From NCBI GenBank assembly GCA_027293415.1, contig JAPUFX010000020.1:1-39712 (forward strand): 39,712 bases of DNA, in the 5' to 3' direction. The notes below the pieces were generated by a model. That model made no database searches. It saw nothing but the letters and a program-made list of their open reading frames with translations, and had not been told where the DNA came from. This document shows, piece by piece, positions 1 through 39,712 of this stretch (its first letter is position 1; each line of letters starts with the position of its first letter). The stretch comes from Candidatus Methylomirabilota bacterium. Its GTDB lineage: Bacteria > Methylomirabilota > Methylomirabilia > Methylomirabilales > CSP1-5. A program made the translations under genes and the position numbers.

Positions 1-295
1 CGATGTTGCCGAAAACTCGAGCCTCCCCCTTGAGCTCTACGCGGTCGCTGGCCAGGACGTTGCCCACTACCTCACCCCAGATCACCACCGACCCCGCCCG
101 GATGGTAGCGTTGGCGACGGCTTTCTCCCCGATGATGAGCACATCCGTGGTCGTGATCTCGCCATGGAACTTGCCATTCAGCAGGACAGTTCCAGTGCCG
201 GTGAAGCTGTACTTCCCCTCAATCTCGGAGCCCTCGCCGATGAAGGCCATGATCCCGGTCTGATTGGCTGCGGGCTTACGCGAATTCCACAGCAT
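1..295 (-). CDS. Bactofilin family protein (partial, runs off left edge)
   Basis: Reverse-strand frame open from an ATG at 295 to the window edge, so the C-terminus is missing. The translation has the bactofilin core of short beta-strand repeats (IGEGSEIEGKYSF, then GKFHGEITTTDVLIIGEKA, then VVIWGEVVGNV). Bactofilins polymerise into nucleotide-free cytoskeletal filaments that position cell-wall or polarity factors. It lies 39 nt downstream of a second bactofilin, so the two are probably co-transcribed. The alternative start at the ATG at 251 would remove a 15-residue N-terminal tail; such tails often hold membrane-targeting residues, so I keep the longer form. Family identification is secure, the specific role is not. 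Confidence 0.85.
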   Translation of the reverse strand, partial: MLWNSRKPAANQTGIMAFIGEGSEIEGKYSFTGTGTVLLNGKFHGEITTTDVLIIGEKAVANATIRAGSVVIWGEVVGNVLASDRVELKGEARVFGNI

Positions 296-334
296 GAGAA
301 AGGTACCCCCCCGCAGGAGCAGGACCCCCTGCGA

Positions 335-796
335 CTAGCTCTGCTTGACCAGGTGCTTGTCTTTCACCAGGTGAACCAGAGGTTTTTCTTCCTCGCCTTC
401 CGACTTCTTTTTCAGCTTGGCCACGTTACCGTTGAAGAATCCGCCTTTGGAGATAACCAGCGAATTCGTCTCGAGGTTGCCGTCCGCCCGCCCTGTGGGA
501 GTGATCTCAACACTCCCGGTCGCCACCATGTTCCCCTCGTACTCCCCATGGATGATGGCGTCTACGGTCTGTACGTCGGCACGGACGGAGCCTTTGTGGC
601 CAATGACGAGTTTCCCGCCCACCTTCAGCTCGCCGCCAATCTCGCACTCGATCTGAATCGAGTCGGTGATGTCGAACTTTCCCTCGATCTTGGCGGAGTT
701 TCCCGCGATGGTCAGGAGGGTGGTTGGCACCGGGGAGTCGCCCTCGTGGGGAGATTCGGAAGAAGTATATCTTTCGGCGGTTGTGCGTCTGAGCAT
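335..796 (-). CDS. Bactofilin family protein
   Basis: A 153-residue protein with the bactofilin (DUF583) beta-helix core from about residue 27 to 125 (LTIAGNSAKIEGKFD, VGGKLVIGHKGSVRA, GEYEGNMVATGSVEI, RADGNLETNSLVISKG). A charged tail follows, rich in K and E. The ATG at 796 has a GGAGG ribosome site six bases upstream (807-811 read on the minus strand), which fixes the start. The N-terminal 25 residues are polar and unstructured, as is usual in the family. It is followed after 39 nt by another bactofilin, so the pair probably forms homo- or hetero-filaments. No peptidase or chromosome-partition partner is visible in the window. Confidence 0.9.
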   Translation of the reverse strand: MLRRTTAERYTSSESPHEGDSPVPTTLLTIAGNSAKIEGKFDITDSIQIECEIGGELKVGGKLVIGHKGSVRADVQTVDAIIHGEYEGNMVATGSVEITPTGRADGNLETNSLVISKGGFFNGNVAKLKKKSEGEEEKPLVHLVKDKHLVKQS

Positions 797-1193
797 CGAA
801 GCCTCCTTTTAGTTGGGTTCGGTCAGTACCTCTGCCTACGGAACACCCGCACGCTAGTATTGCTCCAGCGATTCCTCGCAAATCGAGCAAGAAAAAAGCG
901 AAAGCGATGATGTTCGATGTTAAGGGGAAGCCTTGAATGGACAACTGCAAATTTCATGCCTCATTGCCCGATTCCACTGTAAGCATTTCTTCTAGCAAGA
1001 TCAGGGTCCACCATCACACCCAGCAGGATCACCTCGTATCTGTTAAGGGGGGAGGGGACTGGTCGGCTCTGGTGGGAGGACTAGGCAGGTAAAAGAGGGG
1101 GATTTCCCTGCCATCCCATGCGGATTCCCTGAAAGGGCTCACGTCCGCCCATCCCGGTCAACCTGAGAGTCTTTCAGAGATGATGATAGCCTA
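797..1193. other. Spacer without a convincing gene
   Basis: About 400 bases between the bactofilin pair and the DoxX gene. I see only short frames without good ribosome sites (for example an ATG at 937 followed by about 50 codons of low-complexity product). G-rich runs occur at 1045-1110. A near-perfect palindrome lies at its right end (1182-1198). No promoter stands out. Confidence 0.5.
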
Positions 1194-1198
1194 TCATC
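1182..1198. repeat. Short palindrome overlapping the doxX stop codon
   Basis: GATGATAG, one base, CTATCATC: eight-base arms that match perfectly around a single C. The palindrome covers the TGA stop (1194-1196) of the DoxX gene. There is no T-run after it, so it is not a standard terminator. It could be an operator-like site or chance. Confidence 0.4.
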
Positions 1199-1607
1199 GC
1201 TTTCTTTTGCGGAGCAGCCCGTCGATACTGAGTTCCCCTCCGCCGGCCGCCGCGAGGAAGAGGAACACAAAAGAGTATATGGCCGCGAGCTCACCTCGAT
1301 TCAGAAGAGGCCAGAATCCCTTGGGGGCGTGCGCCATGAAGTACGCGACCGCCATGAGGCCCGAAAGCACAAAGGCGACCGGACGCGTGAAAAGTCCGAG
1401 GAGGATGGCCAGGCCACCGAAAAACTCCAGGACGCCAGCAAGGCCCGTGAGCGAGAAGAGCGGCGCCGTTGCACCAGGTTGACCGCCGACCCCCCCAAAC
1501 ATGCCGAGCAGCTTCCGCGCGCCATGCGGCATGAGCAGGAAGCCGGTAATGATACGAAGGAGGTTGAGGGCGAGGCTCGGAATGGTACTGTCGAAGTGAC
1601 GGCGCAT
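1194..1607 (-). CDS. DoxX family inner-membrane protein
   Basis: A 137-residue hydrophobic protein with four predicted membrane helices and the DoxX signature region (LRIITGFLLMPHGARKL, LEFFGGLAILLGLFTRPVA). DoxX-like proteins are small quinone- or thiol-linked membrane proteins; some act in oxidative stress defence, others are subunits of quinol-linked oxidoreductases. An ATG at 1619 is in frame, but the GGAGG lies inside its first codons, six bases before the ATG at 1607, so I take 1607 as the start. It stands between bactofilins and bshA on the same strand; a link to thiol redox balance through bshA is only suggestive. Confidence 0.85.
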   Translation of the reverse strand: MRRHFDSTIPSLALNLLRIITGFLLMPHGARKLLGMFGGVGGQPGATAPLFSLTGLAGVLEFFGGLAILLGLFTRPVAFVLSGLMAVAYFMAHAPKGFWPLLNRGELAAIYSFVFLFLAAAGGGELSIDGLLRKRKR

Positions 1608-1683
1608 CTGGGCCTCCAATTCTGGGGGTTGATTTTCGGTCCCAGTCTACTGGGCGTTGGCGCCCTAGCGCCGGAGGACGACA

Positions 1684-2802
1684 TCAGTGCTCGAGAAGCT
1701 CCTCGTAGAGGGCCTCGTACTGAGGGACGACTTGGTCAGCGTCAAAGTGATCCAGGACTCGCTGGCGGGCTGCCTGTGCCATCCGGTCGTGTAACGCTTC
1801 GTCCGCGAGGACCTGGATGGCACCCTGGGCCATCCCTTCTACATCCCCCACGGGATAAAGGATTCCGCTCACTCCATCCTCGACCACCTCCGGCAGGCCA
1901 CCAACCCGGCTGGCGATCACCGGCACCCCGCAGCTCATAGCCTCCAGGGCCGCCAACCCAAAAGACTCCAGTTCACTCGGGAGCAGAAAAAGATCAGCGA
2001 GCTTCATGAGGCCCGGAATGTCCTCTTGGCGGCTCAGAAAGACCACATGCTTCTCGATGTTCAGCTCTCGGACTAGGTGCTGGGCCGTGGTCCGCTCGAC
2101 CCCATCCCCTACCATGAGGAGCTTCCCCGGGATCTCTTGCCGGACAGCTGCAAAGATCCGGATGACGTCGGTGACTCGCTTGACCGGGCGGAAGTTGCTG
2201 AGATGCAGCAGAATCCGTTCCCCCGGGCGAGCGAAGCAGTGACGGGCCTCCGCTTCTCGCCCTGGACGAAACCTGGCGCTATCTAGAAAGTTCGGGATGA
2301 CGCGAATGGGCCGGTTGGGCTGGAAGGTCTGGCGGGTCCTCAATTCCAGGTAGGAAGAGACGGCGGTGACCTGGTCGCTCATTTCGATGGCGAATCGGGT
2401 GATCGAGTGAAGTGAGGGATCAGTACCCACCAGGGTGATGTCTGTCCCGTGCAGGGTAGTGAGCACCTTCACTCGGCCCCCCAGTGTCTCCCGGGCCAAG
2501 AAGGCCGAGACGGCGTGGGGGATCGCATAGTGGACGTGGAGCAGATCCAACCCTTCTGCCTGCGTGACGTCTACCATCTTGGCCGCCAAGGTGATGGTGT
2601 ACGGGGAGTGCTCGAAGAGAGGGTAGGACATTGTCTCTACCTGATGAAAGAAGATGTTTTGCTGGAAGGTGGGGAGGCGGAAGGGGAGAGCGTAGCTAAC
2701 AAAGTGAACCTCGTGTCCCCGTTGGCTGAGATGGATCCCGAGCTCTGCGGCAATGGCTCCGCTTCCGCCGTAGGTGGGATAGCAGGTGATGCCGATCTTC
2801 AT
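1684..2802 (-). CDS. bshA: N-acetyl-alpha-D-glucosaminyl L-malate synthase BshA
   Basis: A 372-residue GT4 glycosyltransferase. It begins MKIGITCYPTYGGSG, the glycine-rich sugar-nucleotide loop typical of BshA. Also visible are DLLHVHYAIPHA (about residue 85-97), HGTDITLVG, and the donor-binding ELESFGLAALEAMSCGVP segment near residue 278. BshA transfers GlcNAc from UDP-GlcNAc to L-malate, the first step of bacillithiol synthesis. bshC lies directly upstream on the same strand, 142 bases away, with repeat sequence in between. BshB, the deacetylase for the middle step, is not in the window. Length and motifs match the BshA family rather than general GT4 enzymes. Confidence 0.93.
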   Translation of the reverse strand: MKIGITCYPTYGGSGAIAAELGIHLSQRGHEVHFVSYALPFRLPTFQQNIFFHQVETMSYPLFEHSPYTITLAAKMVDVTQAEGLDLLHVHYAIPHAVSAFLARETLGGRVKVLTTLHGTDITLVGTDPSLHSITRFAIEMSDQVTAVSSYLELRTRQTFQPNRPIRVIPNFLDSARFRPGREAEARHCFARPGERILLHLSNFRPVKRVTDVIRIFAAVRQEIPGKLLMVGDGVERTTAQHLVRELNIEKHVVFLSRQEDIPGLMKLADLFLLPSELESFGLAALEAMSCGVPVIASRVGGLPEVVEDGVSGILYPVGDVEGMAQGAIQVLADEALHDRMAQAARQRVLDHFDADQVVPQYEALYEELLEH

Positions 2803-2812
2803 ATGAGCTTCT

Positions 2813-2943
2813 CGTTCATTGTTCAGGGTTCACAGCTAAATTCGAATTTCGAATGTCGAATTTCGAAATCCAGCGGTGGTCGGTTGTCGGTTATCGGACA
2901 TCGGTCATCGAGTAACGGTGGTCGGAGGTCATCGGTCATCGAA
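2813..2943. repeat. Three short periodic repeat types in the bshC-bshA spacer
   Basis: Three repeat styles lie side by side. At 2813-2834 is a 7-base motif of the form GTTCANG (type R1). At 2839-2872 is a TTCGAA-based run with about 8-base spacing (type R3). At 2875-2942 is a GGTCATCG-like motif repeated with variations (type R2). R1 and R2 recur in other spacers of this window. They fill almost the whole gap between bshC and bshA and carry no open frame. Confidence 0.75.
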
Positions 2944-2944
2944 A

Positions 2945-4591
2945 TCAGCGAGATGCCCCCAGATAGATGAGTCGGTGATCCCATCCCGGTCCGTCGATGC
3001 TTGCGGCAATCAGGTCGATGAGGGGCAGGTCGTGACGACAGAGATACGGGATAAATCCGTAAACCCGCTCCTGGAGTTCTCCACCGGGCAGCAAGTGGGC
3101 CAGAACCCGGAGAACCTGGGTTTGTATCTCGTGGTTGCGCCGCTTGAACGAGCGGAGGAGGTCTCGCTCCACCTCTTCCATCTGCTTCTTGACCAACCCC
3201 TCGGCTGCGCCAACACGGGGAGTTAGCGTGGGATCGAGAGCCGAAACCATCGCCCCGAGCTCCTCGAAGTTTTTCAGAATCGTCTGGAGGATTCGCCTTT
3301 GCTTCGCCAGGAAGGTCTTGGGCAAGGAGCCACGAAGGACACGGCTCACGACCCTCTCGGAATCTCCCTGGAGGGCCGAAAAGGTTAGGTCATGTTTCTT
3401 GAGGAGTCGCTCGATTCGTCCCTCCACCAGGGTGAAAGTTCCCCGGGGGAGGAGGAAAGGCATCGGGATTTCGAAGTGATCGAAGACCCCCCGAAGCTGG
3501 GCGTAGTACGCAATCTCGTGAGGCCCGCCTACATGGACGAGCACGGGAAACAGAAAACTTTCCATCATCGGGCGGAGGACAACATTCGGACTGAAGTGTT
3601 CCGGTGCCGCTTCCACGAATTCCCGTAATTCTTCTCGGTTTCTCCACCTCCGGGTACCGGCCGTCGCCAATCCGTGATCTTCCCCTTTGATGGTATGCCG
3701 TCCCCCGTCCAGGTAGAAGAAGTTCGGGCCTTGCCCCCGCATCCGGAGCTGGGGACGGTATCCGAGGCCCCGAAGCTTCTCCCAGGCGGTTTGAACCAGC
3801 CCAGCCGAGGCCGGGGCCGTGCTGGTCTCCTGCTGGAAGAGGGGGCGCGCTAAGCCCTTGAGACGGGGATCGGACGGATCCACGACGATTAGCCCTCGCT
3901 CCGCGAGAAGAGTGCTCAGGAGTCGGCCAAAGGCGTGGACCAGGGTTGTCCCGGGGCTATAGCAGTCTCGCAGCAGTTTGAGCACGCTTTCCTGACACTG
4001 AGCCGAGCCCACGGCCTGCTCGAGAGCAGCGAAGACATCTCCGATCGTTGTTGAGATTCCGTGAGTCGCGGGAAGATCAGCTCCATAACCTTCGGTCGGG
4101 GTGTAGCGGAGAAGCGCCATCTGGTCCTGGTGGTCCGGCAATGAAAGGTGGTCGATCTCGGCGAAATCGGTATCCTCCGAGTCCATCCAGAAGAGAGGGA
4201 GACAGGGGACCCGCCACTGCGACTCCACCTGGCGGGCCACGGTTACTGCTGTGAGAGCCTTGTAGAGGGTATAGAGAGGACCTCCGAAGAGTCCAACCTG
4301 CTGACCGGCCACCACCATCACCGCCTGGGGGTCGCGCAAGCGCGCGATGCTCTCCAGAAGTACATTCCCCGCTCCCCACGCGCGGTTCTGATCGGTGAGG
4401 ATAGCCACAAGCTGATCGCGGGGGTAGCTCCGGCTGGTCAGAAACTGAAGAAGCTGCTCCTGCGGCTCGCGAGGGTCCCATCGATAAAAATCGCGGAGTG
4501 CAGGCGCCCCTTTTAGATAATCCCTGAAGATAGGATTAACACGGGGGAGGGAAGCGACGTCTATGGCGTCAAATCGTACCCTGTCTATCAT
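2945..4591 (-). CDS. bshC: Bacillithiol biosynthesis cysteine-adding enzyme BshC
   Basis: From the ATG at 4591 this is a 548-residue protein, close to the usual BshC length of about 540. The hallmark VVAGQQVGLFGGPLYTLYK sits near residue 95. FWMDSEDTDFAEIDHL, the active-site D/H-rich segment, follows, then a coiled-coil region near residue 445-510 (VKKQMEEVERDLLRSFKRR). BshC adds cysteine to GlcN-malate, the last step of bacillithiol synthesis. A GTG at 4642 would add 17 residues, but a promoter-like pair (TTGACA 4665-4670, TTAAGG 4642-4647) implies transcription begins inside that extension. The GGAGG is 17 bases before 4591, which is long, so the start is less sure than the identity. Confidence 0.93.
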   Translation of the reverse strand: MIDRVRFDAIDVASLPRVNPIFRDYLKGAPALRDFYRWDPREPQEQLLQFLTSRSYPRDQLVAILTDQNRAWGAGNVLLESIARLRDPQAVMVVAGQQVGLFGGPLYTLYKALTAVTVARQVESQWRVPCLPLFWMDSEDTDFAEIDHLSLPDHQDQMALLRYTPTEGYGADLPATHGISTTIGDVFAALEQAVGSAQCQESVLKLLRDCYSPGTTLVHAFGRLLSTLLAERGLIVVDPSDPRLKGLARPLFQQETSTAPASAGLVQTAWEKLRGLGYRPQLRMRGQGPNFFYLDGGRHTIKGEDHGLATAGTRRWRNREELREFVEAAPEHFSPNVVLRPMMESFLFPVLVHVGGPHEIAYYAQLRGVFDHFEIPMPFLLPRGTFTLVEGRIERLLKKHDLTFSALQGDSERVVSRVLRGSLPKTFLAKQRRILQTILKNFEELGAMVSALDPTLTPRVGAAEGLVKKQMEEVERDLLRSFKRRNHEIQTQVLRVLAHLLPGGELQERVYGFIPYLCRHDLPLIDLIAASIDGPGWDHRLIYLGASR

Positions 4592-4641
4592 TGCAGGCTC
4601 GCTGAATGCCTCCCTTTTGTTAGTTGACAGACAATTCCTCA

Positions 4642-4670
4642 CCTTAACAAGAGGGGTACGGGGTTGTCAA
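4642..4670 (-). promoter_or_regulatory. Putative sigma-70 promoter of bshC
   Basis: Read on the minus strand: TTGACA (4665-4670), a 17-base spacer ending in TG, then TTAAGG (4642-4647). The -35 box is perfect and the -10 box is poor, but the same pair with the same spacing stands before nuoA (34042-34070). The predicted start near 4635 favours the BshC start at 4591. Confidence 0.45.
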
Positions 4671-4796
4671 CGAAGGGAGCTGACTCATCCTCAACGCCGG
4701 CACCAGACAGGGAGCAATGAGTCCCCTGTCGTGATGGAACTTTTGCCGGCGAAAGGCGTCTGACCATTGTTGGGAGGAAGAGTCTCTGACCATCTC

Positions 4797-4812
4797 TGGC
4801 ACGATTATTGCT
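4797..4812 (+). promoter_or_regulatory. Near-perfect sigma-54 (RpoN) promoter
   Basis: CTGGCACG, four bases, TTGCT: the -24 element TGGCAC (4797-4802) and -12 element TTGC (4808-4811) have the required GG-N10-GC spacing and match the consensus at every conserved base. Transcription would begin near 4823 on the plus strand. The first ORF downstream is a 57-codon frame at 4855; tolQ is 400 bases further and has its own sigma-70-type promoter. An NtrC-type sigma-54 activator is encoded at 27080-28465. Confidence 0.7.
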
Positions 4813-4854
4813 TTTTCCCCCAGCGGCTATTTCTCATTCTCACCGTGAGAGACC

Positions 4855-5028
4855 ATGGACAGAGTTTTCGGAAACGAAGGGGGCTTCGAGGACAAGGAGA
4901 TCGGAATTATCCGATCGACTCTCAAGTGGCGGGCGCGCCCGGACTTCTCGGTTGACGAATCGCGCGAAGAATCCGCACACAGTGTTCCTTCGGACCGCGC
5001 AAAAGTTCAAGAAGAGAAAGTCGCCTAG
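4855..5028 (+). CDS. Possible 57-residue small protein downstream of the sigma-54 promoter
   Basis: An ATG at 4855 opens a 57-codon frame ending in TAG at 5026-5028. The product starts MDRVFGNEGG and ends KVQEEKVA. It is hydrophilic, acidic overall, without membrane segments or cysteines, and resembles nothing I recognise. A GAGAG stretch (4846-4850) lies four bases before the ATG. The main support is position: it begins about 32 bases after the start predicted from a near-perfect sigma-54 promoter. The transcript could instead be a non-coding RNA. The opposite strand has a 77-codon frame at 4840-5073 that I consider a shadow. Confidence 0.35.
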   Translation: MDRVFGNEGGFEDKEIGIIRSTLKWRARPDFSVDESREESAHSVPSDRAKVQEEKVA

Positions 5029-5189
5029 CGCGCCGAACACCCCACCCCGGCCCCTCGACGACCATCCAGCCATCCCCGCAAGGAGGGCGGATAATCCGTT
5101 CCTCTTCTCAGAGTCTACGTCCTTCTCGGAAAGGCTGCCCCAGGGCTGTTAGGTTCAGGTAAAGTGGCGGAATGTCAAGGTACTATGGC
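5029..5189. other. Spacer before tolQ
   Basis: C-rich sequence with no convincing frame, no hairpin followed by a T-run and no repeat of the types seen elsewhere. If the sigma-54 transcript from 4823 has a terminator here, I cannot see it. Confidence 0.4.
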
Positions 5190-5218
5190 TTGACGCCCCC
5201 ATAGGACCGTGCTATAGA
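5190..5218 (+). promoter_or_regulatory. Sigma-70-type promoter of the tol-pal operon
   Basis: TTGACG (5190-5195), a 17-base spacer and TATAGA (5213-5218). The expected transcription start is about 5225, three bases before the tolQ ATG at 5228, so the tolQ message would be nearly leaderless. This agrees with the absence of a Shine-Dalgarno sequence before that ATG. Confidence 0.6.
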
Positions 5219-5227
5219 TGACACGGT

Positions 5228-5941
5228 ATGAGTAGCATCAGTGTCATACATCTCGTCCTTCAAGCAGGGCCGGTGGCCAAGGGGGTCCTTCTCATCCTCT
5301 TGTTTTTCTCCATCGCGTCGTGGGCCATCACCTTCATGAAGCTCAGGACTCTTCGAGCCGCCGACCGCCAATCGGACGCTTTCCTTCACGTGTTCAAGAC
5401 GTCCAAAAATCTGAGTGCGACCTACGAAGAGGCCAAGCGGTATCTCGGTTCTCCGGAGGCGGCTCTCTTTCGCGAGGGGTTTCGGGAACTGAGTTATCAC
5501 GTGAAGGGAAACCCGCACCTGGGCGCCGATCCCGGGGGAACAGCGCCATCCGCGCCTCAAGGACAGAGTGGTGAGGTCCTGGAAGGGGTCGGCCGGACGC
5601 TCAGGCATGCCAGCCTGAAGGAGCTCTCCCAGATGGAACGCCACCTCATCTTCCTGGCCACGACCGGAAGTGTGACGCCCTTTATCGGCCTCTTTGGAAC
5701 GGTCTGGGGCATTATCAATGCCTTCGTCGGAATCGGGGCAGCGGGATCCGCCAATCTCGGGGCCGTCGCCCCAGGGATTGCCGAGGCCTTGATCGCCACC
5801 GCCGCGGGCCTGGCTGCGGCAATACCGGCGGTCATCGGCTATAACTACTTCGTGAATCGCATCCGCGGCATCGGGACCCGGTTGGATCTGTTTACCATGG
5901 AATTTATGGGCCTCGCGGGGCGTCTTGCAGTGGGACGATGA
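5228..5941 (+). CDS. tolQ: Tol-Pal system proton-channel subunit TolQ (MotA/TolQ/ExbB family)
   Basis: A 237-residue membrane protein. TM1 lies at about residues 14-38 (LQAGPVAKGVLLILLFFSIA). The conserved MotA/ExbB core spans about 138-225 with TM2 (TTGSVTPFIGLFGTVWGI) and TM3 (IAEALIATAAGLAAAIPAV), which hold the T, P and G residues of the channel. TolQ with TolR forms the proton-driven stator that energises TolA during outer-membrane constriction at division. There is no clear ribosome site before the ATG, in line with a leaderless message from the promoter at 5190-5218. The end overlaps tolR by ATGA, so the two are translationally coupled. ExbB is the alternative, but the tolB, pal and cpoB neighbours settle it. 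Confidence 0.95.
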   Translation: MSSISVIHLVLQAGPVAKGVLLILLFFSIASWAITFMKLRTLRAADRQSDAFLHVFKTSKNLSATYEEAKRYLGSPEAALFREGFRELSYHVKGNPHLGADPGGTAPSAPQGQSGEVLEGVGRTLRHASLKELSQMERHLIFLATTGSVTPFIGLFGTVWGIINAFVGIGAAGSANLGAVAPGIAEALIATAAGLAAAIPAVIGYNYFVNRIRGIGTRLDLFTMEFMGLAGRLAVGR

Positions 5942-6372
5942 GCGCGCAACTCCCTGGATCAGAGAACCGGCTTGGCGGCGCGCTGTCGGAGATCAATGTT
6001 ACGCCTTTCGTGGATGTGGTGTTGGTGCTCCTCATCATCTTCATGATCACCGCGCCCATGATGATCCGGGGCATTGATGTACAGGTCCCTCGGACCGAGA
6101 CCAGGAACGTCAATCCCGAAGAGCGCCTGATCCTCACCATCACCAAGCAAAAGGTTGTCTATTTAGACGATCAGCAGATCACCCTGGGTCGGTTGCAAAA
6201 GGTCTTGACCGGCCTCAAGAAGCGGAATCCCCAGGCGGCGATTTTCTTGAGGGCTGACGAGAAGGTTCCCTATGGGGTGGTAATTCAGGTGATGGACGTG
6301 GTGAATAAGGCCGGGATCGACCGGCTGGGCATGGTGACCGAACCCCTGCTTCCTAGCGAGCGGAGGCGGTAG
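5938..6372 (+). CDS. tolR: Tol-Pal stator subunit TolR (ExbD/TolR family)
   Basis: A 144-residue protein. The hallmark EINVTPFVDVVLVLLIIFMI (residues 18-37) contains the single membrane helix and the proton-carrying aspartate, D26. A periplasmic domain follows, with LTITKQKVVYLDDQQI and the C-terminal repeat YGVVIQVMDVVNKAGIDRLG typical of ExbD/TolR. It works with TolQ as a peptidoglycan-binding stator. Its ATG overlaps the tolQ stop (ATGA), and the TolA-like gene begins 22 bases after its stop. Confidence 0.95.
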   Translation: MSAQLPGSENRLGGALSEINVTPFVDVVLVLLIIFMITAPMMIRGIDVQVPRTETRNVNPEERLILTITKQKVVYLDDQQITLGRLQKVLTGLKKRNPQAAIFLRADEKVPYGVVIQVMDVVNKAGIDRLGMVTEPLLPSERRR

Positions 6373-6394
6373 GAGGATCGGACACCCATTGGAG

Positions 6395-7168
6395 ATGAAC
6401 GGGGAGGGGAAAGATTTTGCCGTTAATGTGGCCTTTTCCCTGGTGCTCCACTTTTTGGTCTTTGCCGGGGTCTTTCTTACTCCGTCCCTTTACAGACAAC
6501 GGTTTCACGTGCCAGTGGCATACGAAGTAAAGTTGGTGGAGCTTCCGGGGGCTCGAAGGGCGACGCCATCCCGCAAGAAGGCGCCGCCTGTGAAGAAGGT
6601 GAAGTCCCCGAAGGCTTCGACTCAGGTTAGCCCATCCACCCCACCCCCGAAGAGGAAGGCGTCCAGGGCCAAATCGCAGGTCCGACCGGCTCCTCCGCAG
6701 GCGCAGGCGCTGCCCGGGAAGCGGAAGGTGACACGGAAGTCGCCTCAAGCTCCTAAACCCACCCCACCCCCACAGATCGCCCAGGCCGCAGTTCCGACCG
6801 TTCTGCCACCCTCCCGGAGCCTAGGAGGACCCCCAGGGGTTGTTTCAGAGAGCAGCGTAACCACCGAGAAGGATGATCCCTCTTTGAGCTACTATCTGAC
6901 AGCGATCCAGGCGAAGGTGAGCAGCCGGTGGATCGAGCCCTCCTTGACTCTTAATCGAGGTCAGGTGGAGAGCGTGACGCTGGGCTTCACGGTATTGCGC
7001 TCGGGCCTGGTCCGCGGTATCCATGTCTTGGGCCCTTCGAAGAGTGTCTTCTTGGACCAATCTGCCCTGCGAGCGGTCCAGGAGGCAGTTCCCCTTCCTC
7101 CCTTCCCCCCCCTCTTTCCGGAGGAGACGCTCCTGGTGCGGTTCCATTTTGAGATGCGAGGAGAGTGA
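6395..7168 (+). CDS. tolA: TolA/TonB-like energy-transducing periplasmic protein
   Basis: A 257-residue protein from the ATG at 6395. An N-terminal membrane anchor (VNVAFSLVLHFLVFAGVFL) is followed by a long basic proline- and lysine-rich linker (about residues 52-140) that would span the periplasm. A C-terminal TonB/TolA domain (about 160-257) begins SYYLTAIQAKVSSRWIEP and includes VLRSGLVRGIHVLGPS and SALRAVQEAVPLPPFPP. Position between tolR and tolB points to TolA, although the C-terminal fold is of the TonB_C type. A TTG at 6389 with AGGAGG at 6371-6376 is an alternative start that adds two residues. Confidence 0.88.
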   Translation: MNGEGKDFAVNVAFSLVLHFLVFAGVFLTPSLYRQRFHVPVAYEVKLVELPGARRATPSRKKAPPVKKVKSPKASTQVSPSTPPPKRKASRAKSQVRPAPPQAQALPGKRKVTRKSPQAPKPTPPPQIAQAAVPTVLPPSRSLGGPPGVVSESSVTTEKDDPSLSYYLTAIQAKVSSRWIEPSLTLNRGQVESVTLGFTVLRSGLVRGIHVLGPSKSVFLDQSALRAVQEAVPLPPFPPLFPEETLLVRFHFEMRGE

Positions 7169-7172
7169 CGGC

Positions 7173-8480
7173 GTGAAAGCCCTCCGACGGAGCTTCCTGG
7201 TCTTTCTCGTCCTGGTGGGCGGACTGCCGCCCGTTAGCGGGTGGACCCAGGTGGATATCACGGTCACGCGGACGGTGATCCAGCGCATCCCCGTTGCCGT
7301 GGTCGGACTGGCCCCTTTCCACTTGGAATCGGGCGGGGCAGATCTGGCGGCCCAGGCGAGCTCAATCCTGATGGATGACCTGGAGTTCTCATTGATCTTC
7401 GAGGTCTTGCCGCCTTCCTTTCTCCCGTTCGAAGCCCGGGAGGTCCAGTTGGGCACAGAGGAAGAGGTCTTGCCGCCCTTGAATAAACTGAAGGTCCAGG
7501 CTATGGTGGCCGCAGAGCTCACGATGCGGGGGAATGATCTGATCCTGGAGGGACGTGTATATAATGTTGCCCGAGGAACGTTTCTGGGAGGGAAGCGGTA
7601 CTTCGGGGATGTCAAGGCCCTCAGGACCATGGTCCACCGATTGGCCGATGAGGTGGTCCTCCGGCTCACCGGCGAGCGAGGAATCGCCGCGACGCGGATC
7701 GCCTATGCCAGTAAGACGAAGCGTGCCACCGAACTCTACCTCATGGATTACGATGGTCGCAATTCTGTCCTGGTTACGGGGAACCGGTCCATCAACCTCT
7801 CACCCCGCTTCTCCCCCGATGGGAGGCTGCTGGCTTATACGTCCTATCGTGATGGCAATCCCGATCTGTATCTCCTCAACCTCGAGACCGGACGGCGGGA
7901 CAAGGTGTCAGCTTTGCCCGGGCTGAACATTTCCCCCGCCTGGTCTCCAGACGGCAGGTGGCTGGCCCTATCTCTGAGCAAGGATGGGGGGACGAACCTA
8001 TATCTGATGCGGCGGATGGGGGGGGGATTGCTGCGCCTCACTAACGGCATCGGGATTTCAGTCTCCGCCTCCTTTTCTCCTAACGGTCGACAGATTGCAT
8101 TTACCTCGGACCGGGGCGGTTCTCCCCAGATCTATGTGATTGATATCGAGGGAACGAATCTCCACCGTCTGAGTTTTAAGGGAAACTATAATGCCTCCCC
8201 CAAGTGGTCCCCCCGGGGTGATAAGATTGCCTTTATCTCTGACCGGGGAGGCGGCGGGTTTCAGATCTACCTCATGAGCCCTGACGGGTCCGGGGTTCAG
8301 CAGATGACCACCTTGGGTTCCAATGAAGATCCCGCTTGGTCGCCTGACGGTCGTCATCTGGCCTTTATGTCAACCCGTGGTGGGAAGAAGGATATCTATT
8401 TGATGCATGCCGATGGATCGGGACAGAGACGGCTGACCCGGAATGGCTTCATCAATTTTGCTCCGGATTGGTCTCCCTGA
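7173..8480 (+). CDS. tolB: Tol-Pal system periplasmic beta-propeller TolB
   Basis: A 435-residue protein from the GTG at 7173, four bases after the tolA stop and preceded by GAGGAGAG. The frame is open further upstream, but only the GTG gives a proper signal peptide (VKALRRSFLVFLVLVGGLP). An N-terminal TolB domain (about 25-160) is followed by five or more beta-propeller repeats of the form SPDGRxLAxxSxRDGxxxLYL (about 200-435). The last repeat ends abruptly at FAPDWSP, which is usual for TolB. TolB binds Pal and shuttles between Pal and TolA during outer-membrane constriction. Confidence 0.95.
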   Translation: MKALRRSFLVFLVLVGGLPPVSGWTQVDITVTRTVIQRIPVAVVGLAPFHLESGGADLAAQASSILMDDLEFSLIFEVLPPSFLPFEAREVQLGTEEEVLPPLNKLKVQAMVAAELTMRGNDLILEGRVYNVARGTFLGGKRYFGDVKALRTMVHRLADEVVLRLTGERGIAATRIAYASKTKRATELYLMDYDGRNSVLVTGNRSINLSPRFSPDGRLLAYTSYRDGNPDLYLLNLETGRRDKVSALPGLNISPAWSPDGRWLALSLSKDGGTNLYLMRRMGGGLLRLTNGIGISVSASFSPNGRQIAFTSDRGGSPQIYVIDIEGTNLHRLSFKGNYNASPKWSPRGDKIAFISDRGGGGFQIYLMSPDGSGVQQMTTLGSNEDPAWSPDGRHLAFMSTRGGKKDIYLMHADGSGQRRLTRNGFINFAPDWSP

Positions 8481-8531
8481 GGTCGATCGGTGCCCTGGAG
8501 ATACGGATCACACCAGAGAAAGGAGGAAAGG

Positions 8532-9122
8532 ATGGTGAGAGAGGCGAGGGAGCTGCACCGGAAAGGGGTAATTGCTTCGATGGTCAGCTGGCGGGGACCT
8601 CTGTTGGGTTTGGTCCTCCTCCTGCCCGTGGCACTGCTCTTGAGCGGGTGTCCCAAAAAGCCCGAGGTCCAGACAGCTGGTCTGGCAGCGGTCGCTCCGG
8701 AGGAGGTCGTGGTAGTCGAGCCGGTCGTGGAGGAGGAGGTCGTGGTGGTCCCGGAGGAGGTCGTCGTGGTCGAGACAGAGGAGGGCCCGGTCACGATCCA
8801 GGATGTCTTCTTTGACTATGACAAGTCCGTCATCCGGCCGGATGCCAGGGAGGCCCTGGACGAAGACCTTAGGGTACTCAATGAAAATCCCGGGTTGCGC
8901 GTCGTGATCGAGGGGCACTGCGACGAGCGGGGGACCAACGAGTATAATCTGGCGTTGGGGGAACGGCGGGCAAAGGCGGTTCGCGGCTACCTGATGGCCG
9001 GGGGTGTCGATAGCGACCGGATCTCGACGATCAGTTACGGCGAGGAGCGGCCCTTTTGCCTTGGGCATGACGAGACCGCATGGCAATGTAACCGTCGGGG
9101 CCACTTTGTCGTGGTTGAATAA
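8532..9122 (+). CDS. pal: Peptidoglycan-associated lipoprotein Pal
   Basis: A 196-residue lipoprotein. The ATG at 8532 has a strong ribosome site (GGAGGAAAGG directly before it), which favours it over the upstream frame. The signal peptide ends in the lipobox LLSGC with the lipidated cysteine at residue 40. A striking linker of alternating glutamate and valine blocks follows (8699-8784). The C-terminal OmpA-like domain has FFDYDKSVIRPDAREAL and the peptidoglycan-binding EGHCDERGTNEYNLALGERR. Pal anchors the outer membrane to diaminopimelate-type peptidoglycan and is relocated by TolB. The signal peptide is long because of about 20 extra N-terminal residues; an internal ATG at 8580 would give a more typical one but lacks a ribosome site. 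Confidence 0.94.
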   Translation: MVREARELHRKGVIASMVSWRGPLLGLVLLLPVALLLSGCPKKPEVQTAGLAAVAPEEVVVVEPVVEEEVVVVPEEVVVVETEEGPVTIQDVFFDYDKSVIRPDAREALDEDLRVLNENPGLRVVIEGHCDERGTNEYNLALGERRAKAVRGYLMAGGVDSDRISTISYGEERPFCLGHDETAWQCNRRGHFVVVE

Positions 9123-9155
9123 ACGATTTTGATTTCCGATCGGTCTGATTAGAAC

Positions 9156-9185
9156 AGGAGGGGGCGGACATTGCCGTCCCCTCCT
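9156..9185 (+). promoter_or_regulatory. Strong hairpin between pal and cpoB
   Basis: Left arm AGGAGGGGGCGG (9156-9167), loop ACATTG, right arm CCGTCCCCTCCT (9174-9185). This is a 12-base-pair stem with one G-U pair. No T-run follows, so it is not a classic terminator. It could protect or cap the upstream tol-pal message, or tune cpoB expression. Confidence 0.55.
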
Positions 9186-9239
9186 GCGAATGGTGGTAGC
9201 CAAACCCTTCGTATCGGTGTTAACATGATGGGAGAGATG

Positions 9240-10139
9240 ATGTCGCGTTATCTTAATTGTTCCCTCCTCGTTGGCGTCGCCTTGCTCACCAGTGCATGCG
9301 TGGTGACTCAGGAAGAGTTCCGGAGTCTTCAGCACGATGTGCGAGGCATGCGAGTCGAACTGAACGCCATAGCCCAAAAGGAGGGCGTCAGCGATGGGCA
9401 GGAGGGGTGGACGTCCGCGACAGATATGGTGGCTCGCCTCGAGGAGCTGTCAGTCGAAACCCGGATGATTCAGGGCAAGCTCGAGGAGAACAGCCACCGC
9501 CTGTCGGAAGTGAGCCAGCGGCTGGATCAGACCGAGCTGAAAGTGGCCCGCCTGCGGGGAGAACCGGTGCGGCCTGGGGGCACCTCTGTGGCGGGTCAGC
9601 TCGCCATTCCGTCAACTGTTCCCCCACCGCCTGGGGCGACGGCTCGACCCGGCATCTCGACCCCGTCGCCGACCGGCCAGCCGCTGCCTCCCTTGGGCCA
9701 AGGCGTTACCCCGCTACAGCACCCTGCCGCTGCCAGTCCGGGCCAACAGGTCATGCAGGGGTCAATGCCCTCACCGGAGAAAGTGTACCGGGATGGCTTG
9801 AGTGATTACACCAAGGGGAACTATGACCTGGCCATCCAGAGCTTCAAAACTTATCTGACTTTCTTTCCCAAGACCAGCCTGGTCCCCAACGCTCAGTATT
9901 GGCTTGCCGAATCCTATTACAGTAAGCGGGAATTCCTGAGGGCGATCCGGGAATTTCATAAACTCGTCAATAAGTATCCTGAGAGCCCCAAGGTTCCAAG
10001 TGCGATGCTGAAGCAGGGCTATGCCTACCTGGAGCTCGGGGAACCTGCTCAAGGGCAAGGAGTCCTGAGGGAACTTGTGGCGAGGTTTCCGAGATCCAGA
10101 GAAGCTCGGCTGGCCCAGGACCGCATGGAACGTCTCTAA
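9240..10139 (+). CDS. cpoB: Cell division coordinator CpoB (YbgF), Tol-Pal associated
   Basis: A 299-residue protein from the ATG at 9240, which has GGAG five bases upstream (9231-9234); several in-frame ATGs lie just before it. The N-terminus is a lipoprotein-type signal (MSRYLNCSLLVGVALLTSAC), unlike E. coli CpoB, which is soluble in the periplasm. A coiled coil (about 28-110) and a P/G-rich linker (about 110-175) precede the C-terminal tol-pal TPR domain (about 180-299) with DYTKGNYDLAIQSFKTYLT and ESYYSKREFLRAIREFHKL. CpoB links outer-membrane constriction to septal peptidoglycan synthesis. It is the last gene of the cluster and converges on the next gene. Confidence 0.92.
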   Translation: MSRYLNCSLLVGVALLTSACVVTQEEFRSLQHDVRGMRVELNAIAQKEGVSDGQEGWTSATDMVARLEELSVETRMIQGKLEENSHRLSEVSQRLDQTELKVARLRGEPVRPGGTSVAGQLAIPSTVPPPPGATARPGISTPSPTGQPLPPLGQGVTPLQHPAAASPGQQVMQGSMPSPEKVYRDGLSDYTKGNYDLAIQSFKTYLTFFPKTSLVPNAQYWLAESYYSKREFLRAIREFHKLVNKYPESPKVPSAMLKQGYAYLELGEPAQGQGVLRELVARFPRSREARLAQDRMERL

Positions 10140-10196
10140 TAATAAGGTCTCCCAACCGTCCCCCCAACCCCGGCAAATCGCCTCATTTTTCCTTTT

Positions 10197-13100
10197 TCAC
10201 CGTGATACAACGCGAAGCGTTGCCAAACGATTCACGATCAAGATCACGTTACCGTTCAACGGCTGATCACCGACGATATAGGGCAGCTCTTCGCGGAATG
10301 TTCCCCACACCTTCCCACCACGATGCCCCGCTGCGATGGCGGCAAGCGTGACAAGATCATCCCCCTGAATTTGGTGAGCAAATATAGCCTCCAACAGCGC
10401 CGTATCCGTCTGTGGCGACGGTGTAAACAGGGCTGCTGCGAGCACGCGCGCGGTCGCCAGGCGTGAGATGCTGTTTTGCTTTGCCAGCAAGCGCTTTGCG
10501 TCAGCGAGGGTGACTGCCACATTTTTGTCGATATCGGCGTTGAGAGCCTTCCCATTCTCAAGCGAGAGGACCGAGTAGAGTGCGCTGAGGTAGGGACCTG
10601 GACCGTCTGGTCTCTTCTTCAGCGTCTTGATGGCGGGAGCAAACTGCTTCTTTACGACCGCAAGCACATTTTCAGCGAGCATGCGGAGTTCTTTGTTTTT
10701 CGAATGTGTTCGTGCCGCCTCGCTGATGATCCACGCGGACCGCATAGTGACCCAGCTGTTCGCCCCTTCAACGATCTTTGTGATGCTTGGGCTCCCCCAA
10801 GCAACGTGAAGCTCGATCAGTGCCTCATCGTCTATCCGCCCTCGATAGGCACTTGCAAGAAGCTGCCATGAGAAGGTGTCTAGGGCGGTGAGGATCCGCC
10901 GTCGTTCATAGGCCGCCATTCGCTTCTTGCGATCCTCAGAGCGTTCGGCCCATCGCATCGAGACTTCCTTTTGCAGACGGCGAAGCGTCTGGAGTTGCTT
11001 GTGCGATGGTTGGAATCCCCTGGTATTCGTCAGATCCCATTTTGGGTCTCTTAGCGCATTGAGAAACGCCGCAACTCTGCCATGAATTTCCTTGTCTCCA
11101 TAGACAAGGAGATGTGCGGGATCGATGAGCACGGCGGATCCTGGGCTCAGCCCAGACTCTCCCTTTTGGTTGATGACGATCCGGATGGCGTTGAGGAATT
11201 TCTTGACAGCTCGTACGGCTATTTCGTTCCGGACTGTATTGGGAATTTCTTTCTCTGAGGGTCTCGCGAGGTCGCCGACGACATAGACCCAAGCAGATGT
11301 TCCTGGCAGACGTCGCGATGTGCCCACCGTGATCGTATTTTTCTTGTCGATTCGCCAGGTCAGATGCGCTGGCGTGAGAAGCCAATCGAGTGCCTGGGCG
11401 ACGGTAGTCCGACGAAGATCGAGGTATGTTACCCGGATCTCAGAGACGTTCAGCATTTCCGCGGCATCAGCCAGGCTCCCGGGTAGAATTTCTACCTTGA
11501 AGCCGGCGCCCCTCGCTATCGCCTGGATCGCGTCCTCAAGCGATTGATCTCGGATCACCAGATCGAGTCGCTTGGCAAGACCCGGAGTACGTTGTGCTCG
11601 ATTTTTGGCAATTTCTTCCATCAGTGTTCGAATTGCCCCTGCCGCAGCACCGGCCGTGCCGTCGTCGCTCCAGGGGCTGACGGAGAGGAACCCGGCTTCG
11701 AGCACCAGTGCATGCTGAAACCGGAAGAGGGCAGGTTCGAGTTTGCCCTTCTTGTGAAGTTCTTGTGATCCTGCGAGGACCTTCTTTGCCTCTTCGTGGC
11801 GCATCTGAGCCCAGTTTCCAAAGAGGGGGGCGGTCATACGACGAGAGATGTCTCTATCTTCGAGTTGTGCTTCCTTGGGTGAGGCGAAACGCTGTACGTT
11901 CTTGGCTTCGCTCATGCTGAACAAGCCACCCCCACCGGCAAAACTCGAGGCAGCGGCCTCCCTACGCATCTGGTACGGCCTTCCCGTCGCCATCTTCCTG
12001 GCAGACTGAGCCGCTGGTGCATTCAGTTGACCACGTCCCCTGTGCTGTGTCGCAGTCCGATATCCCTTTCGTCTCATAGTTGGCACGGCCTTGTACGGCA
12101 TGGGATGGTCGAGCCGGTCCTGGGCGATCGATTCTTCCTCGCCGAGCGGTCCAAAAACACCCTCGAAACTGACGCCTTCGGGCAGGGGGACAGGAATAAC
12201 CATCCGCCGGGGCGGAATCAGCTCCTCACCGATCTGGGGGACTTCGCTTTGGTCCACGGCGACGAAACTGGTGTATTGCGTCATGAGGCGATAATCGAGC
12301 GCGATCCGGGTAATCTCCTGTACCACTTCAGGCGTGTCGCCATAGAACATCTGGGAGGACAGGTCTGCGATCTTGTTTCGGGCCCATACCTTGGACAGGA
12401 CGCCGTGCTCTCGTTCCTCGGACGGCAGAGTCACATCGAGGGCGTAAGAGATCGGTTCGCCCTCCGCCAGTCCCGAGAGTTCGATCGTGGTACTTCCGCC
12501 GTCCCCGTAGCGGCCAAACAATATGACCGGTCGGCCGGCCCACAATTCGGGAATTTTCCGGGGATAGGTCTCGTACACGGAAAGTCCGTTCCAGTCGATC
12601 TGGATCTCTGCCAGTTGAGCGCGGTGGATGCGTTCGGCGATTTGCGTGACGAGTTCCGTCGGGTCAGTGCGTAATTCGATGACAGCGGACATGCCTCCAC
12701 CCACCTTGGCGACCCCGTCGAGGAGGAAGCGGTTTGGCGACGAGCCGATGCCGAGGACCCAGAACCGGATCCGATCCCCGGCACGTCTGCCCACCTCCTC
12801 TATGATTTGGGCCTCGTTACCGATAAAGCCGTCGGTGAGCATCACGACGATCCGAACCCGCTCGGGATCAAGCGGCTCGCTTAAGACCATTTTGATTCCT
12901 TTGAGCATCTCGGTCCCGCCCCCACCGCGGATCCCCTCGGTGAAGTTGAGAGCGCGTGCAACGTTCTCCGCCGTCGCAGGGACGGGATCCCTAAACAGTT
13001 TGGTCGCTCGACTAGCAAAGGTGACAACCTGAATCGTGTCGCCCGCCTTGCTCAGTCTGAAAAACTGCCGCATCGTCTCTTGAACCTTTTGCGTCGGCGC

Positions 13101-14186
13101 GCCACTCATCGAACCGGACACGTCGATGAGAAACACGATCTCGCGCGGAGGCGCCTCGGCGAGTTGCTCATCGGTCTTTGGCTGGATCATGAGCAGAAAA
13201 TAGCCCTGACCGGGGCCCTTGGAATGGGCCAACAAAGCCATCTCCGGCTTTTCCCCGACGACGGCGTATTTCATGACGAAATCTTTGTTCGGCACAGAGT
13301 CGGCGGGTGAGAGGGCTGCGACGGCGCGGGATTCATTGATCCGGTCTAGGCTCGCCTGGTGATTGACGATTTTGATGTCCTGAATTGGTACCCCGGCGTC
13401 AAGTCGAACGGAAAGACTGATATCATGACCGGTCCGGTATCCGGGCTTGAGCACGGGCGGTGTGATCCGAGATGCATCCTTGACTCTGTCGGTATCCGGT
13501 GACCAGCCGGTGCCTTTTGGATCAGGTCCCTCTGTCGGTCCTTTCACTGTCCCGACCTTGCCTTTCAGTTCGTCCGGCAAGTCAGGTTTTTTGGAGATAG
13601 GAGCACCGGGAATGTAGCGCGGACCCACAACCATGGGAAAATGAAACTCGTATGTGCCCATGTCGTACTTGAGGACATCGACGTACGAGATCTCGATGAC
13701 GATTTCCTGGTGCGGCTTGATGTTGCTGACCGATTGCGTGAAGATGTTCGGCCGTTCTTGCTCGAGGAGACTCGCCGTAAGGCCTTGCGTGAGTGCCTGC
13801 TCGTAAATCGCGCGTGCTTCAGTGCGGCGTTTGATCACGCCGACGATCCGGCGATCACCGATGACCATGGTCATATCGTCCACGGCCGCGGTATGCGGTA
13901 ACGGAAAGACATAGACCGCCTCGATCTTTTCATCGTATGGATTGAAGAACGTTTGTGTGACTTTTACACGGGCAATAAAACCAGAGATGTCCGCCTGGAC
14001 ATCCGTGTGTCGAAGGGGAATTTCGACAACGCCATGAGCCGTTTCGACGCGTAGAGCTCCCTGCGTGATGTCCTGTTCAATGGGGTCGACTTTAGGCTGT
14101 TCAGCCTTGGCCTGACCGGAGGCTGTCCCGCTGACTACGAACGCCGCGATGAGCACGGCGAGGAGCGAAAGATTCAGTTTTTTCAC
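10197..14186 (-). CDS. Large exported VIT/von Willebrand factor A protein with a C-terminal secretin-like STN domain
   Basis: A 1329-residue protein from the GTG at 14186, preceded by AAGGGCGG; a TTG at 14252 would put 22 residues before the signal peptide (KKLNLSLLAVLIAAFVVSG). In order I see a VIT domain (about 45-185: VTQTFFNPYDEKIEAVYVFP and ALTQGLTASLLEQERPNIFT) and a vWA domain (about 349-525). The vWA domain has an intact metal site DVSGS (D355, S357, S359) and LTDG (D452). A G/S-rich linker follows, then a segment about 872-963 resembling the STN domain of secretins and TonB receptors (RLDLVIRDQSLEDAIQAIAR, VAQALDWLLTPAHLTWRI). The helical C-terminal third is unrecognised. VIT-vWA proteins are surface or periplasmic adhesion or complex-assembly factors; the role here is unknown. 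It converges with cpoB. Confidence 0.85.
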   Translation of the reverse strand: MKKLNLSLLAVLIAAFVVSGTASGQAKAEQPKVDPIEQDITQGALRVETAHGVVEIPLRHTDVQADISGFIARVKVTQTFFNPYDEKIEAVYVFPLPHTAAVDDMTMVIGDRRIVGVIKRRTEARAIYEQALTQGLTASLLEQERPNIFTQSVSNIKPHQEIVIEISYVDVLKYDMGTYEFHFPMVVGPRYIPGAPISKKPDLPDELKGKVGTVKGPTEGPDPKGTGWSPDTDRVKDASRITPPVLKPGYRTGHDISLSVRLDAGVPIQDIKIVNHQASLDRINESRAVAALSPADSVPNKDFVMKYAVVGEKPEMALLAHSKGPGQGYFLLMIQPKTDEQLAEAPPREIVFLIDVSGSMSGAPTQKVQETMRQFFRLSKAGDTIQVVTFASRATKLFRDPVPATAENVARALNFTEGIRGGGGTEMLKGIKMVLSEPLDPERVRIVVMLTDGFIGNEAQIIEEVGRRAGDRIRFWVLGIGSSPNRFLLDGVAKVGGGMSAVIELRTDPTELVTQIAERIHRAQLAEIQIDWNGLSVYETYPRKIPELWAGRPVILFGRYGDGGSTTIELSGLAEGEPISYALDVTLPSEEREHGVLSKVWARNKIADLSSQMFYGDTPEVVQEITRIALDYRLMTQYTSFVAVDQSEVPQIGEELIPPRRMVIPVPLPEGVSFEGVFGPLGEEESIAQDRLDHPMPYKAVPTMRRKGYRTATQHRGRGQLNAPAAQSARKMATGRPYQMRREAAASSFAGGGGLFSMSEAKNVQRFASPKEAQLEDRDISRRMTAPLFGNWAQMRHEEAKKVLAGSQELHKKGKLEPALFRFQHALVLEAGFLSVSPWSDDGTAGAAAGAIRTLMEEIAKNRAQRTPGLAKRLDLVIRDQSLEDAIQAIARGAGFKVEILPGSLADAAEMLNVSEIRVTYLDLRRTTVAQALDWLLTPAHLTWRIDKKNTITVGTSRRLPGTSAWVYVVGDLARPSEKEIPNTVRNEIAVRAVKKFLNAIRIVINQKGESGLSPGSAVLIDPAHLLVYGDKEIHGRVAAFLNALRDPKWDLTNTRGFQPSHKQLQTLRRLQKEVSMRWAERSEDRKKRMAAYERRRILTALDTFSWQLLASAYRGRIDDEALIELHVAWGSPSITKIVEGANSWVTMRSAWIISEAARTHSKNKELRMLAENVLAVVKKQFAPAIKTLKKRPDGPGPYLSALYSVLSLENGKALNADIDKNVAVTLADAKRLLAKQNSISRLATARVLAAALFTPSPQTDTALLEAIFAHQIQGDDLVTLAAIAAGHRGGKVWGTFREELPYIVGDQPLNGNVILIVNRLATLRVVSR

Positions 14187-14511
14187 GGCCCGCCCTTCTA
14201 GAGAGTTTAAGGTCCTAGATACCTTGTGATCGTCAATTTTTCGGGTCTTCAACCAGCTTAGACAGCCGAATCGAGAGAAAGTTCCAGGCAGAAAATAGGA
14301 GAATGCGAAATCTTCTGGAGGAGTAGCAACAGTGCTTACTATCGGGCGGGGTACTGGAGGGACTGGGACCTAGGAAGGCGAGGGTTAGCTGTTCCTATCG
14401 GTAGTCGGTGGCCTCGGTAAAAAAGGTCTGCCAGACTGAGGTGGGTTGCGGAGATGTTTTCCTCATGAATCTCTGAGACCGTGTGGGAGAGAACGGTAGG
14501 AGAGAGGGTGG
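14187..14511. other. Spacer upstream of the VIT/vWA gene
   Basis: About 325 bases. I find no protein-like frame and no repeat of the types used elsewhere. A short GTCTGGCAGAC palindrome followed on the minus strand by a T-run (around 14425-14440) might weakly terminate the gene ending at 14512, but its stem is only four to five base pairs. No clear promoter for the VIT/vWA gene is visible. Confidence 0.4.
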
Positions 14512-14844
14512 CTACTGGGGAAGGGGGGTCCAGGCCTCGGCGGCCGCGTCCAGGTTAAGCCAACGGAGCAGCGTGTGAAGAACAAGGAGACGCCCCTCGT
14601 ACTCGTACTGGAGCCTCGAGAAACTCTCCTCCTTATTATCAGCCTTTCGGATCGGGGCGGTGACACAGACTTTTCCCTTCGCATGCCCGTCCGTCCCCTT
14701 GTGAATCATCTGAGGACTGTTCACGTAGTCGAATTCGAGAAGTTCGAGTGCAGGATAGGCACACTGCGCAGCGGCCCAGGTGGCTGTCCCCAAGACGACC
14801 ACGAAGGCCACCACGAAAAACAGGATGCCTCTAAGGCCTCTCAC
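14512..14844 (-). CDS. Small exported protein of unknown function
   Basis: From the GTG at 14844, with GGAG six bases upstream, this is a 110-residue protein. A clear signal peptide (GLRGILFFVVAFVVVLGTA, cleavage likely after TWAAA) is followed by a mature part of about 84 residues with two cysteines and no recognisable family. In-frame starts at 14859 (ATG) and 14886 (GTG) exist but place polar residues before the signal. It begins within 50 bases of the end of the lyase/hydratase fusion gene, on the same strand, so it is probably in the same transcript. A periplasmic accessory or unrelated passenger are both possible. Confidence 0.6.
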   Translation of the reverse strand: MRGLRGILFFVVAFVVVLGTATWAAAQCAYPALELLEFDYVNSPQMIHKGTDGHAKGKVCVTAPIRKADNKEESFSRLQYEYEGRLLVLHTLLRWLNLDAAAEAWTPLPQ

Positions 14845-14889
14845 CCGTTGCTCCGCCATAAGCTGAACCGATACAGTGCGTTGCACCGC

Positions 14890-17800
14890 TTAAGATGCCG
14901 GCTGCTGCTCCTCCATCAGTTTGACCACCTGTCCCTTAAGAACGTCTCCGCCGCGCTGATTATTTACTGCAATATCGATCGGGACAATCGGGGTTCCTTT
15001 CCCCTTTTGGGAGCGCCGGATCTGGTCCGGCGGCGGCGCCGTAGCCGAGAGACTGAGCTGGTCTCCGGCCTCGATGGGAAGGCCGAAATGAGACACCCTT
15101 ACCGTGAGGAGGAGGTGGCCGGGCGAGCTTTCGGCCGAGGTCATGGCCATTGTTCCCAGGGCGAGCAGGGTGCTCACCTGGTGAGGGTAGAGGGGGCCAA
15201 AGAGGGCCCGGGTGGCTTTTACGAGCTCGACGTCTATCGCCTTGGTGAAGCTCTGCTGGCGGGGACTTGACGGGTTGGTAAAGTCGTAAACCACTGACGG
15301 AACGGAGGGGGTCACATCCTGGGCCCATTGCCGGACCCAGGGTAGCTCATCAGGGGATACGGATAGGAGGTCTCCAGACTTCTCGGGTCGCAAGGTGGCC
15401 GTCCCCTCGCAAACGACCTTCCCCTCCTGGTTGACCGCGCTCAGCCGGAGTGCCGCCCATCCTCCCTCAAAGACTTCCTGTACCTCGGCCAGGGGGATGA
15501 TGGTGTCCCCGAAGTAGACCGGGGCCCGGAAGTGCGCCTCGAGCGACTCGAGGCCATAGGCAGGCACGACGCGGCCAAGGCCTGCCAGCATGCTGCTCAA
15601 CGTGAAGAGTCCGTGAGCCACTAGTCTTTGAAACCGGGACTTCTCTGCATACGCCCGGTCCAGATGGTAGCGGTTCCGATCCCCAGAAGTCTTGGCGAAT
15701 GCTTGCACCATCCAAGCACTCACCGAAACGGCATCTCCCTGCAACTTCTCCCCCGGGAAGACCGCCTCGCCGACCTGCTCCATCCCACCTGGTCTGAGCG
15801 CGAGGAGCAGCCGGTCCCGGGCTGTCACGTAGCGTTCCGGCTCGGTGTCGGTAAGCTGTCCTGCCTTGAGCGCCCGCTCCAATTGCCGGTAATAGATGCG
15901 GGCGGTTGCCGCATCCACGAGCTCGGGTTGGCCGGTCACCGGGTCGTTGTACGCAACCGCGCCCAGGTTCCGCTCTTGGTCGGCGGTGGCGTAAAGTTCC
16001 AGGATCTCGAGGGCCCGCTCCACGGAGTTGATCCATCGCGCCCTGAACGCTTCACCCCCCGGTCCTTTTGGCTGGACGGGTTGCTCGCCGGCTCGGGGGG
16101 GATTCATCACGGTATTGACGCGCTCGACCTGATCCGGTGTGACTATTTTCCCGTGAAAACCGAGATTGGCGGAAAAGAGGGTCTCCTCTTCCAGGTGTGC
16201 GGCGTCACTCATCGCATCCACGGCGTCGATATCCGCCGCGGCCGTGGCAGCCACCAGCGCTGACCGGTAGTAGTAATATCCTTTGGTCTTTGGATCGTCC
16301 AAGTCCTCCTTCGGTTGCACGCCCTTGAGGTCGAGGAGGATCCACATCATCCGTCGGCTCGCCGTCGCGACGGCATAGGCCTCACGCTCGATGATCTCAG
16401 GCTGACTGATCCGCGCCCCTAAGGAGATGGAGCCGACTGGGAGGCCGACCTCCCGCTCGGATCCGGTGAGGAGACCGGCGGCATGCCGGACAGCGCGTGG
16501 ATGGTCGACGGCGGGCAGGATAAGGGCCTGGACCCGTTCCTTGAAAAGCTGGAGCAGTTGCTGAAGTTCTGTAACCGCCTCGGACCTCCCGAGGTCCATC
16601 TGAAGGGCCAACACCTGGGCGGGGCGAACCGCCTCTCGACACAGCTGCGCCAGCTTGCGCTGGGGCTCCTGCCCGTTAGATCCGGAGATGCCTTCGACGT
16701 CAATGATCACCATATCGGCAGGTGAGGCGAGGACAGCCCGCAGTCCGTCGAGATCGTGGCCCGCGACGGTAACCACCGATCGGCAGAGGGTCACGGGACG
16801 AGGGACGAAGACGAGGGGGGGGAGGATCGGTTTCTCCTCTTGCGCCAGTCGCTTGAGCTGCTCAAGGTTGAAAGGGGAAATTTCGGGGAAGGCGATACGC
16901 TTCCGGGGGATCGGGGGAAATTCGGCAGCCCGCCTGGCGATGCCTTCAACATGCGCGGGATGGACACTCCACTTGCGATGGATCCCGAGGGCAATGGCCC
17001 GGACGGTGTCCACTTCGGTGTCATCCGCATTCAGCTTCACGGTGATTCCCGTCCCGGCCGCTTTTCCCGTAGCCCGGGAGGCCTCCACGAGTTTGAGGAG
17101 CGGGTACCGCATATAGGTGTACTGCTCTTGCTGGACCACGCTGCGCCCCCCGGTGGCCGCCGTGTAGTCGACGACACCCAGGTTTGCCTCTTCCACGTCG
17201 GGGGCCACGGCGAGGATCTCTTCCGCGGTCAGGATGGCTCCGGGCAGCTCAGTGAGGACAAAGACCCTGTGTCTCCCTGTCACCCAGCCCCGTTCCTGCT
17301 GCAGGGCCCGGAGGATCTGGACGGCGACCCGTACGTCATCCGGCCCCTCGATTTTCGGCAAATAAATCCCTCCGATGAGGTCGCCAATTTCCCGGACTAC
17401 CTCAATGTAGTCCCCGGCCGCCCACTTGGTGCGGAGATTGTTCGGCCGGATCAGGACCATCTGTTCTTTGGGGAACCGGCATTCCGGCTTGATCACGAAG
17501 TGTGCCCCCTCCCGGATGAATTGCTGCTCGAGCTGTTCCGCCTTGCCAGCCGGCAGCGCGTTGGCCTTGAGAAATTCCAGCTCTTCTTCCGTCAAGGGTA
17601 GCCCCCGATGGGCCCGGACCAGGAGAGTCAGGACGGTGCGGGCGACGTGCTTGCGGGTGGTGGCCACCGCATCTTCGAGGTCGAGGAGGAGGATATGAGC
17701 CTGGGACTGGGCCGCCTTCGTCATGAAATACCAGTTGTCTCCGGGGAAGACGTGCTCGATCGGTCGGGGGGCGTATTCCCAGGCGAGCTGCCGGGTTGCC

Positions 17801-17925
17801 GCCTCGCGGGTCGCAGCGGGGTCAACCCGCTTCATGGCTTCCCACCGCTCAGCGACGTCTGTCTCGGCCTGTGCCATATCGCCCCCAAAAGCCGTCACCA
17901 CCTCGCTTAAGGCTCGATCATCCAT
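14890..17925 (-). CDS. Fusion of two HpcH/CitE-type CoA-ester lyase domains with a MaoC-like hydratase
   Basis: A 1011-residue protein; the ATG at 17925 has GGGAGG eight bases upstream. Domain 1 (about 50-345) keeps the citrate/malyl-CoA lyase motifs: LLLDLEDAV (D82, E84, D85), IYLPKIE (189-193), the metal-ligand glutamate of LTELPGA (E226), VVDYTAATG (D253) and WSVHPAHVEGI (H322). Domain 2 (about 370-610) has the same fold by sequence, ending NLGFHGKIVTPDQVERVN, but its motifs are altered (IIDVEG for the LDLED site, LPAVD for LPKIE), so it may be inactive. A MaoC hot-dog domain (about 720-845) keeps the dyad D749-x-N-x-x-H754. The last part (about 870-1005) looks like a second, degenerate hot-dog. 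The combination suggests beta-methylmalyl-, malyl- or citramalyl-CoA cleavage linked to hydration of a mesaconyl-CoA-type enoyl-CoA. The substrate is inferred. Confidence 0.85.
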   Translation of the reverse strand: MDDRALSEVVTAFGGDMAQAETDVAERWEAMKRVDPAATREAATRQLAWEYAPRPIEHVFPGDNWYFMTKAAQSQAHILLLDLEDAVATTRKHVARTVLTLLVRAHRGLPLTEEELEFLKANALPAGKAEQLEQQFIREGAHFVIKPECRFPKEQMVLIRPNNLRTKWAAGDYIEVVREIGDLIGGIYLPKIEGPDDVRVAVQILRALQQERGWVTGRHRVFVLTELPGAILTAEEILAVAPDVEEANLGVVDYTAATGGRSVVQQEQYTYMRYPLLKLVEASRATGKAAGTGITVKLNADDTEVDTVRAIALGIHRKWSVHPAHVEGIARRAAEFPPIPRKRIAFPEISPFNLEQLKRLAQEEKPILPPLVFVPRPVTLCRSVVTVAGHDLDGLRAVLASPADMVIIDVEGISGSNGQEPQRKLAQLCREAVRPAQVLALQMDLGRSEAVTELQQLLQLFKERVQALILPAVDHPRAVRHAAGLLTGSEREVGLPVGSISLGARISQPEIIEREAYAVATASRRMMWILLDLKGVQPKEDLDDPKTKGYYYYRSALVAATAAADIDAVDAMSDAAHLEEETLFSANLGFHGKIVTPDQVERVNTVMNPPRAGEQPVQPKGPGGEAFRARWINSVERALEILELYATADQERNLGAVAYNDPVTGQPELVDAATARIYYRQLERALKAGQLTDTEPERYVTARDRLLLALRPGGMEQVGEAVFPGEKLQGDAVSVSAWMVQAFAKTSGDRNRYHLDRAYAEKSRFQRLVAHGLFTLSSMLAGLGRVVPAYGLESLEAHFRAPVYFGDTIIPLAEVQEVFEGGWAALRLSAVNQEGKVVCEGTATLRPEKSGDLLSVSPDELPWVRQWAQDVTPSVPSVVYDFTNPSSPRQQSFTKAIDVELVKATRALFGPLYPHQVSTLLALGTMAMTSAESSPGHLLLTVRVSHFGLPIEAGDQLSLSATAPPPDQIRRSQKGKGTPIVPIDIAVNNQRGGDVLKGQVVKLMEEQQPAS

Positions 17926-18011
17926 GCTTTAGCCTCCCAAGACTCAGGATTTCTCGAAGAATCCCGTGTTGTGTCCGTAAAGATTGGAAAAATCATGGGT
18001 TGAAAAACGGG

Positions 18012-18045
18012 ATTATATGCTAGTGAAGATCGTTGCGAGGGTCAA
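18012..18045 (-). promoter_or_regulatory. Promoter of the lyase/hydratase fusion gene
   Basis: On the minus strand: TTGACC (18040-18045), a 17-base spacer, then TAGCAT (18017-18022), overlapping a perfect TATAAT (18012-18017) that would have a 22-base spacer. Transcription would start about 80 bases before the ATG at 17925. Confidence 0.5.
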
Positions 18046-18073
18046 GGGAATTCCCGAACCAGGCTCATGGCCT

Positions 18074-18229
18074 GGTTCGCGGTTCAGGGTTGATGGTTCA
18101 GGGTTCAGAGTTAAGGGTTCGTAGTTCGTCATTCAAGGTTTAAGAATACGGAGTCAGGTATCGCTAAGAACTCTGAGCAATTGACTATGAAACTATCCAC
18201 CATGAACCATGAACCGTGAACTGTGAACC
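18074..18229. repeat. R1 spacer repeat, inverted pair
   Basis: A left arm of 7-base GTTCANG units (18074-18142) faces a right arm of the complementary CNTGAAC units (18184-18229), so the transcript could fold into a long imperfect hairpin. It fills the gap between the lyase/hydratase gene and the SirB1 gene. Similar inverted pairs lie at 32625, 34539 and 38785. Confidence 0.75.
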
Positions 18230-18232
18230 AAA

Positions 18233-19093
18233 TCAGTTTCGCGAGGCCTGACGCATCTGGAGGTGGCGGAGATGTGTGCCGATCGCTTCCCGGTCGTCCG
18301 CCTCCTTGACTGCCTCCAGATAGCCACGGAGGTCAGCAATGGCCTGAGGGATTTTGTTCATCTGCCCATAGATCAGGCCCCGATCCCTCAGTTCGGTCGG
18401 GGAGTGGGGATGGATCAACAACAGTCGTTCCACCACGCCGAGCGCTCGGGGGAAATCTTTCCGGTGCAGATAGATCCCCTTCAGGTTGTTCAGCGTCCTG
18501 GCCAGGATCGACCTTTTCGTCATCGGGGTGAGGAGTCCTCGATGGAAAGCGATCTTCTCCGCGTAAATGCGGTCTAGGGTGCGCTGGCAGTCCTCTTCCG
18601 AGAGGAGAACTCCCCGGTGGAAAGGATCGATGAGGATCTCGCGATCGGCCGTCTCGTATTTAACGATAAAGTGACCCGGCAGGCCCACCCCGACCAGGGG
18701 GAGTTCGAGGCGCCAGGCGATCTCCATATAGAGGATGGAGAGGGAGATGGGGATCCCCTTCCGACGATCGATCACCTCGTTGAGGAAACTGTTCTTCAGG
18801 TCGTAATAATCTTCGGAATTGCCCCGAAACCCCTCCTCCTTAAAGAGATAGTCGTTCAGTCCCTCGACGAGCTTTAACGGGTCGAGTTCGAGGCTCACCC
18901 GATCCTTGACCCGATCGGCCATGCGCCTGATCCGGTCGAGGTATTCCCCGATGTCTAGATGAGGATATTCCTCAGCGGCGATCAGCAGGGTCGCCTCGGC
19001 CAGGTCGACCTGCTCTTCCGACCGCGCGACCATGCCGGCAAACTGGGTTCGGATCTGCTGGATCTCTTCTTCCCGCTCTCGTCGCATTCGCAT
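18233..19093 (-). CDS. SirB1-family transglutaminase-like/TPR protein
   Basis: A 286-residue protein. The transglutaminase-like core (about 90-190) shows NEVIDRRKGIPISLSILYME and VGVGLPGHFIVKY, the SirB1 (transglut_core2) signature. The C-terminal 100 residues contain TPR-like helices (RTLNNLKGIYLHRKDFPRAL). Family members are cytoplasmic and of unclear function; the catalytic cysteine of true transglutaminases is usually absent, and I see none in the expected place. It begins two bases after the stop of the HAD gene and is last in the overlapping operon starting at mutT. The R1 repeat pair follows directly. Confidence 0.85.
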   Translation of the reverse strand: MRMRREREEEIQQIRTQFAGMVARSEEQVDLAEATLLIAAEEYPHLDIGEYLDRIRRMADRVKDRVSLELDPLKLVEGLNDYLFKEEGFRGNSEDYYDLKNSFLNEVIDRRKGIPISLSILYMEIAWRLELPLVGVGLPGHFIVKYETADREILIDPFHRGVLLSEEDCQRTLDRIYAEKIAFHRGLLTPMTKRSILARTLNNLKGIYLHRKDFPRALGVVERLLLIHPHSPTELRDRGLIYGQMNKIPQAIADLRGYLEAVKEADDREAIGTHLRHLQMRQASRN

Positions 19094-19095
19094 AA

Positions 19096-19776
19096 TTAGC
19101 CAAAAAGGGCCTCGATCCGCACCAGGTCAAGATGCTCTAGGCTCTTCACCACGAGATGGGCAGCAGCGAGCTCCTGCGGCGGGTAGGAGTTCGCAACGGC
19201 GAGGCACCGCATCCCGGCGGCTGTGGCAGCGGCTACCCCATGGCGGGAATCCTCGATCACGAGGCACTCGGAGGGTTTCACGGGCTTGCCAGAGCCTAGC
19301 CGGTTCAGCCGGGCCAGGGCAGTGGCGTAGGCCTCGGGGTCGGGTTTCCCCTTCTCCACATCCTCGGCGGCGACCACGACCGGGAAGCATTCCCGGAGGC
19401 CGACCTTTGCGAGGATAAATTCGATCTCCTCCCGGAGGGCCCCGGAGGCGATGGCCAGAGGATTCTTCTGCGCGACCTGGCGGATGAAGCCTTCGACCCC
19501 GGGAAAGAGGGCGACCGAATCGGCGGCGTCGCTGAAAAAAAAGGTGGCCTTCCGTTCGGTGAGCTCTTTGAGTTCCTGCGCCGTCGCTTTTCGCCCGTGG
19601 CGCGATAGCACCGTACGGAAGCAATTCTTGTCATCCATCGCTAGGTAGCTCTGGGTGTACTCCTCCCAGGTGAGTGGGATCTGCTCCTCCTCGAGGACGC
19701 GTTGCAGTGCCTGGAAGTGAAACCGCTCGGTATCGACGATGACGCCGTCAAAGTCGAAGATGATCGCCCGTAGCAT
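19096..19776 (-). CDS. HAD-superfamily hydrolase (beta-phosphoglucomutase-like)
   Basis: A 226-residue protein from the ATG at 19776, two bases after the adenosyltransferase stop. A GTG at 19785 with AGGAGG four bases upstream is an alternative that adds three residues. The four HAD motifs are present: FDFDGVIVDTE (D8, D10), ASGALREE (motif II serine), EKGKPDPEAYATAL (motif III lysine) and VIEDSRHGVAAATAAGM (motif IV acids). The cap insertion after motif I is helical, as in phosphoglycolate phosphatase and beta-phosphoglucomutase. The substrate is not determinable. The upstream frame stays open into the neighbouring gene but is its shadow. Confidence 0.88.
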   Translation of the reverse strand: MLRAIIFDFDGVIVDTERFHFQALQRVLEEEQIPLTWEEYTQSYLAMDDKNCFRTVLSRHGRKATAQELKELTERKATFFFSDAADSVALFPGVEGFIRQVAQKNPLAIASGALREEIEFILAKVGLRECFPVVVAAEDVEKGKPDPEAYATALARLNRLGSGKPVKPSECLVIEDSRHGVAAATAAGMRCLAVANSYPPQELAAAHLVVKSLEHLDLVRIEALFG

Positions 19777-19778
19777 GA

Positions 19779-20324
19779 TTACCACGCTACCTCCTGTATC
19801 CCTTGCCGATGGTTGACAACTCTCGCCAGGACGAAGAGAAGGTCCGACAGACGGTTGATGTAGATGATGACGATCGGCGGCACCGGCGTTCCATGCTGCT
19901 TGAGCGCCACAGTCCGCCGCTCGGCCCGTCGGCATATGGTACGGCCCAGGTGGAGGAGCGCTCCGGCCTGGCTCCCGCCTGGCAGGATGAAATGCTTGAG
20001 CGGGGGAAGTTCTGTCTCGCAACGGTCGATGATCTCTTCCAGGTCCTTTACCCGGGCCTCGCTCAGCCTGACCTTTTCCTTTCGCTTTCGTTCCCCGAAT
20101 TTGGGGTCGGCCAACTGGGCCCCGATGGCGAAGAGGTCCCGCTGGATGGAGTTGAGAACCTCGCCGATCTCCTGATCGGTCAGCAAGGCCCGAACAGTCC
20201 CCAAGAGCGCATTCAGTTCATCGACGTCTCCGTACGCCTCCACCCGGGGATCGTGCTTGGGCACCCGGGTCCCATCGAAGAGGCTGGTCTCGCCCTGGTC
20301 GCCCGTTTTGGTGTAGATCTTCAC
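19779..20324 (-). CDS. PduO-type ATP:cob(I)alamin adenosyltransferase
   Basis: A 181-residue protein from the GTG at 20324, which overlaps the mutY stop (GTGA) and has GGGGAG ten bases upstream. It begins VKIYTKTGDQGETSLFDGTR, the ATP-binding loop of PduO-type enzymes, then YGDVDELNALLG, and near the C-terminus HFILPGGSQAGALLHLGRT and RRAERR. It transfers the adenosyl group of ATP to cob(I)alamin to make AdoCbl, the cofactor of mutases and some dehydratases. No B12-dependent enzyme is in the window. Identity is secure; the partner mutase is unknown. Confidence 0.93.
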   Translation of the reverse strand: MKIYTKTGDQGETSLFDGTRVPKHDPRVEAYGDVDELNALLGTVRALLTDQEIGEVLNSIQRDLFAIGAQLADPKFGERKRKEKVRLSEARVKDLEEIIDRCETELPPLKHFILPGGSQAGALLHLGRTICRRAERRTVALKQHGTPVPPIVIIYINRLSDLLFVLARVVNHRQGIQEVAW

Positions 20325-21010
20325 CGTCGCTCTACTCCCCCGCGCGTCAATTTGGGATACGCCCGACACATGTCGCTTAAACAGCAGGTGTGGCACCGGG
20401 GATTTTTCGCGGTACACACTAACGCCCCAAAATCCATGAGCGCCTGGTTAAAGGCCCACGTCTCCCCATTCGGGATCAGGCTCGCACTGAGACGCCAGAG
20501 CCGCCGCTCCATCTGTGCCGGTGTTGGCGAAGGGCGATGGATAAAGACCCGGGAGAGGAAGCGCTTGACATTGGTGTCCAGTATGGGAGTTGGGACGTTG
20601 AAGGCAAAGCTCATCAGGGCGCCTGCTGTAGAGCGACCCACCCCCGGCAAGCGGTGGACCTCCTCGTAGCGTCTGGGAAACTGGCCGCCATGGCGGTGAA
20701 GCACCTGTTTGGCCGTCCGGTGGAGGTTCCTGGCCCGGGCGTAGTAGCCAAGCCCATCCCAGGCCTCTCGCACCTTGCTGGGCGGCGCCGACGCCAGCTC
20801 TGCCACCGTGGGGTACCGCTTGAGAAATTTGTCGTAGAATCCAAGGACCCGCTCTACCTGGGTCTGCTGCAGCATCACCTCGGAGACCAGAATTCGATAC
20901 GGGTCTCGGGTCCTCCGCCAGGGCAGATCCCGACCCTGGGATTGATACCACTTGAGGAGACGTCGCTGAAAGCTCCGCTTGAGTGCCCGATCGACTCCTG
21001 CTCGACTCAC
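20321..21010 (-). CDS. mutY: A/G-specific adenine glycosylase MutY, short form without the C-terminal 8-oxoG domain
   Basis: A 229-residue protein. The glycosylase core has SEVMLQQTQV (catalytic glutamate), the helix-hairpin-helix HRLPGVGRSTAGALMSFA, the catalytic aspartate in ILDTNVKRFLSR, and a C-x6-C-x2-C-x5-C iron-sulfur cluster near residue 200. It ends 18 residues after the cluster. Full-length MutY is about 350 residues and adds a NUDIX-like domain that recognises 8-oxoguanine; that domain is absent. The GTG start overlaps the mutT stop by GTGA, and its own stop overlaps the next gene. It would remove adenine opposite 8-oxoG. Confidence 0.92.
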   Translation of the reverse strand: MSRAGVDRALKRSFQRRLLKWYQSQGRDLPWRRTRDPYRILVSEVMLQQTQVERVLGFYDKFLKRYPTVAELASAPPSKVREAWDGLGYYARARNLHRTAKQVLHRHGGQFPRRYEEVHRLPGVGRSTAGALMSFAFNVPTPILDTNVKRFLSRVFIHRPSPTPAQMERRLWRLSASLIPNGETWAFNQALMDFGALVCTAKNPRCHTCCLSDMCRAYPKLTRGGVERR

Positions 21011-21405
21011 TGACGATCACCAAACAGGCTTTCCCTGGCTACCGTCTCGATCACGGGGCGATCCGCCTCGAGGAAATCAAATTGAGCAATCTCATCCCGT
21101 CCCACCCAGCGGATACTTTCGAACTGTCGGTTGTGGATCTCACCGGTGTACGCAGGGATGTGAAACACGATCAGCTCTACGTCCCTGTCAGGATAGCGGT
21201 GCTCGAGGCGGCAAAGGAGCGGTCCGATTTCTGGCTCGATCGCTAGCTCTTCCTTCAGTTCCCGCCGAAGGCATTCTCGTGGGTCTTCCCCGTCCTCGAC
21301 CTTTCCACCGGGAAACTCCCACTTGTACTCCCCCCAAGTCCCTTTCTGGCGTTGGCAAATTAGGACGCGCCCTCCATGGGTGATAATCCCTGCCGTTACT
21401 ACCAT
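21007..21405 (-). CDS. mutT: NUDIX hydrolase, MutT type (8-oxo-dGTP diphosphatase)
   Basis: A 132-residue protein from the ATG at 21405; an upstream in-frame ATG (21432) lies inside a repeat element, and the GAGG six bases before 21405 supports the shorter start. The NUDIX box is intact: G-x5-E-x7-REL-x-EEL within GGKVEDGEDPRECLRRELKE. The N-terminus (VVTAGIITHGGRVLICQRQ) is typical of MutT/CTP-pyrophosphohydrolase-like proteins. It would hydrolyse 8-oxo-dGTP before incorporation. As the first gene of a run overlapping mutY, it forms a compact oxidised-guanine defence pair. A broader NTP substrate range cannot be excluded. Confidence 0.9.
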   Translation of the reverse strand: MVVTAGIITHGGRVLICQRQKGTWGEYKWEFPGGKVEDGEDPRECLRRELKEELAIEPEIGPLLCRLEHRYPDRDVELIVFHIPAYTGEIHNRQFESIRWVGRDEIAQFDFLEADRPVIETVARESLFGDRQ

Positions 21406-21422
21406 CGATATCCTCGTCCTCC

Positions 21423-21580
21423 TAGCCCGCATTATTCACCAACGGAGTGTCTTCGTGAATAATGCGTCCCGCCGCTGTGGCGGGACGCAAGGCTAGCCCT
21501 GAGCGACGCCCCGCAAACGCGGGGCGGAGTCGAAGCCCGGAGGGCAGATTATTCACTTCTATGTGAATAATCCGGGCTAG
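21423..21580. repeat. Palindromic repeat element, copy A (158 bp)
   Basis: Ends are inverted repeats of 17 bases with one mismatch: TAGCCCGCATTATTCAC and GTGAATAATCCGGGCTA. Inside are further perfect hairpins: ATTATTCAC/GTGAATAAT, GCGTCCCGCC/GGCGGGACGC and CGCCCCGC/GCGGGGCG, plus the TGAGCGAC...GGAGTCGAAG motif. Copy B at 23189-23344 is about 90% or more identical and in the same orientation. No coding capacity is visible. It lies in the predicted 5' leader of the mutT operon. It looks like a non-autonomous mobile or REP-like element. Confidence 0.85.
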
Positions 21581-21596
21581 AGCCTGAGGCAGGGGG

Positions 21597-21625
21597 ACAA
21601 TATCAAATCACCCCGATACCGTCAA
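21597..21625 (-). promoter_or_regulatory. Promoter of the mutT-mutY operon, upstream of repeat copy A
   Basis: On the minus strand: TTGACG (21620-21625), 17 bases, TATTGT (21597-21602). The start of transcription would be about 21590, so the whole of repeat copy A would be transcribed as a leader of about 185 bases before the mutT ATG. Confidence 0.5.
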
Positions 21626-21715
21626 GGCTTGCCACGGCGCTCTCGTGGCGTGGACAGGGGATGGTTGTCTTGTTCGGTCTGGCTTGGTAATATGCTCACT
21701 CAGGAGGGTCGGGGG

Positions 21716-22201
21716 ATGAACGAAGAGAAGTTTCCAGTGGCCAGGCGAGTGGGGAAAATATGCGGCAGGGCCGTAGCCAGGTTCGGGATCGAAAAGTTTC
21801 AAGGCTACCCGGTCATCTTCGTCCCCATCTATCCCAATGTGGGGGCCGTCCCCACCGGACCATTGGGTCTCGGGATCGAGTCCTTCCTGATATGCAACAC
21901 CTTTGTCTGGCGGCACCATCTCAGGGGCCGGCGTTGGGCAACCTCGATCCTGTTGCACGAGGTCGGGCACCTCAAGGATTTTTCGGAGAACCCCTGGCAG
22001 CTCGTGCTGCTGGTCCTCTGTCGGGTTGGTGCTCCCCACTTCCGGCCTATGCGAGTCTGTCTCTACCTTTATTATCTCTACCTCGAGGGCAAGGCCAACC
22101 TCTGGGCCCTGGATGAAGGGGCGTCTCCCTTTATCCTCGCCCTGAGCTACCTCACCTACCTCCGTGCCTTCCGGCGAACCCTCCCGCGGCGTCCCCGCTA
22201 G
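21716..22201 (+). CDS. Putative small zincin-like metalloprotease, unknown family
   Basis: A 161-residue protein from the ATG at 21716, which has AGGAGG eight bases upstream; the open frame extends to 21629 without a better start. It carries a HEXXH zinc motif in SILLHEVGHLKDF (about residue 82) and, about 50 residues later, LEGKANLWALDEG, where the glutamate could be the third zinc ligand. There is no signal peptide, though a hydrophobic stretch (WQLVLLVLCRVGAP) could touch the membrane. I do not recognise the exact family. It lies between the two palindromic elements, with a decayed DUF362 gene behind it in the same frame. Confidence 0.6.
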   Translation: MNEEKFPVARRVGKICGRAVARFGIEKFQGYPVIFVPIYPNVGAVPTGPLGLGIESFLICNTFVWRHHLRGRRWATSILLHEVGHLKDFSENPWQLVLLVLCRVGAPHFRPMRVCLYLYYLYLEGKANLWALDEGASPFILALSYLTYLRAFRRTLPRRPR

Positions 22202-22303
22202 GCCACCGCTGGCTATCGCCCATTCCTCTTTTCCCCCGATGCGCCTTCGGGCACGCCTCCACCGCTGCCGAAAAACCCGTTTCGATCCGGATCGAAGAGT
22301 CTC

Positions 22304-23191
22304 GTGGCGATGGTCCATGGGGAAAATGTCCCTCGGATGGTCGAGCGGGCGGTCGACCTCATCGGAGGGATGGCGAAGCTCAGGATTGCCGGTGCGCGGA
22401 CCCTGGTGAAACCGAATGTGGTCTGGGGTGAGCCCCCTCCGGCCACCACGGATCCACGGGTGGTGAAGTCGGTCACCTCCTTGGTGAAGGCACAAGGCCC
22501 GGTGTCTCTTGCAGTAGGAGATATGTCCGCGGTGCTCTCGCTCCCGACGCGACCTCACCTGGAGAAGACAGGGATTGCAGAGGTGGCCCGAGAAGTGGGA
22601 GCAGAGGTCCTGGCCTTTGATGAGGGGGATTGGGTAAAGGTGGATCCACCCCACGTGGAGTATGCGAAGACCGTCTATGTGGCCAAGGCGGCCTACGAGG
22701 CCGAGCGACTCATCAGCGTGCCCGTGATCAAGACCCACCGCAGTGCGAGTTACAGTTGTGCTCTCAAGAACACCGTCGGGTGCGTCCACGGCAAGAATAA
22801 GCCGTGGATGTACGGCAGCGATGGGTGGGAGCCCGCGGTGGCGGAACTGAATATGGCCGTTCGGCCCCATCTGTTCGTGGTGGATGGGCTCCAGAGCATG
22901 ATTCGTGGCGGTCTCTGGTCCGGGGAGGCGGCGCCAACCGGCATCATCCTGGCAAGCGGTGATCCCATCGCCGCCGATGTAGTGGTCCTTGGGATAATCC
23001 GCGCCTTTGGGCAGTGGGGGATGGTGAAATCAAAGGGGGTCTGGGAACAGGTGTAGGTCCGTCGCGCCATCGCTTTAGGCCTGGGGGCTACCGGCCCGGA
23101 TGAAGTCGAGCTGATCGCCGAGAACTTCATTGGGGACGACACGAACTTCACCAAGCTCCTCACAGACGTCCGGCGAAATGTTGGTCTCTAG
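22304..23191 (+). pseudogene. DUF362 protein gene with an in-frame TAG (decayed or read through)
   Basis: The frame from the GTG at 22304 encodes a DUF362-type protein: VKPNVVWGEPPPATTDPRVV, VPVIKTHRSASYSCALKNTVG and GDPIAADVVVLGIIRAFG. It stops at TAG (23054-23056) directly after KGVWEQV, but the same frame then continues 44 codons (VRRAIALGLGATGPDEVEL and on), which is what a DUF362 protein normally has after this point. One CAG-to-TAG change would explain it. The end TAG (23189-23191) is supplied by repeat copy B. Upstream, 22202-22303 is also open in frame and reads like a DUF362 leader (NPFRSGSKSLVAMV) but has no ordinary start codon. A sequencing error is an alternative for the internal stop. 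Family members bind iron-sulfur clusters or act in redox enzyme maturation; function here is unknown. Confidence 0.7.
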
Positions 23192-23344
23192 CCCGCATTA
23201 TTCACGAACGGAGTGCCTTCGTGAATAATGCGTCCCGCCGCTGCGGCGGGACTCAAGGCTAGCCCTGAGCGACGCCCCGCAAACGCGGGCGGAGTCGAAG
23301 CCCGGAGGGCGGATCTTCACCTCTTCGTGAATAATCCGGGCTAG
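23189..23344. repeat. Palindromic repeat element, copy B (156 bp)
   Basis: Same element and orientation as copy A (21423-21580), with scattered substitutions and two single-base length changes. The terminal inverted repeats and the inner hairpins are kept, including compensated bases (GCTGTGGC in A, GCTGCGGC in B). It sits between the convergent DUF362 and DUF763 genes and supplies the terminal TAG of the DUF362 frame. Confidence 0.85.
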
Positions 23345-23357
23345 GGGTTCGTTGGGG

Positions 23358-24434
23358 TCACGAGGCGAAGGCGCGGTCGAGACGACGGAAGGCGCGCAAC
23401 TTCTCGGTGTGTCCGATCTTGGCAGCCTGCAGCGCCCTGCGCAAGAAGTGGATGGAGGTGTCATAGGCCTCCCGGCTGACGGGGAAGGGATGGCCATCCT
23501 TGCCGCCGTGGGTGAAACTATACCTGGCAGGATCCTGAAAGGAGGGAGGTGCGCCGTGTATGAGCTCCGAGAGCAGCGCGAGGGCTCGCAGGCTCTTTGG
23601 ACCGACTCCCGGAAGCCTCAGGAGCTCCTCAAAGCCTTCGGGCTGGGCCTCATACGTCCGTAGCAGTACTGACCGCAGCCGCCTTGGATTCAGATCAGCC
23701 AGGGCCACCGCATGGCGGGCAGGGAGCTCGAGGGTCTTGAGTTTCTCCACCTCTCCCAGTAAATGGTCCGGCTCCTCTCGGGAGAGAACGGTGGTGGCCA
23801 CCCGGGTCCCTTCACTATCGGCAGCCACTAGATTGAGCACTTCGGCCTCTCGCCGGTCACAGCAGATGGCCGACTCTGGCTCGCAGACGAAGTTCTGCAC
23901 CTGCTCTCCGAGCCAGTGATACCGGCGGGCGTACCGGTTATCTGCGTTCATCCCCTGCTGGATGACCGCCCATCTGCCGTCCCTCGTGAACAAGAAAAGA
24001 TGGTGGTAAAGCTGATAGCCGTCTTGGAGTGCCGTGTTATCCACCTTGGCCGCCATCCGGCTAGCATAGATTAAGGGAGTGGGGTCCCTCTGGAGTGCGG
24101 CAGAGGCCTCCGCGATCTCAGTCGGTGTCTTGCGGAAGGTTGCACCTTTCCCCCCGGCAATGGCGAGCCCGGTCTCTTTATACAGAGGATTCAGTCCCTC
24201 CTTGAGAGCGCCGCAGACGGTGGTGGTGAGGCCGCTCGAGTGCCAGTCGAAGCCCAGAGCGCACCCCAAGGCCTGAAACCAGTGGGGATCGGAGAGCCGG
24301 CGAAGAAGCTCTTGAGCCCCATAATCAGCTAGGATGACCAGGATGATTTCTCGCCCCAGCTCCTTCATCCTTTGAAAGAGCCAGGCAGGGGCCTTACCGG
24401 TGTGCAAAGGCAGATGGGCAATACCCGTCTTCAC
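23358..24434 (-). CDS. DUF763 family protein
   Basis: A 358-residue protein starting with GTG at 24434. The N-terminus (TGIAHLPLHTGKAPAWLFQR) and the central GGKGATFRKTPTEI and QGMNADNRYARRYHW segments match DUF763, a conserved family in archaea and bacteria of unknown function. A helix-hairpin-helix (LLRLPGVGPKSLRALALLSE, about residue 278) suggests nucleic-acid contact. The ribosome site is weak. Downstream it converges on the DUF362 remnant across repeat copy B. The DUF6504 gene lies 68 bases upstream on the same strand. A role in DNA metabolism is a guess from the HhH motif. Confidence 0.88.
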   Translation of the reverse strand: MKTGIAHLPLHTGKAPAWLFQRMKELGREIILVILADYGAQELLRRLSDPHWFQALGCALGFDWHSSGLTTTVCGALKEGLNPLYKETGLAIAGGKGATFRKTPTEIAEASAALQRDPTPLIYASRMAAKVDNTALQDGYQLYHHLFLFTRDGRWAVIQQGMNADNRYARRYHWLGEQVQNFVCEPESAICCDRREAEVLNLVAADSEGTRVATTVLSREEPDHLLGEVEKLKTLELPARHAVALADLNPRRLRSVLLRTYEAQPEGFEELLRLPGVGPKSLRALALLSELIHGAPPSFQDPARYSFTHGGKDGHPFPVSREAYDTSIHFLRRALQAAKIGHTEKLRAFRRLDRAFAS

Positions 24435-24502
24435 AGCATCCGCATCACGCGGCCTCTCACTTGACGACGAGGGCTGCGGCGCGCAGTGTCCACACGGCTC
24501 TT

Positions 24503-24751
24503 CTACGAGCGGATTTTCTCGAGAAACCAGAGGTCGAGCGAAGAGTCCCGATAGAGGGTATAGGTCTCACCGTCGGAGGCAAGGACGCGGAAGTACTCCT
24601 TGAGCTCCCTCTGCATCCCCTCTTGGTACCACCGCTCCAACACCTGGGCCACCAGAAGACGGCCGGTGGAAGTTGAACGGAAGGCGCGAGGGGTCTCCTC
24701 ACCCTTCGATCCGGAGTAGCTTGAGACTTGAACCGGCTCAGGAATCCGCAT
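24503..24751 (-). CDS. DUF6504-like small protein
   Basis: An 82-residue protein from the ATG at 24751, which has GGGAGG four bases upstream; the open frame runs further to 24982, but that part overlaps promoter-like sequence and gives no protein-like extension. Features are EPVQVSSYSGSKGEETPRAF, a helix VAQVLERWYQ, then EYFRVLASDGETYTLYRDSS and a final W-F-L-E-K. This matches the small DUF6504-type family often found beside DNA repair polymerases, though none is visible here. Function is unknown. It is probably co-transcribed with the DUF763 gene. Confidence 0.75.
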   Translation of the reverse strand: MRIPEPVQVSSYSGSKGEETPRAFRSTSTGRLLVAQVLERWYQEGMQRELKEYFRVLASDGETYTLYRDSSLDLWFLEKIRS

Positions 24752-24825
24752 CGTGCCTCCCATGCGAAAGTTTCCCGCGTCTTTATCACCGTTACGCTGG
24801 GGTTTCAACCGGAAAATTGCTGTCC

Positions 24826-24854
24826 TTGACATGGCCACGGCTGCTATAGTATAC
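24826..24854 (+). promoter_or_regulatory. Possible promoter upstream of folC
   Basis: TTGACA (24826-24831) is perfect. The -10 box is uncertain: TATAGT (24845-24850) is 13 bases away, TAGTAT 15 and GTATAC 17. It would give a folC leader of about 150 bases. Offered with low confidence. Confidence 0.3.
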
Positions 24855-24985
24855 GCACAATCTTTAGTCTTCTCAATTTCTTCTTTACCCGCAAGAAGAA
24901 CGAGGGTCGATAACAGGCGCCGGTTTATACGTTGCATTCCCGGGGTGGGCAGAGACACGTATGGATGCGGTCTCTTCCCCAAGCG

Positions 24986-25020
24986 ATGAATTATGAACCA
25001 TCAACCATCATCCATGAACT
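24986..25020. repeat. R1-type repeat fused to the folC start
   Basis: ATGAA, TTATGAACC, ATCAACC, ATCATCC, ATGAACT: 7-base units of the CNTGAAC type running right up to the ATG at 25014, so the folC start codon may come from the repeat. Only one arm is present here. Confidence 0.6.
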
Positions 25021-26315
25021 ATCCTGATGCACTCGCTTTCCTATATGACCTTCAGCGCTTTGGCATCAGGCTGGGGCTCGAGAATGTTCTCCGCCTGGTG
25101 GAGGCCTTTGGTCACCCTGAGGCGACCTTCAAATCCGTCCACGTGGCCGGGACGAACGGTAAAGGCTCCACCGCCGCCTTTCTAGACGGGATCCTCCGAG
25201 CGACAAGCTGCAGGGTCGGCCTCTACACCTCCCCTCATCTCTTGGACTTTCGGGAACGGATTCTGGTGGACGGCCATCCTATCTCTGAGCAGGAGTTGGC
25301 TGTCCTCGCGACCGAGGTCGCGGGCGTCATCGACCGCATTTTCGCTCCGTCGCCGCTGGCTTCTCCTACCTTCTTTGAGGCGGTCACTGCCTTAGCGTTC
25401 CTCCACTTCGCCCGTGTCCACGTGGACTGGGGGGTGATCGAGGTTGGTCTCGGTGGCCGCTCCGATGCGACCAACATCCTTCAGGAAAAGGTATCGGTCA
25501 TCACCAACATCGGGCTAGAGCATGAGGAACATCTCGGCGACAGCCTGGCGAGCATTGCCGCGGAGAAGGCGGGGATCATCCAGGAAGAGGGATCGGTGGT
25601 GAGCGCTGCAGAGGGGGCGGCCCTGGACGCGATCGTCCGAATTGTCCGGGAAAAGGGAGCTCACTTAATCAGGGTCCAGGATCATTATCAGGTGGAACAC
25701 CTGGGTCGTTCCGAACAGGGGGAGACTTTCCGGGTCACGGGGAGGCTCAGGAAGTACGATTCCCTACAGATTCCCCTCGCGGGCAGGCACCAGGTCTTAA
25801 ACGCAGCTACGGCCCTGGCCGTTGCCGAGCTGCTTGAAGAGAAAGGCTTTCGGGTGGGCGAAGCCGCGATACGGCAGGGGCTCGCGGCCGCCCGCTGCCC
25901 CGGCCGCCTTCAGGTGGTCGCGACGCGGCCCCGGATTCTGGTGGATGGGGCTCACAACCCGCATGCCATCATGGCCTTGCGGGCCTTTTTGGAAGAGGAA
26001 AGACTCCCGGGGCGCCTCGTGGTCATCTTCGGCGTTCTCAAGGATAAGGCCTGGGAGCGGATGCTCGCGATCCTGGCCCCCCTGGCCTCGGCCATCATCC
26101 TTACGCGTCCCGAAAGCGATCGGGGGGCCGAGCCGAGGGTATTAGCCTCGACTGCCTCCCGGTGCTTTCGCCAGGTCCAGATCGCCGAGACGATGCCGGA
26201 AGCCTTAGCTGCTGCCCGTACGGTCGTCGGTCCCGAAGATACCGTCCTCGTCACCGGTTCGCTCTTTACCGTTGCCGGCGCCCTGCGCGCCCTCAATTTC
26301 GCATCTCTCTTCTGA
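25014..26315 (+). CDS. folC: Folylpolyglutamate synthase/dihydrofolate synthase FolC
   Basis: A 433-residue protein from the ATG at 25014; the in-frame ATG at 24993 lies in R1 repeat and adds seven residues. The Mur-ligase-like ATP loop is HVAGTNGKGSTAAFLDGIL (about residue 42). LYTSPHLLDFRERI binds folate, and VIEVGLGGRSDATN, TNIGLEHEEHLG and, in the C-terminal domain, LVDGAHNPHAIMALRAFL follow. It adds glutamate to dihydropteroate and/or to folates. The length is typical of bifunctional FolC. It converges with the receiver gene; no accD or dedA neighbour, as in E. coli, is seen. Confidence 0.95.
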   Translation: MNYPDALAFLYDLQRFGIRLGLENVLRLVEAFGHPEATFKSVHVAGTNGKGSTAAFLDGILRATSCRVGLYTSPHLLDFRERILVDGHPISEQELAVLATEVAGVIDRIFAPSPLASPTFFEAVTALAFLHFARVHVDWGVIEVGLGGRSDATNILQEKVSVITNIGLEHEEHLGDSLASIAAEKAGIIQEEGSVVSAAEGAALDAIVRIVREKGAHLIRVQDHYQVEHLGRSEQGETFRVTGRLRKYDSLQIPLAGRHQVLNAATALAVAELLEEKGFRVGEAAIRQGLAAARCPGRLQVVATRPRILVDGAHNPHAIMALRAFLEEERLPGRLVVIFGVLKDKAWERMLAILAPLASAIILTRPESDRGAEPRVLASTASRCFRQVQIAETMPEALAAARTVVGPEDTVLVTGSLFTVAGALRALNFASLF

Positions 26316-26440
26316 GGTCCCCGAATTCTTTTGTAAAAGTTCGCGTCCCGTTAATTCAACATGGACTTATTGGCAGAGTCTTCCCTTGTGGAAGGCATTA
26401 GGGGTCTTGCTTTTCCCGAGGCTGATGCCAACGGGACGGG

Positions 26441-26830
26441 CTATTTTCTCCGTTTTTTTGCCGTGTTCGCTTGGAGAGAGGGGCGGGCCGAACGGATGGC
26501 TTGGAATAGGGCTCGCTGGGTGATCGGCTTCTTCAGGAGACAGGATGCTCCGGCACGGATTGCCTTCTCTCGATCCTCTCGAGTGGTTTCATGCGTCATG
26601 AGGATCACGGGCAATCGCGGGGAGACCTCCTGGATGATGGGGAGAGCATCGGTGCCGTTCAAGCCAGGGAGGTGATGGTCTAAGAGCATGAGGTCGAACT
26701 CTTCGGCGAGGAGGGAGCGCACCGCATCCGCAATGGTGGTATGGAACTGGGTGGAGCAGCCCTTCGCCTCCAGGAACCGAGAAAGGGTCTGAAGTGTGTA
26801 GTAGTCGTCCTCGATGATAATAATTCGCAC
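26441..26830 (-). CDS. Stand-alone response regulator receiver protein
   Basis: A 129-residue single-domain receiver. IIIIEDDYYTL holds the acidic pair (E7, D8, D9), LMLLDHHLPGLNG the phosphorylation site D51, VILMTHETTR the conserved threonine and CLLKKPITQ the lysine. There is no output domain, so it works as a phospho-relay or by protein contact, as CheY or Spo0F do. It starts with GTG at 26830 preceded by GGGAAGGA. A perfect sigma-54 promoter stands just upstream (26857-26874), and the NtrC-type activator and kinase genes lie behind it on the same strand, so it is likely an output or modulator of that system. Confidence 0.9.
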   Translation of the reverse strand: MRIIIIEDDYYTLQTLSRFLEAKGCSTQFHTTIADAVRSLLAEEFDLMLLDHHLPGLNGTDALPIIQEVSPRLPVILMTHETTREDREKAIRAGASCLLKKPITQRALFQAIRSARPSLQANTAKKRRK

Positions 26831-26856
26831 GGTCCTTCCCTACCGTGATCCTGCAG

Positions 26857-26874
26857 TAGCAAGGAAAGTGCCAA
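26857..26874 (-). promoter_or_regulatory. Sigma-54 (RpoN) promoter of the receiver gene
   Basis: On the minus strand: TTGGCAC, TTTCC, TTGCT. TGGCAC (26868-26873) and TTGC (26859-26862) have the exact GG-N10-GC spacing. Transcription would begin near 26847, about 17 bases before the GTG start. A small inverted repeat GCTGAA/TTCAGC (26877-26893) lies directly upstream. Confidence 0.75.
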
Positions 26875-26995
26875 GTGCTGAAGGGTTTTCAGCCTTGGAA
26901 TGGAGCGGTTAAGAGGGGTGGAGAGGGCGACGTCGGAAGGAAAGAGTGACATTCTGCCCGAGGATTGCAACTACTCTGCGCTATGTTGTTAGGCG

Positions 26996-27077
26996 CTGGC
27001 AGTCAGCAGCCAGCTGTCAGCCATCAGCAATGAACTTGGACCCACCAGACTACTGGTAGCTGATTGCTGATAACCTG
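26996..27077. repeat. R4 spacer repeat (CAGCTGTCAGC type)
   Basis: Units like CAGTCAGCAG, CCAGCTGTCAGC and CATCAGC (26996-27030) face the complementary TAGCTGATTGCTGAT (27056-27071), so the transcript could form a hairpin. The same unit type is at 36320-36383 and, shorter, near 31185-31211. It fills the spacer between the NtrC-type gene and the receiver gene. Confidence 0.65.
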
Positions 27078-27079
27078 TC

Positions 27080-28465
27080 TCAGCGACAGCCCCGTGCTTC
27101 CTGAATGCTGATTTGGTAGGTCAGAAGTTTGCGGTAGAGGGTTTTGGGATCGATCCCCAAGATCTGCGCTGCCTCTCCCCGGTGCCCCTTTACCTGCTCG
27201 AGGACGCGGGTGATATGATCCCGCTCCACTTCTTCGAGAGTGGAGAGAGCTCCGGACGGGGCGGACTTCCCCGGTGTGATCCGGTCTAGCTGGAGATCCA
27301 GGGGAAGATCCTCTGGTTCGATTTGGGACTTCGGGGAGAGGATGAGCGCCCGGCGAATGACGTGTTGGAGCTCCCGGACATTCCCTGGCCAGGAGTATCG
27401 CACCATGAGATCGATGGCCTCGCCGCTTACGGTCTTCTTCCCTAAGGGGGCAAAGACCTGGAGGGAGTGGCGGGTCAGTAAAGGAATGTCCTCAGGCCGG
27501 TCCCGAAGAGGGGGAATGTGGATCGGAAGGACATTGATTCGATAGTATAAATCCTCCCGGAACTTTCCGGACTTGACCAACTCCTGGAGATCTCTGTTGG
27601 TTGCCGAGAGGATCCGAACATCTACGTGTCGCTCCCGAGTGCTTCCGACTCGGAAGAACTGGCCGGTCTCGATGACCCGCAGAAGTTTAAGCTGCATGGC
27701 TGGGGAGATCTCGCCGATCTCGTCCAGCAGTAACGTCCCTCCGTCCACCACCTCAAAGAGGCCGAGCTTGGCAGAGTGGGCGCCGGTGAAGGCCCCCTTC
27801 TCGTGCCCAAAGAGCTCACTCTCGAGGATGCTCTCCTGGAGTGCCCCGCAGTTGATGACGAGGAAAGGTTGGTCTTTCCGCTTCGAAAGCTGGTGGATGG
27901 CCTTCGCGATCAGTTCCTTGCCAGTCCCGCTCTCGCCGGTGATCAGGACGGGGGAATCGGTCGGGGCGACCCGCGAGAGCATCTCCAGAACCCGTCGGAT
28001 CTTCGGGCTCGCTGTGACGATCTCCGGAAACTGCTCGTCCTGTCCCAGGCGGGTCTTGAGATAGAGATTCTCTCGGATAATCTGCCGTTTTTCGTACGCC
28101 TTCTGGATGAGGAGATTGAGGTCTGCAGTCTTGCAGGGCTTCGTAATATAGGTGTACGCGCCGAGCTTCATAGCCTCCACTGCAGTGGGGATGGTTCCGT
28201 GTCCGGTGAGAATGATCACCTCAGGGACGAGGGCCCACTTCTTCACCTCCTTGAGCACCTGCATGCCGCTCAGCTTAGGCATCTTGAGATCCAGAATAAC
28301 GATATCGAATTCATGCACCTTGAGTTTCTCGAGGGCCTCCCGACCGTCCGAGGCGACTTCAGTGTTGTGCCCCTCCCGTCCGAGCTCTGTTTTCAACACT
28401 CGCGCAAAGTTTTTCTCGTCGTCGGCGATCAAGACCCGGATCTTGCCCTGTGCGGTTCGCATCAT
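27080..28465 (-). CDS. NtrC-family sigma-54-dependent response regulator
   Basis: A 461-residue protein. The receiver domain (about 9-125) has IADDE and the phosphorylation site D59 in VILDLKMPKLSG. The AAA+ domain (about 150-385) has the Walker A ITGESGTGKELIAKAI, the sigma-54-contacting GAFTGA loop, LLLDEIGEI and an arginine-finger region. A Fis-type helix-turn-helix (GHRGEAAQILGIDPKTLYRK) ends the protein. It activates RpoN-dependent promoters when phosphorylated. The ATG overlaps the kinase stop (ATGA) after GGGGAG. Two sigma-54 promoters in the window (4797 and 26857) are candidate targets; direct control is inferred. Confidence 0.95.
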   Translation of the reverse strand: MMRTAQGKIRVLIADDEKNFARVLKTELGREGHNTEVASDGREALEKLKVHEFDIVILDLKMPKLSGMQVLKEVKKWALVPEVIILTGHGTIPTAVEAMKLGAYTYITKPCKTADLNLLIQKAYEKRQIIRENLYLKTRLGQDEQFPEIVTASPKIRRVLEMLSRVAPTDSPVLITGESGTGKELIAKAIHQLSKRKDQPFLVINCGALQESILESELFGHEKGAFTGAHSAKLGLFEVVDGGTLLLDEIGEISPAMQLKLLRVIETGQFFRVGSTRERHVDVRILSATNRDLQELVKSGKFREDLYYRINVLPIHIPPLRDRPEDIPLLTRHSLQVFAPLGKKTVSGEAIDLMVRYSWPGNVRELQHVIRRALILSPKSQIEPEDLPLDLQLDRITPGKSAPSGALSTLEEVERDHITRVLEQVKGHRGEAAQILGIDPKTLYRKLLTYQISIQEARGCR

Positions 28466-29988
28466 CTCCCCTGGTTAGTCTGAGTCTTTGCGGGAGGAAA
28501 GTAGACGCGGACGACCGTCCATTTCCCCTCGACCGAATGGATATCGATTCTCCCTCCGTGGGCGCCCACGATGCCCTCAGCGATGTAGAGACCCAACCCA
28601 GCACCCTTGCCGGGGGGCTTGGTGCTGAAGAAGGGTTCGAAGACTCGCGGAAGGAGATCGGGGGAGACCCCCCGGCCGGTGTCCTCGATCTCCACCTGGA
28701 CCCCGTGGGCTGATAACCGGATCGGAGCCGGTGAACCGGTGAAAGCCCTCGCTCCAAGACCGGTTGTCCTGGCCCTCACGGTGAGGATACCCCCGCCATC
28801 CATAGCCTCGAGTGCGTTCATCAGGAGGGCCAGGAAGGCCTGACGGAGCTCGCCCTCGTTGCCCAGCAGCAGGGGCAATTCAACATCAAAGTCTTGGGTG
28901 ACGGTAATTCCCCGGCTCCGGAGTTGAAAACCCAATACACGCAGAGTCCCCTCGAGCAGGACGCGCAGATCGATGGGCTGCTGCTCCCCGCTCCCCTCTC
29001 GACTGAGGTCGGAAAGGCCGGCCAGGATTCCCTTGCAGCGGTAGACCTCATCCTCGATGATCCGAGGATACAGCCTGAAATACTCCGCATCCTGTAAGGC
29101 CGGCGTGAGATCCTGGCTATGTTTGAGGAGTGCCTCCGCACAAGAAGCAATCGTGGCCATCGGATTGTTGATTTCGTGGGCGATGCCGGAGGCGAGCTGG
29201 CCGATCCCGGCTAACTTCTCACTGGCCAGGAGTTGGCGCTCGATCCGTCGCCGTTCGGTGATGTCCTCGACGAGGGTAATCACGTGCGTGACGTCTCCGC
29301 GGCCGTCGGTGAGGGGGACTTTGCTGACCCGGAATGTCCTCTGCTCGCCTTCCACTTCCGATTCTTCCTCCACCTGGGGGGTGGCCCCGGTCTCAAAAAC
29401 CTGCCGGAACTCCTCCTCGATCCTCGTGCGCTGCAAGGAGGGAAGCACCTGAAAAAGATTTCGGCCGATTACGTCCTTGCGCCTCATGCCAGGCGGGCCG
29501 GTCTCCCGCGTTCGGTTCCAGGCGACGATAGTGAAGCTTCGATCAATCACATAGAGCCCCAGGGGAAGGCTGTCCAGGATCTTCTGTGTCAAGCCCCGCT
29601 CTCGCAATAGCAACGGTTGTTCGGTGAGAAGGAAGAGAAAGCCTTTCTTCCAGGGGCTCGCCTCGAGGTGCAGACCCCCTTTGGCTAGGACAAGCTCTAC
29701 CGGGCCGTTTTTTTCCTGGAGCTCCTCCACGAGAGATCGCACCTGGGGTTGTAGCGGGCGGGGGAAGGCGGCGCTGAAGTCCTCGCGGGAAAGCTGACGG
29801 CGGGGTAGCCGCAAGAGACCCCACCAGGCGGGATTCGCATTGAGGATCTTGCCGTGTCGGTCTAAGGCGAGGACTCCAACATCCAGGCGGGAGAGCAGGA
29901 TGTTCAGGAGGCTCTCCGGGGCCTGTCCCCTGACGCGAACCTTACGTACTGACCTGGCTTTCGGCTTTCGACCTACGCCCCTGGCCAC
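28462..29988 (-). CDS. Soluble PAS-domain sensor histidine kinase (NtrB-like)
   Basis: From the GTG at 29988 a 508-residue protein; the frame is open to 30105, but that part overlaps the promoter at 30011-30039 and cannot be in the message. Two PAS domains (about 25-125 and 135-250, the second ending VEDITERRRIERQ) precede HisKA (LASGIAHEINNPMATIASCA, with the phospho-accepting histidine) and HATPase_c (LMNALEAMDGG, IEDTGRGVSPDLLPRVFEPF, GAGLGLYIAEGIV). No membrane segments are seen, so it senses a cytoplasmic signal. Its stop overlaps the start of the NtrC-type gene, so the two are a pair. The ribosome site at 29988 is unusually close (GGGGAGG one base before GTG), so the start is less certain. 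Confidence 0.93.
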   Translation of the reverse strand: MARGVGRKPKARSVRKVRVRGQAPESLLNILLSRLDVGVLALDRHGKILNANPAWWGLLRLPRRQLSREDFSAAFPRPLQPQVRSLVEELQEKNGPVELVLAKGGLHLEASPWKKGFLFLLTEQPLLLRERGLTQKILDSLPLGLYVIDRSFTIVAWNRTRETGPPGMRRKDVIGRNLFQVLPSLQRTRIEEEFRQVFETGATPQVEEESEVEGEQRTFRVSKVPLTDGRGDVTHVITLVEDITERRRIERQLLASEKLAGIGQLASGIAHEINNPMATIASCAEALLKHSQDLTPALQDAEYFRLYPRIIEDEVYRCKGILAGLSDLSREGSGEQQPIDLRVLLEGTLRVLGFQLRSRGITVTQDFDVELPLLLGNEGELRQAFLALLMNALEAMDGGGILTVRARTTGLGARAFTGSPAPIRLSAHGVQVEIEDTGRGVSPDLLPRVFEPFFSTKPPGKGAGLGLYIAEGIVGAHGGRIDIHSVEGKWTVVRVYFPPAKTQTNQGR

Positions 29989-30010
29989 GCCTCCCCCAAT
30001 GGTGGGGCCT

Positions 30011-30039
30011 ATAATAGCCCCGCTGCCTGGGTTTTGCAA
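30011..30039 (-). promoter_or_regulatory. Promoter of the histidine kinase-NtrC pair
   Basis: On the minus strand: TTGCAA (30034-30039), 17 bases, TATTAT (30011-30016). The start of transcription near 30004 leaves a leader of about 16 bases to the GTG at 29988. Confidence 0.6.
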
Positions 30040-30104
30040 GGAGGGGAAGTGGTTGTCAGCGGAGGATTGAATGATCGAGGCTGAAGCTCGGGAAGGGAAT
30101 GGCA

Positions 30105-30133
30105 TTGATCCCGGGCGGCCAGTTCGGTATAAA
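30105..30133 (+). promoter_or_regulatory. Promoter of hemB
   Basis: TTGATC (30105-30110), 17 bases, TATAAA (30128-30133). Transcription would start near 30140, about 39 bases before the hemB ATG. It is back-to-back with the kinase promoter, so the 90-base gap drives both directions. Confidence 0.6.
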
Positions 30134-30178
30134 GATATCTAAAGGGTGAGGGCCACGCTTTTTTATGGAGGTCAAAGG

Positions 30179-31159
30179 ATGCATTTTCCAACGCGTCGCC
30201 CCCGACGTCTTCGGCGGTCGGAGACGATTCGCCGAATGATGCGGGAGACGACCCTGCAGGTGGACGATCTCATTATGCCCCTCTTTGTTGTTCATGGAAC
30301 GGGCATCCGACAAGAGATTGCGCCCATGCCTGACAATTACCAACTCTCCGTGGACCAGCTCACCAAGGAAGTCAAGGAGATTGCGGCGCTCGGGATTCCC
30401 GCGGTCATCCTCTTCGGCATTCCAGAGCACAAGGATGCCTACGGATCCGAGGCCTACGCCAAGGATGGGATCATCCAGCAGGCCGTCCGGGCCATTAAAG
30501 ATTCGGTCACCGACCTCCTCGTCATCACCGACACCTGTCTCTGCGAATATACCAGTCACGGCCATTGCGGGGTCGTGGAGCACGGAAGCGTCAAGAACGA
30601 TCCGACCATAGAGCTACTCGCAAAGGCGGCAGTCTCCCAGGCGGAGGCGGGCGCGGACATGATAGCCCCTTCGGACATGATGGACGGGCGGGTGGCTGCA
30701 ATCCGGGAAGCCCTGGATACAGATGGTTTTGAGGAGGTCGCGATCATGGCGTACGCGGCCAAGTACGCCTCGAGCTTTTACGGGCCCTTCCGGGAGGCGG
30801 CGGAGGCAACCCCTCAATTCGGTGATCGGAGGAGCTATCAGATGGATTCGGCCAACGCCGCAGAGGCCTTACGCGAGGTGGCCCTGGACATCGAGGAGGG
30901 GGCCGATATTGTCATGGTAAAGCCTGCCCTGGCTTATCTGGACATCGTGTGGCGGATCCGGACGGAGTTTGACGTGCCGGTGGCCGCCTATAATGTGAGT
31001 GGGGAATTTGCCATGGTCAAGGCCGCCGCTCGGCTGGGCTGGCTAGAGGAGGAGCGGGCCATGTGCGAGATCCTCACCGCGATCAAGCGGGCTGGTGCCG
31101 ATCTGATCCTCACCTACTTCGCCAAAGACGCCGCCCGCCTGCTGCGCCGCAACGAGTAG
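30179..31159 (+). CDS. hemB: Delta-aminolevulinic acid dehydratase (porphobilinogen synthase) HemB
   Basis: A 326-residue protein from the ATG at 30179, with GGAGG seven bases upstream. The zinc-type metal motif [14 protein letters not shown] has all three cysteines, and the two active-site lysines are in [17 protein letters not shown] and [14 protein letters not shown]. It condenses two ALA molecules to porphobilinogen, the second common step of haem, sirohaem and B12 synthesis. hemL lies 112 bases downstream, so the two likely form one unit. Length and motifs are standard. Confidence 0.97.
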
Positions 31160-31184
31160 TTCCTACCACCTCCGCCCTGGGGTC

Positions 31185-31211
31185 CTGCCGTCAGCCCTGA
31201 GCAGTCAGCTG
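31185..31211. repeat. Short R4-like repeat between hemB and hemL
   Basis: CCTGCCGTCAGCCCTGAG followed by CAGTCAGCT: a short stretch of the GTCAGC unit seen at 26996 and 36320. No hairpin of strength is obvious. Confidence 0.4.
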
Positions 31212-31271
31212 GGATCCCGCGACGGGTCATTAGTATGTAAGAGGATGAGGTCTGCTGTTGGGAGAGAGGCC

Positions 31272-32561
31272 ATGGACAAGAGGTCATCGGATTTATTTGA
31301 AGAGGCACAGCGGTACCTACCGGGTGGCGTGAACAGCCCCGTCCGGGCCTTTCGGGCCGTGGGGGGACGACCCTTCTTTGTCGAGAAGGGAGACGGGTCC
31401 CGAATCTATGATGTGGATGGAAACGTCTACATCGACTACGTCTGCTCCTGGGGTCCTTTGATTCTGGGACACGCCCACCCTCAGGTTGTGGAGGCGTTGC
31501 AGAAGACGGCAGGACGGGGGACGAGCTACGGCGCCCCGACAGAGCTGGAGGTCATCTTAGCCCGGATGGTGACAGAGGCCCTCCCCTCAGTCGAGATGGT
31601 GCGCTTTGTGAACTCGGGGACCGAAGCCGTCATGAGTGCCCTCCGGGTGGCCCGGGCGTACACCCAGCGGGACAAGGTGGTCAAGTTTGCCGGCTGCTAC
31701 CATGGTCATGCGGATAGCCTGTTGGTCAAGGCCGGCTCGGGCGCCTTGACCCTGGGCGTCCCGAATTCCGCCGGTGTTCCCGAGGCCGTAGCGAGAGACA
31801 CCATCACCCTCGGATATAACAATCTGGACCAGGTCCGAGAGGTAATGGGGTCGCTGGGGAAGGAAGTGGCGTGTATCATTGTCGAGCCCGTGGCCGGTAA
31901 CATGGGGGTAGTTGCACCGAGTCCAGGCTTTCTCGAGGGGCTGAGGGAACTAACCTTGAAGCATGGAGCCCTTTTAGTCTTTGACGAGGTGATCACCGGC
32001 TTTCGTCTCAGCTACGGTGGAGCACAAGGACTGTACGGAATCCGCCCCGACCTGACATGTCTCGGGAAGGTCATCGGAGGAGGGCTACCGGTTGGTGCCT
32101 ATGGGGGGCGGCGTGACATCATGGAAAATGTTGCTCCATTGGGGCCGGCGTACCAGGCGGGTACCCTCTCCGGCAATCCGCTGGCCATGACGGCAGGGAT
32201 CCAGACTTTGACCCTCTTGAGAAGCGGGCGGATCTATGAAGAGCTTGAGGAACAGGGAAGATCCCTCGCCGAGGGAACCGAGGAGGCATACCGGGCAGCG
32301 AATTTGTTGTGTTGCCTGAACCGGGTTGGTTCCATGTGGACCCTTTTCTTTACGCATGGTCCGGTAAAGGATGACCGGGATATCGAACGGGCCAACGTGG
32401 GAGGTTACGCCCGTTACTTTCATGCCATGTTGGATCGGGGGATCAGCCTTCCCCCTTCTCAATTCGAGGCTGCTTTCCTCTCAGCCGCCCACAGCACCCA
32501 GGACGTGGCGGAGACCATTGAGGCGTCCCGCGAGGCCCTCCAACTAGTCAGTCACGGGTGA
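31272..32561 (+). CDS. hemL: Glutamate-1-semialdehyde 2,1-aminomutase HemL
   Basis: A 429-residue PLP enzyme. The ATG at 31272 follows GAGAGAGG; the in-frame ATG at 31245 is less favoured. It starts [19 protein letters not shown], then has [27 protein letters not shown], the PLP aspartate in [12 protein letters not shown], the PLP lysine in [17 protein letters not shown] and [13 protein letters not shown]. It makes 5-aminolevulinate from glutamate-1-semialdehyde, which shows that the organism uses the C5 route. hemB is directly upstream; glutamyl-tRNA reductase (HemA) is not in the window. Confidence 0.96.
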
Positions 32562-32624
32562 ATTCGGTCAGGGAGGCTAGTTCAATCCGAGACATGGAAG
32601 AGGCCACACGTAGTCTTGGCTCAT

Positions 32625-32754
32625 CGTTCAGGGTTCATGGTTCAGGGGTAAGAATGCGGGTCCGAGTTTTGCCGTGAACTCTGAACTATGAATGAGGAGA
32701 GCGGTCATCGGTCCCTGGTCGTCGGTCTGCGGTCATCGGAAATCGGTCATCGGA
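32625..32754. repeat. R1 inverted pair plus R2 repeat upstream of the iron-sulfur protein
   Basis: GTTCAGG-type units (32625-32647) face GTGAACTCTGAACTATGAA (32675-32693). Then come GGTCATCGG-type R2 units (32702-32754) running up to the ATG of the next gene. Confidence 0.7.
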
Positions 32755-32755
32755 G

Positions 32756-33991
32756 ATGGAGCCCATGGATTATCTCGAACACTTCATCCATCGGGTAAGC
32801 GGGGCTCAAGCAACTGTCGATACGCCCCGCTGCCTCCGGGAGCACTCTGGGCTTTCGGACTGTCACCTCTGCGTAAAAAGCTGCCCGGTCGAGAGCATTG
32901 ATCTCAGCGGGGGAGTCCACGTCCTCAGTCACTGCACCGGCTGCGGGATCTGTCTCACCGTCTGTCCCGTTTCTGCCTTTGATTTGAACGGAGCGAGAGC
33001 AGGGCAGTTGCTTTCCCAGCTTGCCTCCCTCCTGCGGGAGAGCCAGGATCTGTTGGTCAGCTGCGAGCGGAGTGCCGATGCTGGATCGGCCGATCTGATC
33101 GTGCCCTGCCTTGCGCGAATGGACGAGACTCTCTTGATGGGTGCGCTGGCCCTCGGAGCCCGGGAGCTTTGCCTCACCAGAGCGCCCTGCCAGGGCTGCC
33201 CGTACCCGGAGGCTACTGCACGGTACCGGCGGATGCTCGGTCGGGTGCGCACGTGGGATCGAGTCCTTCCGGGATCTTCCGAGCGAATCCTCGAAGTGGG
33301 TGAGGGGGAGGAGGCTAGGGAAAAGCACAAAAAGGCGAGAGCTGAGAGCCTGGACCGCCGGGCCTTTTTCACCTGGGTGAGAAGTGAGGGGGTGCACCTC
33401 ATGGCTTCTTTCCTCGACGACTTCTCCCAGGGTTTTCAGGGCAGAGAGTCCATGAGGGGTGTTTCCCTTCCTCTTCGGAATCAACTCCTTCCCCAATTCC
33501 TGAGAAAGCTTAAGGTCCAGCAGGGTGAGGTCCCTTACGATCCTGAGGGCCCCTTTGCGGACCTCCTCCTCGATGAGGTCAAGTGTAACGCCTGTGAGGC
33601 CTGCTTCCAGATCTGTCCCACGAGAGCAATCCAGCGGGAGGGGGGTGAGGAAGCCTTCCGCCTCACGCTGGACGCGAGCCGTTGCGTCAACTGCAGTCTC
33701 TGCCTGGATGCCTGCATACCGAATGCGTTGACCTATCGGCAGGGACTTTCACTCAAAGTTGTTGCCTCACGGGAACCGCAGGTTCTCGTGGAGAAGACAT
33801 ATCGTCATTGTGTCCGGTGTGAGGTACGCTTCCTCTCCAGCGGAGAGGTGGATTCCGAGGATCTGTGCTCGGCCTGCTGTTATCTAGCGGATCTGGAAAG
33901 CACCTCGGCCATTGCGCATGAAGGGGCAGGAGGAGTGACCGCGGTGGGGAAGGGAGAGAAGGATATTGGTCAAGGTGTACAGGAGGAGTGA
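32756..33991 (+). CDS. Multi-cluster ferredoxin-like iron-sulfur protein with an MvhD-like middle part and zinc-ribbon tail
   Basis: A 411-residue cytoplasmic protein rich in cysteines. Two ferredoxin motifs at the N-terminus (C36/C39/C43 and C60/C63/C66/C70 in CTGCGICLTVC) precede a region of about 95-160 (LLVSCERS, IVPCLARMDETLLMGALALG, APCQGCPYP) that resembles the MvhD/hydrogenase delta-subunit fold. Two more ferredoxin motifs (C277-C287 in CNACEACFQIC and C310-C320 in CVNCSLCLDAC) follow. The end has a C-x2-C-x15-C-x2-C pattern (C352-C374) like a zinc ribbon. The ATG at 32756 is preceded by R2 repeat; the ATG at 32765 has GGAG four bases upstream and is equally possible. An electron-transfer role is likely, partners unknown; nuo genes follow on the same strand. 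Confidence 0.75.
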   Translation: MEPMDYLEHFIHRVSGAQATVDTPRCLREHSGLSDCHLCVKSCPVESIDLSGGVHVLSHCTGCGICLTVCPVSAFDLNGARAGQLLSQLASLLRESQDLLVSCERSADAGSADLIVPCLARMDETLLMGALALGARELCLTRAPCQGCPYPEATARYRRMLGRVRTWDRVLPGSSERILEVGEGEEAREKHKKARAESLDRRAFFTWVRSEGVHLMASFLDDFSQGFQGRESMRGVSLPLRNQLLPQFLRKLKVQQGEVPYDPEGPFADLLLDEVKCNACEACFQICPTRAIQREGGEEAFRLTLDASRCVNCSLCLDACIPNALTYRQGLSLKVVASREPQVLVEKTYRHCVRCEVRFLSSGEVDSEDLCSACCYLADLESTSAIAHEGAGGVTAVGKGEKDIGQGVQEE

Positions 33992-34041
33992 AGAGACCTG
34001 AAAAAGACCTGGTGGAAAGGTCGAATCCGGCGACATTTCCC

Positions 34042-34070
34042 TTGACAATGCCAGAAAATCTATGTTAAGG
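34042..34070 (+). promoter_or_regulatory. Putative promoter of the nuo operon
   Basis: TTGACA (34042-34047), 17 bases ending in TG, TTAAGG (34065-34070), the same arrangement as before bshC. Transcription would start near 34077 and leave a leader of about 84 bases that contains the terminator-like hairpin at 34124-34146. Confidence 0.45.
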
Positions 34071-34123
34071 ATGGTGGTAGTTAGTAACACAATTCACAAG
34101 CTCGCAGAGAATTCCGGGACACG

Positions 34124-34146
34124 ATGCCCTGTGACGGGGCATTTTT
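34124..34146 (+). terminator. Terminator-like hairpin in the nuoA leader
   Basis: ATGCCCT (34124-34130), loop GTGAC, GGGGCAT (34136-34142), followed by a run of T (34142-34146). The stem is seven base pairs with one G-U. It ends 14 bases before the nuoA ATG, so it either ends the upstream transcript or attenuates nuo. Confidence 0.65.
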
Positions 34147-34160
34147 ATTGTTGAGAGGGT

Positions 34161-34520
34161 ATGGCAGCGGATTACGCATATGTCGCCCTCTTCCTGATCG
34201 TTGGCGCCCTCTTCGTGGTGTTCAACATTGATATCCTTTCGCGCCTGATCCGACCCGCGAAGCCGACGCCGGAGAAGCTTGCTACATACGAGTGCGGCGA
34301 AGATCCCATCGGCAGCCCCTGGCTTCGGATCCACATCCGGTACTATCTCTTTACCCTGATGTTTATCCTCTTCGCGGTGGAAACGGTCTTCCTCTTCCTC
34401 TGGGCCATTGTCTACCGCTCCCTCGGCTTGTTTGCCTTCATCGAGATGATGATTTTCATCATCATCCTCCTGGTCGGCCTCGCGTACGCGTGGGCCAAGG
34501 GAGCACTCGAATGGGTCTAA
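34161..34520 (+). CDS. nuoA: NADH-quinone oxidoreductase subunit A (NuoA)
   Basis: A 119-residue membrane protein with three helices (YVALFLIVGALFVVF, YYLFTLMFILFAVETVFLFL and IEMMIFIIILLVGLAYAWA). The conserved loop between the first and second helices, YECGEDPIGSPWLRIHIRYY, contains the cysteine of the active/deactive switch. It forms the junction between the peripheral and membrane arms of complex I. GAGAGGGT directly precedes the ATG. nuoB, normally next, is missing; nuoC follows after 131 bases of repeat sequence. Confidence 0.96.
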   Translation: MAADYAYVALFLIVGALFVVFNIDILSRLIRPAKPTPEKLATYECGEDPIGSPWLRIHIRYYLFTLMFILFAVETVFLFLWAIVYRSLGLFAFIEMMIFIIILLVGLAYAWAKGALEWV

Positions 34521-34538
34521 TCGTTGACCGAAAAGATC

Positions 34539-34649
34539 GTTCACAGTTCACGGTGCATGGTTCACGGCAAGACAGGGGACTTCAATCTGTGAACTGTCAA
34601 CTCTGAACCGTGAACCCTTCCAACGGTTGTCGGTCGTCGGTGATCGGGA
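34539..34649. repeat. R1 inverted pair plus R2 repeat between nuoA and nuoC
   Basis: GTTCACAGTTCACGG-type units (34539-34566) face CTGTGAACTG and CTGAACCGTGAACC (34587-34616). R2 units (CGGTTGTCGGTCGTCGGTGATCGG) run from 34624 almost to the nuoC ATG. It occupies the position where nuoB normally lies. Confidence 0.75.
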
Positions 34650-34651
34650 TT

Positions 34652-35158
34652 ATGACGGCAGAAGATATCCTGCAGCAGATCCAGTCCCGGTTTGGGGGCG
34701 AGATTCGAACGGCAGAGGTCCGGCGTGGAGAGGCTTGTGTGACCATCGGGGCGGACCGGAATTATGAGATCTGTCGCTTTATTAGAGAGGAGCTGGGCTA
34801 CGACTACCTGAATTGCCTGAGTGGCGTTGATTGGCCGACCGATAACGAGATGGAAGTAGTTTATGCTATCTCGTCCCTGAAACAGCCGGGGAAGATCATG
34901 CTCCGGGCGCGGGTCCCCCGGGATGAGCCCGTCCTTCGCTCGGTGGTCCCCCTGTGGGCGACCGCGAACTGGCACGAGCGGGAAGCCTATGATCTCTTGG
35001 GGATCCGCTTTGAGAACCATCCAGACCTTCGGCGGATTCTCCTCTCCGAGGACTGGATCGGCCATCCCCTGCAGAAAGATTACCAGGATGAGCGGTTCGT
35101 GCCTTACCCCTGGGACGACCGAAAGCCTGGAACGGTTGCCCGGCCGACGACGGCATAG
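34652..35158 (+). CDS. nuoC: NADH-quinone oxidoreductase subunit C (NuoC)
   Basis: A 168-residue protein from the ATG at 34652; the open frame reaches back to 34610 through repeat sequence. The 30-kDa-subunit signature is WHEREAYDLLGIRFENHPDL followed by RRILLSEDWIGHPLQKDY. It belongs to the peripheral arm of complex I next to NuoD and NuoB. It is a separate gene, not fused to nuoD as in E. coli. The ribosome site is poor. nuoD begins 12 bases after the stop. Confidence 0.95.
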   Translation: MTAEDILQQIQSRFGGEIRTAEVRRGEACVTIGADRNYEICRFIREELGYDYLNCLSGVDWPTDNEMEVVYAISSLKQPGKIMLRARVPRDEPVLRSVVPLWATANWHEREAYDLLGIRFENHPDLRRILLSEDWIGHPLQKDYQDERFVPYPWDDRKPGTVARPTTA

Positions 35159-35170
35159 GGAACACGTGAG

Positions 35171-36313
35171 ATGACGACAGTCAACTTTCAACTAGAACAG
35201 ATCAAAAAACGGACCACCGAATCCATGGAGGAGATGTGGGTCAACATGGGGCCCCAGCACCCGTCGACCCACGGGGTCCTGCGGCTGCTGTTGAAGCTGG
35301 ACGGGGAAGTGGTGCGCGAATGCATCCCCTACCTGGGCTATATGCACCGCTGCCACGAAAAGATCGGGGAGAACCGGGCCTACGTCCAGATCATTCCCTA
35401 CACCGACCGCCTCGACTATCTCGCCTCCATGTACAACAATTGGGCCTACTGCCTCGCCTGCGAGCGGCTGATGGAGATCCCGATCCCGGAGCGGGCAGAG
35501 TACCTCCGGGTCATCATCGGGGAGCTGCAGCGGATCGCCTCGCACCTCATCTGGCTGGGGACCTTCGGCCTCGACCTGGGTAACTTCACCCTCTTCATGT
35601 GGTGCTTCCGGGAGCGGGAGATGGTTCTCGACCTGTTCGAGGCGGTCTCGGGGCAACGGCTCAATTACAGCTTCATGCGGATTGGGGGGCTGGCCCTGGA
35701 TGTCCCGGAGGGGTGGCTGGCGGATGTCAAGGCCTTCCTGGCGTATTTCAAACCGCGCCTGCTCGAATACGACCGGCTGACCACCGACCAGATCATCTGG
35801 CAAAAGCGGATCCAGGGGGTGGGGATCCTCAAGCCCGAGGATGCCATCAGCTACGCCTGCTCCGGGCCCATGCTCCGGGGCTCGGGGATCCGGTGGGATC
35901 TGCGGCGCGACGACCCGTATGGAATCTACGACCGTTTTGACTTCGACATCCCTGTCGGGGTGAGCGGCGATGTGTGGGACCGGTTCTGGGTGCGGCGCCG
36001 GGAGATGGAGGAGTCGGTCAAGATCGTGGAGCAGGCTTTGAAGGACATCCCCCCGGGGCCGGTGCTGTCCCCGGTGGCGAAGAAGCTGCGGGCCCCGGTG
36101 GGGGACATCTATTCGCGGGTGGAGAGTCCGCGAGGGGAGTTGGGGCACTACATCGTCGCGGACGGGTCGGAGCGGCCGTATCGCTACAAGGTACGCGCGC
36201 CGACCTTTGCCAATCTGTCCGCCCTGCCGGTGATGCTTCCTGGCTATATGGTGGCCGATGCGGTGGCCGTGCTGGGGAGCGTGGACATCGTCCTGTGTGA
36301 GGTGGACCGGTAA
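35171..36313 (+). CDS. nuoD: NADH-quinone oxidoreductase subunit D (NuoD)
   Basis: A 380-residue protein, the 49-kDa subunit. MGPQHPSTHGVLRLLLKLDG and YLGYMHRCHEKIGENR contain the quinone-site histidine and tyrosine region. DIPVGVSGDVWDRFWVRR and the C-terminal NLSALPVMLPGYMVADAVAVLGSVDI are also conserved. It forms the quinone-binding cavity with NuoB. The coding sequence is markedly richer in G+C than nuoA, nuoH or nuoI (two sampled 60-base lines have 42 G+C each). The ATG at 35171 has only a weak GTGAG before it; an internal ATG at 35225 matches the shorter N-terminus of some NuoD proteins. Confidence 0.96.
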   Translation: MTTVNFQLEQIKKRTTESMEEMWVNMGPQHPSTHGVLRLLLKLDGEVVRECIPYLGYMHRCHEKIGENRAYVQIIPYTDRLDYLASMYNNWAYCLACERLMEIPIPERAEYLRVIIGELQRIASHLIWLGTFGLDLGNFTLFMWCFREREMVLDLFEAVSGQRLNYSFMRIGGLALDVPEGWLADVKAFLAYFKPRLLEYDRLTTDQIIWQKRIQGVGILKPEDAISYACSGPMLRGSGIRWDLRRDDPYGIYDRFDFDIPVGVSGDVWDRFWVRRREMEESVKIVEQALKDIPPGPVLSPVAKKLRAPVGDIYSRVESPRGELGHYIVADGSERPYRYKVRAPTFANLSALPVMLPGYMVADAVAVLGSVDIVLCEVDR

Positions 36314-36319
36314 ATGTAG

Positions 36320-36383
36320 TAGCTGTCAGCAGTCGGCGAACAGCAAGAAGCCTTTTTAATCCCATGCTGATAGCTGATAGCTG
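36320..36383. repeat. R4 spacer repeat between nuoD and nuoH
   Basis: AGCTGTCAGCAGTC (36321-36334) faces TGCTGATAGCTGATAGCT (36365-36382); the arms pair at 10 of 11 positions. It fills the gap between nuoD and nuoH. Confidence 0.7.
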
Positions 36384-36388
36384 GAAAG

Positions 36389-37414
36389 GTGTACGTGGTG
36401 AGCCCGGAAGCCCTCGAGCAATTTTACGCCTTCTTCGAGGCCTGGGGCATTCCGTGGATCATTCCGCGCCTTTCCGTCATGCTCGTCGTGGTAAGCATCA
36501 TCATCGGTTTTATCTCGGTGGCAGCCATGTTCCTGATCTGGTGGGAGCGAAAGATTAGCGCCCACATCCAGGCTCGATTCGGGCCGATGCGCGTGGGAGG
36601 CTGGCATGGGTGGGCCCAGAGTATCGCCGACGGGATCAAGCTCTTGCTGAAGGAGGATATCATCCCGAAGAACGCCGATAGGCCCATCTTCATCCTGGCC
36701 CCGATGGTGGTCTTTGCCTCTGCGTTGGCGGCCTATGTAGTGATTCCATTCGGTCCCGGCCTCATCGTGCAGGACCTCAACATCGGCCTCCTGTACATTA
36801 TTGCCATTTCCTCTCTTGCCGTACTCGGGATCATCATGGCCGGCTGGAGCTCGAACAATAAGTATGCGGCATTGGGTGCGCTCAGATCGGCAGCGCAGGC
36901 GGTGAGTTATGAGGTGCCCCTGGTGATTTCCCTACTGGGTCCGATACTTCTGGTGGGCTCTCTCAGCATGACGAAGATCGTCGAGGCGCAACAGTATCTC
37001 TGGTTCATCGTGGTGCAGCCTCTGGCCTTTCTCATCTACTTCACCTGTGCGGTGGCCGAGACCAACCGGCTCCCCTTCGATATCCCGGAGGCGGAATCGG
37101 AGCTCGTGGCAGGGTTTCATGTCGAGTATAGCGGGATGCGCTTTGCCATCTTTTTCCTGGCGGAGTACGCGAACATGTTTGTGGTCTGCGCCATTGCCAC
37201 CACCGTGTTTCTCGGTGGATGGCAAGGACCGTTCTTGCCCGGCTGGGTGTGGTTTCTAATCAAGACATTTTTCCTCCTCTTCGTAATGATCTGGCTGCGA
37301 TGGACGCTGACCAGGGTGCGGGTAGACCAACTGATGCACGTCGCCTGGAAGGTCCTCCTCCCCCTGGCCTTTTTGAATCTAGGGGTAACCGGGCTGGCCA
37401 CACTATTCCTTTAA
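36389..37414 (+). CDS. nuoH: NADH-quinone oxidoreductase subunit H (NuoH)
   Basis: A 341-residue protein with eight membrane helices. Conserved segments are WWERKISAHIQARFGPMRVG (first loop, quinone entry), LKEDIIPKNADRPIF, RSAAQAVSYEVPLVISLLGP and AETNRLPFDIPEAESELVAG. It connects the quinone site to the proton channels. GTG at 36389 is adjacent to GGAAAG, so GTG at 36395 or 36398 may be the true start. It follows the R4 repeat. Helix count and motifs are standard. Confidence 0.96.
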   Translation: MYVVSPEALEQFYAFFEAWGIPWIIPRLSVMLVVVSIIIGFISVAAMFLIWWERKISAHIQARFGPMRVGGWHGWAQSIADGIKLLLKEDIIPKNADRPIFILAPMVVFASALAAYVVIPFGPGLIVQDLNIGLLYIIAISSLAVLGIIMAGWSSNNKYAALGALRSAAQAVSYEVPLVISLLGPILLVGSLSMTKIVEAQQYLWFIVVQPLAFLIYFTCAVAETNRLPFDIPEAESELVAGFHVEYSGMRFAIFFLAEYANMFVVCAIATTVFLGGWQGPFLPGWVWFLIKTFFLLFVMIWLRWTLTRVRVDQLMHVAWKVLLPLAFLNLGVTGLATLFL

Positions 37415-37429
37415 GGAGTGGGGTGCAAG

Positions 37430-37957
37430 ATGCGGCAATATCTGCGTGATGTGGTGCTGGGTTTCTGGAGCATCATCCTTTCGATGAAGATCACGCTCCG
37501 GTATCTGTTTACCCGGGCCGTGACGGTCCAGTACCCTGAGGAAAAGCGGCAGCTTCCCACCCGGGCTTTGACCCAACACGTCCTGACCATCGATCTCGAC
37601 TCGAAGGAGCTCAAGTGCACCGCCTGCGACATGTGTGCCCGGATCTGTCCTGCCAACTGCATCCACCTGGAGGGAGAGGGAAAGGGGAAGGCACGCCGGC
37701 CCAAGTGGTTCATCATCGACCACAACCTTTGCATGTACTGCAACCTCTGTGTCGAGGTCTGCCCCTTTGACGCCATCTCCATGTGGACTGGTAAATATGA
37801 ACTGGGCGGATTCAGTCGGACCAATCTGGTCTACGATATGGACACGATGCATGCCGACGGCTTCTACCCCACCATTATGACTCCCCGTCCCCCCGCGGGA
37901 GCGGCAGGGAAGCCCTCGGCTGCCGCGGGCGCTGCAAAGCAGGACCGCAAGGGCTAA
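37430..37957 (+). CDS. nuoI: NADH-quinone oxidoreductase subunit I (NuoI)
   Basis: A 175-residue protein from the ATG at 37430, 15 bases after the nuoH stop; a GTG at 37418 overlaps the AGGAG ribosome site and is unlikely. Two 4Fe-4S motifs, CTACDMCARICPANC and CMYCNLCVEVCPFDA, carry clusters N6a and N6b. A helical N-terminus contacts the membrane arm. The C-terminal tail is alanine- and proline-rich and unconserved. It passes electrons to NuoB. Confidence 0.96.
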   Translation: MRQYLRDVVLGFWSIILSMKITLRYLFTRAVTVQYPEEKRQLPTRALTQHVLTIDLDSKELKCTACDMCARICPANCIHLEGEGKGKARRPKWFIIDHNLCMYCNLCVEVCPFDAISMWTGKYELGGFSRTNLVYDMDTMHADGFYPTIMTPRPPAGAAGKPSAAAGAAKQDRKG

Positions 37958-37978
37958 CATCCGTCGAAAGGGAAAGAG

Positions 37979-38467
37979 GTGCAGGAAGTCTTCTTCTTTG
38001 CCCTGGCGGCCTTTACCGTGGCTGTGGCGCTGTTGGTGGTCTTAGACCGGAACATCGTCCACTCCGCCGTCGCCCTGATCTTTACTTTCTGCGGGGTGGC
38101 CGGGATCTATGTGCTTTTGGATGCCGAGTTCTTGGCCGCAGTCCAAGTTCTCATCTATGTCGGCGGCATCACCATCCTGCTCCTGTTTGCCATCATGCTG
38201 ACCACTCGAATCGCCGGCCGGGCGGAGGTCTTCAACAAGCAGGTGGGGCTGAGTGCCCTGATCGCGTTGGGGATTACGGCCCTCCTCGTGTACGCCTCCG
38301 TCACCGGGATCCAGATCTTGGGCGAGGCACCCCCACCTGTCGAGACGGCACCCGCCTTGGGCCGATTGCTCCTCACGACCCATGTCCTTCCTTTTGAAGT
38401 AGCCTCCGTCCTGCTCCTCGCCGCCATGGTGGGCGCGATTATCCTGGCCCGCCGAGAAGGGGAGTAG
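37979..38467 (+). CDS. nuoJ: NADH-quinone oxidoreductase subunit J (NuoJ)
   Basis: A 162-residue membrane protein with five helices, starting with GTG at 37979 after GGGAAAGAG. Conserved parts are [20 protein letters not shown] and [20 protein letters not shown], the latter holding the pi-bulge helix of the antiporter-linked module. The stop TAG (38465-38467) lies four bases before the probable nuoK start. Confidence 0.94.
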
Positions 38468-38471
38468 CGCT

Positions 38472-38780
38472 ATTATCCCGCTATCTTACTACCTCACCCT
38501 TGGGGCAGTCCTGTTCGGGATCGGGATGTTTGGCGTCCTCACCCGGCGAAATGCCATTGCTATCCTGATGGCAGTTGAGCTGATGTTGAACGCGGTAAAC
38601 ATAAACTTCATCGCTCTCTCCCGGTATCTGCCCAAATCGACCTTGGATGGTCAGGTCTTTGCCATCTTCGTCATCACCGTAGCGGCGGCGGAGGCGGCGG
38701 TCGGCCTGGCCATCGTGCTTAGTCTCTACCGGAATTTCCACACGGTGAACGTTGATGAGATCAACCTCATGAAATGGTAA
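38472..38780 (+). CDS. nuoK: NADH-quinone oxidoreductase subunit K (NuoK), probable ATT start
   Basis: The conserved NuoK N-terminus reads [20 protein letters not shown] from 38472, where family members have M-I-P. The codon in the start position is ATT, and it has GGGGAG (38459-38464) seven bases upstream. There is no ATG, GTG or TTG in frame between the nuoJ stop and 38526. The ATG at 38526 would cut off the first helix and give only 84 residues, whereas the ATT gives 102, the usual NuoK length. Conserved glutamates are in [14 protein letters not shown] and [14 protein letters not shown]. It is a proton-channel subunit between NuoJ and NuoN. Confidence 0.9.
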
Positions 38781-38784
38781 CTTA

Positions 38785-38866
38785 GGTTCAGGGTTGATGG
38801 TTCATGGTTCAGGGATCGTCTTTGATTTCCCGTTTCTGTGAACGATGAACTCTGAACCATGAACGG
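38785..38866. repeat. R1 inverted pair between nuoK and nuoL
   Basis: GTTCAGGGTTGATGGTTCATGG units (38785-38813) face GTGAACGATGAACTCTGAACC (38838-38864). The right arm reaches within ten bases of the nuoL start. Confidence 0.75.
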
Positions 38867-38875
38867 GTCGTGCAC

Positions 38876-39712
38876 ATGATGGAATACATCTGGTTGGTGC
38901 CAGCCTTCCCCTTGCTGGGGGTCGTCATCAATGGCCTCTTCGGACGGACGTATATCCGGGATCGGGCCCACCTCGTGGCAGTCCCGGCTGCGGGCCTCTC
39001 TTTCATCGTCGCCCTCCTGATCTCGCTACAAGTCTTTGCCGGTCGAACCCTCGATTTGAACCTTTACCCGTGGGTGGTGGCGGGGGATTTTCACGCGCCG
39101 GTCGGTTTCCTGGTCGACCCCCTCTCCACCGTCATGATGCTGACGGTCACCTTTGTGGGGCTTCTCATCCATATCTATTCGATCGGCTATATGCACGACG
39201 ATCCCGGGTACCCCCGCTTCTTTGTATACATGAACCTGTTCATGTTCTCCATGCTCATGCTCATCCTGGCCAACAACTACCTGCTCATGTTTTTGGGCTG
39301 GGAGGGGGTGGGGCTCTGCTCGTACCTGCTGATCGGCTTCTGGTATGAAAAGAAAACGGCTACCGATGCGGGGAATAAGGCCTTCATCGTAAACCGGGTC
39401 GGGGATGCGGGATTCCTCCTCGGACTGTTCTTGATCTGGACCACCTTTGGCACCCTCGAGTACGCTGGGGTCTTTCAGCAGGCCGAGGGGCTCCACGGGC
39501 AGCTCACCGAACCGGCGCTGGGGGGGCTGTCCCTGGTCACCTGGATCACCCTGGCCCTGTTCGTCGGGGCCATGGGAAAGAGTGCCCAGCTCCCGCTCTA
39601 CGTCTGGCTCCCCGATGCCATGGAGGGGCCGACCCCGGTCTCGGCCCTGATCCACGCGGCCACCATGGTGACGGCGGGGGTCTACATGGTGGCGCGCTCG
39701 AGTCCCCTGTAC
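38876..39712 (+). CDS. nuoL: NADH-quinone oxidoreductase subunit L (NuoL), partial at right edge
   Basis: Open frame from ATG-ATG (38876/38879) to the window end, 279 codons with no stop, so the C-terminal half is missing. It begins EYIWLVPAFPLLGVVINGLF. Antiporter-like features follow: GFLVDPLSTVMMLTVTFVG, IHIYSIGYMHDDPGYPRFFV, NNYLLMFLGWEGVGLCSYLL (with the key glutamate), and GKSAQLPLYVWLPDAMEGPT with the channel lysine. It pumps protons at the far end of the membrane arm. The ribosome site is weak because R1 repeat runs up to the start. Confidence 0.95.
   Translation, partial: MMEYIWLVPAFPLLGVVINGLFGRTYIRDRAHLVAVPAAGLSFIVALLISLQVFAGRTLDLNLYPWVVAGDFHAPVGFLVDPLSTVMMLTVTFVGLLIHIYSIGYMHDDPGYPRFFVYMNLFMFSMLMLILANNYLLMFLGWEGVGLCSYLLIGFWYEKKTATDAGNKAFIVNRVGDAGFLLGLFLIWTTFGTLEYAGVFQQAEGLHGQLTEPALGGLSLVTWITLALFVGAMGKSAQLPLYVWLPDAMEGPTPVSALIHAATMVTAGVYMVARSSPLY

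Follow-up and report, generated by a model that had tools for sequence, protein, structure and literature searches.

A gene in the window, by which we mean the whole stretch of 39,712 nucleotides that was analysed, codes for a protein that is probably a bifunctional enzyme of the ethylmalonyl-CoA pathway, converting mesaconyl-C1-CoA into beta-methylmalyl-CoA and this into propionyl-CoA and glyoxylate, with a second barrel and its lid replacing a subunit. The gene occupies 14890..17925 of the minus strand as one open reading frame of 1011 amino acids with an ATG start, and the order of the domains is helical N-terminus, lyase barrel 1, lyase-like barrel 2, lid, MaoC hot-dog, and second hot-dog. 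In the mechanism that we propose, the MaoC/double-hot-dog half would hydrate mesaconyl-C1-CoA, the intermediate beta-methylmalyl-CoA would be handed from hydratase to lyase, and barrel 1, using Mg2+ bound by E226 and D253, would cleave it to propionyl-CoA and glyoxylate, while barrel 2 and the lid would lend D671 to barrel 1 in place of a neighbouring subunit. We infer the reaction of the fusion and its direction from the pathway context and the residues.

Reality and distribution of the fusion

The first-pass annotation had described a four-part fusion of lyase, lyase, MaoC, and hot-dog, and the domain search and the structural model found all of these parts. Pfam recognised HpcH_HpaI (8.1e-24) in three stretches of the protein and MaoC (2e-13), and the AlphaFold2 model, which was built on an alignment of 17 rows, had a pLDDT of 85 and a pTM of 0.83. 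It places barrel 1 at residues 56-330, barrel 2 at 383-607, the helix-hairpin-helix of the lid at 635-687, the MaoC hot-dog at 727-847, and the second hot-dog at 890-1003. The anatomy given in the first-pass annotation was correct in the parts that it named and incomplete in that it overlooked the lid (residues ~622-712) and an N-terminal segment of three helices, placed by the model at residues 1-55 (17761..17925, minus strand). This segment is absent or unrecognisable in the NC10 homologues of 38% identity and in Elusimicrobiota.

It was confirmed that the fusion is real. The uninterrupted full-length reading frame was present in 6 other genomes of the order with identities of 66-97%; five of the six belong to the same genus (78-97%) and the remaining one to another family (66%). 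The identity was 97% with 'Candidatus Methylomirabilis sp. MAG-BB-18' and 78% with NC10 bacterium CSP1-5. An assembly artefact or a frameshift is ruled out by the identical full-length reading frame in separate genomes, and a chance reading frame was rejected because the gene is free of stops in those six genomes and its dN/dS is low, roughly 0.05-0.3 in every domain among those pairs that had diverged far enough for a measurement. In the informative pairs dN/dS was about 0.05-0.14 for barrel 1 and the lid, whereas it was 0.15-0.23 for barrel 2; barrel 1 and the lid are more constrained than barrel 2 and are the most conserved parts of the protein. A plasmid origin was also considered, and there was no plasmid record covering the fusion.

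Among 95 Methylomirabilota genomes the full fusion was seen only in its own genus, in one genome of a second family, and in two of a third. More distant NC10 genomes contain relatives with 38-39% identity and an Omnitrophota genome contains a homologue with 46-47%, and in this way the search for other proteins of lyase-lyase-MaoC composition returned homologues both in Methylomirabilota and in Omnitrophota.

Barrel 1 and the lid

Barrel 1 is a CitE/HpcH-type lyase domain assigned from the model, the profile, and the residues to positions 56-335 of the protein (16921..17760, minus strand). By profile alignment to Mcl1 of R. sphaeroides, R160 (17446..17448) is the equivalent of Arg76, while E226 (17248..17250) and D253 (17167..17169), all on the minus strand, are the equivalents of the metal ligands Glu141 and Asp168. 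These residues and the DLEDAV motif (D82/E84) were identical in 13 of the 13 aligned rows covering them, which bears out the early reading that lyase domain 1 keeps all expected motifs. Barrel 1 shares with malyl-CoA/beta-methylmalyl-CoA lyases the HpcH/HpaI TIM barrel, DLEDAV, and the equivalents of Arg76, Glu141, and Asp168. Its profile matched the malyl-CoA lyases 5UGR (1.9e-42) and 4L9Y (2.5e-37) ahead of CitE and RipC (3QLL, 1.5e-22), and the best solved matches of the whole model in Foldseek included the malyl-CoA lyases of R. sphaeroides and M. extorquens. When the whole protein was compared with NCBIfam, citE and RipC stood above malyl-CoA lyase, all of them far below the cut-off.

Neither the model nor the alignment places a C-terminal lid directly after barrel 1; the lid comes after barrel 2. 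In the model it covers about residues 622-712 (15790..16062, minus strand) and is made of a helix (635-652), a beta-hairpin (656-660/667-671), and another helix (672-687). The hairpin ends in D671 (15913..15915, minus strand), an invariant Asp that was present in all aligned lids. Malyl-CoA lyases likewise have a C-terminal lid built from a pair of helices with a beta-hairpin between them, which closes the active site of the neighbouring monomer and contributes Asp299 (in the Chloroflexus enzyme, Asp318), and their activity requires the trimer (PMC3832036). Judging from anatomy and motif, D671 would be the equivalent of Asp299 of Mcl1 and Asp318 of Chloroflexus MCL, and in the profile check of this residue the match ended before Asp299 in 4L9Y and was below threshold in 3QLL.

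Considering that barrel 1 is lidless and that barrel 2 bears a lid with an invariant Asp, barrel 2 with its lid may stand in for the neighbouring subunit, and the lid would close barrel 1 in an asymmetric, internalised version of the intersubunit contact. The first-pass annotation proposed for domain 2 the role of a structural partner that takes over a homo-oligomer contact, and this is supported by the predicted anatomy of the lid and by the lid swap of the known enzymes (PMC3832036). The same chemistry could take place with the lid closing barrel 1 of another chain, in a dimer domain swap that works only as an oligomer, and the fact that the known lyases are trimers with intermolecular lids (PMC3832036) speaks for such an arrangement; two barrels in each chain, however, make an intrachain closure simple, and we consider the interchain lid possible but rather unlikely. 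It would alter the geometry of the enzyme and not the split of functions between the barrels.

The putative hydratase half and the probable pathway

The MaoC hot-dog, recognised by Pfam and in the model, covers residues 720-848 (15382..15768, minus strand). Its hydratase-2 motif, D749-x-N-x-x-H754, is invariant in the rows carrying MaoC, and the dyad D749 and H754 lies exactly where it had been claimed. The nearest solved structure was the (R)-enoyl-CoA hydratase 5CPG (1.4e-24), the mesaconyl-CoA hydratase 8HGN was matched with an E value of 0.27, and by sequence the MaoC half does not clearly fall within the Mch family. For the tail, described at first as hot-dog-like, the model predicts a hot-dog fold (residues 886-1005; 14911..15270, minus strand) with a helix (914-933) against strands 890-896, 938-947, 956-962, 976-988, and 994-1003, and it has no catalytic motif. 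The two domains form a double hot-dog like those of MeaC (8HGN) and 4E3E, and double hot-dog proteins, MeaC among them, were also matched by Foldseek. The half therefore shares with mesaconyl-CoA hydratases (Mch/MeaC) a double hot-dog fold with one hydratase-2 motif, and also the association with ethylmalonyl-CoA pathway genes, which is seen in the homologues and by co-occurrence.

Ccr, the mutase, and methylsuccinyl-CoA dehydrogenase carry out steps of the ethylmalonyl-CoA pathway. In each of two Elusimicrobiota genomes a single protein of 2162-2172 amino acids bears barrel 1, a reduced barrel 2, and the lid and continues with a 3-hydroxyacyl-CoA dehydrogenase, a Ccr-like reductase, an epimerase-like part, and a MaoC/hot-dog pair. 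A mutase gene precedes it, and it is followed by a gene for an acyl-CoA dehydrogenase that, among solved structures, best matches (2S)-methylsuccinyl-CoA dehydrogenase 8CIW (520 bits; the next, 309); here and in all genomes the mutases are assigned at the level of the family that comprises both ethylmalonyl-CoA and methylmalonyl-CoA mutases. In Omnitrophota the fusion homologue lies inside a reading frame of 2640 amino acids that also contains a Ccr-like domain. Acyl-CoA dehydrogenases and a mutase are encoded in the two reading frames after it, and the frames that follow the homologue also include an acyl-CoA ligase and a carboxyltransferase. Another Omnitrophota match (G410, 3189 amino acids) was set aside, since it has in common with the fusion only a lyase domain and its other domains are unrelated. 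In one NC10 genome (G016) the gene immediately upstream of the fusion, in the same orientation, encodes a mutase, and in another (G023) one contig ends with Ccr, a FabH-like gene, an Mcd-like gene, and the start of a mutase, and a different contig begins with the fusion.

The genome of the window has a true Ccr (542 bits, the cut-off being 378.55) and an Mcd-like gene followed by a mutase, a thiolase, and a class III PHA synthase (PhaC). The Mcd-like protein had 6ES9 as its best solved match (398 bits; the next, 352), is without the N-terminal extension of the solved Mcd, and shows 47% identity to the Elusimicrobiota Mcd-like protein. There are three mutases of the family, one of them beside the Mcd-like gene. 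The fusion is the only HpcH_HpaI protein of this genome, no isocitrate lyase was found in it over the cut-off, and no other pathway genes adjoin the fusion there. Among 35 genomes of the order, and with kinship ignored, Ccr and/or an Mcd-like protein was present in 10 of the 10 carriers of the fusion or of its split form, against 3 of the 25 others. In another family of the class Ccr occurs in many genomes that lack the fusion, and the fusion is therefore one solution among others.

With these steps of the pathway assigned to the neighbours and fused domains, the hydration of mesaconyl-C1-CoA and the cleavage of beta-methylmalyl-CoA remain for the fusion. The pairing of a malyl/methylmalyl-CoA lyase with a mesaconyl-CoA hydratase, as first put forward, is well supported by the fusions, the neighbours, and the co-occurrence. 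Of the two routes named for it, the ethylmalonyl-CoA and 3-hydroxypropionate routes, the context of Ccr, Mcd, and mutase narrows the choice to the former, in which hydration precedes cleavage by the lyase, so that the direction originally proposed, from lyase to hydratase, is reversed.

The degradation of itaconate or mesaconate, where itaconyl-CoA or mesaconyl-C4-CoA would be converted to citramalyl-CoA and then to acetyl-CoA and pyruvate, is the foremost rival reading, as RipB and RipC likewise pair a MaoC hydratase with a CitE-like lyase. Their models match the fusion, but weakly, and as NCBIfam equivalogs they stay under the cut-off (RipC, 69 bits versus 375; RipB, 15.8 versus 340), while barrel 1 fits the malyl-CoA lyases much better than RipC. 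Moreover, in three phyla the homologues occur together with genes for Ccr, a mutase, and an Mcd-like protein, enzymes that itaconate breakdown does not involve, and among the annotated neighbours of the gene there is no itaconate CoA-transferase; we regard this route as quite improbable. No more probable is a C4 malyl-CoA lyase of the serine-cycle or 3-hydroxypropionate type whose MaoC half would use a different enoyl-CoA, for instance in PHA metabolism. The MaoC half does resemble PhaJ-type hydratases, PHA synthase and thiolase genes stand in the Mcd-like/mutase cluster of the genome, and those malyl-CoA lyases that have been characterised have two or three functions (PMC3832036), but the genome has a separate MaoC protein (C135), and the fusion and co-occurrence with Ccr and Mcd indicate a C5 step, favouring the C5 over the C4 member of the C4/C5 hydroxyacyl-CoA substrates suggested at first. 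Since the known lyases have more than one activity, a C4 role may exist alongside the C5 one, and a dual C4/C5 lyase is compatible with the ethylmalonyl-CoA explanation.

Barrel 2, related enzymes, and the split forms

Barrel 2 (residues 368-612; 16090..16824, minus strand) is homologous to barrel 1 (hhalign, 98.8%), and its structure prediction gave a complete (beta/alpha)8 fold with eight strand-helix units. The altered active-site motifs noticed in it by the first-pass annotation were found again in the aligned rows, in which the position of the catalytic Arg is Q, E, or a gap and that of the Glu is variable, and no residue of barrel 2 aligned with the metal-ligand Asp of 4L9Y. In Elusimicrobiota barrel 2 is reduced in the model to a few strands, and the lid, the hairpin, and the Asp are kept. 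From its residues, barrel 2 appears to be a noncatalytic pseudo-lyase. The idea that it is a second active enzyme, such as a malyl-CoA thioesterase, could lean on the full predicted barrel, the purifying selection, and D532, conserved in the NC10 fusions. It is nevertheless highly improbable, since other homologues have N or A in place of D532, the positions of the Arg, the Glu, and the metal-ligand Asp are lost or variable, and in Elusimicrobiota the barrel is partly deleted beside a retained lid.

On the origin of the architecture, we lean slightly towards an asymmetric enzyme of the CitE superfamily in which a duplication would have split one active site over two barrels, with the metal and CoA in barrel 1 and the lid Asp in pseudo-barrel 2, and which is fused to the hydratase of the preceding step; together with the Elusimicrobiota and Omnitrophota homologues it would mark a tendency of the ethylmalonyl-CoA pathway to form megaproteins. 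If the bifunctional reading is true, a symmetric lid-swapped oligomer would have become one asymmetric chain in which a dead partner still donates a catalytic group, and the last two steps of the ethylmalonyl-CoA pathway would be placed in Methylomirabilota and also, from the fused proteins, in Elusimicrobiota and Omnitrophota. The fusion is also a natural candidate for passing beta-methylmalyl-CoA on from the hydratase to the lyase, a step that interests synthetic carbon assimilation.

By comparison with Mcl1 (4L9Y of R. sphaeroides and 5UGR of M. extorquens; PMC3832036), the fusion has the same barrel fold, the same Arg/Glu/Asp site, and a similar lid, in which two helices flank a hairpin that carries an Asp. 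The Mcl1-type enzymes, however, are homo-hexamers of identical single-barrel subunits, whereas the fusion has two unequal barrels per chain, only barrel 2 being lidded and only barrel 1 having an intact site, and a hydratase fused on. Mch/MeaC (8HGN) and the C. aurantiacus MaoC protein 4E3E share the double hot-dog and presumably the reaction; Mch/MeaC stands alone and shows little sequence similarity (E value of 0.27), and in the fusion the first of the two hot-dogs is the active one and resembles PhaJ. PhaJ, the (R)-specific enoyl-CoA hydratase (5CPG, 1IQ6), is nearest to the MaoC half and has the D-x-N-x-x-H motif in common with it, but is a single stand-alone hot-dog with another substrate. 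RipB (Ich) and RipC (Ccl) are also a consecutive MaoC hydratase and CitE-like lyase, yet they are two proteins without a pseudo-lyase, with citramalyl-CoA as substrate and a different set of neighbouring pathway genes. Malate synthases A and G, which also hydrolyse the thioester, resemble the fusion in carrying barrel and lid in one chain. Unlike the fusion, they have one barrel, closed by its own lid (PMC3832036). In the titles and abstracts of the matches listed among openly licensed papers we found no enzyme with this domain order, in agreement with the first reading, and no ethylmalonyl-CoA pathway in NC10, Elusimicrobia, or Omnitrophota; within that literature the chemistry is known and the architecture apparently undescribed.

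Three members of the genus (G001, G002, and G003) have a split form, and two of these three also have the full fusion. It is a related gene pair, in the order of a lid-MaoC-hot-dog gene and then a barrel 1-barrel 2-lid gene; the pairs of G001 and G003 are partly at contig ends. A tandem duplication of the fusion with loss of the outer parts would give such a form, and the split pair is a natural dissection of the protein for experiments. In G002 the lid, with D671, is present in both halves.

Megaproteins with pathway domains

In Elusimicrobiota, a megaprotein of 2162-2172 aa combines lyase, 3-hydroxyacyl-CoA dehydrogenase, Ccr-like, epimerase-like and MaoC domains, and is encoded at locus L038 (9989-16477, forward strand) and at locus L143 (7814-14332, reverse strand). 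Its gene is flanked by a mutase on one side and by a methylsuccinyl-CoA-dehydrogenase-like gene on the other, and together they are a putative single locus for most of the ethylmalonyl-CoA pathway. On the Omnitrophota contig JAGOSC010000005.1 (loci L035, L144 and L145) there are four giant ORFs in a row, of 2640, 1727, 3472 and 2173 aa, each of which carries CoA-pathway enzyme domains. All four begin with a signal-peptide-like leader and a module common to all, and their C-termini are also alike; enzymes of cytosolic type are placed behind an export-like leader.

Split paralogue and a cluster with a PHA synthase

A paralogue of the fusion is split into two parts in the NC10 genome G002 (L017:7820-9970 and 10171-11379), and also at L016 and L018, with the halves in reversed order relative to the fusion. 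The MaoC half has no lyase barrel attached to it, yet it still carries a lid of its own, in which the equivalent of D671 is kept. In family f7 of the class, Ccr was over the cut-off in many genomes, from which the fusion was absent.

The window's own genome holds a cluster (L152:70-6165, G000:C126) formed by an Mcd-like gene, a mutase, a thiolase, a class III PHA synthase and one additional ORF without family match, PhaE-like by position. This arrangement suggests that PHA is linked to the ethylmalonyl-CoA pathway.

Neighbourhood of the fusion gene

Directly 3' of the fusion gene there is a small ORF (14512-14886, reverse strand) for which Pfam gave no match; in related genomes this position is taken by short ORFs whose start looks like that of a secreted protein (L028:677-1051 and L020:5695-6135). 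The gene at 10197-14252 (reverse strand), which adjoins TolB- and YbgF-like genes, encodes a protein of 1351 aa that contains VIT and von Willebrand A domains and matches secretin-N weakly.
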